From Comamonadaceae bacterium (lineage in GTDB: Bacteria > Pseudomonadota > Gammaproteobacteria > Burkholderiales > Burkholderiaceae_C), in NCBI GenBank assembly GCA_947456305.1, contig CANGPN010000001.1:62001-126000 (forward strand): a stretch of 64,000 nt of DNA, written 5' to 3'. The notes below the pieces were generated by a model, which saw nothing but the letters and a program-made list of their open reading frames with translations, had not been told where the DNA came from and searched no databases. Numbering within the stretch: position 1 is the first letter of the stretch; every line of letters begins with the position of its first letter. Positions 1 through 64,000 of this stretch are shown here, piece after piece. A program made the position numbers and the translations under genes.

Positions 1-78
1 TTTGCGACTGCTGATGAAAGCAAGATTGCAGAGGGTATTGAGAGGTTGGGGCAGGCCTTGCGCGAAACAGCAGTTTGA
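1..78 (+). CDS. C-terminal end of an aminotransferase-like protein (partial)
   Basis: The window opens inside a reading frame whose final 25 codons end at TGA 76-78. The tail reads FATADESKIAEGIERLGQAL and then five more residues. A phenylalanine-rich strand followed by a helix of the type KIxEGIxRLGxAL is typical of the extreme C-terminus of class I/II PLP-dependent aminotransferases, including the MocR/2-aminoadipate type. The catalytic lysine and PLP site lie outside the window, so substrate and exact family cannot be judged. A hairpin follows 30 bases downstream. Confidence 0.55.
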   Translation, partial: FATADESKIAEGIERLGQALRETAV

Positions 79-108
79 TCGTGTGAATAAACTATTTATG
101 AAATCCAG

Positions 109-130
109 AGGCTGCTTGCAAGCAGCCTTT
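109..130. terminator. Perfect 20-bp palindrome between two convergent genes
   Basis: AGGCTGCTTGCAAGCAGCCT (109-128) is its own reverse complement and can form an 8-bp stem with a 4-base loop, followed by TTT on the plus side. It lies between the converging aminotransferase tail and gcvH and probably serves as a weak bidirectional terminator. The T-tract is short. Confidence 0.5.
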
Positions 131-152
131 ACGTTGTAATGACTCTGCGTGA

Positions 153-515
153 TTAGCCGCTAAACGATTGGTACGCCGAGGCATCCATCAAGCCATCTAA
201 CTCCGCCGGGTTGCTGAGTGTCACTTGGTAAAACCATCCAGCGCCTTCGGGGTCGCTGTTGGCAAGGGACGGGTCGGCCCGCAATTCTTCGTTCACCGCA
301 ATCACCGTGGCCGACACCGGCATGTGCACATCGGCTGCGGCTTTCACCGACTCCACCACACCGGCCACGCTGGTTTGCTCGTAAGCTTTACCAATCTCGG
401 CCAGTTCGACAAACACGATGTCCCCCAAGGTGTCTTGCGCATGCACGGTGATGCCGACGAATGCGGTGTCGTTTTCAACCCGTACCCACGTATGTTCTGA
501 ATGGTATTTCGTCAT
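153..515 (-). CDS. gcvH: Glycine cleavage system H protein
   Basis: A 120-residue lipoyl carrier that shuttles the aminomethyl group between the P, T and L proteins of the glycine cleavage complex in the cytoplasm. The start region MTKYHSEHTWV and the lipoyl-lysine motif ESVKAAADV (Lys58) are diagnostic, and the length is normal for the family. I chose ATG 515 over the in-frame GTG at 521 because the AGGA ribosome site lies 8 bases before the ATG but only 2 before the GTG. The reading frame starts just after the stop of the upstream ETF-QO gene, so the two are probably cotranscribed. No gcvP or gcvT is in the window, which is unusual for gcvH. Confidence 0.93.
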   Translation of the reverse strand: MTKYHSEHTWVRVENDTAFVGITVHAQDTLGDIVFVELAEIGKAYEQTSVAGVVESVKAAADVHMPVSATVIAVNEELRADPSLANSDPEGAGWFYQVTLSNPAELDGLMDASAYQSFSG

Positions 516-517
516 GG

Positions 518-2203
518 TCACATTCCTGCGTAATTAGGACCGCCGCCGCCTTCGGGCGTGACCCACACAATATTTTGCGTCGGGTCTTTGATGTCACAGG
601 TTTTGCAATGCACGCAGTTTTGTGCGTTGATTTGCAAGCGGTCTGCGCCATCGTCTGATTTCACATATTCATACACACCTGCCGGGCAATAGCGACCTTC
701 GGGCCCGTCATACTGACTGAGGTTGATGGACACAGGCACGCTGTCGTCTTTCAAGGTCAAGTGCGCCGGTTGGTTTTCTTCGTGGTTGGTGTTGCTGATG
801 AACACGCTGGAGAGTTTGTCAAACGACAACACACCATCAGGCTTGGGATAAGCAATGCGCGTGCTGTGCGCCGCTTGGTTCAAAGACTGGTGATCGGCTT
901 TGTGGTTGTGAATCGTCCATGGCGGTGTGCTGATGCCGATTTTCGGCAAAAACCATTGCTCTATGCCAGTCATCAAGGTGCCAATGAGCTTGCCTTTTTT
1001 GAACCAGTTTTTGAAATTGCGGGTCTGGTGCAGTTCGGTGTGGAGCCAGCTCTTTTCAAATGCTTTGGGGTAGGCGCTTAACTTGTCGTGCTCGCGTCCG
1101 GATTGCAAAGCTTCAAACGCCGCATCTGCAGCCAGCATGCCGGACTTGATAGCTGCATGGCTGCCTTTGATGCGTGCCGCATTCAAAAAGCCAGCGTCGC
1201 AGCCTAGCAATGCGCCGCCGTCAAACACCAAGTCGGGCAGTGCTTGTGGTGTGCCATTGTTGATAGCGCGTGCGCCGTAGCCAATGCGCTTGCCGCCCTT
1301 GAGGTGTTTGGCAATCGAGGGGTGTGTTTTCCATCGTTGCATTTCTTCGAACGGGCTCATGTACGGGTTGCGGTAATCCAGCCCCAGTACAAAACCTAAG
1401 GTGACTTTGTTGTCTTCCAAGTGATAGAGAAACCCGCCGCCGAAACTCTCATCAGCGATAGGCCAGCCGGAGGTGTGCACCACCAAACCGGGTTTTGCCA
1501 AAGCAGGGTCTACTTCCCAGAGTTCTTTGATGCCGATGGCAAAAGTTTGTGTGTCTTTGCCTTTGTCCAAGCCGAAGTGTTGAATCAGTTGTTTGCCCAA
1601 GTGGCCGCGTGCGCCTTCGGCGAACAAGGTGTATTTGGCGTTCAACTCCATGCCGAGTTGGAAGTTGTCAGTCGGCTCGCCGTCTTTGCCCAATCCCACA
1701 TGACCGGTGGCCACGCCGCGCACTGCACCAGCTTTGTTGTACAAAATTTCAGCTGCGGTGAAGCCTGGAAAAATATCTACGCCTAAGTTTTCTGCTTGCT
1801 GTGCCATCCACTTCACCACATTGCTGAGCGAGACCACGTAGCAGCCGTCGTTGTGGAAATTGCGTGGCATCAGCCAGCCCGGTGTGGCGGTATGACTTGT
1901 TTCCGACAAGACCAGCAATTCATCGCCGCTCACGGCTTGCGACAAAGGTGCACCGAGTTCTTTCCAATCGGGAAACAATTCGTTCATTGCGCGTGGGTCC
2001 ATCACCGCACCGGACAGAATGTGTGCGCCAGGTTCAGAACCTTTTTCAATCACCACCACGGACACGTCTTTGGATTGCGCCGCAGCCAGTTGTTTGATGC
2101 GAATAGCGGCTGCCATGCCAGCAGGTCCTCCGCCGACAATGACCACGTCGTAATCCATGGCCTCGCGCGGACCGAATTGTTCTATCAATTGAGGGGATGT
2201 CAT
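518..2203 (-). CDS. Electron transfer flavoprotein-ubiquinone oxidoreductase
   Basis: A 561-residue membrane-associated flavoprotein that passes electrons from ETF (fatty-acid and amino-acid acyl-CoA dehydrogenases) to the quinone pool. The N-terminal FAD dinucleotide fold DYDVVIVGGGPAG sits at about residues 17-29. The last 60 residues hold the 4Fe-4S cysteines in CPAGVYEY and NCVHCKTCDIKDP. The length agrees with the family. The frame is open 40 codons further upstream, but ATG 2203 gives the family N-terminus MTSPQLIEQFGPREAMDYD. It is followed at once by gcvH and is divergent from the SDR gene at 2348. Confidence 0.93.
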   Translation of the reverse strand: MTSPQLIEQFGPREAMDYDVVIVGGGPAGMAAAIRIKQLAAAQSKDVSVVVIEKGSEPGAHILSGAVMDPRAMNELFPDWKELGAPLSQAVSGDELLVLSETSHTATPGWLMPRNFHNDGCYVVSLSNVVKWMAQQAENLGVDIFPGFTAAEILYNKAGAVRGVATGHVGLGKDGEPTDNFQLGMELNAKYTLFAEGARGHLGKQLIQHFGLDKGKDTQTFAIGIKELWEVDPALAKPGLVVHTSGWPIADESFGGGFLYHLEDNKVTLGFVLGLDYRNPYMSPFEEMQRWKTHPSIAKHLKGGKRIGYGARAINNGTPQALPDLVFDGGALLGCDAGFLNAARIKGSHAAIKSGMLAADAAFEALQSGREHDKLSAYPKAFEKSWLHTELHQTRNFKNWFKKGKLIGTLMTGIEQWFLPKIGISTPPWTIHNHKADHQSLNQAAHSTRIAYPKPDGVLSFDKLSSVFISNTNHEENQPAHLTLKDDSVPVSINLSQYDGPEGRYCPAGVYEYVKSDDGADRLQINAQNCVHCKTCDIKDPTQNIVWVTPEGGGGPNYAGM

Positions 2204-2347
2204 AGCGTATGAAGTTGCATTGTCAATGGTGCGACAGATTCTATGCCCGCCGGCTTTGCGCATATCGTGATAATGCGTCTGACAGCCACGGGCTACACAT
2301 TCCTTGTGCGCACACATCATCACCGTTTTCTTTTTTAGGAGTTCAGC

Positions 2348-3130
2348 ATGGCCTACAGCCTCGATTTATCCGGTCGCGTTGCATTGATAACGGGAGCTTC
2401 CAGCGGCCTGGGCGCGCAGTTTGCAAAAACGCTGGCGTCTGCCGGTGCCGCCGTGGTCCTAGCCAGTCGCAGGGTTGAAATGCTCAAGTCGTTGCGCGCA
2501 GAGATTGAAGCCGAGGGCGGCGACGCGCACGTAGTCAGCCTAGACGTCACCAGTCGGGGCAGCATTGAAGCCGCCGTCAAACAAGCTGAGAAGGAAGTAG
2601 GGCCCATTGACGTCTTGGTGAACAACTCCGGTGTCAGCACCACCCAACGTCTGGTGGATGTGCGCGAAGAAGATTTCGACTTTATTTTCGACACCAATGT
2701 GCGCGGCGCATTTTTTGTCGCGCAAGCAGTAGGCTCACGCATGCTAGCGCGCGCCAAGGGTTTGGAGCCGGGCACGTTTGGAGGCGGGCGCATCATCAAT
2801 ATTGCGTCTATGGCAGCCATGCGCGTGTTGCCGCAAATCGGTGTGTATTGCATGAGCAAATCTGCGGTAGTGCAAATGACCAAGGCCATGGCGCTGGAGT
2901 GGGGCAAGTACGGCATCAATGTAAACGCGATCTGCCCGGGCTATATAGACACCGAAATCAACCACCACCACTGGCAGACCGAGCAAGGTCAAAAGCTGGT
3001 GAATATGTTGCCGCGCAAACGGGTTGGTCATCCCAAGGACTTGGATGCTTTGCTGGTGATGTTGGCGAGCCCGCAAAGCGATTTCATCAATGGCGCAGTG
3101 ATCAGCGCCGATGACGGTTTCGGCGTATGA
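2348..3130 (+). CDS. Short-chain dehydrogenase/reductase (SDR family)
   Basis: A classical 260-residue SDR, presumably an NAD(P)-dependent cytoplasmic 3-hydroxyacyl or alcohol dehydrogenase. The Rossmann motif TGASSGLG is at residues 15-22, NNSG follows near residue 92, and the catalytic Ser154 (NIAS) and Tyr167-Lys171 (YCMSK) are present. The ribosome site TTAGGAG lies 7 bases before the ATG. The stop overlaps the next start by 4 bases (ATGA), so it is coupled to a hotdog thioesterase. The pairing suggests acyl-CoA or beta-hydroxy-acyl chemistry, but the substrate cannot be named from sequence. Confidence 0.88.
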   Translation: MAYSLDLSGRVALITGASSGLGAQFAKTLASAGAAVVLASRRVEMLKSLRAEIEAEGGDAHVVSLDVTSRGSIEAAVKQAEKEVGPIDVLVNNSGVSTTQRLVDVREEDFDFIFDTNVRGAFFVAQAVGSRMLARAKGLEPGTFGGGRIINIASMAAMRVLPQIGVYCMSKSAVVQMTKAMALEWGKYGINVNAICPGYIDTEINHHHWQTEQGQKLVNMLPRKRVGHPKDLDALLVMLASPQSDFINGAVISADDGFGV

Positions 3131-3546
3131 AACTCGAGTTGCCGCAGGATAAGAAATGGGTGTATGAACAAGTGTTGCCCATACGCTGGGGCGACATGGA
3201 CGCCATGGGGCATTTGAACAACACCAGCTATTTCCGATACCTTGAGACTGTTCGCATTGACTGGTTTTCATCCCTGGGCTGTCCACCTTTGCCCGATGGC
3301 GAAGGTCCTGTCATCGTCAATGCTTTTTGCAATTTCTACAAACAGCTCGAGTACCCGGGCGAAGTGCTGATCAAAATGTATGTCAGCCAACCCGGTCGCA
3401 GCAGTTTCGAGTCCTGGGCCACGATAGAACGCATCGACATGCCGGGGGTGATACACGCTGCCGGTGGTGCCACCACGGTGTGGGTGAATTTTCCTGCGCA
3501 AAAATCTTCACCTATGCCTCAATGGTTGCTTGACGTGCTGCGCTGA
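3127..3546 (+). CDS. Acyl-CoA thioesterase, 4HBT/hotdog family
   Basis: A 139-residue single-hotdog protein of the 4-hydroxybenzoyl-CoA thioesterase/YbgC type that hydrolyses acyl-CoA thioesters. The signature RWGDMDAMGHLNNTSYFRY (from about residue 20) contains the catalytic Asp, the GH and the NN of the family. It overlaps the SDR stop by 4 bases, which implies translational coupling and a shared pathway. Length is normal. The acyl chain it prefers is unknown. Confidence 0.85.
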   Translation: MKLELPQDKKWVYEQVLPIRWGDMDAMGHLNNTSYFRYLETVRIDWFSSLGCPPLPDGEGPVIVNAFCNFYKQLEYPGEVLIKMYVSQPGRSSFESWATIERIDMPGVIHAAGGATTVWVNFPAQKSSPMPQWLLDVLR

Positions 3547-3645
3547 CTGTTTCCTGCAAGGCTCTGAGCGGTCTGGCGTGTGCACGCGGAAGATTTTTAT
3601 TAGTCATTGCCTGCCAACCATAGCGGTATGACATAAGCCGAAAAA

Positions 3646-3665
3646 TATTCATATTTAATTGAATA
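3646..3665. promoter_or_regulatory. Inverted repeat upstream of a TetR gene, candidate operator
   Basis: TATTCA-N8-TGAATA is a perfect 6-bp-arm dyad in the AT-rich 233-base stretch (3547-3779) between the thioesterase and the TetR gene. The size fits a TetR-type operator. No other gene signal is seen in this stretch. Confidence 0.35.
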
Positions 3666-3779
3666 AACTTAATAAAACATTTTTTTTTAGCATTAATGGC
3701 TAATATCGATGATTTTTACATTCATCCAAACATCCAGGTACAAGTTGTCGGTTAACGCTGACCGCTGGCTTCAAATGAC

Positions 3780-4406
3780 ATGCGCAAGCAACCCACACAA
3801 AAAAGAGCACAACTCACGATCGAAGCTATTTACCAAGCCACAGCCCAATTAGTTGACAAAGAGGGCATGACAGGTTTGAGTACCAATAAAATAGCCCACA
3901 AGGCTGGTTTTTCTGTAGGTACCATCTACCAGTACTTTTCAAGCAAGGACGAATTATTTCGCGCGATGGTAAAGCATTCACGCGTGACAGCACTGGCAGA
4001 AGTTAATACTTATTTGTATGAATTCGAGTCACTCGAAGTGCCGTCCGATTTGGATTTGGAAGTCTTTATACGTGGCTATATTTGCATTTTGATAGACGGC
4101 TTTGCCTTCGGACCGCCGTTACGTCGCATGGTCACCCGATTGTGCTGGATGGTAGAGAGCCCTGAGGAAACCGCAGACACCATGCAGGCGCTTGTGATGC
4201 GCTTGATTCAGTTTGTCAACTACATACAGCACCCGCAACTTAAACTGCTGACTGAAACACGCTGTTTTGTACTGAGCCGCACCATCATCGGATGCTTGCG
4301 CAGCGCCTCGCTCGAGCGGCTTGACCCGTCCTCAGTGTCAGAGTTGACCAATACCTTGGTCAATATGGTGGTCAGCCAGTTAGAACTGAACCGGGTCACC
4401 GGATAA
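3780..4406 (+). CDS. TetR/AcrR family transcriptional regulator
   Basis: A 208-residue regulator with an N-terminal TetR helix-turn-helix: GLSTNKIAHKAGFSVGTIYQ followed by YFSSKDELFRAM, at about residues 35-65. The C-terminal ligand domain is not recognisable by eye. It stands alone on the plus strand and converges with the AhpD-like gene only 6 bases away. A dyad 115-134 bases upstream may be its own operator. The target is unknown; the upstream SDR/thioesterase pair is one candidate. Confidence 0.88.
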   Translation: MRKQPTQKRAQLTIEAIYQATAQLVDKEGMTGLSTNKIAHKAGFSVGTIYQYFSSKDELFRAMVKHSRVTALAEVNTYLYEFESLEVPSDLDLEVFIRGYICILIDGFAFGPPLRRMVTRLCWMVESPEETADTMQALVMRLIQFVNYIQHPQLKLLTETRCFVLSRTIIGCLRSASLERLDPSSVSELTNTLVNMVVSQLELNRVTG

Positions 4407-4412
4407 GGTGTA

Positions 4413-4988
4413 TTACTTTTGATTTTTGGGCAGCCTGCCCATGGTGTAAAACTCAGGGTTGGGCATCATGCCGGAAAAACTGGCGATGCGATTGGACAAA
4501 CCGAAAAATGCGGTGATGCCTGCAATGTCCCAGATATCTTCATCGCTGAAACCATGGGCATGCAAATCAGCAAAATCAGTCTCTTCAATCTTGTCGCTAT
4601 GCAGGCAAACCTTCATGGCGAAGTCCAGCATGACACGCTGGCGTGCTGTGATGTCGGCCTTGCGGTAGTTCACAGCCACCTGATCTGCGACGAGCGGTTT
4701 TTTTTCGTAAATGCGCAAAATCGCGCCATGTGCCACTACGCAATACAAGCAGTTGTTGGCCGCACTGGTGGTGGTGACGATCATTTCGCGGTCGCCTTTG
4801 CTTAAGCCTGAATCCTCGCGCAACATCAAGGCATCGTGATAAGCAAAAAATGCACGCCACTCAGCCGGTCGTCGGGCCAGCGTCAAAAAGACGTTGGGTA
4901 CAAAACCGGCTTTTTCCTGTACCTCCAGAATTTTGGCGCGTATGTCATCGGGCAGGTCTTTGATTTCAGGGGCTGGGTAACGTGACAT
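4413..4988 (-). CDS. AhpD-like / carboxymuconolactone decarboxylase-family peroxidase-related protein
   Basis: A 191-residue all-helical protein of the AhpD/CMD fold. The redox pair C80-L-Y-C83 with His87 (NNCLYCVVAHG) is the peroxidase-related motif, so a thiol peroxidase role is likelier than lactone decarboxylation. The frame is open 42 codons further upstream, but ATG 4988 has GGAG 6 bases before it and gives the family start MSRYPAPEIKDLP. It is divergent from the CoA-transferase operon across 92 bases. The physiological reductant is not encoded nearby. Confidence 0.85.
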   Translation of the reverse strand: MSRYPAPEIKDLPDDIRAKILEVQEKAGFVPNVFLTLARRPAEWRAFFAYHDALMLREDSGLSKGDREMIVTTTSAANNCLYCVVAHGAILRIYEKKPLVADQVAVNYRKADITARQRVMLDFAMKVCLHSDKIEETDFADLHAHGFSDEDIWDIAGITAFFGLSNRIASFSGMMPNPEFYTMGRLPKNQK

Positions 4989-5080
4989 GAGGTCTCCTTT
5001 GCAAACCATTATCACTAGCTCTATCAGCTTGGCGAAAGGGCGGCGCCTTAGAATCAAATGCTTGTCTAAGGGAGAATCGA

Positions 5081-5788
5081 TTGAACAAACTGTTTCCAAG
5101 TGCGGCCGCTGCACTCAAAGACGTGGTGCATGACAACCAGTTGCTGGCGGTCGGCGGATTCGGTTTATGCGGTATCCCGGAAGCGTTGATCGATGCCTTG
5201 CGCGACAGCGGCGTGAAAAACCTGACCGTAATTTCTAACAATGCCGGTGTGGATGACTTTGGATTGGGCATTTTGCTCAAGACCCGCCAAATCAAAAAAA
5301 TGATTTCGTCCTATGTCGGTGAAAACAAAGAGTTTGAGCGTCAATACTTGGCCGGTGAACTCGAACTCGAATTCACACCCCAAGGCACATTGGCAGAAAA
5401 GCTGCGTGCAGGTGGCTCAGGTATTCCTGCGTTCTTCACCAAAACCGGGGTCGGTACCGTGGTGGCAGATGGCAAGGAATTGCGCGAGTTTGACGGTGAA
5501 ACTTATGTCATGGAACGTTCACTCGTACCGGATGTGTCTTTGGTTAAAGCGCATACCGCAGACAAGGCGGGTAATTTGCAATTCAGACTGACCGCGCGCA
5601 ACTTCAATCCGGCCGCCGCCATGGCCGGCAAATTGTGTGTGGTTGAAGTTGAGCATGTGGTGGAGGTCGGTGAATTGCAACCCGATGACATCCACTTGCC
5701 CGGCATTTATGTCCACCGCATCGTGCACAACCCGCACCCCGAAAAGCGGATCGAAAAACGCACTATCACAGAGAAAGCAGGAGTCTGA
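5081..5788 (+). CDS. scoA: 3-oxoacid CoA-transferase, subunit A
   Basis: A 235-residue alpha subunit of a class I CoA-transferase that moves CoA between succinyl-CoA and a 3-oxo acid. The glycine-rich motif [13 protein letters not shown] and the segment [17 protein letters not shown] are characteristic. The start is a TTG, preceded at 6 bases by AAGGGAG; the protein start [16 protein letters not shown] matches the family, so TTG is very likely correct. Subunit B follows 2 bases after the stop. An aromatic beta-ketoadipate role is possible, but acetoacetate is the default guess. Confidence 0.9.
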
Positions 5789-5790
5789 CC

Positions 5791-6429
5791 ATGTCCTGGA
5801 CCCAAGACCAAATGGCAGCCCGCGCTGCCCACGAATTACAGGACGGTTTTTATGTCAACCTGGGCATAGGTATTCCCACACTGGTGGCCAACCATGTGCC
5901 TTCCAACATCGAAGTTTGGTTGCAGTCTGAAAACGGCATGTTGGGCATAGGCCCGTTCCCCAATGAAGAACATGTAGATGCCGATCTGATCAATGCCGGC
6001 AAGCAAACAGTCACCACCATCGTCGGCTCATCCATCTTTGGCAGTCACGACAGTTTCGCCATGATTCGCGGCGGCAAAATCAATTTGTCCATTTTGGGGG
6101 CGATGCAAGTCAGCGCAACTGGCGATCTGGCCAACTGGATGATTCCCGGCAAGATGGTCAAAGGCATGGGCGGCGCCATGGACCTGGTGGCCGGTGTGAA
6201 ACGCGTCATCGTATTGATGGAACATGTGGCCCGCAAAAAAGACGGCAGCGAGGATATGAAAATTTTGCCCGCCTGTACTTTGCCGCTGACTGGCGTGGCT
6301 GTGGTCGACCGCATCATCACCGATTTGGGTGTGATGGATGTCACACCTCAAGGTTTGGCGCTGGTAGAACTGGCTGACGGTGTAAGCCGTGAATTCATAC
6401 AAAGTAAAACCGGTGTACCACTTATCTGA
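5791..6429 (+). CDS. scoB: 3-oxoacid CoA-transferase, subunit B
   Basis: A 212-residue beta subunit carrying the catalytic glutamate Glu47 in [10 protein letters not shown], which forms the glutamyl-CoA intermediate. The N-terminal NLGIGIPT loop is conserved. It starts 2 bases after subunit A and ends before a strong bidirectional terminator, so the pair forms a closed two-gene operon. Length is normal for the ScoB/AtoA type. Confidence 0.92.
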
Positions 6430-6463
6430 TTACCCAAACGGTTGAGGCCTTTCATGCCGGCAT

Positions 6464-6490
6464 AAAAAAAGCACCCTAGGGTGCTTTTTT
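6464..6490. terminator. Strong bidirectional rho-independent terminator
   Basis: A7, then the perfect palindrome GCACCCTAGGGTGC (6471-6484), then T6. It serves the CoA-transferase operon on plus and the MarR-like gene on minus, which converge here. Confidence 0.9.
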
Positions 6491-6506
6491 ATTCTGCGAT
6501 GCTAGC

Positions 6507-6854
6507 TCAGTGATGTTTGCTGGCCTGAATGATCAATGACCCTACCGTACTGAAATAATGCTGTGCTTTGTCAGTGGTTTTAAGGTATTTGGTCCGCCGG
6601 TTAGTGCCTTCATGATGGCTGTCAATCATCCCCAATTCACGCAATTGGTCAAGTTTGCGGTGTATGGTGGCCGGAGAGGCTATCTGCGACATGGCCATGG
6701 CGTCAGTGACTGTGATGGCTTTGTTCTGGCTTTGTTTGACCGCAATCACTTCCAACAAACGTTTGGCGTCCAAATCCAGTGCGGGTAATTGACCATTGCC
6801 TTCAATGGCATGCATCAAGCTGAGAAAACGTAGGTAAATTTTTTGATTTTCCAT
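6507..6854 (-). CDS. MarR-like winged-helix transcriptional regulator
   Basis: A 115-residue, single-domain winged-helix protein. The recognition region AMSQIASPATIHRKLDQLRE is followed by the wing (HHEGTNRRTKYLKTT). It is shorter than standard MarR (about 140 residues) and lacks part of the flanking dimerisation helices. Two palindromes built on AAGAA lie immediately upstream (6870-6885 and 6933-6946), which suggests autoregulation. The gene lies between gabD and the CoA-transferase operon. The ligand is unknown. Confidence 0.75.
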   Translation of the reverse strand: MENQKIYLRFLSLMHAIEGNGQLPALDLDAKRLLEVIAVKQSQNKAITVTDAMAMSQIASPATIHRKLDQLRELGMIDSHHEGTNRRTKYLKTTDKAQHYFSTVGSLIIQASKHH

Positions 6855-6869
6855 GGCGCTTTAAATGAA

Positions 6870-6946
6870 AAGAAATTAATTTCTTAGGCAAAAAGAAATA
6901 TATCACTAAAGCGGTGGAAAAATCTAAATTTGAAGAATGTTTTCTT
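6870..6946. promoter_or_regulatory. Two AAGAA-type palindromes, candidate operators of the MarR-like regulator
   Basis: AAGAAATTAATTTCTT (6870-6885) is a perfect 16-bp palindrome 16 bases upstream of the regulator start. AAGAA-TGTT-TTCTT (6933-6946) is a second dyad with the same half-site. A third AAGAAAT half-site lies between them. The sequence is much more AT-rich than the flanking genes. Confidence 0.5.
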
Positions 6947-6955
6947 TTGAAAGTG

Positions 6956-8434
6956 TTATTTCAACACGTCACCAATGCAAAGGTATTTCATTTCCAGGTA
7001 TTCGGTCATGCCGTGTCTGGAACCTTCGCGGCCAAGACCTGACTGTTTCATGCCGCCGAAGGGCACGTGTTCGGTGGCCAGGATGCCGACATTGACACCG
7101 ACCATGCCGTACTCCAAAGCTTCGCCGACGCGGTAAATGCGGCCTATGTCGCGGGTGTAAAAGTAGCTGGCCAGGCCGAATTCTGTGTTGTTCGCTGCTG
7201 CAATCACTTCAGCTTCAGTCTCAAATTTGAACACCGGCGCGAACGGGCCGAAGGTTTCCTCGTTGGCGCACAACATATCGGCACTGGCATCAGCCACCAG
7301 CGTCGGTTCGAAAAATTGGCCATGCAAGGCCTTGCCACCGGTCAGCACTTTGCCGCCTTTGGCCAGTGCATCGGCCACATGCGATTGCACTTTCAACAAG
7401 GCGGCGGGTTCAATCAAAGGACCTTGTGACACGCCGTCTTCAAAGCCGTTACCGACTTTGAGCGTTTTGACTTTGGCGGTGAATTTCTGCACGAACTCTT
7501 CGTACACCCCGGACTGCACATAAAAGCGGTTCGAGCACACACAGGTTTGACCGGCGTTGCGGTATTTGCTGAGCATGGCACCTTCGACGGCAGAGTCGAT
7601 GTCTGCGTCGTTGAACACAATGAAAGGCGCGTTACCGCCGAGCTCTAAAGCCAGTTTTTTGATGCTGGGCGCGGATTGCGCCATCAATATGCGACCGACT
7701 TCGGTGGAGCCGGTGAAGCTGATGTGGCGCACCGTGTCGCTGGCGCAAAACACTTTGCCTATGGCAATGCTGTTATCGCTGTCGGCGCTGAGCATGTTCA
7801 ACACACCGGCGGGAATACCGGCGCGTATCGCCAACTCGGCTGCGGCCAGCGCGGTCAACGGTGTGAGTTCGGCGGGCTTGATGACCACCGGGCAACCGGC
7901 GGCCAGTGCTGGCGCGACTTTGCGGGTGATCATCGCCAGCGGGAAATTCCAAGGCGTGATGGCAGCGCACACACCGATAGGTTGGTTGATCACCAGCAAG
8001 CGGCGGTTGTTGTCAAACTGCGGCAGCGTCTCGCCATTCACGCGTTTGGCTTCTTCGGCGTACCACTCGACAAAACTCGCGCCATATGCGATTTCACCTT
8101 TGGCCTCTGGGTAGGGCTTGCCTTGCTCTGCCGTGAGTATGCGGGCCAGGTCGTCGGCATTGGCCATGAGCAAATCAAACCATTTGCGCAAAATCTGGCT
8201 GCGTTCCTTGGCGGTTTTGTTGCGCCAGGCAGGCCAGGCGGCATCGGCAGCGGCGATGGCTTTTTCCGAGTCAGCAGGACCGAGGTTGGCCACATCCGCC
8301 AGCTTCAAGCCGGTGCTCGGGTCATGCACATCAAAGCGGCTGCCACCTTTGATCCATTCACCGTTGATCAATGCATCGGTTTTCAGCAAGGACGGGTCTT
8401 TTAGCAAAGCAAGCGGAGAGGTTTTCATGTCCAT
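6956..8434 (-). CDS. gabD: NAD(P)-dependent succinate-semialdehyde dehydrogenase
   Basis: A 492-residue aldehyde dehydrogenase that oxidises succinate semialdehyde to succinate. Visible are PWNFP (about 161-165), the general base Glu264 in LELGG, and the nucleophile Cys298 in GQTCVCSNRF. The CVC pair is typical of GabD/SSADH. The frame is open 42 codons further upstream, but the family N-terminus begins at ATG 8434 (MDMKTSPLALLKDPSLL), with GAAAG 7 bases before it; ATG 8428 is possible. No gabT is next to it. It could also act on aromatic aldehydes, but SSADH is the better call. Confidence 0.9.
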   Translation of the reverse strand: MDMKTSPLALLKDPSLLKTDALINGEWIKGGSRFDVHDPSTGLKLADVANLGPADSEKAIAAADAAWPAWRNKTAKERSQILRKWFDLLMANADDLARILTAEQGKPYPEAKGEIAYGASFVEWYAEEAKRVNGETLPQFDNNRRLLVINQPIGVCAAITPWNFPLAMITRKVAPALAAGCPVVIKPAELTPLTALAAAELAIRAGIPAGVLNMLSADSDNSIAIGKVFCASDTVRHISFTGSTEVGRILMAQSAPSIKKLALELGGNAPFIVFNDADIDSAVEGAMLSKYRNAGQTCVCSNRFYVQSGVYEEFVQKFTAKVKTLKVGNGFEDGVSQGPLIEPAALLKVQSHVADALAKGGKVLTGGKALHGQFFEPTLVADASADMLCANEETFGPFAPVFKFETEAEVIAAANNTEFGLASYFYTRDIGRIYRVGEALEYGMVGVNVGILATEHVPFGGMKQSGLGREGSRHGMTEYLEMKYLCIGDVLK

Positions 8435-8600
8435 GGGGCAACTTTCAAAGGTACGGGGTGGGGTGGGGTAGCGGGAAATTATGCCCTTTGCGTTGTTGCG
8501 TCTGAATATCAGGGTGAACTTGCATGACCATGAATCTTCGGGCAAAGCTGACGTTGCCATGCTTAGCTCGCCTCAGCAGTTTATGCAGGGGTGAAAACCT

Positions 8601-8657
8601 ATAATTAGCGCTTGCTCGCCAAAGCTATGGCGCCTTAGATCAGCCCCGCGCTGATCG
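8601..8657 (+). promoter_or_regulatory. Probable alaS promoter -10 and leader hairpin
   Basis: A perfect TATAAT (8601-8606) lies in the 258-base gabD-alaS divergent region; the -35 is poor. Downstream in the predicted leader, GATCAGC-CCCGC-GCTGATC (8639-8657) forms a perfect 7-bp stem 36 bases before the alaS start. Nothing else is seen in the region. Confidence 0.5.
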
Positions 8658-8692
8658 CCTCGAATCAAAGCCTTACCGACCCTCTCATCACC

Positions 8693-11332
8693 ATGAACGC
8701 AAGCACCTCTTCATTGCCCAAACTGTCGGTGGCCGACATACGCAAAACCTTTTTGGATTTTTTCGCCGACAAAGGACACACCGTGGTGGCCTCCAGCCCT
8801 TTGGTGCCGGGCAACGACCCGACGTTGATGTTCACCAACTCGGGCATGGTGCAGTTCAAAGACGTGTTTTTGGGCGAAGACAAGCGCTCGTATGTGCGCG
8901 CGGCCTCGGTGCAAGCCTGTTTGCGCGCCGGTGGCAAACACAACGACTTGGAAAACGTAGGCTATACCGCGCGGCATCACACGTTTTTCGAGATGCTGGG
9001 CAATTGGAGTTTTGGCGATTACTTCAAGCGCGACAGTTTGAAATGGGGCTGGGAGTTGTTGACCCAGGTGTACAAACTGCTGCCCGAGCGCCTGATGGTC
9101 ACGGTGTATATCGACGACGACGAGGCCTACGACATTTGGCACAAAGAAATTGGTTTGCCTGCCGATCGCATTGTTCGCATCGGCGACAACAAGGGCAAGA
9201 AATACGCGTCAGACAATTTTTGGATGATGGCCGACACTGGCCCTTGCGGCCCGTGCTCTGAAATTTTTTACGACCACGGCGCGCACATTCCCGGCGGCCC
9301 GCCCGGCAGCCCGGACGAAGACGGCGACCGCTTCATCGAAATATGGAACCATGTGTTCATGCAGTTCGACATGCAGCCCGACGGCAGCTTGAACAAACTG
9401 CCAGCGCCTTGCGTGGACACCGGCATGGGCTTGGAGCGCTTGGCCGCCATCTTGCAACACGTTCACAGTAATTACGAGATCGATATTTTTGACGCGCTGA
9501 TCAAAGCCGCTGCGCGCGAAACCGGTTGCGCTGATTTGCACAACAACTCATTGCGCGTGATCGCCGACCACATTCGCGCGACCGCGTTTTTGGTCAGCGA
9601 CGGCGTGATCCCCGGCAGCGAAGGACGCGGCTATGTGCAGCGGCGCATCATCCGTCGCGCCATTCGCCATGGTTACAAGCTCGGTCAGAAGAAACCGTTT
9701 TTCCACAAACTCATGCCCGACTTGGTCGCACTCATGGGCCAAGCGTATCCGAATTTGGCGGCGCAGGCGGACAAAATCACAGCGGTGTTGAAGACCGAGG
9801 AAGAGCGGTTTTATGAGACGCTAGCAACCGGTATGGAAATCTTGGATGCCAGTTTGCCGCAAGGTGCGCGTGTGCTCTCAGGTGAGGTGGCTTTCAAATT
9901 GCACGACACCTACGGCTTTCCTTTGGACTTGACCAACGATGTTTGCCGCGAGCGAAATGTGTCGGTGGACGAAGCGGGTTTCCAAGCTGCGATGGAAAAA
10001 CAAAAAACCCAAGCGCGTGCGGCAGGTAAATTCAAAATGGACAGGGCGCTGGAATACAGCGGTGTTGGCAACGAATTTGTCGGCTACGAACACTTAAGCG
10101 CCGAAGCCAAAGTGACGGCCTTGTATGTCGATGGTGTTGCGGTGAAAGAAATGCAAGCCGGTCAAGCCGGTGTGGTGGTCTTAGACCACACGCCTTTTTA
10201 CGCCGAGAGCGGCGGCCAGGTCGGCGACCAAGGCCATATCAGCGGCGGCGCTGCAATGTTTGCGGTGGAAGACACGCTCAAAATCAAAGCTGATGTGTTC
10301 GGTCACCATGGTGTACTCGCCAAGGGCAGTTTGAAAGTTGGCGACAGCGTGGAAGCACGCGTGGACACCGCGCTGCGCGCTGCCACGGTGCGCAACCACT
10401 CGGCCACGCATTTGATGCACAAGGCTTTGCGCGAAGTGCTGGGCGCACATGTGCAGCAAAAAGGCAGTTTGGTGAACAACGAGCGCACCCGTTTCGACTT
10501 TGCGCACACCGGGCCGATCACTGATGAGCAAATCCGCGAAATTGAACACAAGGTGAATGCCGAGATACTGGTCAATGCCGACACGCAAGCGCGGGTCATG
10601 GACATTGAGGCCGCGCAAAAAACCGGCGCCATGATGTTGTTCGGCGAGAAATACGGCGACACGGTGCGCGTGCTCGACATAGGCAGTAGCCGCGAGTTGT
10701 GCGGCGGCACGCATGTGCACAGCACTGGCGACATAGGTTTGTTCAAAGTGGTGGCGCAAAGCGGCGTGGCCGCAGGCGTTCGCCGCATTGAGGCCGTGAC
10801 CGGCGAACACGCGCTGGCCTATGTGCAGGAATTGGAAGACACGGTCAATCAGGCTTGCGCCGCGCTCAAAGCCACTCCCGCCGAACTCAATCAACGGCTG
10901 GCGCAATTGCTGGAGCAAATGCGCAGTCTGGAAAAAGACATGGGCGCGTTGAAAGGCAAATTGGCTTCTTCGCAAGGCGGTGATTTGCTGGCCAAAGCCA
11001 TCGATGTCAAAGGCGTGAAATTGCTGGCAGCGTTGTTACCCGGTGCTGATGCCAAAGCTTTGCGCGACACCTTGGACCAGTTGAAAAACAAACTCAAAAC
11101 TGCGGTGGTGGTGTTGGCCAGTGTGGACGGCGACAAGGTGCAACTCGCCGCCGGTGTGACCGCAGACACTTTAGGCAAAGTCAAAGCCGGTGAACTGGTG
11201 AATTTTGTCGCCCAGCAAGTCGGTGGCAAGGGCGGCGGCAAGCCCGACATGGCCATGGCGGGTGGCACGCAACCGGCCGGGTTGGACAAGGCGCTGGCCA
11301 GTGTGCAGGCTTGGGTCAATGAGCGTTTGTAA
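8693..11332 (+). CDS. alaS: Alanine-tRNA ligase
   Basis: An 879-residue cytoplasmic enzyme that charges tRNA-Ala. It has the class II catalytic domain (about 1-450), the editing domain with zinc ligands in [13 protein letters not shown] and CGGTH, and the C-terminal C-Ala/DHHA1 region ending in a glycine-rich stretch near residues 845-865. The N-terminal motif [20 protein letters not shown] and the editing motif are intact. Length is normal. The start ATG 8693 fits the family. The gene faces an RluA-type gene across 41 bases. Confidence 0.97.
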
Positions 11333-11348
11333 ACAGCCAAGAGCCTTG

Positions 11349-11374
11349 AGGTTTTGCCCTTGTGCAAACCTTTT
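11349..11374 (+). terminator. Weak terminator after alaS
   Basis: AGGTTTTGC and GCAAACCT pair with one bulged T around a 6-base loop and run into TTTT. The 3' side touches the stop codon of the convergent pseudouridine synthase gene. Confidence 0.4.
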
Positions 11375-12288
11375 CAATCAGCTTGTGTGATCCGCAATAA
11401 ACGCCGACTTTGCCAATCGCGTTCCTCACCCGTCACCGGGTCTGTGAAAGCAATGCGCTTTGCCAGCAGTTGCAAACAGTGGCTGAAATCTTCTGGCTCA
11501 TTCCGTGCGCGCAACACGCGAGGGTAGAACTGGTCGCCCACCAACGGCAAGCCCAGCGACATCATGTGCACTCGCAATTGATGGCGATGCCCGGTCAGCG
11601 GTTGCAGTTGATAGAGCGCCCAATCTTCCACTCTTTTTAACAGCGACACACGGGTTTCGCTATTGGGTTCACCAGGGACTTCCTTGGACAGAAAAAACTG
11701 CTCCCCTTGCACCATACGGCTGCGATGTACCAGCGGCAAATCCACCTCCGGTTTGAATGCCGCCACCGCTTGGTACCACTTGCGTACCTGATGGTGGCGA
11801 AACAAGGCGTGGTAAGCGTCCCGGTCTTGGGCACGTTTGCAAAACACCACCAGGCCAGCGGTTTCGCGGTCCAGGCGGTGAATCGGGGTCAGTGAATCGC
11901 AACCGGTCAAGCGCTTGAGTTGCACCAGCAAACAGCTTTGCAAATAGCGCCCGCCCGGCGTGACGGGCATGAAATGCGGTTTGTCTGCCACCAGCAGATG
12001 CGCGTCTTCAAACAGCACATCAGCGGTTTCCGGCAGAGTCGCTTCTTGCGGTACGTCGCGGTAATAAAACACATGTTGGTGCGCTTGGTAAGTCGCCAGC
12101 GGCGACACCGGTCGACCATCCGCAAACATCACCAAACCGGTTTCACAACGGTTCAGCCATTCCTCACGCGTAATAGCCGGAAATCGCTCGCACAAAAAAG
12201 CCAGCACGGTTGGCCAATGCCCGCTTGGCAAGCTCACGCGCGACGCACTGACGCCCGAATGCATGGGCAATGTTTGAGGCGCATTCAT
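11374..12288 (-). CDS. RluA-family pseudouridine synthase
   Basis: A 304-residue RNA pseudouridine synthase. The catalytic aspartate lies in HRLDRETAGLVV, and the later RHQLRVHM motif is also present. The N-terminal portion (about 30-90) resembles an S4-like or TruC/RluA extension but is not clear by eye. Whether it acts on rRNA or tRNA cannot be decided; RluA/TruC-like is the closest. ATG 12288 is preferred to the in-frame TTG at 12294. It lies between alaS and trmB, in a run of tRNA-related genes. Confidence 0.87.
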   Translation of the reverse strand: MNAPQTLPMHSGVSASRVSLPSGHWPTVLAFLCERFPAITREEWLNRCETGLVMFADGRPVSPLATYQAHQHVFYYRDVPQEATLPETADVLFEDAHLLVADKPHFMPVTPGGRYLQSCLLVQLKRLTGCDSLTPIHRLDRETAGLVVFCKRAQDRDAYHALFRHHQVRKWYQAVAAFKPEVDLPLVHRSRMVQGEQFFLSKEVPGEPNSETRVSLLKRVEDWALYQLQPLTGHRHQLRVHMMSLGLPLVGDQFYPRVLRARNEPEDFSHCLQLLAKRIAFTDPVTGEERDWQSRRLLRITQAD

Positions 12289-12335
12289 GTTCAATCAAAC
12301 GCTGCCGTGAATGAAGCCGTTGCAAGCAAGTGCAC

Positions 12336-13040
12336 TCAAGCCCGCTTGAACACCAAGTCCCAGACCCCGTGGCCTAGCTTCAAGCCCCGGTTTTCAAACT
12401 TGGTCAAGGGGCGGTAAGCAGGTTGCTCGCTGTAGCCGTCAGCACGCAGGCTGGCATTGACCAAAGCGGGTTCGGCTTGCAAGACTTTGAGTATGTGTTC
12501 TGCATACGGTTGCCAGTCGGTGGCGCAATGCAGGTAGCCGCCGGGTTTGAGCCGTTTGACCAGCTCTTCAACAAAAGCGGTTTGTATCAAGCGGCGTTTG
12601 TTGTGCCGCAGTTTGTGCCAAGGGTCGGGAAAAAAAATATGCACACCGTCCAGGCTGTTTGCGGCCAGCATGTGTTCAAGCACCTCGACCGCGTCGTGTT
12701 GCAGTATGCGTATGTTGTCCAGCCCCATTTCCCCCATGCGTTTGAGCAATGCGCCCACACCGGGTTCGTGCACTTCGCAGCATAAAAAATCGTCCTGCGG
12801 CCTGACGGAGGCGATGTGCGCGGTGGCATCCCCCATGCCAAAACCAATCTCCAGAATCAACGGGGCAACGCGACCGAAAGCGGCTTCAGCGTTGAACGTA
12901 TGGCGGGCGAAAGGTAATACAAAACGCGGCCCGAAATCTGCCAACGCCTTGGCCTGGCCGCTGGTGGTTCTGCCGGCGCGGGTGACAAAGCTTTTGATGG
13001 TTTTGGGGTGGGCGATGTGCGCAGGGGCTTGGTTGTTCAT
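12336..13040 (-). CDS. trmB: tRNA (guanine-N7-)-methyltransferase
   Basis: A 234-residue SAM-dependent enzyme forming m7G46 in tRNA. The SAM-binding [12 protein letters not shown] motif and the signature [18 protein letters not shown] are diagnostic, and the C-terminal [11 protein letters not shown] is conserved. Length is normal. It is followed by the RluA-family gene 47 bases downstream and probably cotranscribed with it. The 139 bases upstream (13041-13179) hold two short palindromes, ATCAGCTGAT (13058-13067) and CCTGTGCACAGG (13072-13083), and no gene. Confidence 0.95.
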
Positions 13041-13179
13041 GGCTTATTGTTCGAAAGATCAGCTGATTGTGCCTGTGCACAGGTGGATGGCAGGCACGCA
13101 TCGCGCAATCACCGACCTGCGCGGGTGGCCGGTCAGAAAGAACCTGCGGATTGCCACAGTCACTTGGCTATGCAGCGCT

Positions 13180-14076
13180 TTAAGCCAGGCGCGCACGCCA
13201 TTCATTGACCCAAACCGCCAAAGTCTGCGCACCATTTTCTTGGGCAGGCGTTTGCAGACCCAAGGCCGAGGCAGCGGCCTGTAACACCTGTAGCGCTTTG
13301 GCCGGGCTTGAGGTGTCAGCAGCTTGGGCACCGTTTTGTTTGGACAGCTTTTGTCCATCAGCCGCCATCACCAGCGGCGTGTGCATATATATAAGTGCAG
13401 GCAGTCCCAGGGCTTGTTGCAACAGAATTTGACGCGGCGTGTTGTCCGCCAAATCCTCACCGCGCACCACATGCGTGATGCCTTGGGCGGCATCGTCGAC
13501 CACCACGGCGAGTTGGTAAGCCCACAAGCCATCGCTGCGTTTGAGCACAAAGTCGCCTACGCTGCTGGCGACGTTTTGCTGTTGCGGGCCGAGTCGTCGG
13601 TCATGCCAATCAACTCTCCCGATGGATGTGCGTAAGCGGATCGACATGCCCGGTTGGAATGCCAAATGCAAAGAGCGGCAAGTGCCCGGATAGGGCAAAT
13701 CACGGTGGCGTTCAGCGGCGAAGCCTTGCGCCATCAAGACCCTGGCTATGTCTGTGCGCGAGCAGCGGCAGGCGTAAACCGCGCCTGAGTGCAACAGAGA
13801 TTGCAAAGCCGATTCGTACAGGGCTGATCGAGCAGACTGCCATTGCACCGGCTCGTCACTGGTCAATCCGCATGCGGCCAATTGCACCAATAGGGTTTGT
13901 GCCGCCGACTCAGAACAACGCGGCGTATCCACGTCTTCCATGCGCACCAGCCAAGTGCCTTGATGGGCCCGCGCATCCAGCCAACTGGCCAGTGCCGCGA
14001 CCAGAGAACCGGCGTGCAAAGGGCCGGTGGGAGAGGGCGCAAACCGGCCACGGTAGCGAACAAAGCTGGGTTTCAA
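13180..14076 (-). CDS. gluQ: Glutamyl-Q tRNA(Asp) synthetase
   Basis: A 298-residue GluRS paralogue without an anticodon-binding domain; it attaches glutamate to queuosine-34 of tRNA-Asp. The HIGH-type motif is [17 protein letters not shown] near residue 12. The zinc cysteines are in YACRCSRTD and TCRSL, and the KMSKS-type loop is KLSKQNGA. The length matches GluQ-RS rather than full GluRS (about 470). It lies upstream of trmB on the same strand and back to back with the LH2 operon. Confidence 0.93.
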
Positions 14077-14145
14077 ATTAAAAATCCAATGAATTCAATG
14101 GGTTGCGAGTTTTCCGCAATGTAACTCATGCTTGCAGACATTAGA

Positions 14146-14189
14146 TGTAAATATATATTGACAGAATGATGTGTCAACTTAAAATCACA
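14146..14189 (+). promoter_or_regulatory. puc promoter overlapped by two PpsR/CrtJ-type boxes
   Basis: Two perfect TGT-N12-ACA boxes lie at 14146-14163 and 14172-14189. A sigma70-type promoter is formed by TTGACA (14158-14163) and TAAAAT (14180-14185) with a 16-base spacer. The right half of box 1 coincides with the -35, and box 2 covers the -10. TGT-N12-ACA is the established recognition pattern of the aerobic photosynthesis repressor PpsR/CrtJ. That the repressor exists in this genome is inference. Confidence 0.8.
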
Positions 14190-14191
14190 TT

Positions 14192-14290
14192 AAAACCAAA
14201 TGGTTTTTAAAAATTTGTGGCCATGGGGGCCATAAATAACCCTCGTGCGGGTTTTGCACGGACGTGAAAATCTTTCAAGGAGATAACACC
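14192..14290 (+). promoter_or_regulatory. Structured leader of the puc mRNA
   Basis: From the predicted transcription start (about 14192) the leader begins with a hairpin AAAACC-AAAT-GGTTTT plus one further A-T pair. TGGCC-ATGGG-GGCCA follows at 14218-14232. Next come two overlapping, mutually exclusive stems: ACCC/GGGT (14239-14252) and CGTGC/GCACG (14244-14260). The pucB ribosome site AAGGAG follows at 14277-14282. The structures are read by eye, without folding energies. Confidence 0.45.
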
Positions 14291-14437
14291 ATGTCAGATA
14301 AAGTAGGGCCAACAGGCCTGACAGAAGCCGAGTCAGAAGAAATTCATCGGCACCTCATCCAAGGGACGCAAATCTTTGGAATGATTGCAGCGTTAGCACA
14401 CCTGCTGGCGTACATTTATTCCCCTTGGCTGAAATAA
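14291..14437 (+). CDS. pucB: Light-harvesting complex 2 (B800-type) beta polypeptide
   Basis: A 48-residue inner-membrane antenna peptide binding bacteriochlorophyll a. The N-terminal GLTEAESEEIHRHLIQGT, a single membrane helix and the end SPWLK are typical of LH2-beta. His37 (ALAHLLAY) is the axial ligand of the long-wavelength bacteriochlorophyll. At the position of the family's conserved arginine (GTRVF in well-studied LH2), which hydrogen-bonds B800, this protein has Gln27 (GTQIF). A ribosome site AAGGAGATAACACC precedes the ATG. pucA follows after 12 bases. The gene is too short to be found by a length-filtered search. Confidence 0.95.
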   Translation: MSDKVGPTGLTEAESEEIHRHLIQGTQIFGMIAALAHLLAYIYSPWLK

Positions 14438-14449
14438 AAGGAGCACCAC

Positions 14450-14641
14450 ATGATCTACGGAAAAATCTGGACAGTGGTCAAACCTTCTGTCGGCATTCCC
14501 ATCTTCCTCGCAGCAGTTGCCATCGGTTCCTTTTCGGTGCACCTCGCTTTGACCCTGAACACCACATGGGTCAAGAAATTTTTGAACGGAAGTGCAGCAA
14601 GCGCAGCAGTCATTCAGACTGTCAAAACGCCTACTGCCTGA
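14450..14641 (+). CDS. pucA: Light-harvesting complex 2 alpha polypeptide
   Basis: A 63-residue partner of PucB in the LH2 ring. The motif KIWTVVKPSVGIPIFL is followed by one membrane helix with the bacteriochlorophyll ligand His31 (FSVHLAL) and the conserved NTTW at 37-40. Positions 44-45, which are Tyr-Trp in B800-850 complexes and hydrogen-bond the B850 acetyl groups, are Phe-Leu here. The Ala/Thr-rich tail (47-63) is a common betaproteobacterial extension. AAGGAG lies 8 bases before the ATG. It ends 58 bases before pucC. Confidence 0.95.
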   Translation: MIYGKIWTVVKPSVGIPIFLAAVAIGSFSVHLALTLNTTWVKKFLNGSAASAAVIQTVKTPTA

Positions 14642-14699
14642 CACCCAGAAAATTTCTTTTTAATGGGCCGGAGTTATCCAATTCCGGTCCATTTTTCAA

Positions 14700-16064
14700 A
14701 TGAACACTTCTGTCGCCAAAGCGTCTAAAAACTGGATCAAAATTGGAGCGAAGTTTCTGCCTTTTGCAGACGCAGCCTCTGATGAATTACCTTTAAGCAG
14801 GCTATTGCGCCTGTCCTTATTTCAAATTTCTGTAGGCATGGCTTTAGCCTTGCTGGTGGGCACGCTGAACCGCGTCATGATTGTCGAACTGCATGTGCCG
14901 GCAGCGCTGGTTGCTGTCATGGTATCGCTGCCTTTGTTGTTTGCGCCGTTTCGCGCCATCATCGGTTTTCGTTCCGATCATCACCGTTCTCACTTGGGCT
15001 GGCGCCGCGTACCCTACATATGGATGGGTACCTTGCTTCAATTCGGCGGCTTTGCCATCATGCCGTTCGCATTGCTGGTGCTGGGCGGTCTGGGCCAAGC
15101 CTCACATGCACCCGCTTGGGTAGGCGATCTCGGTGCTGGTATGGCCTTCTTGTTAGTGGGTGCAGGTTTGCACACCACCCAAACCGTCGGGCTGGCGTTA
15201 GCCACCGACTTGGCCCCGCCTGAGGACCGTCCCAAAGTCGTGGGGCTGATGTATGTCATGCTGCTGCTCGGCGTCATCATGAGCTCTGTGGTCTTTGGTT
15301 ATGTCTTGGAAGACTTCTCCCCGGGCAACCTGATACGCACCGTGCAAGGTGCGGCTGTGCTCACTATCACTTTGAATGTGATTGCTTTGTGGAAACAAGA
15401 AGGCAGATCGCGTTCGCGCCAACCGGGGGCTGACGAGCCCGATCCCGATTTCATGTCGTCTTTCAAATTGTTTTGCAATGGCGAGAACGCCATGCGAAGG
15501 TTGTGGGCCATAGGTTTGGGCACCATGGCGTTCAGCATGGAAGATATTTTGTTGGAGCCGTTCGGCGGGGAAATACTGGGCTTTAGTGTTGCCCAGACCA
15601 CCTACCTGACCGCCATGCTGGCCATGGGCGGCTTAATCGGTTTTGCCTGGGCTTCGCATGTGCTCGGCAAAGGGGGTGACCCATTCAAAATGGCCAGCCG
15701 TGGCGCCTTGGTGGGCATACCTGCTTTTTGCGCTGTGATTTTGTCCGCCCCTCAAGCTTCTGCTGTCTTATTCATCTGCGGGGTGTTTTTCATCGGATTT
15801 GGTGCCGGCTTGTTCGGTCACGGTACTTTGACTGCCACGATGAACAGTGCACCGGCCGGTCAGGCCGGTTTGGCGCTGGGCGCCTGGGGGGCGGTTCAGG
15901 CTTCGACGGCTGGCGCCGCCATGGCATTGGGTGGCATCATCCGCGATCTTGCTGCGCAATTCACCCATTCAGCGATGGCGTATTCCACTGTCTATAGTTT
16001 GGAAGTGGTGTTGCTGTTGCTGACGGTATTCATCATGAATCCCTTGGTGAAAACCAAGTCTTGA
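14700..16064 (+). CDS. pucC: PucC-type light-harvesting assembly protein (BCH2/MFS family)
   Basis: A 454-residue polytopic membrane protein with about twelve hydrophobic segments, required in phototrophs for LH2 assembly and thought to deliver bacteriochlorophyll. The N-terminal RLSLFQISVGMALALLVGTL and GFRSDHHRSHLGWRRVPYIW are characteristic of PucC/LhaA/BchP-linked transporters, and the loop GTMAFSMEDILLEPFGGEI is a family hallmark. It follows pucBA on the same strand and reads on toward a tiny membrane peptide. It could be called LhaA-like, but its position in the puc operon supports PucC. Confidence 0.93.
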   Translation: MNTSVAKASKNWIKIGAKFLPFADAASDELPLSRLLRLSLFQISVGMALALLVGTLNRVMIVELHVPAALVAVMVSLPLLFAPFRAIIGFRSDHHRSHLGWRRVPYIWMGTLLQFGGFAIMPFALLVLGGLGQASHAPAWVGDLGAGMAFLLVGAGLHTTQTVGLALATDLAPPEDRPKVVGLMYVMLLLGVIMSSVVFGYVLEDFSPGNLIRTVQGAAVLTITLNVIALWKQEGRSRSRQPGADEPDPDFMSSFKLFCNGENAMRRLWAIGLGTMAFSMEDILLEPFGGEILGFSVAQTTYLTAMLAMGGLIGFAWASHVLGKGGDPFKMASRGALVGIPAFCAVILSAPQASAVLFICGVFFIGFGAGLFGHGTLTATMNSAPAGQAGLALGAWGAVQASTAGAAMALGGIIRDLAAQFTHSAMAYSTVYSLEVVLLLLTVFIMNPLVKTKS

Positions 16065-16112
16065 GCGCCGCAAAGGCGATAATGTCGAATCAACACACAA
16101 GGAGAAAGCAGC

Positions 16113-16199
16113 ATGAAAGTTCAAACCGTTTTATTTATTATGTGGATCGTCGTCATGATTTTTCTGCTGGCGAATTGGTTTAACAAGCCGCGTTCCTGA
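16113..16199 (+). CDS. 28-residue single-span membrane peptide at the end of the puc operon
   Basis: ATG 16113 to TGA 16197-16199 encodes 28 residues, starting MKVQTVLFIMWIVVMIFLLA and ending NWFNKPRS. It is almost entirely one transmembrane helix with Trp at positions 11 and 22 and a basic KPR end. An excellent ribosome site, AAGGAG, lies 9 bases upstream. The gap to pucC is 48 bases and the next gene is convergent, so it most likely belongs to the pucBAC transcript. I do not recognise a family. By position it resembles the small extra genes (pucD/E) of other puc operons or the minor antenna subunits of reaction-centre complexes, but homology is not shown. Confidence 0.65.
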   Translation: MKVQTVLFIMWIVVMIFLLANWFNKPRS

Positions 16200-16208
16200 T
16201 GACAAGGC

Positions 16209-17258
16209 TTAGCTTTTGTCAGCCAAGCTCAGTGCCATGCTGAGTCCGCTGACAAAAGCATCCTCCACCCGGTGACCCAGCAGCCAGTCACCGCACACAC
16301 CTATTTTCAATTTAGCGTCCCAGTGATGCTTTTTGCCCATGGGCTGCAGGGTTTTGGCGTAACGCCACAAATGCGATTGCGTGAACCCGGGTTCGGCGCG
16401 TATCCCTGTCAATTCAGCGAAAGCTTTCAACAGTTTCGCGGTTACTCGCTCCTCATCGTCTTCCAAATGCTCTTGCGACCATTCGGCGCTGGCTTGTACC
16501 GTCCAGCGTTCGGTGGAGCTGCGCCCCGGTTTGGACGACTCGCGGGAAATCCAGGCGATGCGGTGGTGGGTGCTGCGGGCTGCGTTCCATTGCGGCCCCA
16601 GATGACTGAGGCCTGGCTGATTGGCCAGCGGGTAAGCCAGCATCAGGGTCCAGCAAGGCGCCACTTGCACTTTGGACATGTCATCCAAGCCGCTGAAACT
16701 TGCAGCAGGCGCACCGGATTGACGCAATAAAAAATCGGCTTGTACGTGCGGAATGGCTAACACCACGTGGTCAAACCCGCCGTGCTCGCTGCCGTCGCTG
16801 CACACCAGTTGCCACGGGCCTGATGTACCGTGTTTGCGCAATAAAAACTGGACTTGCGACTGCACGTGCAAACAACCGGCGTCCAGCAAAGGCTGTGCCC
16901 AATGCCTGAGCAAAGTGTTCATGCCCGGGGTGGCTACAAAGTGGGGTTCACGCAGCGGCAACGGCGCTTCGATCACGCGGCCCAAGGGGTCAAGCACCCG
17001 CACCGCGTTGGCGCTCCAGGCACGGCAAATGGCCTGGGTGCCGGGCACTTCCATGATGGCTTGCATGAACTGAGGATCACGCACGGTGAAATACTGCACC
17101 CCGTGGTCAAAGCCACCGTAGGCAGATGAGCGGGTGGCCATGCGACCGCCGGCACCGTGGCTTTTTTCAAAAATGCTGACTTGGTGACCCGCCTGCACCA
17201 AAGTGCGGGCGGCGGTGATGCCGGCCATGCCGGCGCCTATGACAGCAATTGTTTTCAT
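16209..17258 (-). CDS. Renalase-like FAD/NAD(P)-dependent oxidoreductase
   Basis: A 349-residue flavoprotein of the COG3380/renalase-like amine-oxidase fold. The N-terminal dinucleotide motif VIGAGMAGITAARTL is followed by a second FAD contact GAGGRMATR, and the C-terminus has GVCGDWLLGHRVEDAF, the FAD-closing motif. The substrate is unknown; bacterial renalases oxidise off-pathway dihydro-NAD(P) forms. It is downstream of a LysR gene on the same strand (9-base gap) and ends 9 bases from the puc membrane peptide, with which it converges. Confidence 0.8.
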   Translation of the reverse strand: MKTIAVIGAGMAGITAARTLVQAGHQVSIFEKSHGAGGRMATRSSAYGGFDHGVQYFTVRDPQFMQAIMEVPGTQAICRAWSANAVRVLDPLGRVIEAPLPLREPHFVATPGMNTLLRHWAQPLLDAGCLHVQSQVQFLLRKHGTSGPWQLVCSDGSEHGGFDHVVLAIPHVQADFLLRQSGAPAASFSGLDDMSKVQVAPCWTLMLAYPLANQPGLSHLGPQWNAARSTHHRIAWISRESSKPGRSSTERWTVQASAEWSQEHLEDDEERVTAKLLKAFAELTGIRAEPGFTQSHLWRYAKTLQPMGKKHHWDAKLKIGVCGDWLLGHRVEDAFVSGLSMALSLADKS

Positions 17259-17267
17259 AGGCCGACT

Positions 17268-18242
17268 CTACACTGTTGTGCCGCTGTTTGTCTTGCTGGC
17301 TTGTCCCAATAAGGCCTGACGGGTTTGCGGGTGGCTTAACCGGTTCAGCCACCATTGCAAGGCACGGTTGCCGTTGGGGTCGCTCAGGCCACCGCTGCTC
17401 TCGCGCCACGCATATCCGATATGGCCGCTGCGCTGCGGGCGTTGCACCCCGCGTTCCACCAGTTCACCGCGATCCAAGTAGGGGCGGGCCATGGTCTCAG
17501 GGAGAAAACCTGCGCCCATGCCGCGCAACTGCGCATCCAGTTTGGCCGCCATGGTGGGCACGGTGAACACATCTTGCCCTGCCAGCAAACCGATGGTGGT
17601 GCCATTGCCTTGCGGCACGGAGTCAGCCACAGCGACTGCGCGGTGCGCGCGAATGTCTGCATCGCTGAGCGGTTCATGTGCGGACAGCAGCGGGTGGCCG
17701 GGTGCGACAGCAAACACAAATTTCATCAATGGACCCAATTCTTCAAACCGCAATCCCGCCGACACGTTGTCCATAACCATCACGCCTATGGCTAGATCGG
17801 CTTGTCCCGATGTCAGTGCATACAACGTGCCGCTGAGCGCCTCTTCTTTGATTCGTAAGCGGGTAGGCGGGTTGCCGTCGTAAAAATGCTGGCACAAATC
17901 CATGACCACGTGGTGATTAATCACCGTGTCCACCACAATAGTGAACTGGCTTTCCCACCCGGTGGCTACACGCTTGATGCGGTGGGCAATGCTGTCCATA
18001 TCGTTGAGCAGTCGCAGGCCTTCGCTGATCAATTCTTGGCCGGCGGCGGTCAACTTGGCTTGGCGCGAGGAACGGTCAAACAACAGTACATCCAGCGTGT
18101 CCTCCATTTGCCTGACGCGGTAACTGAGGGCGCTGGGCACTAGCCCCATGTCGCGCGCGGCAGCGGCAAAACTGCCCAGTCTGGCAATGTTTTGCAACAT
18201 GTTCAGAGCATCCGGTGTTAAGACGTCGCGGGCAAAGTTCAT
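17268..18242 (-). CDS. LysR-type transcriptional regulator
   Basis: A 324-residue LTTR. The N-terminal winged helix-turn-helix spans about residues 10-68 (ARLGSFAAAARDMGLVPSAL, then YRVRQMEDTL), followed by the periplasmic-binding-like effector domain. It is divergent from a pirin/flavodoxin pair, and the shared 105-base region contains a perfect LTTR box (18279-18299). The renalase-like gene follows on the same strand. The most likely targets are the pirin gene and itself. Confidence 0.92.
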   Translation of the reverse strand: MNFARDVLTPDALNMLQNIARLGSFAAAARDMGLVPSALSYRVRQMEDTLDVLLFDRSSRQAKLTAAGQELISEGLRLLNDMDSIAHRIKRVATGWESQFTIVVDTVINHHVVMDLCQHFYDGNPPTRLRIKEEALSGTLYALTSGQADLAIGVMVMDNVSAGLRFEELGPLMKFVFAVAPGHPLLSAHEPLSDADIRAHRAVAVADSVPQGNGTTIGLLAGQDVFTVPTMAAKLDAQLRGMGAGFLPETMARPYLDRGELVERGVQRPQRSGHIGYAWRESSGGLSDPNGNRALQWWLNRLSHPQTRQALLGQASKTNSGTTV

Positions 18243-18278
18243 ATAAGGCCTTATTCATCAAATTAATTGAATGATGCC

Positions 18279-18299
18279 ATCAATTCAAGTTGACTTGAT
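18279..18299. promoter_or_regulatory. LysR-type operator (T-N11-A) in the divergent region
   Basis: ATCAA-N11-TTGAT is a perfect 5-bp-arm dyad with the 11-base spacing expected of LTTR boxes. An inner dyad CAAGT-TG-ACTTG is nested in it. It sits 37 bases upstream of the LysR start and 49 bases before the pirin start. Confidence 0.6.
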
Positions 18300-18347
18300 T
18301 TCCCTTTAGCCGCACTAAAGTAACAGAAATACAAAAAGGAGCCGGTC

Positions 18348-19049
18348 ATGTTGACATTGCGTAAATCCGCAGAGCGGGGTTTTGCCGACCACGGCTGGCT
18401 GAAATCCTTTCACAGTTTTTCGTTTGCCGGTTACCACGACCCGGCGCACATGGGCTGGGGCAATCTGCGTGTCATCAACGAAGACCGCATCGCTCCCGGC
18501 ACCGGTTTCGGTACCCATGGTCACCAGGACATGGAAATCATCAGTTACGTGTTGAGCGGCGAACTCGCACACCAGGACAGCATGGGCAATGTCAAAGGCA
18601 TTCCCCCCGGCGATGTGCAGCGCATGAGCGCAGGCACCGGTGTGCGTCACAGTGAGTTCAACCACGCGCCCGAGCAGGAAACCCATTTTTTGCAAATCTG
18701 GATATTGCCTGAGCAGCGAGGCATCACCCCCGGCTACGAACAAAAAACCATTCCCGAAGGCGCCAAGCGTGGTGCACTGGCCCTGGTGGCCAGCCCTGAG
18801 CCGTCCACACAAGCAGTCAAACTGCATGCGGATGCCCTTATGTACGCCGGCTTGTTTGACGGCGCGGAGGAAACACAACTGGTGCTGCACCCCGAGCGTA
18901 AGGCCTATGTGTTTTTGGTTCGCGGTGGGTTGACCGTCAACGGCTTGGCGCTGGACGCAGGCGACGCCGTCATGCTGGCGCAAGAGTCCGGGCTGCATTT
19001 AAGCCGGGGTAAGAATGCCGAGGTGCTGGTTTTTGATCTGGCAGCTTGA
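18348..19049 (+). CDS. Pirin family protein (YhaK-like bicupin)
   Basis: A 233-residue bicupin. The metal-site motifs HGHQDMEIISYVLSGELAHQ and GTGVRHSEFNH (first cupin) match pirin/YhaK, some members of which are quercetin 2,3-dioxygenases or redox sensors. The N-terminal AERGFADHGWLKSFHSFSF is the family signature. AAGGAG precedes the start. A flavodoxin-fold gene follows after 25 bases. The operon, headed by a LysR box, suggests an oxidant or quinone response. Confidence 0.9.
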   Translation: MLTLRKSAERGFADHGWLKSFHSFSFAGYHDPAHMGWGNLRVINEDRIAPGTGFGTHGHQDMEIISYVLSGELAHQDSMGNVKGIPPGDVQRMSAGTGVRHSEFNHAPEQETHFLQIWILPEQRGITPGYEQKTIPEGAKRGALALVASPEPSTQAVKLHADALMYAGLFDGAEETQLVLHPERKAYVFLVRGGLTVNGLALDAGDAVMLAQESGLHLSRGKNAEVLVFDLAA

Positions 19050-19074
19050 TCGATTTTTTCAACAGGAGTATCAA

Positions 19075-19608
19075 ATGAGCAAAACAGTAGTTGTTTACCA
19101 TTCCGGCTACGGCCATACCCAACGTGTCGCGCAAAGCGTGGCTGAAGGTGCTAACGCGCATGTGGTGGCCATCGATGCAGATGGCAATGTCAGCGAAGCC
19201 GATTGGGCCGTCATCAATGCAGCAGACGCGCTTATCTTCGGTTCGCCCACTTATATGGGCGTGGTGTCATGGCAGTTCAAAAAATTCGCGGATGCCACTT
19301 CCAAGCAATGGATGAGCGGCGCCTGGAAAAACAAGGTGGCAGGCGGTTTCACTATTTCTGCCAACCTGAGCGGCGACAAGCTGTCCACGATCCAGTACTT
19401 CATCACTTTGTCCATGCAACTGGGCATGATTTGGGTCGGTCAATCTGAAGCCAACAACGGCTCGCTGAACCGCCTGGGATCGTCTTCCGGCGTCATGGCG
19501 CAAGTCGGCCCGACCAGCCCCGCTTCAGACATTCCGCAAGGCGATTTGGACACCGCCAAAGCCTATGGCCAGCGAGTGGCTGAAATTGCAGCCAAATTGC
19601 ACGCCTGA
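19075..19608 (+). CDS. Flavodoxin-fold NAD(P)H:quinone oxidoreductase (WrbA-like)
   Basis: A 177-residue FMN protein. The phosphate-binding loop YHSGYGHTQRVAQ near residue 8 and GSPTYMGVVSWQFKKF near residue 62 are typical of the flavodoxin/WrbA family. The length is slightly below that of WrbA (about 198). The frame extends 20 codons upstream into the pirin gene, but ATG 19075 has AGGAG 8 bases before it and gives the family start MSKTVVVYHSG. It is probably cotranscribed with the pirin gene. Confidence 0.85.
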   Translation: MSKTVVVYHSGYGHTQRVAQSVAEGANAHVVAIDADGNVSEADWAVINAADALIFGSPTYMGVVSWQFKKFADATSKQWMSGAWKNKVAGGFTISANLSGDKLSTIQYFITLSMQLGMIWVGQSEANNGSLNRLGSSSGVMAQVGPTSPASDIPQGDLDTAKAYGQRVAEIAAKLHA

Positions 19609-19636
19609 CTGCCGTTGGCTTGAACAAGCGATCTGA

Positions 19637-19660
19637 GCAAGCCGCAGTTTTGCGGTTTGC
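19637..19660 (+). terminator. Hairpin after the flavodoxin gene
   Basis: GCAAGCCGC and GCGGTTTGC pair (one G-T) around AGTTTT, but only TTAAG follows. A rho-independent terminator is possible but the T-tract is weak. Confidence 0.35.
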
Positions 19661-19706
19661 TTAAGCCAGCCGCTTATTTGTCTAAACCATGCGTTAGCAT
19701 GAAGCC

Positions 19707-20408
19707 ATGAAAATACTGAGCTTGTTACCGTGGCTGGATTGGGCGGTATTGTGTTTTTTCCTTGCTATGTGGGTAGGTTATGCTTGGTTTGCCCGCAGGC
19801 TGGCCATTCACAAGCATTCCATACTGGCGGCCAGCAACCGTTTTCGCTTGCGCTGGATCAAGGTGTCATTGACCCGGGATCCGCGCGTGCTGGACGGCAT
19901 CATCACGCAAACGCTGTCGCACACACCTTCATTTTTTTCCTCCACGACCATCATCATCATCGGTGGTTTGCTCGCGCTATTGGGTACCACCGACAAGGCG
20001 GCCGAGTTGGTGCGCGAAATCCCGTTTTCGCAAGCCACGCCGCTGCTGGTGTTTGAGTTCAAAGTATTGATTCTGATTGCGATATTTGTTTACGCGTTTT
20101 TCCGTTTTTCCTGGTCTATGCGTCAATACACTTTTGTGGCTTTGATGATCGGCGCATTGCCTTCGCCACAGTTTTTTCACGACAACCCGCTCAAGCAGGA
20201 CGATTACGCTTTGCGCGTGGCCGCCATGACCGGACTGGCTGCAGAAACCTTTAACGACGGATTGCGGGCTTATTACTTTTCATTCGCCGCCATGGGCTGG
20301 TTTTTTTCGCCGCTTTTCTTCGTCTTGACCACCTTGTTGATAGTGGCGATTTTGTACAACCGCGAATTTCACTCGGATGTGTTGAACGTATTTGATGACG
20401 GTAACTGA
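19707..20408 (+). CDS. DUF599 family membrane protein
   Basis: A 233-residue inner-membrane protein with about four hydrophobic segments: WAVLCFFLAMWVGYAWF near the N-terminus, FSSTTIIIIGGLLALLGT near 75, a segment near 115, and one near 205. The arrangement with MRQYTFVALMIGALP and the end YNREFHSDVLNVF matches the DUF599 family. The function is unknown. It stands alone between the flavodoxin gene and the beta-barrel-like gene. Confidence 0.75.
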   Translation: MKILSLLPWLDWAVLCFFLAMWVGYAWFARRLAIHKHSILAASNRFRLRWIKVSLTRDPRVLDGIITQTLSHTPSFFSSTTIIIIGGLLALLGTTDKAAELVREIPFSQATPLLVFEFKVLILIAIFVYAFFRFSWSMRQYTFVALMIGALPSPQFFHDNPLKQDDYALRVAAMTGLAAETFNDGLRAYYFSFAAMGWFFSPLFFVLTTLLIVAILYNREFHSDVLNVFDDGN

Positions 20409-20532
20409 GATAAACTTACCCTTTGTTTGACATTCGTCAAATCTGCGCAATGCAGGGCCTGGAAAATAGCTCACAAGCCTTTGATCCCGGTGATTCTCAA
20501 AGATCCGTACTCCTCAAATTTTCATCACAATT

Positions 20533-21417
20533 ATGTTTACATTCACTACGCCCCGATTGCTTTTTACTGTGTTGGTGCTGAGCGCATCATCTGTTTTTGC
20601 GCAAACGGCAACCGAGCCTGCAGAGGCCGGCAGTTCTTCAGTTATGCCATTCAAGTTCAGCCGGGATATATCTAAAAAGGGGTTTTTCACCAAAGACGCG
20701 GAATGGTATTTTTCGCTGGGCGTTGCCAAAACCTACTACGCCAATTCCGACATCCGTGTGAAGCAGACCAATTACGACTTCACGGTCCACGATGTCCAAG
20801 GTCACGATGAAATCGACGACGTCAGTATTTTTCAGCCGGACATTGTTCGCATCGGCCGCTTTATCGATGACGACAAAATGTGGGCGATTGAACTCGGCTT
20901 GGACCACGTCAAATACACCGGCACCTTGGGTCAAACGGCAAACATCACGGGCACTTCTCCTATCGGTACGGGATCTACCGTTCTCTCGTCTGATAAGTTC
21001 TCTTACATGTTGCACAACGGCTTGAACCACTTGATGGTCGATCTGGTGTACCGCCGCCCCATCACAGCTGCTCCCGTGAACGACAGTTCCAGTCTGGCGT
21101 TCATAGGCAAAGTCGGTGCCGGTATCGCCTACGTTCACCCGTATATCGATATCAACGGTGTATCAAGCAACGTGGGCGAAAAGTCGCTGAACAATTTGAT
21201 CGGCTTTAACAACGGCTGGTGGCGTATTGTGGGCGTATCAACCAGCGTGGAAGCCGGTTTTCGCTACGTCATCAGCAAGCCGTGGTACTTGGAACTGACC
21301 GACAAAACCATTTTCACCACCATGAGCAATATCCCCGTACCCAGTGGATCCGCCAGCCAGAATTTGTGGTCTAACGAAGTGCTGTTGAGCGTAGGCTATA
21401 CCTTCGACAACAAATAA
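20533..21417 (+). CDS. Secreted beta-barrel-like outer membrane protein
   Basis: A 294-residue protein with a clear signal peptide (LLFTVLVLSASSVFAQ, cleavage after residue 24 or so). The mature part alternates polar and hydrophobic residues and ends in SVGYTFDNK, resembling a short outer-membrane barrel. The function is not recognised. Residues such as GRFIDDDKMWAIELGLDHVKY and VDLVYRRPI suggest lipid A deacylase/OmpW-like barrels, but this is not firm. The 124 bases upstream hold no other gene. Confidence 0.7.
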   Translation: MFTFTTPRLLFTVLVLSASSVFAQTATEPAEAGSSSVMPFKFSRDISKKGFFTKDAEWYFSLGVAKTYYANSDIRVKQTNYDFTVHDVQGHDEIDDVSIFQPDIVRIGRFIDDDKMWAIELGLDHVKYTGTLGQTANITGTSPIGTGSTVLSSDKFSYMLHNGLNHLMVDLVYRRPITAAPVNDSSSLAFIGKVGAGIAYVHPYIDINGVSSNVGEKSLNNLIGFNNGWWRIVGVSTSVEAGFRYVISKPWYLELTDKTIFTTMSNIPVPSGSASQNLWSNEVLLSVGYTFDNK

Positions 21418-21475
21418 CACAGCGTGCTGTTCTGCAAGCCCTGTATACCAAGCCCGTCTTTCAAGGCCAAGGCCT

Positions 21476-21952
21476 TCAATACATGTGGTCAAACGGCAAA
21501 GCGCTCAGTTTGAGCTTGCTGTCTTCGACGAACACGCTTTTTTCATATTGAAACGCATCTGCGCTTACTGGACTCAAGTCTGTGCTCATGCATGCGGCTG
21601 AACCACCGAACATGATCTCTAGGGCATCCGCGGACTCCATGATGCTTTGCACAATGTCGCGCGCATGCTGACTGGCCTGTGTTGAAGCTCCAAATGCAAC
21701 AGCGTCACTCTCGCTAGTTAAAAGAAATTCTTTATTCGGTGTGTTCTCTGCAGCTGAATCAAGCCCTTCAAGCTCATTAGGCTCAACAAATTGCGCGGGC
21801 TCGTGATGCCAAGTTTGGAATACCAAGTTAAGCGCATTGACAGACTCTGCTTTGGCAAGGGTTGGTGTGGCCAAAGCGCGAAAATTAGGCAACGTGGCTA
21901 AGGCGCCGGGAGTTCGGGCAGAGGTGTGAAGAGATTGGCTGGAGGACAACAT
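21476..21952 (-). CDS. Hypothetical protein
   Basis: A 158-residue, acidic, Ser/Ala-rich protein without signal peptide or membrane segment. I recognise no family. Notable stretches are NEFLL-type helices in the middle (TPNKEFLLTSESDAVAFGAS) and an SIMESADALEIMFGGSAACM segment. The start at 21952 lies 2 bases from the end of a perfect 10-bp inverted repeat, so the ribosome site would be held in a hairpin. It converges with the barrel-like gene. It may be a real but lineage-restricted gene, or a spurious frame. Confidence 0.45.
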   Translation of the reverse strand: MLSSSQSLHTSARTPGALATLPNFRALATPTLAKAESVNALNLVFQTWHHEPAQFVEPNELEGLDSAAENTPNKEFLLTSESDAVAFGASTQASQHARDIVQSIMESADALEIMFGGSAACMSTDLSPVSADAFQYEKSVFVEDSKLKLSALPFDHMY

Positions 21953-21953
21953 G

Positions 21954-22009
21954 GCATTTCTTGTCGCAATGACTGAGTGGTGTAAACACAGCCAGTCAGC
22001 AAGAAATGC
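21954..22009 (-). promoter_or_regulatory. Long hairpin ending at the start codon of the hypothetical gene
   Basis: GCATTTCTTG (21954-21963) and CAAGAAATGC (22000-22009) pair perfectly over 10 bases. TGACTG (21970-21975) pairs with CAGTCA (21993-21998), and the loop contains GTGT-AA-ACAC. In the minus-strand mRNA the 3' arm covers the only purine-rich ribosome-site candidate and ends one base before ATG 21952. Confidence 0.55.
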
Positions 22010-22038
22010 ACCATCTGTAAATGGTTTATTTTTGGTTT

Positions 22039-22067
22039 AAAAAACGCTTGAAATGAAGCGTAAAAAA
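22039..22067. terminator. Terminator hairpin downstream of ffs
   Basis: ACGCTT-GAAATG-AAGCGT (22044-22061) with A5 on the left and A6 on the right, so a T-tract follows it on the minus strand. It lies about 70 bases beyond the mature 4.5S RNA end. A second hairpin, ACCTGC-GAT-GCAGGT (22091-22105), lies between. Confidence 0.6.
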
Positions 22068-22132
22068 TACAGTCAAACGGAATTTTGACACCTGCGATGC
22101 AGGTAGTTAGGTGTGTACCGGTGGGAAAGTTG

Positions 22133-22225
22133 ACGAGCCTTGACCCCGGCACTGGCTCCACAGTTAGGGCTGCTTGGTTCCCCACCTGACCCGGTTGGCC
22201 GCTTCACCATGCGGGAAGGCCCGTC
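22133..22225 (-). ncRNA. ffs: Signal recognition particle 4.5S RNA
   Basis: The minus strand contains the bacterial SRP core GGGTCAGGTGGGGAACCAAG followed by CAGCCC, the tetraloop and symmetric-loop region recognised by Ffh. The ends pair: GACGGGCCTT (5') with AAGGCTCGTC (3'), one G-U pair, which defines a 93-nucleotide RNA. A -10 element TACAAT (22233-22238 on the plus strand as ATTGTA) is placed correctly 7 bases upstream. It is divergent from dnaX, a common betaproteobacterial arrangement. Confidence 0.9.
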
Positions 22226-22258
22226 AATCGAAATTGTACGCCCCGTAGAATCAGCGAC

Positions 22259-24007
22259 ATGTCCTATCTGGTGCTCGCCCGCAAATACCGTCCCAAAACC
22301 TTCGAACAACTGGTCGGTCAGTCGCATGTTGTACAGGCGCTGACCAATGCCTTGCGTTCGCAACGCCTGCACCATGCCTATTTATTCACTGGCACACGCG
22401 GTGTCGGCAAAACCACAGTGTCGCGTATTCTGGCCAAGTCGCTCAATTGCGAAACCGGTATCACCGACACGCCGTGCGGCGTGTGCGCCGCTTGTACCGA
22501 TATCGACGCCGGTCATTTTGTCGATTACACCGAGCTGGATGCGGCATCCAACCGCAGCGTAGATGAAATCCAGCAATTGCTGGAGCAAGCGGTTTACAAG
22601 CCGGTGCAAGGCCGTTTCAAGGTGTTCATGATCGACGAGGTGCACATGCTCACCGGTCATGCGTTCAACGCCATGCTCAAGACCTTGGAGGAGCCGCCCG
22701 ATTACCTCAAATTCGTGCTGGCTACCACCGACCCGCACAAAGTACCTGTGACTGTGTTGTCGCGCTGCTTGCAATTCAATCTGCGTCCCATGGCCGCTGA
22801 AACCATTGTTGAACACTTGCAGCAGGTGTTGCCCGCTGAAAGTATCAACGCAGATGTGCAGGCCTTGCGTTTGATTGCGCGTGCGGCGCGAGGCTCCATG
22901 CGCGACGCTTTGTCGCTCACCGACCAGGCGATTGCGTTCGGCAACGGTCAATTGCTGGAAGCGCCGGTGCGCGACATGCTGGGCAGCGTTGACACCAGTC
23001 ATGTATTCACATTGATTCAGGCTTTGGCCGAAGGCGACGGTTTGACCGTGGTGCAAACCTGCGAGCAACTCCGGGTGCTGGGTTTGTCGGCCAGTTCCAT
23101 GCTGGAGGAAATGTGCATGGTGTTGCAGCGCATGGCGGTCAACCAGGCGGTGGGATCTACCGCGCAGGCTGCGTCCGACCCAGACCCTGATGCGTTGCGT
23201 ATTGCTTCGTTGTCAGGCTTGATGCCCTCCGATGAAACCCAATTGCTTTACAGCCTGTGTTTGCACGGCCGCACAGAGCTGGGCTTGGCGCCTGACGAAT
23301 TCGCTGCGCTCACCATGGTGTTGCTGCGCCTGTTGGCCTTCAAACCAGACGCATCGGCTGAAAAAAAAACACTGAAAACAGCTGAAGCACCGCCAGTGGC
23401 GGTGTCCCCGGCTGTCCCGCCTGCAGCGCCTTTGGCAACAATTGAGGCGCTGTCCCGGCCTGCAGTGCCAGTCTCCGCAGTTGTGCTGCCGCAAGCGCCG
23501 ACAGTGGCCCCGCCAGCTTTACCTGCCACGCTGGTCTCGCTACCCGACACCCCCCCGCTAAGCGCAGCTGTCGTCACGCAGGATAAAGAACCAGCGCCTG
23601 CTGCCCCCAGCCTGGCCAGTCCCGAATCAGACTGGTGGAACGATCAAGTTCAGCAATTGCTGCAAGCCCAGAAAATCCAGGCCATGACGCGCGAACTGGC
23701 CATGCAATCGCAGTTGATCACGCGCGCTCCTGACGTGTGGCTATTGCAAGTCGAACGCGAATCGCTGACTTCCGGCGCCAATCTGGAGCGATTGCAAACC
23801 GCTTTACAAACACTCGGTCACCAGGCTGCGTTGAAAGTGCAAATCGGCCCGGTCAGCGACAGCCCGGCGCAGCGCATGGCGCGCGAACAGCAACTGCGGA
23901 TGCAACTGGCCGAACAAGAGGTTATGAGCCACCCTCTGGTGCAGCAACTCATACAAACATTTGACGCGAAAATCGTCCCCGGTTCCATCAAACCATTAGC
24001 CCCATGA
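22259..24007 (+). CDS. dnaX: DNA polymerase III subunits tau and gamma
   Basis: The 582-residue tau form of the clamp loader. The Walker A GTRGVGKTT lies near residue 45, the zinc cysteines are in NCETG and CGVCAAC, and the DEVHM Walker B and sensor region follow, with the AAA+ part ending near 370. After it come an Ala/Pro-rich linker (about 380-460) and a tau C-terminal domain that binds the polymerase core. An A9 run at codons 367-371 with stops in both other frames just after it could produce a gamma form of about 371-375 residues. It is divergent from ffs and upstream of ybaB and recR. Confidence 0.95.
   Translation: MSYLVLARKYRPKTFEQLVGQSHVVQALTNALRSQRLHHAYLFTGTRGVGKTTVSRILAKSLNCETGITDTPCGVCAACTDIDAGHFVDYTELDAASNRSVDEIQQLLEQAVYKPVQGRFKVFMIDEVHMLTGHAFNAMLKTLEEPPDYLKFVLATTDPHKVPVTVLSRCLQFNLRPMAAETIVEHLQQVLPAESINADVQALRLIARAARGSMRDALSLTDQAIAFGNGQLLEAPVRDMLGSVDTSHVFTLIQALAEGDGLTVVQTCEQLRVLGLSASSMLEEMCMVLQRMAVNQAVGSTAQAASDPDPDALRIASLSGLMPSDETQLLYSLCLHGRTELGLAPDEFAALTMVLLRLLAFKPDASAEKKTLKTAEAPPVAVSPAVPPAAPLATIEALSRPAVPVSAVVLPQAPTVAPPALPATLVSLPDTPPLSAAVVTQDKEPAPAAPSLASPESDWWNDQVQQLLQAQKIQAMTRELAMQSQLITRAPDVWLLQVERESLTSGANLERLQTALQTLGHQAALKVQIGPVSDSPAQRMAREQQLRMQLAEQEVMSHPLVQQLIQTFDAKIVPGSIKPLAP
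23360..23404 (+). promoter_or_regulatory. Candidate dnaX slippage/frameshift site producing gamma
   Basis: A9 at 23361-23369 lies exactly at the AAA+/tau linker boundary. In the -1 frame TGA comes after five codons (23383-23385); in the +1 frame TGA comes after one (23373-23375). A perfect 7-bp hairpin CACCGCC-AGT-GGCGGTG lies 18 bases downstream (23388-23404). Confidence 0.65.
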
Positions 24008-24016
24008 AAGAAGCAT

Positions 24017-24349
24017 ATGTTTAACAAAGGTCAACTCGCCGGTCTCATGAAACAAGCCCAGGCGATGCAGGAAAACTTGAAAAAAGCCCAAGAGGAACTG
24101 GCGTTCATCGAAGTCACCGGAGAGTCAGGTTCGGGCATGGTCAGCATACTTATGACCTGCAAGCACCAGGTCAAGCGCGTCACCATCGATCCCTCTTTGT
24201 TGACAGACGACAAAGACATGCTCGAAGACCTGATTGCTGCCGCTTTCAACGACGCGGCGCGCAAAGCGGACGAGGCCAGCGAGGCCAAGATGGGCAAATT
24301 GACCGGTGGCATGCCGGGCTTGCCCGGCGGCTTGAAACTGCCTTTTTGA
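24017..24349 (+). CDS. ybaB: YbaB/EbfC family nucleoid-associated protein
   Basis: A 110-residue DNA-binding dimer of the YbaB/EbfC family. The N-terminal [20 protein letters not shown] helix and [10 protein letters not shown] are characteristic. The C-terminus is Gly/Leu/Pro-rich ([14 protein letters not shown]). It starts 9 bases after dnaX, and its stop overlaps the recR start by one base (TGATG), the conserved dnaX-ybaB-recR operon. Confidence 0.95.
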
Positions 24350-24945
24350 TGCGCGACCACAGCGCACTTGAAGGCTTGGTGCAGGCTTTCAAACGCCTGC
24401 CGGGGGTGGGGCAGCGTTCAGCGTCACGCATGGCTTTTCATTTGCTGCAACACGACCGTGAAGGCGCCATGCTGCTGTCACAGGCGTTGAACGCCGCTGT
24501 AGCGGCCGTCAAGCATTGCCAGCGCTGCCACACGCTCACCGAATTGGAGATTTGCGCCACTTGTCGGGACGAGGGACGCGATGCCACCCGACTGTGCGTG
24601 GTGGAAACACCGTCAGACCAATCTGCGGTCGAAAGAACACTCGCCTACCAGGGTTTGTATTTTGTCTTGATGGGCAAACTCAACCCCATCGAAGGTATCG
24701 GGCCGGGCGACATAGGCATAAAAAAACTGATAGAAAGAGCCGGTGACGGCGTGGTGCAGGAAATCATTCTGGCTACCAATTTCACAGCACAGGGCGAAGC
24801 CACTGCACATGCTTTGAGTGAAATCTTCAAGCGCAAAGGCCTGGTGGTGACGCGTTTAGCTCGCGGCGTTCCGGTGGGCAGCGAGCTCGAATTCGTTGAT
24901 CTGGGAACAATTGCGCACGCTTTGGTAGACAGACGCAGCACTTAA
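24349..24945 (+). CDS. recR: Recombination mediator RecR
   Basis: A 198-residue zinc protein that works with RecF/RecO to load RecA at gaps. The helix-hairpin-helix [17 protein letters not shown] is followed by a four-cysteine zinc finger ([16 protein letters not shown]) and the Toprim domain ([12 protein letters not shown]). Length is normal. ATG 24349 is chosen; an in-frame TTG at 24346 is unlikely. It overlaps ybaB by one base. Confidence 0.96.
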
Positions 24946-24983
24946 GTCCGCATCTCGGGGTTTCACCGTGGGGGAAGCTACCG

Positions 24984-26093
24984 ATGCGTGCTGTAAGGCT
25001 AGAGCCTAAGCTCTTGCGCATGTATTTTCACGACGATAAGCGTTACCGTCCTGGCGAGCTTCCCAGGCGCCTCTGGGTCCAAGGCTTGCTGGCGACCACC
25101 GCCGCTCTGGTCTTCAATCCGTCTGCTGCGCTGGCGCAGACCGGCGACAAAATCCGTATCAACCTGATGTTGGACGACGCATCCAGCATGCTTCACCTGC
25201 CGGTGTTGCTGGCCCAACATCTGGGCTATTTCAAAGCCGAAGGTTTGCAGGTGGACGTGGTGGAACAGCCGTTTGCAGCTGTCGCAGCTGCACCCCCTGC
25301 GGCGCCAGTGTTGCACGTGTGGTCTGCACCTCTGCTGCAAAGCCTGTACGCCAGCCGGGTGGCTGACCCTTGGGTGTCGGTGGTTCAAACCGGACGTACC
25401 CCGCAGCTGGCATTGGGCGGTCCTCGAAAGGTACTGGCTGGCATCAAATCGCTCAAAGATTTAGAGGGTAAAAAAATCGGCGTGCTGGAACTCGGGTCAC
25501 AGGCTCAGTTGTGTGTCGATTACAGCGTTTTGCTGGCAGGGGCTAACCCGAAAAATATCAATTACATAGCCTTGGGCAATCCACTGAACGCCGCCTCCAT
25601 GCTGCGCGGCGGCGGCATCGATTTGTTATGCGCCGGCGATCCTCTGGTGACTGTGTTGGAAAAAAAAGGCGAGTTTGAAGCCTTACGCAATTTCCGTTCA
25701 CTCAAAGAAACCCAGCGAGTATTCAGCGGACTGGTGCCGGGCAACAGTTTGCTGGTTCCGCTTAGCGTGGCTGCCAAAAACCCGGCGGCATGCCAGTCTC
25801 TGGTCAACGGGGTGGTCCGGGCCGCTAAATGGTTGCGAACCGCAGGTCCGTCGGATTTGCTGGGTTCTATGCTGGATAGCACTTACTTGACCGACCGCGC
25901 TATCTACCTGAATGCTGTTGACAATATGCGCGAGAGTTACGCCATTGACGGCGTGCTCAGCAGCGAGGCGTTTGCCACGGCCTTGCGGGTATGCAACACC
26001 TTAGACCCAGTGCTGGCCGGGGAACGCAAGAAAAACACAAACCCCTACACCAACGAATTCGTGCTTCAAGCCAAAAAACGTTTCAATGTGTAA
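24984..26093 (+). CDS. Orphan NMT1/THI5-type ABC substrate-binding protein
   Basis: A 369-residue periplasmic binding protein of the nitrate/taurine/thiamine-precursor (SsuA/ThiY-like) type. The twin-arginine-like start PRRLWVQGLLATTAALVF with the cleavage region SAALAQ (about 40-52) is followed by the binding fold (NLMLDDASSMLHLPVLLAQ, LEGKKIGVLELGS). GGGGAAG precedes ATG 24984; ATG 25020 is an alternative start. No permease or ATPase gene is adjacent, so its transporter must be elsewhere or it is a stand-alone receptor. The ligand is unknown. Confidence 0.8.
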   Translation: MRAVRLEPKLLRMYFHDDKRYRPGELPRRLWVQGLLATTAALVFNPSAALAQTGDKIRINLMLDDASSMLHLPVLLAQHLGYFKAEGLQVDVVEQPFAAVAAAPPAAPVLHVWSAPLLQSLYASRVADPWVSVVQTGRTPQLALGGPRKVLAGIKSLKDLEGKKIGVLELGSQAQLCVDYSVLLAGANPKNINYIALGNPLNAASMLRGGGIDLLCAGDPLVTVLEKKGEFEALRNFRSLKETQRVFSGLVPGNSLLVPLSVAAKNPAACQSLVNGVVRAAKWLRTAGPSDLLGSMLDSTYLTDRAIYLNAVDNMRESYAIDGVLSSEAFATALRVCNTLDPVLAGERKKNTNPYTNEFVLQAKKRFNV

Positions 26094-26152
26094 TCACTGA
26101 AAGGCAGACGCCACCGGCTTGTGTGTGCGGTTGTTGCGGCGCACTTCAGTGA
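26094..26152. repeat. Inverted repeat between convergent genes
   Basis: TCACTGAA (26094-26101) and TTCAGTGA (26145-26152) form a perfect 8-bp dyad with a 43-base loop that spans the whole gap between the binding-protein stop and the mltD stop. GAGCC and T5 follow. It may help termination, but the loop is long. Confidence 0.3.
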
Positions 26153-27567
26153 GCCGTTTTTCGGTGTTTATGACGGCCGCCGCCAGCCACGGATTTACGG
26201 GCTTTGCCGGACACCATGAGCATCAGTTTTTGCCCGTTTTTAAGCTGGGTTGATTTGCTCAAGTTATTCCATTGCGCCAATTGGTCCACGCTGACTTTGT
26301 AGCGTTTGGCCACCAGGGCCAGCGTGTCGCCTTTGCGTGCTTTGATCCACTGTTTGCGCAACACCTGTTCAGGGGTGAGTGTCAGTTGGCCGTTGTCAGC
26401 CACCTTGGTGGACACATCCGCCACTTGTTTGGAGGAGCGTGGCACCAGCAGCGCAGAACCGGCTTTGATCAGCATGCGCGGCGGTATTTTGTTGATGCTG
26501 CGCAACTCCTCTTCAGACATACCCACCCGTTGCGCCGCTTCCGAGACTTTCATGGTCTTGGGCGCCACCCATGCGGTCCAACTTGCCAGCCGCCCGGCGT
26601 ACTTGTCCGTGTTGCGTTGAAATATCTCTGCGTTGTCCCAGGGCAGCAGTATGCGCGGCGTACCTGCTGCCAGCATCACGGGGCGGTGCGCCGACGGGTT
26701 GAGGGCTTTGAAATCATCAACGGGTACTTCGGCCAGTCTGGCGATCAGTGCCACGTCCATGTCGCGCGGCAGTCGCACCGCTTGAAAGTACGGGTGGTTG
26801 GGAATGCTGGGCAAGGTCACGCCCAAAGCCTGCGGGTTGGCCACCACATTTTTCATGGCTTGCAACTTGGGCACGTACAAACGGGTTTCGGCCGGCATGC
26901 GCAATTCGGTATACGCGACGGGCGCACCCTGGCGCTGGTTACGTGTGATGGATTTGCTGACATTGCCTTCGCCCCAGTTGTAGGCGGCCAGTGCCAAATG
27001 CCAGTCGCCGAACATGGCGTGGAGTTTTTGCAAATAGTCCAGCGCTGCGCGGGTGGAGGCCAGCACGTCGCGGCGGTCATCGCGAAACGCGTTTTGCTTT
27101 AAATCAAAGTCTTTGCCGGTGCGCGGCATGAATTGCCACATGCCGCTGGCGCGCGCCGATGACACGGCTTGCGGGTTGAAAGCGCTTTCAATGAACGGCA
27201 GCAGCGCCAACTCTGAGGGCATGTTTCTGCGTTCCAGTTCTTCCACAATGTGGTAGAGGTATTTGCTGGAACGCGCTGTCATGCGCTGTATGTAATCGGG
27301 TCGCTGGGCATACCAGCGTTCACGGTCTTGCACCAGATCGATTTGTAAATCCTGCATGCCAAAGCCCCGGCGTATGCGTTCCCATAAATCGATGCTGATA
27401 TCGGGCTGTATGTCGGGCGAATCAAGCTCATCGGCTTCGAGGTCTGCCGCCGTTGAAGTGCCGGTGTTGGCAACTGCAGGCGTATTGACTTGTCCTAAAG
27501 CAGGCGATACATGGCCTGTCAAGACAATCAGAGCGTAAAGGCAAAAACTAAAGGTTCGCAAGCGCAT
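26146..27567 (-). CDS. mltD: MltD-like membrane-bound lytic transglycosylase with LysM repeats
   Basis: A 473-residue murein hydrolase that cleaves the glycan with formation of anhydro-muropeptides. An N-terminal hydrophobic signal (FSFCLYALIVLTGHVSPALG) leads to the SLT domain with catalytic Glu in LLPFIESAFNP and GMWQFMPRTGKDFDL. Two LysM motifs follow, near 345-385 and 405-455. The last residues are very basic. The signal lacks an obvious lipobox, so it may be periplasmic rather than lipid-anchored. In other proteobacteria it neighbours gloB, yafS and rnhA; gloB is absent here. Confidence 0.9.
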   Translation of the reverse strand: MRLRTFSFCLYALIVLTGHVSPALGQVNTPAVANTGTSTAADLEADELDSPDIQPDISIDLWERIRRGFGMQDLQIDLVQDRERWYAQRPDYIQRMTARSSKYLYHIVEELERRNMPSELALLPFIESAFNPQAVSSARASGMWQFMPRTGKDFDLKQNAFRDDRRDVLASTRAALDYLQKLHAMFGDWHLALAAYNWGEGNVSKSITRNQRQGAPVAYTELRMPAETRLYVPKLQAMKNVVANPQALGVTLPSIPNHPYFQAVRLPRDMDVALIARLAEVPVDDFKALNPSAHRPVMLAAGTPRILLPWDNAEIFQRNTDKYAGRLASWTAWVAPKTMKVSEAAQRVGMSEEELRSINKIPPRMLIKAGSALLVPRSSKQVADVSTKVADNGQLTLTPEQVLRKQWIKARKGDTLALVAKRYKVSVDQLAQWNNLSKSTQLKNGQKLMLMVSGKARKSVAGGGRHKHRKTAH

Positions 27568-27690
27568 GTGTGGTGAAGAGTTCGAGGTGATGCTGTCAAT
27601 TCGAATGACATGCAGACAACAAAGGGATGAATAGAATGGTTGTTGCTAGGGTAACAAACGCTTGCAGGCAGGCATTCGACAACCACATTC

Positions 27691-28506
27691 ATGAATTCAC
27701 AAATTATAGGAAGCCCTGACAGCCTCTCGCGCTGGCTGCAAACCCCGGCCGGTATTTACTTGCGCGACTGGGAAACCGAACAGTTTGACCACGCCGTATC
27801 CGACATTTTCGGCTACCACGGTTTGCAGATAGGTTTATCGCCTATCAACAGTTTGCGTAACAGTCGCATCAGCCATTGCTGGGTGGCAGAGTGCGACAGT
27901 GACGGCTTGCAAGCCGTACCTCAGCCTTCGTTGTTGATGGACTGCGAGGCCTTGCCTTTTCCCGATCAAAGTTTGGATCTGGTGGTGTTGCCGCACACCT
28001 TGGAGCTCAGCCGAGACCCACATGCCACTTTGCGCGAGGTCGAGCGCGTGCTGGTGCCCGAGGGCCGGGTGATCATCAGCGGTTTCAATCCGCTCAGCCT
28101 GTGGGGCCAGCGTCAACGGCGCGCACAGTGGTATGCACGGCTGGGTGTGCAGCGATTTTTTCTGCCGCCTCAAGTGGACTTCATCGGCTACTGGCGCTTG
28201 CGCGACTGGTTGCGTTTGCTGAGTTTTGAGATTGCAGGCGGGCGCTTCGGTTGTTACCGCCCGGCGGTCGAGTCGCCGGCCTGGTTGTCGCGCTTCGCTT
28301 GGATGGACAAGGCTGGAGACCGCTGGTGGCCGATTTTGGGGGCGGTGTACTTTCTGGTGGCGGTCAAAAGAGTGCGCGGCATGCGCTTGCTTGGTCCGGT
28401 GTGGAAACGCGCCAGCACCCGCGCGGTAGCGGCCGTGCCTTCGGTCAATTCGGGGCGTTCCACATCCAGCCGGGATATGCATTCAAACAGAGAGGATGTG
28501 GCATGA
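27691..28506 (+). CDS. YafS-like SAM-dependent methyltransferase
   Basis: A 271-residue class I methyltransferase-fold protein resembling YafS. The SAM fold is present in reduced form: [23 protein letters not shown] near residue 90 and [15 protein letters not shown] near 125, but the glycine-rich motif I is weak. Its position is conserved (mltD-yafS-rnhA). The stop overlaps the rnhA start by 4 bases (ATGA). The substrate is unknown. Confidence 0.82.
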
Positions 28507-28949
28507 GCCGGGTCACGATTTACACCGACGGCGCTTGCAAAGGCAACCCCGGGCCGGGCGGCTGGGGCGTATACATGCGCTACGGCGACAGCGAAAAAGA
28601 CTTGTACGGCGGCGAAGGTCAGACCACCAACAACCGCATGGAATTACAGGCGGTGATTGAGGCTTTGCGCGCGTTGAAACGACCGTGTCAGGTGGATTTT
28701 TTCCTTGACAGCGAATACGTCAGAAAAGGCATTACCGAGTGGTTGAGCGGCTGGAAAGCACGCGGCTGGCGCACCGCCTCCAAGCAAGCGGTGAAGAACG
28801 AAGACCTGTGGCGTTTGCTCGACGACGCGCTGGCCAACAGCGAGCACAGCATCACTTGGCATTGGGTCAAAGGCCACTCAGGCAACCCGGGCAATGACCG
28901 GGCAGACGCCCTGGCTAACGAGGGCGTGAAATTATTTCAAGCAGGTTGA
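28503..28949 (+). CDS. rnhA: Ribonuclease HI
   Basis: A 148-residue nuclease that removes RNA from RNA-DNA hybrids. All four catalytic acids are visible: Asp9 ([14 protein letters not shown]), Glu47 (NRMELQAV), Asp69 (FFLDSEYV) and Asp135 (NDRADALA), with His in [10 protein letters not shown]. The length matches E. coli RnhA (155). It is translationally coupled to the methyltransferase. The usual dnaQ neighbour is missing downstream. Confidence 0.97.
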
Positions 28950-28999
28950 TCTATGGCCTGATGGTTGAAGACTCACCGTCTTCTCTCGCATGACGAACT

Positions 29000-29635
29000 T
29001 CATGACTGCAAGTCTTGAAGTTCTTGCAGCGTATTGGCGTTGGCAAACGGGTCTGCGCCTTGTGGGTTCTTGGCAAATTCACACAAGGCCAAGGGCGTGT
29101 GTTGCTGTGCCCAAGCGCTGATTTTGTGGCCGCCTGTTTGCAAATAGTCTCGCAAAGAATCCAGCAAACTGCGGTGCATCAAACAAAACACCGGTTGCAA
29201 TTCCCAAGTGTTATCGATTGAGCGCTGCGTTTGCGCCATGGCTATCAATGCTTGTTGTTCTATAGCTGCTTGAGACAGTTTTTCCACCAAGTCCAGCGGA
29301 AAAAACGGGCTGTCGCAAGGCACGGTCACCAGCCATTCGGTGTTGCAATGTTGCAGCGCTGTGAAAAAACCGCTGAGCGGCCCCATGTCGGCAAACGCTG
29401 TGTCGGCGATTACTTTGCAGCCGGTTAACGCATAGTCGGCCTGATGCCTGTTGGCGTTGATGATGGTCTCTGATACCTGCGACTGCAAACGCGTGATGGC
29501 GTGTTGCACCAAGGTCTGGCCGCGAAACAATTGCAGACCTTTGTCCACGCCGCCCATGCGCGAACCTCTGCCGCCGGCCAATATGCAGCCGGTGATTAGG
29601 TGTTTAGCAGGAGGGTGAAACACAGCGGGCCGCAT
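29000..29635 (-). CDS. mobA: Molybdenum cofactor guanylyltransferase
   Basis: A 211-residue GTP-dependent enzyme that makes the dinucleotide form of the molybdenum cofactor. The nucleotide motif ILAGGRGSRMGGVDKGL near residue 17 is diagnostic, and VTVPCDSPFFP near 105 carries the metal-site Asp. ATG 29635 lies 2 bases after the moaA stop, so the pair is coupled. It may supply cofactor for molybdoenzymes such as the hydroxylase at 37480, although that class often uses the cytosine form. Confidence 0.92.
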   Translation of the reverse strand: MRPAVFHPPAKHLITGCILAGGRGSRMGGVDKGLQLFRGQTLVQHAITRLQSQVSETIINANRHQADYALTGCKVIADTAFADMGPLSGFFTALQHCNTEWLVTVPCDSPFFPLDLVEKLSQAAIEQQALIAMAQTQRSIDNTWELQPVFCLMHRSLLDSLRDYLQTGGHKISAWAQQHTPLALCEFAKNPQGADPFANANTLQELQDLQS

Positions 29636-29637
29636 GC

Positions 29638-30795
29638 TCAGCCGCCGATGTAGCTCATTTCCACGCGTTTCTTGCCGGGCTCGACGGCGGGCAATTGGTT
29701 TAAGCCGCGCAACTCGGAATAACGGTCGTCGCGTTGTTGCCAGATCAGGCCTATGGCCGAGGCGATGTCTGCGTCGCTTGCGCCTTCGCGCAACAGGCTG
29801 CGCAAATCGTGGCCTTGCACCGCGAACAAACACAAATACAACTGGCCTTCGGTGGACAAGCGGGCGCGGTTGCAATCGCTGCAAAACGCTTGCGTCACGC
29901 TGCTGATGACACCGACTTCGCCCAATGACGGATCGAATTGGCCTGAAGCGTCTGCATAGCCCCAGCGTTGCGCGGTTTCGCCCGGGGCACTGGCTTCCAA
30001 AGGCACCAGCGGGAACTGGGTTTGCAACAGCTTGATCAAATCGGCAGAGGGCAACACCTCGTCCATCTTCCAGCCGTTGGTTTCGCCGACATCCATGTAT
30101 TCGATGAAACGCAGCGTGATGCCGCTGCCACGGAAGTGGCGCGCCATGGGAATGATTTCGCTGAGGTTGGTGCTTTTCTTCACCACCATATTGATTTTCA
30201 AGCCGCTGAAATTGCCTTTGGCGTCGCGCCCCAGACCGGCTTCTTTGGCGGCTTCAATCCCGTCAAGCACATCGGCCACGGGAAAGTCCACATCGTTCAT
30301 GGCGCGGAAGATGGCATCGTCCAAACCGTCGAGGCTGACGGTGACGCGTTGCAAACCTGCGGCTTTGAGCGCAGCGGCTTTGCGTCTTAACAAAGAACCG
30401 TTGGTGGTCAAAGTCAGGTCCAGCGGTTTGCCTTCAGGCGTGCGAATCAATGACAGTTGTTCGATCAAGAGTTCGAGGTTTTTGCGTAGCAAAGGCTCGC
30501 CGCCGGTGAGCCGGATTTTTTGCACGCCGTGCGCCACAAAAATGGATGCGGTGCGGGTGATTTCTTCAAAGCTTAAAAGCGAGGAGTGCGGCAGGTATTT
30601 GTAATTGCTGTCGAAGACTTCCTTGGGCATGCAGTAGTTGCAGCGGAAGTTGCAGCGGTCGGTGACGCTGATGCGCAAGTCGCGCAGCGGGCGACCGAGC
30701 CGGTCGCCGAGCAAACCGTTGGCAGGAATAGCTTGGGCGGGGATGGTGGCGCGCAAATTGCGCTGATCGATGACGGGGATGACGCGTTCTGACAT
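29638..30795 (-). CDS. moaA: GTP 3',8-cyclase (molybdenum cofactor biosynthesis protein A)
   Basis: A 385-residue radical-SAM enzyme for the first step of molybdopterin synthesis. The N-terminal cluster CNFRCNYC (C-x3-C-x2-C) and the C-terminal second cluster [18 protein letters not shown] are both present, and the protein ends in the essential Gly-Gly (MSYIGG). It is slightly longer than average because of a 20-residue N-terminal extension. It overlaps nothing and precedes mobA directly. Confidence 0.96.
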
Positions 30796-30848
30796 GGAGG
30801 GATTGTCCCTCAGATCGGTTTACACCCAAAAACAATGCCTATAAAAGC

Positions 30849-31202
30849 TCAGTCTTCCACTCCCAGCAACTCCACCTCAAACACCAGCGTAGCGTTACCC
30901 GGTATCACGCCGCCTGCGCCATAAGCGCCGTAACCCAGCTCCGGGGGAATCAACAAGGTGCGCTTGCCGCCGACTTTCATGCCTTGCACGCCTTCGTCCC
31001 AACCTTTGATCACCATGCCTTGACCCAGGCCGAATTCAAACGGATCGTTGCGGTCTAAGCTGGAGTCAAACTTCTCGCCTTTTTCGCCGTCCTGCCACAA
31101 CCAGCCGGTGTAATGCACCGATACATATTGACCGGCCACTGCCAAGTCGCCGTCGCCGGTGTGTGTGTCGTCGTATTGCAAGCCGCTGTCTGTAGTGATC
31201 AT
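30849..31202 (-). CDS. FKBP-type peptidyl-prolyl cis-trans isomerase
   Basis: A 117-residue single FKBP domain. Hallmarks are VSVHYTGWL near residue 27, [39 protein letters not shown] and the end [10 protein letters not shown]. There is no signal peptide, so it is cytoplasmic. The length is that of the stand-alone FkbP type. It follows moaA's promoter region on the same strand but is probably independent. Confidence 0.94.
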
Positions 31203-31257
31203 GTGTATTCCTTGAATTTGATAATGCGATGTCTGAGTTTATAGGCGATGCTGCTGA

Positions 31258-32286
31258 TTAAGATTCCGCCGTGAAGCCTATGCGTTTGACGATGGGCCCC
31301 CAATGGTCATACAAGCGGCGCATGTCTTTGGCCATGTCCTCGCTGCTGCCGCCAAGCGGTTGCAAGCCTAGCAAGCCCAAGCCTTCAATCAGCGACTTGT
31401 CTTTCAATGCATGGTTAATCGCAGTGTTTGCAGCTGCCACCACATTGGCGGGAGTTTTGGCCGGGGCCAAAAATCCAAACCATTCTTCAACGGTTAAATC
31501 AGCAAATCCTTGCTCTGCAAAGGTGGCGACTTCGGGCACAAACGGTGAACGGGTTTTGCCTGACGTGGCCAATATGCGTAATTTGCCTGCGCGGTGGTTG
31601 GCCAGAAAATCGCCATGCGGTGTGAGCATGGCGGCGATTTGGCCACCGACCACATCTGTGACACCCGGCACAGAGCCACGGTAGGCCACGTGTTGCATGG
31701 GTATGCCGCTGTTCAAGCTGAGCAATGCACCTAAAAAATGCGGCGTAGAACCAGCGGCGGGGGAAGCGTAGTTGGCGCGATCAGGGTTGGCTTTGCACCA
31801 AGCCACAAAGTCTTTCACATTTTTCACAGACGCGGGCACCATGGGGCCGACCGCCAAACCGTGGGACAACACCGATGCCATGGCCACAGGGGCAAAGTCT
31901 TTAAAAGGGTCGTAGTTGAGGCTGCGGTAGATGTGCGGGTAAATCAGCAACATGGAATAAGCGCTGAGCAATAAGGTGCTGCCATCGGGGTTTGCGTTTT
32001 TCACCGCCTCAATCGCAATGCGACCGCCTGCGCCGGTTTTGTTGTCTACCACTGCGCCATTGCGGGTGTAGTTGCTGCCTGCCAATTTATCGCCGACGCG
32101 GCGACTGGTGATATCTGCTGTTCCGCCGGGCGGAAAACCGCAAATGATTTTGACTTGGTCGATAGGCAGTCCGCCCGTTTGTGCCCATGCCGACAACGGC
32201 GACAGTGCAGCAGTGGCAGCGGGCAAGGCCATGGTTTGCAATGCCAGGCGGCGTGAGGCGGCGATTTCAAACGTGTGTGTCTTCAT
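31258..32286 (-). CDS. Bug-family tripartite tricarboxylate transporter receptor
   Basis: A 342-residue periplasmic solute receptor of the Bug family, which is abundant in Burkholderiales. The Tat-like signal ASRRLALQTMALPAATAALS (residues 9-28) ends in AWAQ, and the mature part has IICGFPPGGTADITSRRVGDKL. No TctA/TctB genes lie nearby, which is common for Bug proteins. ATG 32286 is chosen over a TTG at 32310 because it gives the signal peptide start. It directly follows the feruloyl-CoA synthase-like gene, so an aromatic acid is a plausible ligand, but this is inference. Confidence 0.88.
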   Translation of the reverse strand: MKTHTFEIAASRRLALQTMALPAATAALSPLSAWAQTGGLPIDQVKIICGFPPGGTADITSRRVGDKLAGSNYTRNGAVVDNKTGAGGRIAIEAVKNANPDGSTLLLSAYSMLLIYPHIYRSLNYDPFKDFAPVAMASVLSHGLAVGPMVPASVKNVKDFVAWCKANPDRANYASPAAGSTPHFLGALLSLNSGIPMQHVAYRGSVPGVTDVVGGQIAAMLTPHGDFLANHRAGKLRILATSGKTRSPFVPEVATFAEQGFADLTVEEWFGFLAPAKTPANVVAAANTAINHALKDKSLIEGLGLLGLQPLGGSSEDMAKDMRRLYDHWGPIVKRIGFTAES

Positions 32287-32306
32287 GGTGTAGGACCTAG
32301 GCTTGT

Positions 32307-34187
32307 TCAAGGGTGGGTAGAAACTGGTGGTTTTGATTGCGGCTGCAAAATGCCAGAGGCTGTGCCATCGTGCAAAGCCTGCACCAGCGCGTCGCGGTGT
32401 TTCAGTACCGCGCGTTGGTTGATAGAGCCTTTGTCAGTGACTTCACCTTTGTCTATGGACGGCGGCACGCTAAGCAGCACCATGCGCGCCACTCTGTTGG
32501 CGCTGCCGGTGGCTTGCGCGGCCAAGCTGTTGAGCAGTTGTTGGAAATACGCTGTCACTTTGGGGTGTTGCAACACTTCAACGAGAGGTGCGCTCGCAGG
32601 CAATTCGCACAACTCGCGCACACGCGCAGTGGTGAACAACATCGCACCGACTTCCTTCATGTTCAGGCCGGTGATGACCGCGTCTTGCACATAAGGCGCA
32701 GCAGCAGCGATGATGCGCCCGCGCAAAGGTCCGACGCTGACAAACGTGCCTGTAGCGAGTTTGAAGTCTTCAGCAATGCGACCGTTGAAGCGCAAACCCA
32801 AGTTGGGCTGCATAGGGTCGCGCCACACCACAGCGTCGCCGCTTTTCAAAAAACCTTCTTCGTCAAAGCTGTCAGCGTTTGCCTCCGGGGCGCGCCAATA
32901 GCCGGGTGTGACGTTGGGGCCTTTGTAGCGCACTTCCACTTTGTCGCCGACCGGCACCAGCTTTAACTGCAAACCTGCACCCGGCAAACCCAGGTCGCCG
33001 GACTCGACTTCGGGACGCGGCACAAAAATACCAAACGGCCCGGTTTCTGTCATGCCCAAACCGGTGCCCATGACGATGCGCTCGCCCACTTCGCGCTCTT
33101 GCGATGCATGCAAGCTATCCCAAATGGGTTGCGCCAGCGCCGCGCCCGAGTAAAAAAACATGCGCACTTTGCTCAGCAGGTTGCGGCGCAGCACATCGTC
33201 GGTGTGCATGGCGTTGGCAATCGCTTCTAAACCGGTGGGCACATTGAAATAAATCGTGGGCGCTACCTCGCGCAAATTGCGCAATGTTTCGTGCATGAGT
33301 GCGGGCACAGGTTTGCCGTCATCGATGTAAATGGAGCCGCCGTGGTAGAGCACCAGACCAATGTTGTGGTTACCGCCAAAGGTGTGGTTCCACGGCAGCC
33401 AATCGACCAACACAGGTGGCGCTTCGGCCAGCACTGGCATGGACTGCAACATTTGTTGTTGGTTGGCGCACCACATGCCGTGCGTGTTGACCACACCTTT
33501 GGGCATGTTGGTTGAACCCGAGGTGAATAAAAATTTCACCACAGTGTCCGGACCGGTGGCTTGCATGGCCGCATCTACCGCAGCGGTGTCTTCAGTTTCA
33601 AGCAATTCAGCGAACCGAGTGTGTGTTCTGCCCTCTATCTGACCATTGCCCAGCACGATTTCTACATCTTCAGGCACGCAGGCTTTCATGGCCGGGCCGT
33701 AGCGTTCTGCATCCACCGCCATCACCATGCCGGGTGTGAGCGTGCGAATGATGTGTTTGAGTTTGTCGTAGTCTTTGCTGACCGTGGAGTAAGCGGGCGA
33801 CACCGGGCAATGCGCCACACCGACCATCATGCAAGCCAGCGCCATCATGGCATGTTCCAAACTGTTTTCGCTGAGGATGAGCACCGGTTTATCTACGCTC
33901 AAACCTCTGTCCAGCAATGCCTGGCCGATGCGACGTGCCGCCGTCAGCGCTTGTGCGTAGGTCAGGTGTTCCCAGTCGCCAGTGCTGCCATCGCTCAAAC
34001 GCTTGCGACGCGCCACATAGGTGCGCTCGGGCGTGACCCGCGCCCAATGCAACAACTTGTCGGTCATGCGTGTCGGGTAAGCGCCCAAGGGCACATCGGC
34101 CAGCACATATTGCACACCGTCGTCGCGGGTTTGCACCTGCACACTGGTGACGCCATAACGCATGGCGCGGTACTTGGGTGCGCTCAT
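32307..34187 (-). CDS. Feruloyl-CoA synthase-like acyl-CoA ligase
   Basis: A 626-residue AMP-forming CoA ligase. The P-loop FLFTSGSTNMPKGVVNTH near residue 215 and MGTGLGMTETGPFG near 370 are typical. The overall length and the N-terminal TDKLLHWARVTPERTYVARR match feruloyl-CoA synthases. It would activate hydroxycinnamates such as ferulate or p-coumarate. Its start overlaps the crotonase stop by 4 bases and the Bug gene follows, so the three form one minus-strand operon. Confidence 0.85.
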   Translation of the reverse strand: MSAPKYRAMRYGVTSVQVQTRDDGVQYVLADVPLGAYPTRMTDKLLHWARVTPERTYVARRKRLSDGSTGDWEHLTYAQALTAARRIGQALLDRGLSVDKPVLILSENSLEHAMMALACMMVGVAHCPVSPAYSTVSKDYDKLKHIIRTLTPGMVMAVDAERYGPAMKACVPEDVEIVLGNGQIEGRTHTRFAELLETEDTAAVDAAMQATGPDTVVKFLFTSGSTNMPKGVVNTHGMWCANQQQMLQSMPVLAEAPPVLVDWLPWNHTFGGNHNIGLVLYHGGSIYIDDGKPVPALMHETLRNLREVAPTIYFNVPTGLEAIANAMHTDDVLRRNLLSKVRMFFYSGAALAQPIWDSLHASQEREVGERIVMGTGLGMTETGPFGIFVPRPEVESGDLGLPGAGLQLKLVPVGDKVEVRYKGPNVTPGYWRAPEANADSFDEEGFLKSGDAVVWRDPMQPNLGLRFNGRIAEDFKLATGTFVSVGPLRGRIIAAAAPYVQDAVITGLNMKEVGAMLFTTARVRELCELPASAPLVEVLQHPKVTAYFQQLLNSLAAQATGSANRVARMVLLSVPPSIDKGEVTDKGSINQRAVLKHRDALVQALHDGTASGILQPQSKPPVSTHP

Positions 34188-34966
34188 GATTTCTTTTCAA
34201 CTTTGGCGGCGCGGCCTTGCAAAAATGCATCCACACGTGCTTTGGCTTCGGGTGCGGCTTGGGTGATGGAGGACATCAGCGACTCGGTGACAAAGCCGTG
34301 GTCTGCGGCTTGCTCGGCGATGCGCGGTAATGCGTGCATCAGCGCATAGTTGGTCAAGGGTGCATTGCCCGCAATGTGTTTGGCCAGTTCCATGGCCTTA
34401 TCCAACGCAGTGCCGGCAGGCACCAGGTATTGCGCAAAACCGACGCGTTCTCCGTCAACTGCGTTGTAGACGCGACCGGTCATCATCATGTCGGTCATGC
34501 GGGCCACGCCAATCAATTTAGGAATACGCACCGCGCCACCGCCGCCCACAAAAATACCGCGTGAGCCTTCGGGCAAGGCGTAAAACGTGGTGTCATCAGC
34601 CACTCGTATGTGGCAGGACGCTGCCAACTCCAGCCCGCCGCCGACCACCGCACCATGCAAAGCAGCCACCACAGGCACTGTGCCGAATTGAATCTGCTGA
34701 AACGCCTGGTGCCACATGCGCGAATGCAGCATGCCTTCGCCTGCATCCCGCGATTGCAATTCACTCAAATCCAGACCGGCACAAAAATGCTCGCCTTCAC
34801 CGTGAAGCACAGCAGCGCGTGCGTTGGCAGGTAGGGTGGCGAACACGTCGCGCAAAGCCAGCACCAGTGCATCGTTCAATGCGTTGCGTTTGGCCGGTCG
34901 CGAGAGTCGCACCACGGCGATATCGTTGTGCATTTCTAAATGGAGATCAGGGTTGGGGCTGGTCAT
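34184..34966 (-). CDS. Crotonase/enoyl-CoA hydratase family protein
   Basis: A 260-residue crotonase-fold protein. The oxyanion-hole motifs GEGEHFCAGLDLSELQ near 60 and ALHGAVVGGGLELAASCHI near 105 are intact. In the operon it precedes the feruloyl-CoA synthase-like gene with a 4-base overlap, which suggests it acts on a hydroxycinnamoyl-CoA. It could be a hydratase, or a hydratase-lyase releasing vanillin; its motifs look more like a general hydratase than the well-known feruloyl-CoA hydratase-lyase. ATG 34966 is preferred over one at 35020. Confidence 0.83.
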   Translation of the reverse strand: MTSPNPDLHLEMHNDIAVVRLSRPAKRNALNDALVLALRDVFATLPANARAAVLHGEGEHFCAGLDLSELQSRDAGEGMLHSRMWHQAFQQIQFGTVPVVAALHGAVVGGGLELAASCHIRVADDTTFYALPEGSRGIFVGGGGAVRIPKLIGVARMTDMMMTGRVYNAVDGERVGFAQYLVPAGTALDKAMELAKHIAGNAPLTNYALMHALPRIAEQAADHGFVTESLMSSITQAAPEAKARVDAFLQGRAAKVEKKS

Positions 34967-35074
34967 GTTGGTATGGAAAAAGGGTTGGTGTCTGGCAAAC
35001 CGCCATGTCGACTCAGCCATGAGACTGCTTGCAAAAAAGACGGGCTATAGTCAATGAAACTATCTTAATCGACC

Positions 35075-35935
35075 ATGAAACACCAAGACCTGATTGCCAT
35101 CGACATACACACCCACGCTGAAGTGAGTTGTTGGAACCCGTTTGACAACTACGGCGAAGAGTACGACCGTGCCGCTGACAAATACTTCGGCTCTGACCGT
35201 CGGCCTACCATCGAAGAAACCGTGGCCTATTACCGCGAACGCAAACTCGGTCTGGTGATGTTCACGGTGGACACCGAATCGCACATGGGCCGCAGACGCA
35301 TACCGAACGAAGAAATCGCCAAGGCCGCGCGCGACAACAGCGACATGATGATTGCATTTGCCAGCATCGATCCGCACAAAGGCAAATTTGGCGCACGCGA
35401 AGCAGAGCGGTTGATCAAAGAAGAGGGCGTCAGAGGTTTTAAGTTTCACCCGACTGCCCAAGGCTGCCACCCCTACGACAAAATGGCCTGGCCTATTTAC
35501 GATGTGATCAACGAACACAAACTGCCCGCGATTTTTCACACGGGACACAGCGGCATTGGCAGCGGCATGCGTTGCGGTGGCGGCCTGCGTTTAGCCTACA
35601 GCAACCCCATGCATTTAGACGATGTGGCCATTGATTGGCCGGACATGCAAATCGTCATGGCGCACCCCAGCTTCCCTTGGCAGGACGAAGCACTGTCAGT
35701 CGCCATGCACAAACCGAATGTGTGGATAGACCTCTCCGGTTGGAGCCCGAAATACTTTCCGAAAAGTTTGATTCAGTATGCTAATACTTTGCTGAAAGAC
35801 CGCGTGCTGTTTGGCAGCGATTACCCATTGATCACGCCGGAGCGCTGGATGAAAGACTTTGAAGTGGCAGGCTTCAAGCCCGAGGTGATGCCCGGAATCT
35901 TGAAGGGCAATGCGGTGAGGTTGTTGGGGTTGTGA
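35075..35935 (+). CDS. Amidohydrolase-2 family metal-dependent hydrolase
   Basis: A 286-residue TIM-barrel amidohydrolase. Metal-binding histidines are visible in IDIHTHAEV near residue 10, FHTGHSG near 155 and MAHPSFPW near 195, with the C-terminal Asp in FGSDYPL. The family includes decarboxylases, hydratases and hydrolases of aromatic pathways. It is divergent from the crotonase/ligase operon, so a role in thioester or side-chain cleavage of hydroxycinnamates is possible but unproven. It converges with an amidase gene 12 bases away. Confidence 0.82.
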   Translation: MKHQDLIAIDIHTHAEVSCWNPFDNYGEEYDRAADKYFGSDRRPTIEETVAYYRERKLGLVMFTVDTESHMGRRRIPNEEIAKAARDNSDMMIAFASIDPHKGKFGAREAERLIKEEGVRGFKFHPTAQGCHPYDKMAWPIYDVINEHKLPAIFHTGHSGIGSGMRCGGGLRLAYSNPMHLDDVAIDWPDMQIVMAHPSFPWQDEALSVAMHKPNVWIDLSGWSPKYFPKSLIQYANTLLKDRVLFGSDYPLITPERWMKDFEVAGFKPEVMPGILKGNAVRLLGL

Positions 35936-35947
35936 TGAGTCGTTGAC

Positions 35948-37354
35948 TCATGAATCCGCGTTAAACACAGGCATCACAAACGGCTGCACCGATTCATATG
36001 CCCGCGCGGCGCGCAACACTTTGGCATCAGCATATTTGCCACCGACCAATTGCATGGCCACCGGCAAGCCGTTGACAAAGCCGCAAGGCACGGTGGCGGT
36101 GGGTTGTTGCGTCAGGTTGAACGGGTAGGTGAACGGTGACCATTCCCACCAGCGTTTGCGCGGCCCGCCCGGCGGCACTTCGTGGCCGACTTCAAACGCG
36201 GTGATGGGCATTTGCGGTGTGATCAGCAAGTCGTAAGTCTGGTGCAACTGGTTCATGCGCCGTCCCAGTATTTCGCGCTCGCGTTCTATGCGCCGGTATT
36301 GCAATGCCGACAGGCCAAAACCGGGTTCGGCCAGAGCCAACATGGCGGGCTCGACCAGCGCGCGTTGTGCGTCTGACATGGGTTCAATCGCCAAGGCGAG
36401 TGCCACGGCCCACAGCGGTTGCATGATGCTGATCGGGTCTTGCAAGTTCAAATCAATGGTGTCAACTTGCGCGCCCAGCGAGCGAAACACATCCAGTTGT
36501 TGTTCAATCGCCTGTGCAACCGCACTGTCTACATTCGCAAATCCCATGTCAGGGCTATAGGCGATGCGCCAGCCGCGCACGCCGTCGTTCAAACCGGTTT
36601 GCACGTCTATGCCGGGCATGGGTGTGTGGTACCAGTCGCGTGCATCGGGTGCGGCGATGACGGTTTGCATCAAGGCGGCGTCGGCCACATTGCGGGTGAT
36701 AGGGCCTTGGTGCCACAAACTCAGCGCGGGCGAGTGCGGATGTACCGGCACCAAACCCCAGGTCGATTTGAAACCGAACACGCCGCAAAACGCGGATGGA
36801 ATTCGGATGGAGCCGCCGCCGTCGGTGGCGATGTGCATGGGGCCCACATTCAACGCGGCGGCAGCAGCTGCGCCACCGCTGCTGCCACCGGTGGTCATGG
36901 CCGGGTCCCACGGGTTGCGGGTGATGCCGCTTAAGGCGCTGTCGGTCACGCCTTTCCAGCCGAATTCGGGTGTTGTGGTTTTGCCGATGATGATGGCACC
37001 GTGCTCTCGCATGCGAGCAACAGGCGGGCCGTCTTCTGTCCATGCTTGGTTTGGGTCTATGGTCAATGAACCGCGCAATGTTGGCCAGTCTTTGGCCAGT
37101 ATCAAATCTTTGACCGTGGTGGGAATGCCGTCGACCAAACCTGCGGGTTGGCCTTTGAGCCAACGTTGCTCGCTGGCGCGTGCCGCGTCCATGGCGCGTT
37201 CTTCGTCAGTGATGCAAAACAGATTGAATACCGGATCGACTTCGGCGATGCGCTGAAACACCTGCTGCGTGACTTCCACCGGCGAGACTTCCCGCGTGCG
37301 GTAAAGCGCCAGCAAACGCGTTGCCGACAGGGAGAGCAAATCATTGATCACCAT
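35948..37354 (-). CDS. Amidase (amidase-signature family)
   Basis: A 468-residue hydrolase with the Ser-cisSer-Lys triad: Lys82 (PTTVKDLI), Ser157/158 in TTGGSSGGAAAA, and the nucleophile Ser181 in GGGSIRIPS. It hydrolyses amides to acids; the substrate is not predictable. The frame is open 17 codons further upstream, but ATG 37354 has GGGAAA just before it and gives the family start. It follows the molybdenum hydroxylase genes on the same strand after a 125-base gap that contains a 12-bp hairpin. Confidence 0.9.
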   Translation of the reverse strand: MVINDLLSLSATRLLALYRTREVSPVEVTQQVFQRIAEVDPVFNLFCITDEERAMDAARASEQRWLKGQPAGLVDGIPTTVKDLILAKDWPTLRGSLTIDPNQAWTEDGPPVARMREHGAIIIGKTTTPEFGWKGVTDSALSGITRNPWDPAMTTGGSSGGAAAAAALNVGPMHIATDGGGSIRIPSAFCGVFGFKSTWGLVPVHPHSPALSLWHQGPITRNVADAALMQTVIAAPDARDWYHTPMPGIDVQTGLNDGVRGWRIAYSPDMGFANVDSAVAQAIEQQLDVFRSLGAQVDTIDLNLQDPISIMQPLWAVALALAIEPMSDAQRALVEPAMLALAEPGFGLSALQYRRIEREREILGRRMNQLHQTYDLLITPQMPITAFEVGHEVPPGGPRKRWWEWSPFTYPFNLTQQPTATVPCGFVNGLPVAMQLVGGKYADAKVLRAARAYESVQPFVMPVFNADS

Positions 37355-37415
37355 ATGTTTCCCAGCGTTAGGTAGCACCGGTTGAAACCGGTTTTTATTT
37401 TTCAATCATGGCGTG

Positions 37416-37450
37416 AAACACCTCTGCACTGAAACCAGGCAGAGGTGTTT
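37416..37450. terminator. 12-bp perfect hairpin between amidase and molybdenum hydroxylase genes
   Basis: AAACACCTCTGC (37416-37427) and GCAGAGGTGTTT (37439-37450) pair completely around an 11-base loop. On the minus strand it comes 30 bases after the hydroxylase stop. There is no long T-tract, so it may be a weak terminator, an mRNA-processing barrier, or a partial operon break. Confidence 0.5.
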
Positions 37451-37479
37451 GTCACAAGCACTTAAAGCTATTGAAAGCC

Positions 37480-39918
37480 TTAGGCCTTTTTCTTGCGTAT
37501 GCCTTCGAGCAAAGTCGCGGCATGCAGCGGCATTTGACGCACTCGCACGCCGGTGGCTTTGAAGATGGCATTGGCAACCGCAGGAGCAACCGTAGTCGAT
37601 GCAGGTTCGCCGACACCGGAGGGGTGGTGTTCGGACGGCACCAGGTGCACATCGATTTGCGGTATGTCGGCCAGACGGATGGGACGGTAAGTGTCGAAGT
37701 TGGTTTCGGCAAACGCACCGTCTTTCAACGTCAGTTGCTCTTGCATGATCTGGCTGGCACCCCACAGCGCTGATGCTCTGATTTGCGCGTCGACGTTGAC
37801 CGGGTTGACGATGGTGCCGCAGTCCATGGCAATCGTCAGGCGGTTGATCTTGAAGATGCCCGTCGTTGGGTCCACAGTGACTTCGGCGACGGTCGCTACC
37901 CAGGTCGGGCTTTGACGTTCTTCAGCCGCAGTGACCGCCACGCCCATCGCTGTGTTCGGTGGCAACACCTTGGTGCCGTAACCGGCTTTACCGGCGGCGA
38001 CGCGCAGACAGTTGGCAAGACGCAAAGCGCCGCCGACCGTGGCTGACTCATAGGGAATCCATGAATCTTCTTTGGCCCAAGGCAGAGAAATCCACAAACG
38101 GTCCAGGTAGTAGTCAGACGGTGTGCCTGGCGCGTAACCGGTGTTGGGAATGCCACGGTTACCGCCTTTGCCGTTCAACATGGCCAGACGCATGTCCAGC
38201 GGGTCACGGCCTGCTGCGTGGGCAATCTCATCCAACATCGACTCAACGACAAAGATGTTGTACGAGTTGGACACGGTACGCAAGGCACTGGCTTGTACCG
38301 CCCAGGTGGTTTTCTCATGGTTCCATGCACGCACGCGGTGGTTGGGCATGTCGTACCAGTGGTCGCTGCCGCCGATAGACCATTGGTCGATATCTTGTTT
38401 CTTCTCGTCCCATGAATCGAGTTGCAACCAGTCGGAGCCGTGTTTTTTACCCACTGCGAAACGGTCACCCATCCAGCCGGAGACGATGTCGTGGTTGACT
38501 GCTGTCAGCTGGCCGTTTTTCAAACCCGCACGCATGCGGTGGTAGGTCGGTGTGCGGGCAAAGCTGGTGGCGAAATTGGTTTCGCGAGTTTGAATCAGCT
38601 TGACCGGACGGCCCACATCGTGTGCGCAATAGGCAGCTGCCAAAATTTCGTCAAAGTCTTGTTTGCCGCCGAAGCCGCCGCCCACCAGGTGCTGGTGTAT
38701 GTAGACCTTGGCTTCGATCTTCATGATCTTGGACAAATAGGCCGACAAGGTCATGCGGGCAAACGACTGGCTTTGGTTGCCTGTGTAGATATGGCATTCA
38801 TCGCCCACAAATTGCGCGGTCGCGTTCAACGGTTCCATGGTGGCGTGAACCACCATTTCAGTCGTGTATTCCACGTCCAGCACTTTGTCTGCGGCTTTAA
38901 AGCCTTTGTCCACATCGCCTTCCAGCACCCAGTTGGCACCCTTGCTTTCGTCTTTGGCCAAGGCCTTGTATTCAGCGCGCAAACCGGCTGAATCCAGGTT
39001 GGCATAAGGGCCGCTGTCCCATTGCACTTTCAATGCTTTGGCCGCTTTCATGGCGGTGGGGAAACGGTCGGCAATCGCCACCACCCAACCGGTGCATTTG
39101 CCAAAACCGTCGTTGACGATGACTGCTTTGATAAAGCCGGGAATTTTTTTCGCTTCGCTGTCGTCCACGCTCAATGCTTTAGAGGCATAGCGGGTACGCG
39201 GCATGGCCAATGCGCCGTACACCATGTTGGGCAGGAACACGTCCATGGCGTATTTGGCAGAGCCATTGGTCTTGGCTGGGATGTCCAACGCAGGGATGGA
39301 TTTGCCAATGATTTTGTAGGTGCCGCGTGCTTTGAGCGGAATGTTTTTGAAGTCGTTCGGGTAGGCAAACTGGCGGTTGATCTTGGCGCGTTGCAAAATT
39401 TCGCCGTAGCTCAAAGACTTGCCAGACACCGAGTCTGTCACGCGGCTGTTAGACGCAGTACAGTTTTTCACGGATGCACCCAGCAAACCGGCGGCGGCAT
39501 CAATCAAGGCCATGCGACCGGCGGCACCGGCGCGTGATATGCGGTCGAACTCTGTCGTCATGCTGCCGCTGTTGACGGTGTAGGCCAGACCGTAAATGGC
39601 GAAGTTCTCCACGCTTTCCAGCGGTGAGTCCAAACGCACGTCTTCCCATTTCACTTCGAGTTCTTCGGCGATAACTTGCGCCAAACCAGTACCGATGTGC
39701 TGGCCCATTTCGGTTTTGACGATGTGCATGGTCACCTTGCTGTCGGGCGTGATGGTGAACCAAATGGACGGTGTGTAAGCAGACGTGGCGATGGCCGCGT
39801 TGGCTTCGCCCATCAAACCCACGCCCAGACCAATGCTGAAATACGCACCGCCTGCGGTGGCCACAGAGCGCACCAGGAAATTGCGGCGTGATTCGTTGTC
39901 GAGAGTGACTTTAGACAT
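37480..39918 (-). CDS. Molybdopterin-binding large subunit of a xanthine dehydrogenase-family (IorB-like) hydroxylase
   Basis: An 812-residue molybdenum hydroxylase subunit. A twin-arginine signal ([20 protein letters not shown]) predicts export. Molybdopterin-binding segments include [12 protein letters not shown] and [14 protein letters not shown], and the catalytic Glu is in [19 protein letters not shown] near the C-terminus. It pairs with a small 2Fe-2S subunit and has no FAD subunit, as in isoquinoline 1-oxidoreductase and related aldehyde oxidoreductases. The start overlaps the small-subunit gene by 8 bases, with GGAGG before it. The substrate may be an aromatic aldehyde or N-heterocycle. 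Confidence 0.92.
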
Positions 39919-40387
39919 TTTTGGCACCTCCGCGTGCGATTTCGGCAGCGCGCATGACGGCGCCGACAATGCGTGAATAAGTGGCGCAACGACAAATGTT
40001 GCCGTTCATCGCGTCGACGATTTCTTTTTCGGTCGGGTTGGGGTTGAGCGCCAGGAAAGCGGCGGCTTGCATGATCTGACCCGATTGGCAGTAGCCGCAC
40101 TGCGGCACCTGGTGTTCGATCCAGGCTTGTTGCACAGCGTGCGTGTGGGTGGTGCTCAGGCCTTCGATGGTGGTGATTTGTGCATCGGCAGCCACGTCTT
40201 TGATTTGCACCTGGCATGAACGCACAGATTGACCGTTAATGTGAACGGTGCATGAACCGCACAAACCTTTGCCGCAGCCAAAGCGCGTGCCGGTCAGTCG
40301 TAAATCTTCTCTCAGCACCCAAAGCAAAGGGGTGTCGGGCGGGGCATCGGCAAAGTAACTTTGCCCGTTGATCGAATGTTGCGCCAT
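39911..40387 (-). CDS. 2Fe-2S small subunit of the molybdenum hydroxylase (IorA-like)
   Basis: A 158-residue electron-transfer subunit with two 2Fe-2S centres: the plant-ferredoxin-type CGKGLCGSC with a fourth Cys (VRSCQ), and the helical-domain set CGYCQSG and ICRCATY. It has no signal peptide and would be co-exported with the Tat-tagged large subunit. ATG 40387 gives the family start. The frame is open 27 codons further upstream but lacks support there. It is the first gene of the hydroxylase operon. Confidence 0.95.
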
Positions 40388-40556
40388 GGTGTTCCTCTGT
40401 GTAGTGAAAACTTGCAAGAAATCGGGGTCCGCCGGTTTGGTAGCCGGTGCTTTGCATTTTGGGAACACATGCCGTGCGGCGCATCAGGCATAGAGATGAA
40501 ATTGAGCCTGCCTCTAGAGTGAGGAGGCCTCCCTCTAAAGGGGGAGAGGGTGGACC

Positions 40557-41186
40557 CTAGAAATGCACCAAGCCACGCCTGGCCGCCAGCGCGGTTGCCT
40601 CGGCGCGGCTAGTCACGTCAAGCTTGGCGAACAGGCTTTTCAAATGGCTCTTCACCGTGGATTCGCTGATGTGCAAACTCAGGCCTATGGCTTTATTGCT
40701 CAACCCTTCGGCCAGCAATTGCAGGATTTGGATTTCCCGCTCGGTCGGCGTGCCTTCGCCCACACGTTGCACCAACTTGGCGGCGATTTTGGGTTGCAAA
40801 TAACCTTCGCCGGCTTTGACCGCGCGTATGCAACGAAACAGTTCTTCGGGTTGCACGTCTTTCAGTAAATACGACTTTGCTCCTGCACGCAAACACGAAT
40901 ACACGTCTTCGTCATGGTCAAAGGTGGTCAGCACAATGACGGCCACCTTGGGGTCTTCAACATGCATTTTGCGCAGCGCGTCCAAGCCTCCCAGCTCGGG
41001 CATGCGCAAATCCATCAGCACCACATCGGGTTTGAGCTTGCGCCACAGTTCTATGGCTTCGAGGCCATTACCGGCTTCACCAACCACCTTGATACCGTCT
41101 TCCATGTTGAGTATGGCCACCAGGCCACGGCGAACCAGTGACTGGTCATCGGCGATCAATACGCGTATGGGTTTGGAGGAGGGCAT
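40557..41186 (-). CDS. NarL/LuxR-type response regulator
   Basis: A 209-residue regulator with a receiver domain (phospho-acceptor Asp in PDVVLMDLRMPELGG, near residue 56) and a C-terminal LuxR helix-turn-helix (LSNKAIGLSLHISESTVKSH). It lies 26 bases after its cognate histidine kinase on the same strand. Its closeness to the hydroxylase genes suggests them as targets. The 169 bases between it and the small subunit hold only palindromic GGAGGCCTCC and CCCTCT/AGAGGG repeats near 40520-40550. Confidence 0.94.
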   Translation of the reverse strand: MPSSKPIRVLIADDQSLVRRGLVAILNMEDGIKVVGEAGNGLEAIELWRKLKPDVVLMDLRMPELGGLDALRKMHVEDPKVAVIVLTTFDHDEDVYSCLRAGAKSYLLKDVQPEELFRCIRAVKAGEGYLQPKIAAKLVQRVGEGTPTEREIQILQLLAEGLSNKAIGLSLHISESTVKSHLKSLFAKLDVTSRAEATALAARRGLVHF

Positions 41187-41212
41187 GGGTACGACTCTAA
41201 CAGTGCAAGGTG

Positions 41213-42469
41213 TCAGTCCAGTGGCACCGTCAACAAAATGCGTGTGCCTTGCCCGGGTCTGCCTTGTATTTGCAAACGCGCACCAATGCGCTTGGCGCGC
41301 TCTTGCATGCCGATCAAACCGAAGCCATCGTGTGACTGCGGATTGACTTCAAATCCCAAACCATCGTCACTGACAGACAGGCTCAAGCCGTCGTGTTCAA
41401 ACGCGAGCGTGATTTGAATATGTTGTGCTTGCGCGTGTTTGAGCACGTTAGTGGTGGACTCTTGCGCGATGCGAATCATCTCGGTCCAGACTTCAGGCGC
41501 GATGCTGCGGGCTTCGCCGGTACACACAAATTGCGCCTGCACTGCACCTGTCTCTTGCAGAAGTGCAGCCAAAGCCTGTAATTCAGTTTGTATGGAGGCA
41601 CCGTCCGCCGGATGCGGTCGCAAAGCCTGTACCGAGTTTCTGGCTTCGGCCAGCCCGTGTTGCGCCAGTTCGCGCGCATGCTCGATATGAACCGCAGCCA
41701 GAGCGTGATCGTCTTTTTTCAATGCACGCGAGGAGGCTTCCAAGTTGACCACCACGCCGGTAAAGCCTTGGGCCAGCGTGTCATGAATATCGCGCGCAAT
41801 GCGGTTGCGTTCTTCCAGCACCGCGCTTTGGCGTGCGGTTTCAGACAGCCGCGCCATTTGCATGGCGAGTGTGGCCTGGCCAGCCAGCGCTTCGGCCACG
41901 CGTATCTGGCTTTTCATGGTGTCGTGGTCGACGCGGGTGCTGCGTATGCAAATCCAACCCACGGTTTCTTGGCCCAGCACCATGGGAACGGTGAGCAAAG
42001 ATTTCACGCCCAGCGACATGATGTAAGCGCGGTTTTCATCCGGCATACCGGCGACTTCGTAGCACAGCAAATAAGTCTCGGCGCGCCGGTCGGGAAAAGT
42101 GGAGAGCGGCACGCCGCCTATGGGCGGCGGAAACAAGACCGCCGGGTGGCTGGAGTTGCGCGCGTTCACCATCTGGCCTTGCACGTATTCCAGATGCAGT
42201 CGCGCAGTGCCGCTGGCTTGGTCAGGAAACCAGAGCGTGCCGCCGACTGCTTCGAGTTGATCGACTGTGGTCTTGAGCACGTGGCCCAAAAAAGTATCTA
42301 GGGGGGAATCGCTGGTCAGAATGTCCAGCGATTTAATCAGCATGGCCGATTGGTCACGCGCCAGTTCTGCGGCTAAACGCCACTGGTCCACCTCGGCCAG
42401 CAGCGCTTTGTTTTCCTGTTGCAGCAGCCATTGTTTTTCTTGGCGGCTGCTATCGGCAGCAAGCGACAT
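41213..42469 (-). CDS. GAF-domain sensor histidine kinase (HisKA_3 type)
   Basis: A 418-residue cytoplasmic kinase. A short coiled N-terminus is followed by a GAF domain (about 45-200) and the HisKA_3 dimerisation helix with phospho-His in RIARDIHDTLAQGFTGV. The ATP-binding domain has VSDDGLGFEV and GFGLIGMQERAKRIG. There is no membrane segment, so it should sense a cytoplasmic or redox signal through GAF. It is cotranscribed with the NarL-type regulator. Confidence 0.93.
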   Translation of the reverse strand: MSLAADSSRQEKQWLLQQENKALLAEVDQWRLAAELARDQSAMLIKSLDILTSDSPLDTFLGHVLKTTVDQLEAVGGTLWFPDQASGTARLHLEYVQGQMVNARNSSHPAVLFPPPIGGVPLSTFPDRRAETYLLCYEVAGMPDENRAYIMSLGVKSLLTVPMVLGQETVGWICIRSTRVDHDTMKSQIRVAEALAGQATLAMQMARLSETARQSAVLEERNRIARDIHDTLAQGFTGVVVNLEASSRALKKDDHALAAVHIEHARELAQHGLAEARNSVQALRPHPADGASIQTELQALAALLQETGAVQAQFVCTGEARSIAPEVWTEMIRIAQESTTNVLKHAQAQHIQITLAFEHDGLSLSVSDDGLGFEVNPQSHDGFGLIGMQERAKRIGARLQIQGRPGQGTRILLTVPLD

Positions 42470-42559
42470 GAAACATCCTTGTCATGAGAAACCGAAATCA
42501 GTGTACGCCCGGCAGTGGGGTGGTTCAGCCGGGCGATGTATTCTCTTGGTGTCGCTGGC

Positions 42560-43678
42560 TTAAGTGTTGCCCCACACCTCTTGCGCGGTTTCAACCACCA
42601 GACGCAATTTATTGCGCTGGTCTTCCACTGCAATATTGTTGCCGTGCACGGTGCTGGAAAAACCGCATTGCGGTGACAAGGCCAGTTGCGACAAGGGCGC
42701 GTATTTGGCGGCTTCGTCGATGCGGCGTTTCAAACTGTCTTTGGTTTCCATGGCGCCGAATTTGGTGGTCACCAAACCCAAGACAACAAGTTTGTCCTTG
42801 GCCAGAAAACGCAAAGGCCGGAAGTCGCCGCTGCGGTCGTCGTCGTATTCCAGGAAATACGCATCGATGTTCATCTCTGACATCAGGGCTTCGGCCACGG
42901 GTTCGTAGTTACCGGCGGCAGCGTGTGTGCTTTTGAAATTGCCGCGACACAAGTGCATGGCCAGCGTCATGCCCGCTGGTTTATGTGCCACGACTTTGTT
43001 GATGAATGCCGCATAGCGGTGCGGCAATTCGTTGGGGTCGTCACCGCGTGCGCGTGCGGCTTCTCGCATTTTGTCGTCGCACAAATAGGCCAGGTTGGTG
43101 TCGTCCATTTGCACATAAGTGCAACCAGCAGCGGCCAGCGAACGCAGTTCGTCGCCATAGGCCTTGGCCACGTCGTCGTAAAAAGACGGGTCGAGTTCAG
43201 GGTAAGCGTCTTTGCTGATACCGGCGCGACCACCGCGAAAGTGCAACATGGTCGGTGAGGGGATGGTGACCTTGGGTGTGCTGCCTGCGGCGATTTGCGA
43301 TTTCAGGTAATTGAAGTCGGCGAGTTGAATGTCTTTGACATGGCGAACTTTATCGATGACACGAATCACTGGAGGCGCCAATTCTTGCGTGCCGTCGGGG
43401 CGTTCGATGGTGACCGGTATGTCGGTTTTCACGCCGCCCATTTGCTCTAAGAAATCGATGTGGAAGTAGGTGCGGCGGAACTCGCCGTCGGTGATGGACT
43501 TCAAGCCCACGTCTTCTTGAAATTTCACGATCTCGGTGATGGCTTTGTCTTCCACCACGCGCAGTTGCTCGGGTGTGATTTGTCCTTTGGCTTTTTGTTC
43601 GCGTGCCTCCAGCAAATAAGCGGGGCGCAAAAAGCTGCCGACATGGTCGAAGCGGGCGGGGATATGGGGTGTGCTCAT
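42560..43678 (-). CDS. MetE-like (cobalamin-independent) methyltransferase, C-terminal-domain form
   Basis: A 372-residue protein of the MetE C-terminal/YxjG type, which transfers methyl groups from folate or other donors to a thiol. Zinc-ligand candidates are in MHLCRGN and SPQCGFSS. The N-terminal half of full MetE is absent. ATG 43678 has AGGAG 6 bases upstream. It is divergent from the VanA-type oxygenase across 123 bases. That placement hints at a link to one-carbon units from O-demethylation, but VanA itself releases formaldehyde, so the link is speculative. Confidence 0.85.
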   Translation of the reverse strand: MSTPHIPARFDHVGSFLRPAYLLEAREQKAKGQITPEQLRVVEDKAITEIVKFQEDVGLKSITDGEFRRTYFHIDFLEQMGGVKTDIPVTIERPDGTQELAPPVIRVIDKVRHVKDIQLADFNYLKSQIAAGSTPKVTIPSPTMLHFRGGRAGISKDAYPELDPSFYDDVAKAYGDELRSLAAAGCTYVQMDDTNLAYLCDDKMREAARARGDDPNELPHRYAAFINKVVAHKPAGMTLAMHLCRGNFKSTHAAAGNYEPVAEALMSEMNIDAYFLEYDDDRSGDFRPLRFLAKDKLVVLGLVTTKFGAMETKDSLKRRIDEAAKYAPLSQLALSPQCGFSSTVHGNNIAVEDQRNKLRLVVETAQEVWGNT

Positions 43679-43721
43679 GAAGTCTCCTGATGGGGTTTGA
43701 AGCATGGTAACCGCTGCTCAG

Positions 43722-43793
43722 GTATACAAAAATGAATGAAAGCCGCATGAATAACTCCGAATAAGCTGAATTTCAACTGTCGATGTATACAAT
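43722..43793. promoter_or_regulatory. Paired GTATAC operators in the vanA divergent region
   Basis: GGTATACAAA (43721-43730) and the palindrome TGTATACA (43784-43791) flank the region and fit the T-N-GT-N-AC-N-A pattern of FadR/FCD-type GntR regulators, one of which is encoded at 44893. TACAAT (43788-43793) could be a -10, which would put transcription start near 43800, almost on the ATG. Confidence 0.5.
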
Positions 43794-43801
43794 GCGTATG
43801 C

Positions 43802-44896
43802 ATGAAGACCGAGAAATCCACATTCCCACTCAATGCCTGGTATGCAGCGGCCTACGACGTAGAAATCGGTCGTGAGTTGCTGCCCCGAACCATTTGCAAT
43901 CAAAAAATCGTCATGTACCGGCGGCTTGATGGACAGGCTGTGGCATTGCATGACGCTTGCTGGCACCGGTTGTTGCCGTTGTCGCAAGGCCGTTTACAAG
44001 GGGATGATGTGGTCTGCGGTTACCACGGGTTGGTCTACAACCCCGACGGAAAGTGCATACGCATGCCGAGTTTGCAAAAAATCAATTCGTCTGCGTGCGT
44101 TCGCAGTTTTCCTTTGGTGGAGAAGCACCGATTCATTTGGTTATGGATGGGTGACCCGGCATTGGCAGACCCGGCGCTGGTGCCTGACATGCATTGGAAC
44201 GACGACCCGGCCTGGGCGGGCGACGGCAAATTAATTACTGTGCAATGTGATTACAGGCTGGTGATAGACAACCTGATGGACTTGACCCACGAAACCTATG
44301 TGCATGGTTCAAGCATAGGCAACGAAGCCGTGGTGGAAGCGCCGTTTCAAGTCACGCACGATGACAAGCACGTCACCGTCACACGCTGGATGGACTACAT
44401 CGAAGCGCCACCGTTTTGGGCAGCGCAAATTCAACATGCCAGAAAGTACACCGGGGTTGTGGACCGCTGGCAAATCATCCGATTTGAAGCGCCCGCAACT
44501 GTGACCATCGATGTTGGTGTGGCACCTGCGGGCAGTGGCGCAATTCCCGCAGAGGGCAACGCTGGGGACCGTAGCCTTGGCGTGAACGGCTTTGTGCTCA
44601 ACACCATCACGCCGCAAACCGATGGCAGTTGCCACTATTTCTGGGCGTTTGCGCGCAACTACTGTTTGGGTGAACAAGCGCTGACACACCAGTTGCGCGA
44701 AGGCGTGGCGCGTATTTTTCGTGAGGATGAAGCAGTGCTTGAAGCCCAGCAGCAGGCCTTGGTGGATCATCCGGACTTGGGCTTTCATAACCTCAACATA
44801 GATGCGGGCGCGGTGCGCTCACGCCAACTGATCGATCGAATGATCGACAAAGAGGCATCAAGCCATGCGGTGATTCCCATTCGTGAAGTGGCATGA
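43802..44896 (+). CDS. vanA: VanA-type Rieske oxygenase (vanillate O-demethylase oxygenase subunit)
   Basis: A 364-residue Rieske non-haem iron oxygenase. The Rieske ligands are C53-W-H55 and C72-x2-H75 (ACWHRLLPLS, CGYHG). The catalytic iron ligands are His163 and His168 in MDLTHETYVH, with bridging Asp156. The NAWYAAAYDVEIG start and the overall length match vanillate O-demethylase, which turns vanillate into protocatechuate. No VanB reductase is nearby, so it must borrow one. There is no clear ribosome site. The stop overlaps the GntR start by 4 bases. Confidence 0.82.
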   Translation: MKTEKSTFPLNAWYAAAYDVEIGRELLPRTICNQKIVMYRRLDGQAVALHDACWHRLLPLSQGRLQGDDVVCGYHGLVYNPDGKCIRMPSLQKINSSACVRSFPLVEKHRFIWLWMGDPALADPALVPDMHWNDDPAWAGDGKLITVQCDYRLVIDNLMDLTHETYVHGSSIGNEAVVEAPFQVTHDDKHVTVTRWMDYIEAPPFWAAQIQHARKYTGVVDRWQIIRFEAPATVTIDVGVAPAGSGAIPAEGNAGDRSLGVNGFVLNTITPQTDGSCHYFWAFARNYCLGEQALTHQLREGVARIFREDEAVLEAQQQALVDHPDLGFHNLNIDAGAVRSRQLIDRMIDKEASSHAVIPIREVA

Positions 44897-45657
44897 CCAT
44901 GCCCACCAGCTTGAATACACCCACCGATAACCCCGCGCATTCACAAGCCGTACGCGCCCAACTGCGGTTGCGCGAAATGATTCTGGCCGCAGAACTCCCC
45001 GCAGGTGCGCGTATTGCAGAGCTCACCTTGGTTGACAAACTTGGCGTGTCACGCACACCTATACGCACTGCGTTGATGAAGTTGGAGCAAGAAGGTTTGC
45101 TAGAAGCGCTGGCCAATGGCGGTTATGCAGTGCGCACGTTTACTGAGCGCGATGTGTCAGATGCGATTGAATTGCGCGGTACTTTAGAAGGTCTGGCAAG
45201 CCGATTGGCCGCAGAGCGCGGTTGTGCGCCAGTCTTATTGAGCGAAGCGCGTGCGTGTTTAGCCAAGATTGACCAATTGCTGGCCACCGACAGTTTGAAC
45301 GAGGAAGCGTTCAGCGCCTATGTGGCTCACAACGAAACATTCCATGCCTTGTTGCAGGAAATGGCCGGCAGCGATGTGTTGCGCCGTGAATGGGAGCGCG
45401 TGGTGGGTTTGCCGTTTGCTTCGCCCTCCGGTTTCGTGTTGAGTCAGGCTCACACTTCTCAATCGCGTGACATGCTGATTGTTGCGCAGGACCAGCACCG
45501 CCAAGTGCTGCAAGCGATTGAACATCGCGAAGGTGCGCGTGCTGAATCCATCATGCGCGAGCATTCACGACTGGCCCAACGCAACCTCAGCGATGCCATG
45601 CGTCAAACTGATTTGGACAAAATGCCTGGTGTCAGGCTGATTCGCCGAAAGCAATGA
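44893..45657 (+). CDS. GntR-family regulator with FCD domain
   Basis: A 254-residue regulator. The N-terminal winged helix (KLGVSRTPIRTALMKLEQEG) is followed by an all-helical FCD ligand domain with candidate metal or ligand residues (SAYVAHNETFHALLQEMAGS). It overlaps the vanA stop by 4 bases, so it is made with VanA and probably controls it, as VanR does elsewhere. Paired GTATAC sites lie upstream of vanA. The Liv transporter genes follow 120 bases downstream. Confidence 0.92.
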   Translation: MTMPTSLNTPTDNPAHSQAVRAQLRLREMILAAELPAGARIAELTLVDKLGVSRTPIRTALMKLEQEGLLEALANGGYAVRTFTERDVSDAIELRGTLEGLASRLAAERGCAPVLLSEARACLAKIDQLLATDSLNEEAFSAYVAHNETFHALLQEMAGSDVLRREWERVVGLPFASPSGFVLSQAHTSQSRDMLIVAQDQHRQVLQAIEHREGARAESIMREHSRLAQRNLSDAMRQTDLDKMPGVRLIRRKQ

Positions 45658-45777
45658 ATGGAGTTGCACCTAAAATTTCATGGGTACATACAGCATTGCC
45701 TGCACATCACACACGCTTGGCCACTCCCAGTAACACTCGGTTAAGCTTCTCTTTTGTATTCGTCCCGGAGTTTTTGA

Positions 45778-46947
45778 ATGAAAACATTGTTTAATTTGCG
45801 TGCCTTGATCGTGGCTTTGGGCATGAGCGCGTTGGCTTCACAGGCTCAAGAAGTTTTCAAAATCGGTTTGATACTTCCCATGACAGGCCAGCAAGCCACT
45901 ACCGGCAAGCAAATTGAAGCAGCAGCCCGCTTGTACATGGCACAAAACGGCGACAAAGTAGCCGGTCGCAAAATTGAACTCATCATCAAAGACGATGGCG
46001 GCATGCCCGATGCGGCCAAACGCATCGCGCAAGAGTTGGTGGTGAATGACAAAGTCGGTGTGCTCGGTGGTTTTGGTTTGACACCGCTGGCGCTGGCCAC
46101 CGCACCCATTGCCACGCAATCCAAAACACCTATGGTGGTCATGGCCGCTGCCACCTCCATCATCACAGAAGCCTCTCCTTATATTGTGCGCACCAGTTTC
46201 ACGCTGGCGCAATGTTCGGTGGCCATGGGCGACTGGGCACCGAAAAACGGCATCAAGCGCGTGGTGACTTTGGTCAGTGATTACGGCCCCGGCATTGACG
46301 CTGAGCGTTTTTTCAAAGAACGTTTTTTACTCAACAGCGGACAGGTTGTCGAGAGTTTGCGTGTGCCTTTGCGCAACCCCGACTTCGCACCTTTTTTGCA
46401 AAAAGTGCGTGACCTCAAACCCGATGCATTGTTTGTGTTCGTCCCATCAGGTGCAGGCGCGGCAGTCATGAAGCAATTTTTAGAGCGCGGCATGGACAAG
46501 GCCGGTATCAAACTCATTGGCACTGGCGACATGACTGACGACGACCAGCTTAACGACATGGGCGATGGTGCGTTGGGCGTGGTCACCAGCCACCACTACT
46601 CAACAGTTCATCCTTCTGCTGTGAACAAGAAATTTGTGGATGCCTTCAAGAAAGCCAATAAAGGCATGCGTCCCAATTTCATGGCAGTCGGAGGATATGA
46701 CGGCATGCGCGTGATTTACGAAGCCTTGAAAAACACCAAAGGCGGACAGGGCGGCGGCGATGCTTTGCTGGCGGCCATGAAGGGACAAATTTTTGAGAGC
46801 CCGCGCGGACAAATATTCATTGATGCACAAACCCGTGACATCGTGCAAAACATTTATTTGCGTCGCGTCGAGAAAAAAGACGGCGAACTCTATAACGTCG
46901 AATTCGATGTGATCAAAGAAGTCAAAGACCCCGGCAAAACCAAGTAA
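45778..46947 (+). CDS. livK: Liv-type ABC transporter substrate-binding protein
   Basis: A 389-residue periplasmic receptor with a signal peptide (LIVALGMSALASQAQ) and the Peripla_BP_6 fold (KIGLILPMTGQQATTGKQIE, GGFGLTPLALATAPIA). It starts a five-gene transporter (KHMGF). Many Liv-type systems beside aromatic pathway genes carry aromatic acids rather than amino acids, and here the flanks are vanA and the pmd genes, so protocatechuate or vanillate is a reasonable guess. GGAG precedes the ATG. Confidence 0.92.
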   Translation: MKTLFNLRALIVALGMSALASQAQEVFKIGLILPMTGQQATTGKQIEAAARLYMAQNGDKVAGRKIELIIKDDGGMPDAAKRIAQELVVNDKVGVLGGFGLTPLALATAPIATQSKTPMVVMAAATSIITEASPYIVRTSFTLAQCSVAMGDWAPKNGIKRVVTLVSDYGPGIDAERFFKERFLLNSGQVVESLRVPLRNPDFAPFLQKVRDLKPDALFVFVPSGAGAAVMKQFLERGMDKAGIKLIGTGDMTDDDQLNDMGDGALGVVTSHHYSTVHPSAVNKKFVDAFKKANKGMRPNFMAVGGYDGMRVIYEALKNTKGGQGGGDALLAAMKGQIFESPRGQIFIDAQTRDIVQNIYLRRVEKKDGELYNVEFDVIKEVKDPGKTK

Positions 46948-46952
46948 AGCCC

Positions 46953-47816
46953 ATGTTGACACTGCTGTTTGATGGCGTTGCTTACGGCATGTTGCTGTTT
47001 GTACTGGCTATCGGTTTGTCCATCACGCTGGGTTTGATGAACTTCATCAACTTAGCGCACGGCGCTTTCGCCATGGCTGGCGGCTACACCTTGGTGTTGC
47101 TGATGCAAAAAGCAGGTTGGCCGTTTTTGCCCAGTGTGCTGATGTCGTTTGTGGTCAGCGCGGTTTTGGGTTTGATGTTAGAGGTCACGCTTTACAGGCG
47201 CATGTACAGCAAGCCGCATTTAGACCAGGTGCTGTTCTCCATTGGTTTGACATTCATGGCCGTGGCAGCAGTAGATTACTTTGTGGGCTCCACCCAGCAA
47301 CTGGTGCAACTGCCCGAGTATTTGAAAGGCCGAACCGAACTGTGGGACGGTGCCTTGGGCATGGGGCATTACCGGCTAGCCATCATCGCGGTGTGTGCTT
47401 TGCTCGCACTCGGGTTGCAATGGTTGCTTGTTCACACACGATTTGGTGCGCAACTGCGCGCATCGGTGGACGACAGACGCGTGGCAGCCGGTATGGGCAT
47501 CAACGTCAACACCATTTTCATGGCCACGTTCGCTGTGGGTTCAGGCTTGGCCGGTTTGGGCGGGGCATTGGGTGCTGAAGTGCTGGGACTCGATCCCATC
47601 TTTCCCTTGAAATTCATGATTTACTTTCTCATCGTTGTAGCTGTGGGCGGCACCAGTTCACTCACCGGCCCGTTGTTGGCCGCGTTGTTGCTCGGCATAG
47701 CGGATGTGGCTGGTAAATACTATGTGCCCAAGCTCGGTGCTTTCATTGTGTACACCTTGATGGTGTTGATACTCATGTGGCGACCGCAAGGTTTGTTTTC
47801 GCGGAGCAATGCATGA
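46953..47816 (+). CDS. livH: Liv-type ABC transporter permease
   Basis: A 287-residue inner-membrane permease with about eight hydrophobic segments. The N-terminal AIGLSITLGLMNFINLAHGAF is the LivH hallmark, with RASVDDRRVAAGMGINV as the coupling loop. It begins 5 bases after livK and overlaps livM by 4 bases. Length is normal. Confidence 0.94.
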   Translation: MLTLLFDGVAYGMLLFVLAIGLSITLGLMNFINLAHGAFAMAGGYTLVLLMQKAGWPFLPSVLMSFVVSAVLGLMLEVTLYRRMYSKPHLDQVLFSIGLTFMAVAAVDYFVGSTQQLVQLPEYLKGRTELWDGALGMGHYRLAIIAVCALLALGLQWLLVHTRFGAQLRASVDDRRVAAGMGINVNTIFMATFAVGSGLAGLGGALGAEVLGLDPIFPLKFMIYFLIVVAVGGTSSLTGPLLAALLLGIADVAGKYYVPKLGAFIVYTLMVLILMWRPQGLFSRSNA

Positions 47817-48772
47817 GCTCAGTGGCACACAGTCTTCGCTCAGGTGCACGCGCTCGTTGGTGGGAATTTGCCATCTGGTTGCTGCTGCTGGCCTTGCCTT
47901 TGCTGCTGCCTCAGCATTCGCTGCTGATCAGCGAAATCACCATCATTGCCATGTTCGCCATGTCGCTTGATTTGGTGTTGGGATACAGCGGCATTGTGTC
48001 GCTGGGACATGCAGCGTTTTTCGGTGCCGGTGCTTATGCTGCTGCGCTGTTTGCCAAACACATCAACCCGGATCCCTTGCTCGGCTTAGCTGTGGCCACT
48101 GCGCTCACCGCAGTGCTGGGTTTGCTGTGCAGTCCGGGCATCTTGCGTGGCTCTGACCTGACCCGTTTGATGGTGACCTTGGGCATCGCTTTGATCTTGC
48201 AAGAACTGGCCAACAAAATGGACCACATCACCGGTGGTGCCGATGGTTTGCAAGGTGTGATCATGGGGCCGGTGCTGGGCCGGTTTGAATTTGATTTGAT
48301 GGGTCAAACAGCGGCTTGGTATGCGTTGGCGATTACCTTGTTTGTTTTTTTGCTGCTGCGCCGCTTGGTGCATTCGCCCTTTGGCTTCAGCTTGAAAGCC
48401 ATTCGCGATAACCGCTTGCGCGCACAAGCCATTGGCATACCTGTGCATGCCCGCTTGGTAGCGGTGTACACGCTGGCTGCCGCGATTGCCGGTTTGGCCG
48501 GTGGCATGCAGGCGCAAACCACCGGGTTTGCGTCATTGGATGTTTTTGGTTTCGACCGTTCTGCCGATGTGTTGTTGATGTTGGTGATAGGCGGCACGGG
48601 TTGGTTGTGGGGCGGTCTCATCGGTGCCGTGGTGTTTAAAACACTGCACAGTCTGGTGTCTGCGTTGACACCGCAGTATTGGACGTTTTGGATTGGCTTG
48701 TTTCTGGTGTTGTTGATGTTGGTCGGGCGTGAAAAATTGTTGCGCCCGTGGACCTGGGGGCAGCGCTCATGA
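47813..48772 (+). CDS. livM: Liv-type ABC transporter permease
   Basis: A 319-residue second permease. The segment AMSLDLVLGYSGIVSLGHAA is the LivM signature, and the coupling loop SLKAIRDNRLRAQAIGIPV is present. ATG 47813 sits in an ATGA overlap with livH; upstream in-frame codons lie inside livH and are not used. Its own stop overlaps the livG start in the same way. Confidence 0.94.
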   Translation: MSSVAHSLRSGARARWWEFAIWLLLLALPLLLPQHSLLISEITIIAMFAMSLDLVLGYSGIVSLGHAAFFGAGAYAAALFAKHINPDPLLGLAVATALTAVLGLLCSPGILRGSDLTRLMVTLGIALILQELANKMDHITGGADGLQGVIMGPVLGRFEFDLMGQTAAWYALAITLFVFLLLRRLVHSPFGFSLKAIRDNRLRAQAIGIPVHARLVAVYTLAAAIAGLAGGMQAQTTGFASLDVFGFDRSADVLLMLVIGGTGWLWGGLIGAVVFKTLHSLVSALTPQYWTFWIGLFLVLLMLVGREKLLRPWTWGQRS

Positions 48773-49530
48773 ACCAAGACACCGTGCTCTCTTGCAGTGG
48801 ATTGCTGAAAACTTTTGGCGGCATCACCGCCACCGACAACGTCAGTTTGCAATTGCAGCGCGGTGCGCGCCATGCGCTCATCGGACCCAACGGGGCGGGC
48901 AAAACCACCTTGATCAATTTACTCACCGGCGTGTTGACACCAACCGCCGGGCGCATTGATTTGTTGGGCGAGGACATCAGCCACTTGCTGCCTCACCAGC
49001 GCGTGCAACGCGGCTTGGTGCGCACTTTTCAAATCAACCAATTGTTTGATGGACTCACACCATTGCAAACCTTGGCAATGACGGTGTCGCAGCAACTCGG
49101 TTTGGGTGCATCATTGTGGAGTGCGCTCGGACAAGACAGACGAGTGACAGAGCGCTGCGAACAATTGTTGGCGCAATTTCATCTCACAGAAGTGATGGAT
49201 TTGCCTACGCCGCAATTGGCATATGGCAAACGCCGCTTGTTGGAAATGGCGATTGCTTTGGCCAGCGAGCCGCGCGTGTTGTTGTTGGACGAACCGGTGG
49301 CCGGTGTGCCAGCGGGTGAACGTGAAGAATTGCTGCAAACCGTTGCCAACTTACCTGCGGATGTGAGCGTGCTCTTGATTGAGCACGACATGGATTTGGT
49401 GTTCAGTTTTGCCAGCCGCATGACGGTATTGGTGAACGGTGCGGTTCTCACCGAGGGCACGCCCGAGCAAATTGCAGCCGACCCGCGCGTGCGTGAGGTG
49501 TATCTGGGGCATGGGGATGCACATGGCTGA
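48769..49530 (+). CDS. livG: Liv-type ABC transporter ATPase
   Basis: A 253-residue ATPase. It has the Walker A GPNGAGKTTLINLL near residue 43 and Walker B VLLLDEPVAG near 170, but the usual LSGGQ signature is degenerate (TPQLAYGKRRLLEMA), as is common in LivG. ATG 48769 overlaps livM. livF starts 7 bases before its stop. Confidence 0.94.
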   Translation: MNQDTVLSCSGLLKTFGGITATDNVSLQLQRGARHALIGPNGAGKTTLINLLTGVLTPTAGRIDLLGEDISHLLPHQRVQRGLVRTFQINQLFDGLTPLQTLAMTVSQQLGLGASLWSALGQDRRVTERCEQLLAQFHLTEVMDLPTPQLAYGKRRLLEMAIALASEPRVLLLDEPVAGVPAGEREELLQTVANLPADVSVLLIEHDMDLVFSFASRMTVLVNGAVLTEGTPEQIAADPRVREVYLGHGDAHG

Positions 49531-50233
49531 TTTTTTGCAATTAGAAAATGTCACCGCCGGTTATGGCGAAGCCGTGGTGTTGAACCAGGTCAACTTTTCT
49601 TTGGCCGCAGGTGAAACACTGGCCTTGCTGGGGCGCAACGGCACGGGCAAAACCACTTTGATCAATACACTCGCCGGGGCTACGAGCCAGCATGCAGGCA
49701 GCATCACCTTAGATGGCGTGGCTTTGCATCGCTTGCCTTCACACGCGCGTGCAGCCGCTGGCATTGGTTGGGTGCCGCAAGAGCGCAATATTTTCAAATC
49801 ACTGAGCGTGTTGGAAAACCTCACCGCAGTGGCTCGTCCAGGTGCATGGAACCCGAAGCGCGTGTTTGAAATGTTTCCGCGCTTGGCAGAGCGCCAAGCC
49901 AATATGGGCAACCAGTTGTCCGGCGGTGAGCAACAAATGTTGGCGGTCGGTCGTGCGTTGGTGCTTAACCCGAAATTACTTTTATTGGATGAACCTTTGG
50001 AAGGTTTGGCCCCCATCATTGTGGAAGAGTTGTTGCGGGCTATCAAGCGCATCACCCGTGAAGAAGGCATGTCTGCCATCATCGTCGAGCAACACCCGCA
50101 AGCCATTCTGGCCATCAGCCATCAAGCCGTGGTGTTGGACCAAGGCCAAGTGATTCACAGCGGCAGTGCGGTTGAACTGTTGCAACAAACTGAACGCTTG
50201 GATCAGTTACTCGGTGTGAAAAGCCATGCTTGA
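49523..50233 (+). CDS. livF: Liv-type ABC transporter ATPase
   Basis: A 236-residue ATPase with Walker A GRNGTGKTTLINTL, signature LSGGEQQMLAVGRAL and Walker B LLLLDEPLEGLAP, all intact. Of the in-frame ATGs at 49511, 49517 and 49523, the last has GGGG 6 bases upstream and gives the family start MADFLQLENVTAGYGEA. Its stop overlaps the next gene, a prepilin peptidase, by 8 bases. Confidence 0.94.
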   Translation: MADFLQLENVTAGYGEAVVLNQVNFSLAAGETLALLGRNGTGKTTLINTLAGATSQHAGSITLDGVALHRLPSHARAAAGIGWVPQERNIFKSLSVLENLTAVARPGAWNPKRVFEMFPRLAERQANMGNQLSGGEQQMLAVGRALVLNPKLLLLDEPLEGLAPIIVEELLRAIKRITREEGMSAIIVEQHPQAILAISHQAVVLDQGQVIHSGSAVELLQQTERLDQLLGVKSHA

Positions 50234-51086
50234 GTTGTCCGGGCTGCATGATGCACTTACATCGTCTGCGTGGACGTGGCCTGTGATCTTCGGTCTGATC
50301 GGTTTGCAAATTGGCAGCTTCATCAACCTGTTGGTCTGGCGCTTGCCGCAAATGATGCAGCGTGACTGGGAGCAGCAATGCGCTGAGCTTCAAGGCGCTT
50401 CAACAGCCGATACGCCTGTGTTCAATCTGGCCACGCCGGGATCGCAGTGCACCTCATGCCACACACCGCTTCGTGCACGCGATCTGGTGCCCGTGTTGAG
50501 TTTTGTGTTTCTCAAAGGTCGCTGCGGCTATTGCAACGCCAAAGTGTCATGGCGTTATCCGTTGGTAGAACTGGCTGTGGCATTGCTGTGGACTTTTTGC
50601 GCTTGGCATTGGGGCTTGAGTTGGACCGCGTTGGCCTGGGCCGGTTTTGCCACCACGCTGCTGGCGCTGGGCTTGATCGATGCAGACACCATGTTGTTAC
50701 CCGACAGCCTGACCTTGCCTTTGGTGTGGGCCGGTGTGTTGCTGGCCTCGGTTGGCGTGATTAATTTGACCTTGGAACAAAGCGTGTGGGGTGCGGCCCT
50801 CGGGTATGGCGTGATGTGGCTGATACAAAGTGTGTTCGGCGCATTGACCGGCAAACAAGGCATGGGCGCAGGAGATTTCAAACTGCTGGCCGCTTTGGGC
50901 GCGTGGTTGGGTTGGATGGCATTGCCTGTGTTGGTGTTGATAGCTTCGGTCAGCGGCGTGTTGTTGGCACTGCTTTGGCGCTGGCGTGGTCGCTTGCAAG
51001 CAGGTGAGCCCATGCCGTTTGGTCCACAACTGGTTTTTGCGGGATTGCTGTGTGCGTTTAAATCGGGTGTGGATGGTTTTTTTTGA
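50226..51086 (+). CDS. pilD: Prepilin peptidase (A24 family, PilD-like)
   Basis: A 286-residue inner-membrane aspartyl protease that cleaves and N-methylates type IV prepilins and type II secretion pseudopilins. The zinc-type pairs CTSC and CGYC frame the methylase domain. The catalytic aspartates are in LIDADTMLLPD and GMGAGDFKLL, and PFGP near the end is conserved. About seven membrane segments are visible. It normally lies with pilB/pilC; here it is fused into an aromatic-uptake operon by an 8-base overlap with livF, which is odd. Confidence 0.93.
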   Translation: MLELSGLHDALTSSAWTWPVIFGLIGLQIGSFINLLVWRLPQMMQRDWEQQCAELQGASTADTPVFNLATPGSQCTSCHTPLRARDLVPVLSFVFLKGRCGYCNAKVSWRYPLVELAVALLWTFCAWHWGLSWTALAWAGFATTLLALGLIDADTMLLPDSLTLPLVWAGVLLASVGVINLTLEQSVWGAALGYGVMWLIQSVFGALTGKQGMGAGDFKLLAALGAWLGWMALPVLVLIASVSGVLLALLWRWRGRLQAGEPMPFGPQLVFAGLLCAFKSGVDGFF

Positions 51087-51150
51087 TCGGTGGGCGGGGT
51101 GCGCCATGGCCCATTCATTCAAGCAATAGGTTTTCTGGAGTGAACAAAGT

Positions 51151-52185
51151 ATGAGTTTAGTTATTGATTGCCACGGCCACTACACCACCGCGCCCAAAGC
51201 GCTGGAAGACTGGCGTAACCGCCAAATCGCAGGCATCAAAGACCCGGCCAGCATGCCGCATGCATCCGACTTGAAGATCAGCGATGACGATTTGCGCCAC
51301 AGCATTGAAACCAACCAATTGCGCTTAATGCGCGAGCGCGGCAGTGACATCACATTGTTCTCGCCGCGTGCCTCCTTCATGGCGCACCACATTGGCGACT
51401 TTGCGGTGTCATCCACTTGGGCGGCGATTTGCAACGAGCTTTGTTTTCGCGTTTCCACTTTGTTCCCCGATCACTTTGTGCCCGTGGCCATGCTGCCGCA
51501 GTCGCCCGGTGTAGACCCAGCCACTTGCATTCCAGAGTTGGAAAAATGCGTCAAAGAATACGGCGCGGTCGGCATCAACCTCAACCCCGATCCTTCAGGC
51601 GGTCACTGGACCAGCCCGCCTTTGAGTGATAAACACTGGTACCCGATTTACGAAAAAATGGTCGAGTACGACTTGCCCGCCATGATCCACGTGTCCACCA
51701 GTTGCAATGCGTGTTTTCACACCACCGGTGCGCATTATTTGAATGCCGACACCACCGCCTTCATGCAATGCCTGACCAGCGATTTATTCAAAGATTTTCC
51801 GACGCTGAAGTTTTTGATTCCACACGGTGGCGGTGCCGTGCCTTACCACTGGGGTCGTTTTCGCGGTCTGGCGCAAGAGTTGAAAAAACCCTTGCTTGAA
51901 GAGCACCTACTCAACAATATTTATTTCGATACCTGCGTCTACCACCAACCCGGCATCGATTTGCTCAACACCGTCATCCCCGTGAAAAACGTGTTGTTTG
52001 CGTCTGAAATGATTGGCGCGGTGCGCGGCATAGACCCGCAAACCGGTCACTATTACGACGACACCAAACGCTATATTGCCAACAGCACTTTGCTGTCAGA
52101 GGCCGACCGACATGAGATTTTTGAAGCCAACGCACGGCGTGTGTTTTCGCGCCTGGATGCGCGTTTGAAACAGAAAGGTGTGTGA
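51151..52185 (+). CDS. ligJ: 4-Oxalomesaconate hydratase
   Basis: A 344-residue amidohydrolase-fold hydratase of the protocatechuate 4,5-cleavage route (LigJ/PmdE), forming 4-carboxy-4-hydroxy-2-oxoadipate. Metal-site residues are in VIDCHGHY (His8, His10), [19 protein letters not shown] and [14 protein letters not shown], the last a LigJ hallmark. TGGAG lies upstream of the ATG. ligK follows with 1 base between stop and start. The gap to pilD is only 64 bases, so it may be read from the liv operon. Confidence 0.9.
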
Positions 52186-52186
52186 C

Positions 52187-52873
52187 ATGCATTACCCCTT
52201 AGGCACAGTGAAGCGCAATATTCAACGCGCGGATAAAACAGCGACAGAACAACTGGCGAAATTCGGTGTAGCCACGGTGCACGAAGCCATGGGGCGTTTG
52301 GGCTTGATGCATACCGTCATGCGCCCGATTTACGCCGGTGCGCGTGTCAGCGGCACGGCGGTCACCGTGTTGCTGCACCCCGGCGACAACTGGATGATGC
52401 ATGTGGTGGCCGAATTGATTCAACCCGGCGATATCGTGGTGGCTGCGATTACCGCGCCGTGTACCGATGGGTATTTCGGAGATTTGCTAGCCACCTCATT
52501 CATGGCGCGTGGTGCCCGTGCGTTGGTGATTGATGCAGGTGTGCGCGACATTGCAGAACTCACGCAGATGGGCTTTCCCGTGTGGAGCCGCGCCATCAGC
52601 GCCAAAGGCACCATCAAAGCCACCGTGGGCTCGGCCAATGTGCCGGTGGTGTGCGCAGGCGCAGCGGTCAACCCCGGCGATGTCATCGTCGCCGATGACG
52701 ATGGCGTCGTGGTGGTGCCTGCATCTATCGCACAGCAAGTGGCAGATGCCGCTGAAGCCCGCGAAGCGCTTGAAGGCGAGAAGCGCGCCAAGCTCGCTTC
52801 GGGCGTGCTGGGCTTGGACATGTACAAAATGCGCGAGGGCTTAGAGAAGGCCGGTTTGAAGTACATCGATTGA
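52187..52873 (+). CDS. ligK: 4-Carboxy-4-hydroxy-2-oxoadipate aldolase / oxaloacetate decarboxylase
   Basis: A 228-residue RraA-fold aldolase (LigK/PmdF/GalC type) that splits the C6 intermediate into pyruvate and oxaloacetate. Motifs are [15 protein letters not shown] near residue 26 and the enolate-binding segment [17 protein letters not shown] near 110. ATG 52187 gives the family start; a GTG at 52178 overlaps ligJ and is less likely. It is followed 85 bases later by the DUF1932-type gene. Confidence 0.92.
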
Positions 52874-52958
52874 TGAGATATCCCAGCATGACGGTATTTG
52901 CCTTGCATTCAGTCCTTGTGCATTCAAGGCCTACATGTGTGTGCCGTGAGGTGAAGGC

Positions 52959-53951
52959 ATGACTGCACCAACTTCGCCATTGCCGCAGACTTGGCGTGTG
53001 GGCCTGATCGGCTATGGCGAAGTTGGGCGCATCCTGGCCGAGGACTTGTGCGCACAAGGTCTGCAGGTCAGTGCATTTGACAGCAAGCTTTTATTAACGG
53101 CTACAGCTGATGCGCAAACTGCGCTTTCGAAAAATGCAGCGCTTGTAGCTCACACCATGCAAGAACATGCACAGCGTTTGTCTGTGGTTTTGCATGACTC
53201 GCATGCCCAAGTTTGTGCGAACAGCGACTTGGTGATTTGCGCGGTCACCGCCAGCCAAACCTTGGCCGCAGCCCAAGCCTGTGCGCCGCATCTGTTACCG
53301 CAAGCTTTTTTTCTGGACATGAACTCTGCATCGCCGGGCACCAAATTGGCAGCGGCGGCTTTGATTGACGGTACCGGTGCGAGGTATGTAGAAGCCGCGG
53401 TCATGACCAGTGTGCCGCCGCATCGCATCCAAGTGCCTATGTTGTTGGGTGGTTCTCATGCCGCTGCTTTGTTGCCTACATTGCAGCAACTCCGGTTCAA
53501 CGCCAAGCTTGCCAGCGAAACTTTGGGCGTGGCCTCTGCCACCAAAATGTCGCGCAGCATCATGGTCAAAGGCATGGAAGCCATGGTGATTGAAAGCCTG
53601 ACCACGGCACGCCATTACGGCGTGGAAGACGCAGTCATTGCATCCTTGTACGAAACTTTCCCGGGCATTGAATGGGAAAAGCAAGCCACGTATTTTTTCC
53701 AGCGCGTCATCGAACACGGCCGCCGCCGCAGCGAAGAAATGCGCGAAGTCGCAGTGACGGTGCAAGAAGCAGGACTATCGCCTTGGCTGGCTCAGGCCAG
53801 CGCAGAACGTCAAGCGCACATGGCCGATCTGGCAGATGCCGCTGTGTTTGGCACGCGCGGTGAAACAAGTTTTGCACGCAGCGCCGACTGGCGCATCGAG
53901 GCAGATCGCCTACGCACTATGAAAAACAACACAAAAAAGCACACCCCATGA
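52959..53951 (+). CDS. DUF1932/6-phosphogluconate dehydrogenase-like NAD(P) oxidoreductase
   Basis: A 330-residue protein with an N-terminal Rossmann domain (GLIGYGEVGRILAEDL, residues 16-31) and a helical C-terminal DUF1932-like domain. SATKMSRSIMVKGMEAMVIE near 205 carries the family's Lys/Asn-type substrate residues. It lies inside the pmd gene set between ligK and ligI and overlaps the ligI start by 4 bases. That is where one might expect a tautomerase or dehydrogenase step, but no function is established for it here. It is not a LigU/PrpF-type tautomerase. Confidence 0.75.
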   Translation: MTAPTSPLPQTWRVGLIGYGEVGRILAEDLCAQGLQVSAFDSKLLLTATADAQTALSKNAALVAHTMQEHAQRLSVVLHDSHAQVCANSDLVICAVTASQTLAAAQACAPHLLPQAFFLDMNSASPGTKLAAAALIDGTGARYVEAAVMTSVPPHRIQVPMLLGGSHAAALLPTLQQLRFNAKLASETLGVASATKMSRSIMVKGMEAMVIESLTTARHYGVEDAVIASLYETFPGIEWEKQATYFFQRVIEHGRRRSEEMREVAVTVQEAGLSPWLAQASAERQAHMADLADAAVFGTRGETSFARSADWRIEADRLRTMKNNTKKHTP

Positions 53952-54880
53952 GCAAACCCACGACAGGCGAATTCACCAAGACTACCGGTTGGCTGGATTG
54001 GTACGACGGCCCCGCCAAGCCACGATTTGTGTTGCCCGCCGGTGCGGTGGACGCGCATTGCCATGTGTTTGGTCCAGGCGCTCAATTTCCCTATGCGCCC
54101 GAGCGCAAGTACACACCGTGTGATGCATCAGCCGCGCAATTGTTCGCCTTGCGCGACCACTTGGGCTTTGACAAAAACGTCATCGTGCAAGCCACTTGCC
54201 ATGGTGCAGACAACCGTGCAATGGTGGATGCATTGATGCGCGCTGAGGGCAGAGCGCGGGGTGTGGCCACGGTCAAGCGCAGCGTCAGTGATGCAGAACT
54301 GCAAGCCATGCACGATGCCGGTGTGCGCGGCGTGCGATTCAACTTCGTCAAACGTTTGGTGGACTTCACGCCCAAAGACGAGTTGATGGAAATTGCCTCC
54401 CGCATTAAAGCCTGGGGCTGGCATGTGGTGATTTATTTTGAAGCCGTGGACTTGCCCGAGTTGTGGGATTTCTTCTCCGCCTTGCCCACCACCGTGGTGG
54501 TGGACCACATGGGAAGACCCGATGTGTCCAAACCATTGAACGGCCCTGAGTTCAGCCTGTTCATGCAGTTCATGCGCGAGCACCCGAATGTGTGGAGCAA
54601 AGTGTCCTGCCCGGAACGACTCAGTCTCAGCGGTCCCAAGGCTTTGCATGCCGAAACTTCACCTTACCAAGACGTGGTTCCTTTTGCGCGCCACGTGGTC
54701 GAGAGTTTTTCTGACAGAGTTTTGTGGGGCACAGATTGGCCGCACCCGAATTTGAAAGACCACATGCCGGATGACGGTTTGCTGGTGGATTTCATCCCGC
54801 AAATTGCGGTCACACCTGAGTTGCAACAAAAGTTGTTGGTGGACAACCCGACGCGTTTGTATTGGCCTGAGTTGAAATGA
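53948..54880 (+). CDS. ligI: 2-Pyrone-4,6-dicarboxylate lactonase
   Basis: A 310-residue amidohydrolase that opens 2-pyrone-4,6-dicarboxylate to the 4-oxalomesaconate tautomer. The metal-site start VDAHCHVFGP (His37, His39), VVVDHMGRPDV and LWGTDWPHPNL match LigI/PmdD. It overlaps the DUF1932 gene by 4 bases and is followed 9 bases later by ligA. Length is normal. Confidence 0.94.
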   Translation: MSKPTTGEFTKTTGWLDWYDGPAKPRFVLPAGAVDAHCHVFGPGAQFPYAPERKYTPCDASAAQLFALRDHLGFDKNVIVQATCHGADNRAMVDALMRAEGRARGVATVKRSVSDAELQAMHDAGVRGVRFNFVKRLVDFTPKDELMEIASRIKAWGWHVVIYFEAVDLPELWDFFSALPTTVVVDHMGRPDVSKPLNGPEFSLFMQFMREHPNVWSKVSCPERLSLSGPKALHAETSPYQDVVPFARHVVESFSDRVLWGTDWPHPNLKDHMPDDGLLVDFIPQIAVTPELQQKLLVDNPTRLYWPELK

Positions 54881-54889
54881 AAGAAAAAC

Positions 54890-56205
<1,316 letters not shown>

Positions 56206-56325
56206 TTGGGGTTGTGATGAATATGTTACTTGAGTATTAATATAAATAATTTAATCGATACAAAATAGTTCAAAATACAATCTTATTAAGCAGCGGTAAT
56301 GGATCGCTGTGGCATGAGGTTGTCT

Positions 56326-58104
56326 ATGAATGATCACCCGGATATAGAAAAACTGCTAATTGACGCGGATGGAATCTCTGTGCGGGAGATTATTCGGCAG
56401 TTATTCAGAAACCCTGCCAACGGCACACCCGACAACATCAGCAAGGCCGGGTGCTTTGCTTTGGCTTTAAAGAGCAATGAGGCGGGAGGGGCGGGTAAGG
56501 GGCATGTGGTTTGGAATGCGTGGAGAGAGATATTTCCCGCAGTTAGAAATACCAAACAATGGCGTAATCACGTTGATTTTTCAAATGCCGATTGGACTGG
56601 TAAAAGATTACGCTTATCTAATTTCAAATTTGGCCATGGCGCTAAATTTGAACATTCCGAATGGGGAGACAGATTTAATTTTGAAGCTGCTCAATGGGGT
56701 GATGATTGCGATTTTGAACAAACAAATTGGGGTAGTCACGCCAATTTCAGCCGAGCAGTATGGGGCGATGGCGCTGATTTTGAGAGCGCGAAGTGGGGAA
56801 GTTACGCCAATTTCAGTCATGCCACTTGGGGAGAGGGAGCTTTATTTGAAGGTGCGAAATGGGGGACTGAATCGATTTTTAGAGCCGCCCGATGGGGAGA
56901 CAGGGCAGATTTCAATGCAGCGAATTGGGCGGGGAACTCATATTTTGTTGGAGCGACTTGGGGCAACTATTGTTTATTTCGAATTGCTCGCTGGGAATCA
57001 GCCAATTTCACAGGAGCTGTTTGGGGAAATGAAAATATCTTTGAAGGAGCTCAATGGGGGAGAAACAATGTATTTCGCAGAGCCAAATGGGGAAGCGGTA
57101 TCAATTTAAAAGGTACTCAGTTTGGTGGAATTGCAGATTTTCAGACTTCTTCCTGGGGTGCTTGCATTGATTTCTCTGGTTCTGATTGGAATTATTTAAA
57201 AAACCGGTATCAACGTTACCAAAGCAAAGAAATATATGAGCAAGCCAAATCATGGGCTAACGATAGAGGTATGGGGCCTGACTATTTTCCTGCGATCAAT
57301 TTTTCAGGTGCTCGCTTCGCAGGCCATGTGATCTTCAGTGGCCGCAGGTTTTCAGCTACGACAAACTTTGGTTTTTTTCATTCAGTAGCGGGCGAAAAAA
57401 CCAAGGAATTAAGCGCCGACGGCAAACTTCAAAGGATTAAACGCGACAACAATAAAAATGCAATTTTCAATGGTGAAGAACCGGAGTGGGAACCAGACCC
57501 TGACCAGCGCTTGCACGTGGTGTTTGGTGCAGCCCCTATTTTTCACGGCTGCGAATTCAACCAAGACACCAGTTTTGAAGGCGCCGTTTTTCCGGAGCCA
57601 TCAGGAAGTGAAGAAGCAGCTCGAGCCTATCGCACACTCAAACTTACATTCAGTAAACAACAAGCCATACGGGAAGAGCAGCGTTTTTTTAAATTGGAAA
57701 TGGAGGAGGAGACGCTGAGGGAAAAGGGGTTGAAGCGGTGGTTGTTCAAGTCCTACAAGACGTTCAGTGATTACGGGTTCAGCATTGAACGCCCGCTCAA
57801 ATATGGTGGTTCAAGTGTGCTTGGGTTAACCGCGATTTATGGTCTTATTTCCTGGCTGGGACAATGCGGTTTGCAAGTTCAGGCCTGCCGGTTTGCACCT
57901 GAGTGGTTGGAATTCTCACTTCTTCAGACACTGCCCTTGCCCGGCTTAGACAAATTGCGTGAAGCTGCCAGCAAAGTGTTTTGGCCAATTGGCGCTTGGT
58001 GGGGTTTGTGTTTATCTGTTTTAGTGATCCTGCACAAAACCCTCAGCATCGTCACACTTTTTCTTGTAGGTGTCGCTCTTCGAAACCTCTTTAAACTCAA
58101 ATGA
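56326..58104 (+). CDS. Large Trp-rich 11-residue-repeat (pentapeptide-like) protein with C-terminal membrane segments
   Basis: A 592-residue protein of three parts. A small N-terminal region (about 1-80) is not recognised. Then come about 18 tandem 11-residue repeats of the form x3-F-x2-A-x-W-G-x (for example HANFSRAVWGD, GADFESAKWGS, YANFSHATWGE). After a linker and further pentapeptide-like F-x-x-A stretches come two hydrophobic segments near 500 and 555. The repeat resembles Pentapeptide_3-type solenoids but has Trp where Phe or Leu is usual. The gene is AT-rich compared with its neighbours and splits ligB from ligC, which suggests insertion. GAGG lies 6 bases before ATG 56326; ATG 56299 is an alternative. 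The function is unknown. Confidence 0.8.
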   Translation: MNDHPDIEKLLIDADGISVREIIRQLFRNPANGTPDNISKAGCFALALKSNEAGGAGKGHVVWNAWREIFPAVRNTKQWRNHVDFSNADWTGKRLRLSNFKFGHGAKFEHSEWGDRFNFEAAQWGDDCDFEQTNWGSHANFSRAVWGDGADFESAKWGSYANFSHATWGEGALFEGAKWGTESIFRAARWGDRADFNAANWAGNSYFVGATWGNYCLFRIARWESANFTGAVWGNENIFEGAQWGRNNVFRRAKWGSGINLKGTQFGGIADFQTSSWGACIDFSGSDWNYLKNRYQRYQSKEIYEQAKSWANDRGMGPDYFPAINFSGARFAGHVIFSGRRFSATTNFGFFHSVAGEKTKELSADGKLQRIKRDNNKNAIFNGEEPEWEPDPDQRLHVVFGAAPIFHGCEFNQDTSFEGAVFPEPSGSEEAARAYRTLKLTFSKQQAIREEQRFFKLEMEEETLREKGLKRWLFKSYKTFSDYGFSIERPLKYGGSSVLGLTAIYGLISWLGQCGLQVQACRFAPEWLEFSLLQTLPLPGLDKLREAASKVFWPIGAWWGLCLSVLVILHKTLSIVTLFLVGVALRNLFKLK

Positions 58105-58126
58105 TTGAATTCAACTTTTCACTTAT

Positions 58127-58158
58127 AAAAACCAGAGCGTTTAGCTGTAAACTGGTTT
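58127..58158 (+). terminator. Bulged hairpin after the repeat-protein gene
   Basis: AAACCA pairs with TGGTTT, and GTTTA pairs with TAAAC around GCTG; four extra bases bulge on the 5' side. T3CTCCT3 follows. It may end the ligA/B-repeat-gene transcript before ligC. Confidence 0.45.
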
Positions 58159-58237
58159 CTCCTTTGAGTGCTTGAGTTATTTAAACCCAGCCACTGACTT
58201 ACGCAACACCCATTCATTACAACAACAAAGGATTTTC

Positions 58238-59188
58238 ATGACCATCAAAGTAGCCTTGGCCGGTGCCGGCGCATTCGGCATCAAACACCTTGACGGCATC
58301 AAGTTGATCAACGGCGTGGAGGTGGTGTCGCTGATCGGGCGCGAACTGGCCAAAACGCAAGAAGTGGCTGACAAATACGGCATCGCCCACGTCACCACCG
58401 ATTTAAATGAAAGCCTCTCCATCAAAGAAGTGGACGCTGTGATTTTGTGTACGCCCACGCAAATGCACGCGTCACAGTCCATCGCTTGCTTGAATGCGGG
58501 CAAGCATGTTCAAGTGGAAATTCCACTCTGCGATGTGTACCGTGACGGCGCGCAAGTGGTGGAGTTGCAAAAGCAAACCGGTTTGGTCGCCATGTGCGGT
58601 CACACGCGTCGCTTCAACCCCAGCCACCAATATGTACATCAGCAGATTCAAGCAGGTCATTTCAACATTTACCAAATGGATGTGCAAACCTATTTCTTTC
58701 GTCGCACCAACATGAACGCGCTGGGTCAACCGCGCAGCTGGACCGACCATTTGCTGTGGCACCACGCTGCGCATACGGTGGATTTGTTCGCTTACCAAGC
58801 GGGCAGCCCGATTGTGAAAGCCAACGCCTTGCAAGGTCCGATTCACCCGACGCTTGGCATTGCCATGGACATGAGCATTCAACTTCAGGCGGCCAATGGT
58901 GCGATTTGCACTCTGTCGCTCAGCTTTAACAACGACGGTCCCTTGGGCACGTTCTTTCGCTACATCGGCGACAACGCTACTTACATCGCGCGTTACGACG
59001 ATTTGTTCAACGGCAAAGATGAAAAACTCGATGTGTCCAAAGTAGCGGTGTCTATGAACGGCATTGAGTTGCAAGACCGCGAATTTTTCTCCGCCATACG
59101 CGAAGGTCGCGAGCCGAACGGCAGCGTGGCGCAAGTGCTTCCTTGCTACCAGGTGCTGCACGATTTAGAACAGCAGTTAAGCGCTTAA
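58238..59188 (+). CDS. ligC: 4-Carboxy-2-hydroxymuconate-6-semialdehyde dehydrogenase
   Basis: A 316-residue Gfo/Idh/MocA-fold NADP-dependent dehydrogenase (LigC/PmdC) that oxidises the ring-cleavage product to 2-pyrone-4,6-dicarboxylate. The Rossmann motif VALAGAGAFGIKHLDGI and the segment HTRRFNPSHQYVHQQI are characteristic. ATG 58238 has AAAGGA upstream; the frame extends 22 codons further without support. In Comamonas-type clusters it directly follows ligAB; here the repeat-protein gene intervenes. Confidence 0.92.
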   Translation: MTIKVALAGAGAFGIKHLDGIKLINGVEVVSLIGRELAKTQEVADKYGIAHVTTDLNESLSIKEVDAVILCTPTQMHASQSIACLNAGKHVQVEIPLCDVYRDGAQVVELQKQTGLVAMCGHTRRFNPSHQYVHQQIQAGHFNIYQMDVQTYFFRRTNMNALGQPRSWTDHLLWHHAAHTVDLFAYQAGSPIVKANALQGPIHPTLGIAMDMSIQLQAANGAICTLSLSFNNDGPLGTFFRYIGDNATYIARYDDLFNGKDEKLDVSKVAVSMNGIELQDREFFSAIREGREPNGSVAQVLPCYQVLHDLEQQLSA

Positions 59189-59244
59189 GTTGGGCATTGC
59201 ACACAACTGCCTTGGCTCATTTTTTCAAGACCTAGAATGCGCGC

Positions 59245-60249
59245 ATGAAATCACGTCAAGTCGGCCCCTTCACCATCAACCCTATTGGCCTGGGGTGCAT
59301 GAATATTTGCCCGGTGTACGGGCCGCCGCCGTCCGAGGCTGACGCACAGCGTTTATTGCTCACCGCATTGGATGAAGGCGTGGATTTTTTCGATACCGCT
59401 GCTTTGTATGGTTTTGGCGAAAGCGAGCGCATCATCGGCAAGACTTTGTCGGCGCACCGCAGCCGTTTCACCCTGGCCAGCAAATGCGGTTTGCATGGTG
59501 TGGACTTGAACGGCGATGGTAAAAAAGTGCGGGTGATTGACGGCCGTCCCGAAACCATTCGCGCCACTTGCGAAAACAGTTTGCGCAGTTTGAAAACCGA
59601 TGTGATCGATTTGTATTACCTGCACCGCTTGGACAAAAAAGTGCCCATCGAAGACAGCGTGGGTGCATTGAGTGACTTGGTGCGCGCGGGCAAGATACGC
59701 ACCATCGGTCTGTCAGAAGTGTCTGCGGTCACGTTGCGTAAAGCACATGCGGTGCATCCCATCACAGCTTTGCAAACCGAATATTCATTGTGGACCCGCA
59801 ACCCTGAAATTGCTGTGCTGGATGCTTGCCGCGAACTGGGTGTGGCCTTCGTGTCCTTCAGTCCGTTGGCCCGCAAATTTTTATGCGCCGACTTGCGCGA
59901 CACGGGCAGTTTGTCGCCCACCGATTGGCGACACACATCGCCGCGCTTTAACGCCGACAACTACCCGAAAAATCTGCAATTGCTGGATGCGTACCAACAG
60001 ATTGCGCGCGATGTCGGTTGCACACCTCCGCAACTCGCCATCGCCTGGGTGTTGCATCAAGCGCCGCATATCGTCACCATCCCCGGCACTTCGCGCATCG
60101 ACCATTTGAAAGACAACATGGGCGCTTTGACTCTTCAGTTGTCCACCGAAACTTTGCAGCGTCTGAACGCCGCCATCAATCAACACAATGTGGCGGGTAA
60201 CCGCTATAACGAAGCGGTGACTAAGGAAGTCGATACAGAGTCATACTGA
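59245..60249 (+). CDS. Aldo/keto reductase
   Basis: A 334-residue AKR of the general-stress/YhdN-Tas-like group. The catalytic tetrad is visible: Asp and Tyr in FFDTAALYGFGESE, Lys in ASKCGLHG and His in LYYLHRLDKK. The NADPH site is near ITIPGTSRIDHLKDN. It follows ligC by 56 bases on the same strand and may help with aromatic aldehydes, but no specific substrate is indicated. Confidence 0.9.
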   Translation: MKSRQVGPFTINPIGLGCMNICPVYGPPPSEADAQRLLLTALDEGVDFFDTAALYGFGESERIIGKTLSAHRSRFTLASKCGLHGVDLNGDGKKVRVIDGRPETIRATCENSLRSLKTDVIDLYYLHRLDKKVPIEDSVGALSDLVRAGKIRTIGLSEVSAVTLRKAHAVHPITALQTEYSLWTRNPEIAVLDACRELGVAFVSFSPLARKFLCADLRDTGSLSPTDWRHTSPRFNADNYPKNLQLLDAYQQIARDVGCTPPQLAIAWVLHQAPHIVTIPGTSRIDHLKDNMGALTLQLSTETLQRLNAAINQHNVAGNRYNEAVTKEVDTESY

Positions 60250-60341
60250 GTCGCACAGTTTGTGTTGTAAACATCAGTTGGATTAAGCCAAAGCAACACC
60301 AATCTCGTTTTGCTGAAAGCGCCCGTTTCAGCTTTGAAGCA

Positions 60342-61343
60342 TCACACCAACCGCAATGTGTCTGAAGGCGCACAGCCGAAACGCGCTTTGTAATAAGCCG
60401 CAAACCGGCCCATGTGTATGAAGCCGTTTTGCAAGGCGATTTGTGTCACTGATGTTTGCTCGCCGGTGGCGGCCATGGCCAACAAGGTTTGGTGTACCTG
60501 ATCCAGTCGCATGCAACGTCCGTAGGTGAGCGGCGACATGCCAAAGCGGCTGTGAAAAATATGTTCAAGCGTTCGCGGGCTGACGCATGCCACTTCAGCC
60601 ACTTCATGCAATTTCAAACTGCGGTGGCCTTGGGCATGGATGAAGTCCAAAGCACGTTGCAAAGCCAATTTGGTTTTTTGCTGACCGGCCAATTGTTTTT
60701 CGCTGCCGGGCGAATGCAGCAAGGACACGCCGCTGAGTAACAAGGACTCCATGGCCGATGGGGCCGCTGGCAAGGTCAGCCATTGTTCGCCGTGGCGGTC
60801 CAGGTTGCGGGTCATGTCCACCAAGGTGGTCCACCAGGCCGACACCGCAGGGTTGTTCAGCGATTGGGTCAAGGGAAACGGCAAGCAAGCCTGGCCTCTG
60901 GCAGCAGGTAAGCGCTGATGCAAGAGTTTGCTGGGCACCAACACCATGAGCATGACGCAATCACTGCTCCATGCCATGGTGGTATGTGCCCGGGGCAGCA
61001 GCACACCCATGGTGCGGTTGTCGAGTTGGGCTTGTTGGCCATTGGATTGCAGCGTTGCAGTGCCGCGCAATGGCAGTTGGAACAAATAAAAATCGCCTCT
61101 GACGCCGGGGTCGATGGTCACATCAGCGCCATAAGCCAGCACATTCAAAGAGACTTGGTTCAAGCGCACTTGGTTGTGCCGGGCTTCAAACCGGTGGGCA
61201 TTCGCCGTGATGTCCAAGCGATGCGGCGATAAAGCCAGACCGATCAACTCACGCGCTTCGTCCAGTTTGCGCGTGCGTATCAGCGGGTAGTTGTCCAGCA
61301 AATGGACATCTGTATGGGGCAAAGGAAACGCCTGGTAAGTCAT
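60342..61343 (-). CDS. AraC-family transcriptional regulator
   Basis: A 333-residue activator. The C-terminal AraC DNA-binding domain is clear: KLHEVAEVACVSPRTLEHIF and VTQIALQNGFIHMGRFAAYY, with FGCAPSDTLR at the end. The N-terminal half (about 60-180) fits the AraC-binding-like cupin region (YLFQLPLRGTATLQSNGQQ). ATG 61343 is preferred; the frame is open for 56 codons upstream without family support. It is divergent from the cyclase-family gene, with CGGATA repeats between. Confidence 0.92.
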   Translation of the reverse strand: MTYQAFPLPHTDVHLLDNYPLIRTRKLDEARELIGLALSPHRLDITANAHRFEARHNQVRLNQVSLNVLAYGADVTIDPGVRGDFYLFQLPLRGTATLQSNGQQAQLDNRTMGVLLPRAHTTMAWSSDCVMLMVLVPSKLLHQRLPAARGQACLPFPLTQSLNNPAVSAWWTTLVDMTRNLDRHGEQWLTLPAAPSAMESLLLSGVSLLHSPGSEKQLAGQQKTKLALQRALDFIHAQGHRSLKLHEVAEVACVSPRTLEHIFHSRFGMSPLTYGRCMRLDQVHQTLLAMAATGEQTSVTQIALQNGFIHMGRFAAYYKARFGCAPSDTLRLV

Positions 61344-61446
61344 ACTGATACAAACCCTGAGTAAGAAACCAGTATAAACAAGCCGTTGACGACAGGGCGC
61401 GCAGGCCGACGGGGCAGGGAAGTTGCTAGGTGGCGGTGGCGTTTTT

Positions 61447-61500
61447 CGGATAACGTTCAACGGATGTCGGATAGCCAAATATCCGCACCCTGCCCATAAT
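61447..61500 (+). promoter_or_regulatory. CGGATA repeats, candidate AraC-type operator and promoter
   Basis: CGGATA occurs at 61447-61452 and 61468-61473, CGGAT at 61461-61465, and the inverted TATCCG at 61480-61485, forming CGGATA-N6-TATCCG. A -10-like CATAAT lies at 61495-61500, with no good -35. This fits an activator-dependent promoter for the cyclase-family gene. Confidence 0.5.
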
Positions 61501-61530
61501 GGACTTTGCATTTGTATTCAGGAGATATCA

Positions 61531-62313
61531 ATGAGCAACACCCTGGCCTCTTTTGCTGCTGACATTGCCAGTGGCAAGATACGCATCATCGATTTGACGC
61601 ACCCGCTGTCGTCCGACTTTCCTCCTTTGCAACTGCCGCCGCAATTCGGTCAGGTGGCCGCGTTCAAGATGGAGCAAATTTCCCGCTACGACGATGCAGG
61701 CCCGGGCTGGTACTGGAACAACTTCAGTTGCGGCGAACACACCGGCACCCACTTTGATGCCCCGGTGCATTGGATCACCGGTAAGGACCACCCGAACAAC
61801 ACCGTAGACACCATCACACCGGACAACTTCATCGCGCCGGTGGTGGTGGTGGATGCCAGCGCCGAAGTCAAAGCCAATCCTGATTGGTTGCTGACCGTAG
61901 AGTTTTTGCAAGCCTGGGAAGCCAAGCACGGCAAGATTCCCGCAGGTGCCTGGTTGGCGTTTCGCACCGATTGGTCCAAACGCATTTCCGACCCTGTGGC
62001 TTATGTGAACATGCGCGAAGATGGTGCCCACACCCCCGGCCCCACCCAAGCGGCTGTGGAGTGGTTGATCCAAGAGCGCCATGTGCATGGTTTCGCGGTG
62101 GAAACCATCAACACCGATGCCGGTCAGTCCTACGCCTGGCCCATGCCTTACCCCTGCCATACGCTGATGCACGGTGCCAACCGCTTCGGTTTGCAATGCC
62201 TGACCAACCTCGACCAATTGCCCGCCACTGGCGCGATGATTGTGTCGGCCCCTTTGAAAATCAAAGGCGGCTCAGGCAGTCCGTTGCGCGTGCTGGCTTT
62301 GTTGCCTGCTTAA
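61531..62313 (+). CDS. Cyclase/kynurenine-formamidase-like family hydrolase
   Basis: A 260-residue metal-dependent hydrolase of the cyclase family. The signature HTGTHFDAPVHW near residue 72 (HxGTHxDxPxH) binds the metal. The family includes kynurenine formamidase and isatin hydrolase. AGGAGA lies 7 bases before ATG 61531. It is followed 56 bases later by a family-5 binding protein, and its promoter region carries AraC-type repeats. The substrate is unknown. Confidence 0.88.
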   Translation: MSNTLASFAADIASGKIRIIDLTHPLSSDFPPLQLPPQFGQVAAFKMEQISRYDDAGPGWYWNNFSCGEHTGTHFDAPVHWITGKDHPNNTVDTITPDNFIAPVVVVDASAEVKANPDWLLTVEFLQAWEAKHGKIPAGAWLAFRTDWSKRISDPVAYVNMREDGAHTPGPTQAAVEWLIQERHVHGFAVETINTDAGQSYAWPMPYPCHTLMHGANRFGLQCLTNLDQLPATGAMIVSAPLKIKGGSGSPLRVLALLPA

Positions 62314-62369
62314 ATTTTTTTCCTTCCTGCCAGCTGATTTTTGTTTCACCTCACTTCTAGGACACAAGC

Positions 62370-63923
62370 ATGAACTTCATCGACACCCCCGAGTTTGCCG
62401 AACAGCGCCGCGCCTTTTTGCGTCACACCGGTTTAGGTTTGGCCGCCTTGGGTGCCAGCGGCCCCTTGCAAGTGCTGGCCCAAAACAGCAGCACCTTGAC
62501 CATTGCCTACAACGTCGGCTTGCCTTCGTGGGACCCCACAGTCGGCCCATCCGCTGTGAACCCGACCATCCAATCTTTGTACAAAGCCGTGTTGTCGCAG
62601 TACATCGACCAGAACGCCGACTTGAGCCTCAAGCCCGACTTGTTGACCAAATGGGGTTGGAACGCCGACCGCAGCAAGATCAGCATGACCGTTCGCAAAA
62701 ACGCCAAATGGCATGACGGCACGCCAGTGACCGCCGAAGACGTGGCTTGGTCGCTGATCCGCGCCGGAGACCCGAAAACCGGTAACCCGATTCAATTCGT
62801 CTGGGGCAAGGTCACCAATGTCAAAGCCGAGGGCGATACCGTCACCGCCGATGTCAAAGAATTCGAACCCGCCTTCTTTAAGTGGATGGCCTTCCTCACC
62901 GGCTACGTGTTGCCCAAGGCGTATTTTGAGAAAGTCGGTAAAGAAGGTTTCGAGAAAAAACCCATTGGCAGCGGCCCCTACATGGTCGAAGAATTTGTCG
63001 CCGGTTCACACATGAAGCTCAAGGCGTTCAAAGACTACTTCGGTGGCAAGCCTGCGTTTGACACAGTGATCGTGAAATTTGTGACCGACCCGTCGGCCCG
63101 CATTGCTGAAATCGAATCCGGCCGTTCAGACATGACCATGGAAATTCCTTTCGAGGAATACGACCGACTCAAAGCCAAAGGCTTCGGCGGCACCAATGCA
63201 CCGGTGACTGACATTGGCATGATTTTCCTCACCAGTCTGGACCCCATGCTCGACGTGCGGGTGCGCAAAGCGCTGGCCATGTCGATCAACAAAAAAGCAC
63301 TCACCGACAAATTGCTCAAAGGTGCGGCTCAACCCATCGACACGCTGCAAGCACCGTCTTACGCCGCTTACGACCCCTCCACCAAAGTGCCTTATGACGT
63401 GGCCAAGGCCACCGAGTTGATGAAGCAAGCCGGTTTCACCAAAGACAACCCGTTGCGCTTCAAAGTGCAAACCACACGCGGCTTTAAGCCCAAAGATTTC
63501 GAAGTCATGCAAGCTGTGGTCGGTATGTGGAAGGCCATTGGCGTGGAAGCTGAACTTGAGGTGTATGAAATCGCCAAGCATTACGAATTGCGCGCCCAGC
63601 ACAAACTGGCACCTGCGGCTTTTTACAACTGGGGCAATGCCATCGGCGACCCGTCCACCTCCACCGGTTTTGCCATGTTCACGCATTCACCGCACTCTGC
63701 CTGGAAGACCAAGGAAGTGGACGACCTGATCGGCCCGCTGTGGGGCGAGAAAGACGAAGCCAAGCGCATCGCAGGCTACAAAAAGGTCGACAAATACATT
63801 GCTGACAACGCATGTGTGATCCCGCTGTTCCAGTACAACCAAACCGTGGTGTTCCGCAAAGGCTTGACTGCCGCACCACATGGCGCAGGATTCGTTCTTC
63901 CGCAAACCGTCAAAAAGGCCTGA
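62370..63923 (+). CDS. ABC transporter substrate-binding protein, family 5
   Basis: A 517-residue periplasmic receptor of the peptide/nickel/oligosaccharide (SBP_bac_5) family. The twin-arginine signal QRRAFLRHTGLGLAALGASG ends in VLAQ near residue 37. The fold markers WDPTVGPSAVNPTIQSLY and WHDGTPVTAEDVAWSL are clear. It is downstream of the cyclase-family gene. The permease and ATPase genes would be expected just beyond the window. The ligand is unknown and may relate to the cyclase-family substrate. Confidence 0.92.
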   Translation: MNFIDTPEFAEQRRAFLRHTGLGLAALGASGPLQVLAQNSSTLTIAYNVGLPSWDPTVGPSAVNPTIQSLYKAVLSQYIDQNADLSLKPDLLTKWGWNADRSKISMTVRKNAKWHDGTPVTAEDVAWSLIRAGDPKTGNPIQFVWGKVTNVKAEGDTVTADVKEFEPAFFKWMAFLTGYVLPKAYFEKVGKEGFEKKPIGSGPYMVEEFVAGSHMKLKAFKDYFGGKPAFDTVIVKFVTDPSARIAEIESGRSDMTMEIPFEEYDRLKAKGFGGTNAPVTDIGMIFLTSLDPMLDVRVRKALAMSINKKALTDKLLKGAAQPIDTLQAPSYAAYDPSTKVPYDVAKATELMKQAGFTKDNPLRFKVQTTRGFKPKDFEVMQAVVGMWKAIGVEAELEVYEIAKHYELRAQHKLAPAAFYNWGNAIGDPSTSTGFAMFTHSPHSAWKTKEVDDLIGPLWGEKDEAKRIAGYKKVDKYIADNACVIPLFQYNQTVVFRKGLTAAPHGAGFVLPQTVKKA

Positions 63924-63937
63924 TGCCTGATTGCCCG

Positions 63938-63977
63938 CCGGTTCAGTCGCATACCTTTGCGGCCGAACCGGTTTTTT
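63938..63977 (+). terminator. Rho-independent terminator after the binding-protein gene
   Basis: CCGGTTC (63938-63944) and GAACCGG (63965-63971) pair around a 20-base loop and are followed by T6. The last 23 bases of the window hold no recognised feature. Confidence 0.7.
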
Positions 63978-64000
63978 GTTGGTTCGCAGGTTCATGAATC

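Follow-up and report, generated by a model that had tools for sequence, protein, structure and literature searches.

The colour of LH2 antennas is tuned by hydrogen bonds to the acetyl groups of their bacteriochlorophylls, and this mechanism is already known: two bonds give a low-energy band at about 850 nm, one bond at about 825 nm and none at about 800 nm, with the PucD form of R. palustris at 803 nm (PMC9618040, in extract). In the B800-820 complex of Rbl. acidophilus 7050, the single acetyl bond comes from alpha-Tyr41 (PMC9618040 and PMC6988754, in extract). This tyrosine is replaced by valine in PucD (passages of PMC6988754), which receives no acetyl bond from the C-terminal end of its partner beta (passages of PMC9618040). 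In Rba. sphaeroides, the double mutant Tyr44Phe/Tyr45Leu absorbs at 826 nm (PMC8775250, in extract). The same pair, F44L45, is described as a motif common to aerobic phototrophs with one peripheral-antenna peak near 800 nm (PMC12654162, excerpt of section 3.4.2), and a table of that review lists bands at 865, 813 and 799 nm for Limnohabitans planktonicus. Exclusive blue-shifted antennas have already been published, for some aerobic phototrophs (excerpts of PMC12654162; PMC3679898) and for Rhodoferax antarcticus (PMC5374385). A text search found no paper on PDB entry 9lt4, named B-800/814.

The window analysed here, a stretch of 64,000 nucleotides from a Comamonadaceae bacterium (GenBank assembly GCA_947456305.1, contig CANGPN010000001.1, positions 62,001 to 126,000), carries pucB, pucA and pucC as intact reading frames (Table 1). 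Residues, gene order, copy number, binding-site motif and lineage distribution are direct observations. The genome (2.59 Mb, 52 contigs) contains only two LHC pairs, pufBA on contig C6 and pucBA on contig C1, and a search for further copies, including any with Tyr-Trp, found no other pucA, in an assembly that is 86.9% complete, so that one could be missed. Downstream of pufBA on C6 lie pufL and pufM, and the same region also reads crtE, crtF, bchX, bchY, bchZ, pufC, crtD and crtC, all named by eye from translations. The nearest named records, filed under Comamonadaceae, Burkholderiales or Limnohabitans, are genomes assembled from metagenomes, and the names of several refer to ponds or lakes. 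The puc and puf genes lie on one contig, with a distance of about 6 to 42 kb between them, in nine genus-mates (G002, G005, G012, G018, G019, G021, G023, G030 and G035), whereas they are on separate contigs in the window's genome; since this arrangement differs among genus-mates, the puc operon seems to have changed place in the course of the history of the genus.

Table 1. Features of the pucBAC locus, with positions counted from the first nucleotide of the window
Feature	Position	Strand	Remark
PpsR/CrtJ-like palindrome TGT-N12-ACA, distal	14146..14163	+	start 145 bp before pucB
PpsR/CrtJ-like palindrome TGT-N12-ACA, proximal	14172..14189	+	start 119 bp before pucB; 26 bp from distal, start to start
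pucB, LH2 beta, 48 aa	14291..14437	+	best PDB match R. palustris LH2 beta (7zdi), E 8.8e-19
pucB codon 27 (CAA), Gln at -10 from B850 ligand His37	14369..14371	+	Arg in the five LH2 betas compared
pucA, LH2 alpha, 63 aa	14450..14641	+	PF00556 LHC, 31.7 bits (cut-off 23)
pucA codon 3, Tyr	14456..14458	+	beside B800 ligand end (Asn3 in Rba. sphaeroides, Gln3 in acidophilus)
pucA codon 31, His	14540..14542	+	B850 ligand
pucA codon 41 (GTC), Val	14570..14572	+	where the 820 nm complex has Tyr41 keeping one acetyl bond
pucA codons 44-45 (TTT TTG), Phe-Leu	14579..14584	+	cannot donate acetyl hydrogen bonds
pucC, LH2 assembly factor, MFS family, 454 aa	14700..16064	+	PF03209, 503.5 bits (cut-off 21)

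PucA translates as MIYGKIWTVVKPSVGIPIFLAAVAIGSFSVHLALTLNTTWVKKFLNGSAASAAVIQTVKTPTA, with His31, Trp40, Val41, Phe44 and Leu45. We compared it with PDB chains by phmmer, and it runs in the same numbering as the LH2 alphas, gap-free in the five alignments printed, so that the residue numbering of the solved chains carries over to it. The earlier note on this DNA had read His31 and Phe44-Leu45 in PucA and had opposed the Tyr44-Trp45 of the acidophilus B800-850 complex to the Phe-Leu of its B800-820 complex. Both readings are borne out by the translation and by the alignment, in which positions 44-45 hold Phe-Leu in exact LH2 register: the alpha of 1kzu (acidophilus B800-850) has Phe41 and Tyr44-Trp45, and that of 1ijd (acidophilus B800-820, strain 7050) has Tyr41 and Phe44-Leu45. 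The best match of PucA is 7ze3 (R. palustris PucD, E 4.5e-16), with Val41 and Phe44-Met45; the Rba. sphaeroides alpha (7pbw) has Leu41 and Tyr44-Tyr45 and shares Ser27 with PucA. The locus is of the peripheral LH2 type, the best PDB matches of both PucA and PucB being LH2 chains and not LH1. The B850 ligand histidines are present (alpha His31 and beta His37, i.e., His0), and the N-terminus of PucA is equal in length to those of the alphas of nonameric LH2s.

As it has Val41, PucA should lack every acetyl bond, as PucD does, and the C-terminal end of the PucD partner beta is nearly the same as that of PucB. The nearest homologue with a published spectrum, from L. planktonicus II-D5 (L128), shares Val41-Phe44-Leu45 with PucA. 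It is well supported by these residues that the sole LH2 of the organism would be a blue-shifted antenna. By analogy, our best estimate for its low-energy band is about 803-815 nm, the best single guess being 813 nm beside a band at about 799 nm, and most close relatives probably also absorb at about 800-815 nm. The earlier note had suggested that a blue-shifted antenna may be the only, or one of several, LH2 forms. The blue shift and the sole form are upheld (one pucA found in the genome, no two-donor alphas among those read in the genus), and a duplicate low-light copy was rejected; the note's label of a B800-820 type proved too specific, since PucA has Val41 and not Tyr41 and L. planktonicus is listed at 799 and 813 nm.

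Two known spectral types compete with this estimate. A "high-800" complex resembling LH4, with the band merged with B800 into a single peak at about 803-806 nm, is unlikely here, even though PucA has no donor at alpha 41, 44 or 45, the closest solved alpha, PucD (Val41-Phe44-Met45), gives a single 803 nm peak, and a review gives F44L45 as the motif of LH4 in aerobic phototrophs (PMC12654162, in extract). L. planktonicus, which is nearer in sequence, is listed with two peaks, and the betas of six Val41-Phe-Leu loci of family f95 keep the arginine, so that their B800 site differs. The true B800-820 complex that was first proposed, resembling LH3 with a band at 818-826 nm, is improbable too. PucA shares Phe44-Leu45 with the acidophilus B800-820 chain, and Rfx. 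antarcticus has Phe-Phe and absorbs at 819 nm. Moreover, the Phe-Leu double mutant of Rba. sphaeroides reaches 826 nm despite its Leu41, which means that the absence of Tyr41 alone does not force the band below 820 nm. However, with Val41 the bond that Tyr41 makes in the 820 nm complex is lost, 813 nm is the band listed for the nearest homologue that has a spectrum, and no second, B800-850 form was found beside this one, the sole pucA of an 86.9% complete assembly, in a genus with no two-donor alpha among the 49 read.

A different architecture, i.e., a second concentric ring (LHh) around LH1 as in Gemmatimonas, is very improbable and was rejected on sequence grounds. Its peak is similar (816 nm; PMC12817894, in extract), the possibility has been raised for Limnohabitans (passages of the review PMC12654162), and PucB weakly matches the Gemmatimonas beta chain 7o0u_BA (E 7.3e-6). 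On the other hand, PucB is far better matched by LH2 betas, and no Gemmatimonas chain (7o0u-7o0x) appears among the PucA matches at E 10 or better, against LH2 alphas down to the E value of 7ze3, although the Gemmatimonas alpha displayed in these PDB comparisons, with 16 chains per entry, is probably the LH1 alpha rather than the LHh alpha. LHh is also stated to originate from LH1 (PMC12817894, in extract), whereas in the window pucBA stands apart, together with pucC. An antenna gene that is decaying or unused, its residue pair devoid of meaning, is most unlikely: degenerate pucA copies exist in two relatives (G366 and G024) and 34 of 84 genus genomes are without an LH2 alpha match, but pucB, pucA and pucC are intact here, the upstream sites are common to most relatives, and 46 of the 49 genus alphas retain Phe-Leu, spelled with differing synonymous codons.

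An LH2 alpha match is present in 50 of the 84 genus genomes, that of the organism itself included. We could read 49 genus alphas, picked regardless of residues 44-45 (one in each of 47 genomes and two in G030); the alphas of G001, with unknown bases at the site, and of G024, lacking most of the helix, were unread, and second partial matches at contig ends in G036 and G1283, which stop before residue 44, were left uncounted. Apart from the 46 Phe-Leu alphas, the remaining three are Tyr-Leu (G1248, G1247 and G1242), and no Tyr-Trp or Tyr-Tyr alpha, i.e., with two donors, is found among the 49. In the family, 25 of 399 genomes matched; two weak matches (L208 and L209, E about 4e-4), lying inside ORFs of more than 960 aa, were dropped as spurious and not antenna genes, and the 23 left have eight Phe-Leu, nine Tyr-Tyr, two Tyr-Trp, two Phe-Phe, one Phe-Val and one Tyr-Leu. 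Phe-Leu is thus nearly fixed in the genus and not in the family, where two donors in 11 of 23 alphas indicate that the state can change. The order search gave 30 of 399 genomes and 31 places, of which 30 loci were read (the second place in G337 was left out): 25 Phe-Leu (one degenerate), two Tyr-His, one Tyr-Tyr, one Phe-Met and one Phe-Tyr. In the phylum search, 12 of 398 genomes matched. A set of 80 loci was found with query peptides, one of which contains Phe-Leu, so that this set is biased towards Phe-Leu.

At the DNA level, residue 44 is encoded in the 49 genus alphas by TTC (28), TTT (18) or TAC, for Tyr (3), and Leu45 uses all six leucine codons. The use of varied synonymous codons for Phe-Leu means that the amino acids are kept and not the DNA, and that the pair is not due to chance. 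On a tree of PucC (59 rows), the product of a neighbouring gene and hence independent of residues 44-45 themselves, the pair has changed at least 15 times, and Phe-Leu versus the rest at least 12 times; with 21 of 56 inner branches well supported, these counts are rough. Residue 41 did not vary significantly together with Phe-Leu (of 6 starred pairs, 4.4 went the same way and none the opposite, median p 0.125). No pucA of the f95 kind was found on plasmids.

Several observations were made along the way. Phototrophy is patchy in the genus: among 37 genus genomes, there is no LHC match in G003, G009, G013, G017, G020, G028, G029, G031 and G033, and some LH2-less genomes are 99-100% complete. A genus-mate (G030) has two pucBA (L057 on C91 and L058 on C5), both with Val41-Phe44-Leu45 and beta-Gln, the second of which may be draft contamination. 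In G024 (94% complete draft), L054 (C169, about 16150-16260) is a pucA with in-frame loss of most of its membrane helix, between Pro17 and Trp40, either a real truncation or an assembly collapse. In G366, L170 (C29, about 2000-2200) is a degenerate pair, its pucB ending after the first part and its pucA having TGA at codon 7. Finally, MAGs titled Rickettsia typhi, Bordetella parapertussis and Akkermansia muciniphila (L077, L082, L102, L119 and L124) carry Burkholderiales-like pucBA and look like misnamed bins.

A second difference, on which the earlier note was silent, concerns the B800 site. In studied LH2s, the beta arginine at -10 bonds the B800 acetyl; it is absent from PucB, which has Gln27, and PucA starts with Ile2-Tyr3. 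In Rba. sphaeroides, where Arg(-10) makes this bond, its replacement by Leu, Glu or Phe shifts the B800 band to 786, 789 and 783 nm, respectively, and by Met leaves it at 800 nm (PMC6358721, in extract). These mutants without Arg(-10) still bind B800 (same excerpts), so that the arginine is a feature of the studied LH2s and not an absolute definition. In the same species, the network of bonds around B800 includes both Arg30 and alpha-Asn3, and changes of Arg30 also weaken the carotenoid response to membrane potential (PMC8775250, in extract). Among the relatives, we found the start of the alpha and the -10 residue of the beta to be strictly associated: among the 166 readable betas of 173 loci, Ile-Tyr alphas go with Gln betas (146/146), and Asn-Asn, Asn-Gln or Thr-Asn alphas with Arg betas (20/20). 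When identical pairs (alpha 1-48 plus the beta core) are counted once, 104 of 104 Ile-Tyr pairs have Gln and 17 of 17 others have Arg, five more Ile-Tyr pairs being without a readable beta. In the order sample taken by itself, which was assembled regardless of these residues, the counts are 23/23 and 5/5, respectively, and in the family sample 19/19 and 4/4. The pocket state changed at least three times on the PucC tree; a single clade of the beta-Arg rows is not rejected (p-AU 0.125), so that the three changes may be one inherited event and not repeated co-evolution. Three LH2 pairs with an Asn-Gln alpha start (L205, L206 and L207) carry in the beta a Gln (ELQQGLVEGTRIF) at the place of the histidine that other betas have near B800.

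Ile-Tyr/Gln pairs occur with Phe-Leu, Phe-Phe, Phe-Met, Phe-Val, Tyr-His, Tyr-Leu, Tyr-Tyr and Tyr-Trp at 44-45, and with so many states the change at B800 is distinct from the tuning of B850. The 799 nm band that L. planktonicus keeps suggests, by analogy, that Gln27 or Tyr3 could act as the B800 acetyl donor. A text search of the open-access literature found no description of the Gln(-10)/Tyr3 change in titles or abstracts, and this lineage-wide variant of the B800 pocket is apparently the new, unreported part of our results. We tentatively propose, as a possibility that could well prove wrong, that the LH2s of Burkholderiales form a class of their own with the beta-Gln(-10) and alpha-Tyr3 pocket, in which one of the two side chains would hold the B800 acetyl (B800 at about 799 nm without arginine) and the arginine-tied carotenoid field response would be weakened; the B850 site would have been retuned many times on this fixed pocket and kept at 800-815 nm in lake-water lineages because this light passes through water better than light of 850 nm does. 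The absorption of water is lower at about 805 nm than at about 850 nm.

Upstream of pucB lie two tandem copies of TGT-N12-ACA, presumably the PpsR/CrtJ motif. Among 134 distinct 260-bp pucB upstream regions, 108 contain at least one copy, against 7.3 expected from mononucleotide shuffles. In the window as a whole, the total is not above chance (15 versus 19.2 expected), and only the clustering upstream of pucB is. The genome also has a PpsR/CrtJ gene on contig C6 (394 bits, cut-off 275). Given the predicted sites ahead of pucB and the presence of ppsR in the genome, pucBAC is probably repressed by PpsR. No TGT-N12-ACA is found within 260 bp upstream of pucB in the cultured Limnohabitans L113 and L128 and in other Limnohabitans-type loci. 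The puc genes of Limnohabitans sit within the photosynthesis gene cluster (PMC12654162, in extract), and the absence of the sites may go with this position.

Putting these elements together, the joint explanation that we favour, with a probability of roughly 0.72, is that pucBAC encodes the sole LH2 of a Limnohabitans-like freshwater Burkholderiales phototroph, the only peripheral antenna found in it. For ring form, hydrogen bonding, wavelength and regulation, we infer the following. PucBA would most likely form an ordinary ring, in which neither acetyl of the coupled bacteriochlorophyll pair would be bonded, as Phe44, Leu45 and Val41 should be unable to donate. The low-energy band would lie at about 803-815 nm and not at 850 nm, and energy would pass steeply downhill to LH1. 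Repression by PpsR would probably act via the two tandem sites, and the B800 pocket would be a lineage variant in which beta-Gln(-10) and alpha-Tyr3 replace beta-Arg(-10) and alpha-Asn/Gln3. Back-transfer from the core becomes slower when LH2 is blue-shifted, as in mutants of Rba. sphaeroides and in low-light cells of acidophilus (PMC8775250, in extract). For Gemmatimonas phototrophica, the 816 nm band has been argued to fit light deeper in the water column (PMC12817894, in extract), and this argument may, by analogy, also apply to the present antenna. While blue-shifted LH2s are usually presented as low-light extras, here such an antenna is the only LH2 form in a genus of lake bacteria, in which it is almost fixed. 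Moreover, on one beta-Gln background, the Burkholderiales pairs range naturally over Phe-Leu, Phe-Phe, Tyr-Leu, Tyr-His, Tyr-Tyr and Tyr-Trp; with them, the tuning of colour bond by bond and the part played by the B800 arginine can be tested on natural, not mutant, proteins.

Among known systems, the antenna of L. planktonicus II-D5 is the closest: it has the same Ile2-Tyr3, Ser27, Val41, Phe44-Leu45 and beta Gln(-10), with pucC in the locus, and its alpha is identical to PucA at 40 of 50 residues (21 of 24 over residues 24-47). It differs by its upstream region without TGT-N12-ACA within 260 bp and by the position of the Limnohabitans puc genes inside the photosynthesis cluster (per the excerpted review, PMC12654162), whereas the window's puc genes are off the puf contig. 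PucD-LH2 of R. palustris (LH4, 803 nm; 7ze3) is like PucA in Val41, Phe44 and the absence of acetyl donors, and differs in Met45, Asn2-Gln3 and the retained beta Arg; it is one of several LH2 forms of its host, made at low light, while the window's is the sole one. The B800-820 LH3 of Rbl. acidophilus 7050 (1ijd) shares Phe44-Leu45, but its Tyr41 gives one acetyl bond, it is a low-light extra form, and only 25 of 50 alpha residues are identical. The LH3 of Rfx. antarcticus, a betaproteobacterium, resembles ours as a blue-shifted antenna from a sole puc operon without donors at 44-45, and differs by its Phe-Phe. Its authors termed it unique among purple phototrophs (PMC5374385), which is contradicted by the aerobic phototrophs of PMC12654162 (in extract) and, by inference, by the window's genus. 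In the same phylum, six family f95 loci (L177-L179, L183, L185 and L186) combine Val41-Phe-Leu with an Asn-Asn start and beta Arg. The Roseobacter-type high-800 LH2, i.e., the LH4 of aerobic phototrophs, has F44L45 in common with the window's and is an exclusive, constitutive peripheral antenna (PMC12654162, in extract), but with a single peak near 805 nm. Finally, the LHh of G. phototrophica (816 nm) is similar in band position and differs in its origin from LH1 and its double ring (PMC12817894, in extract).
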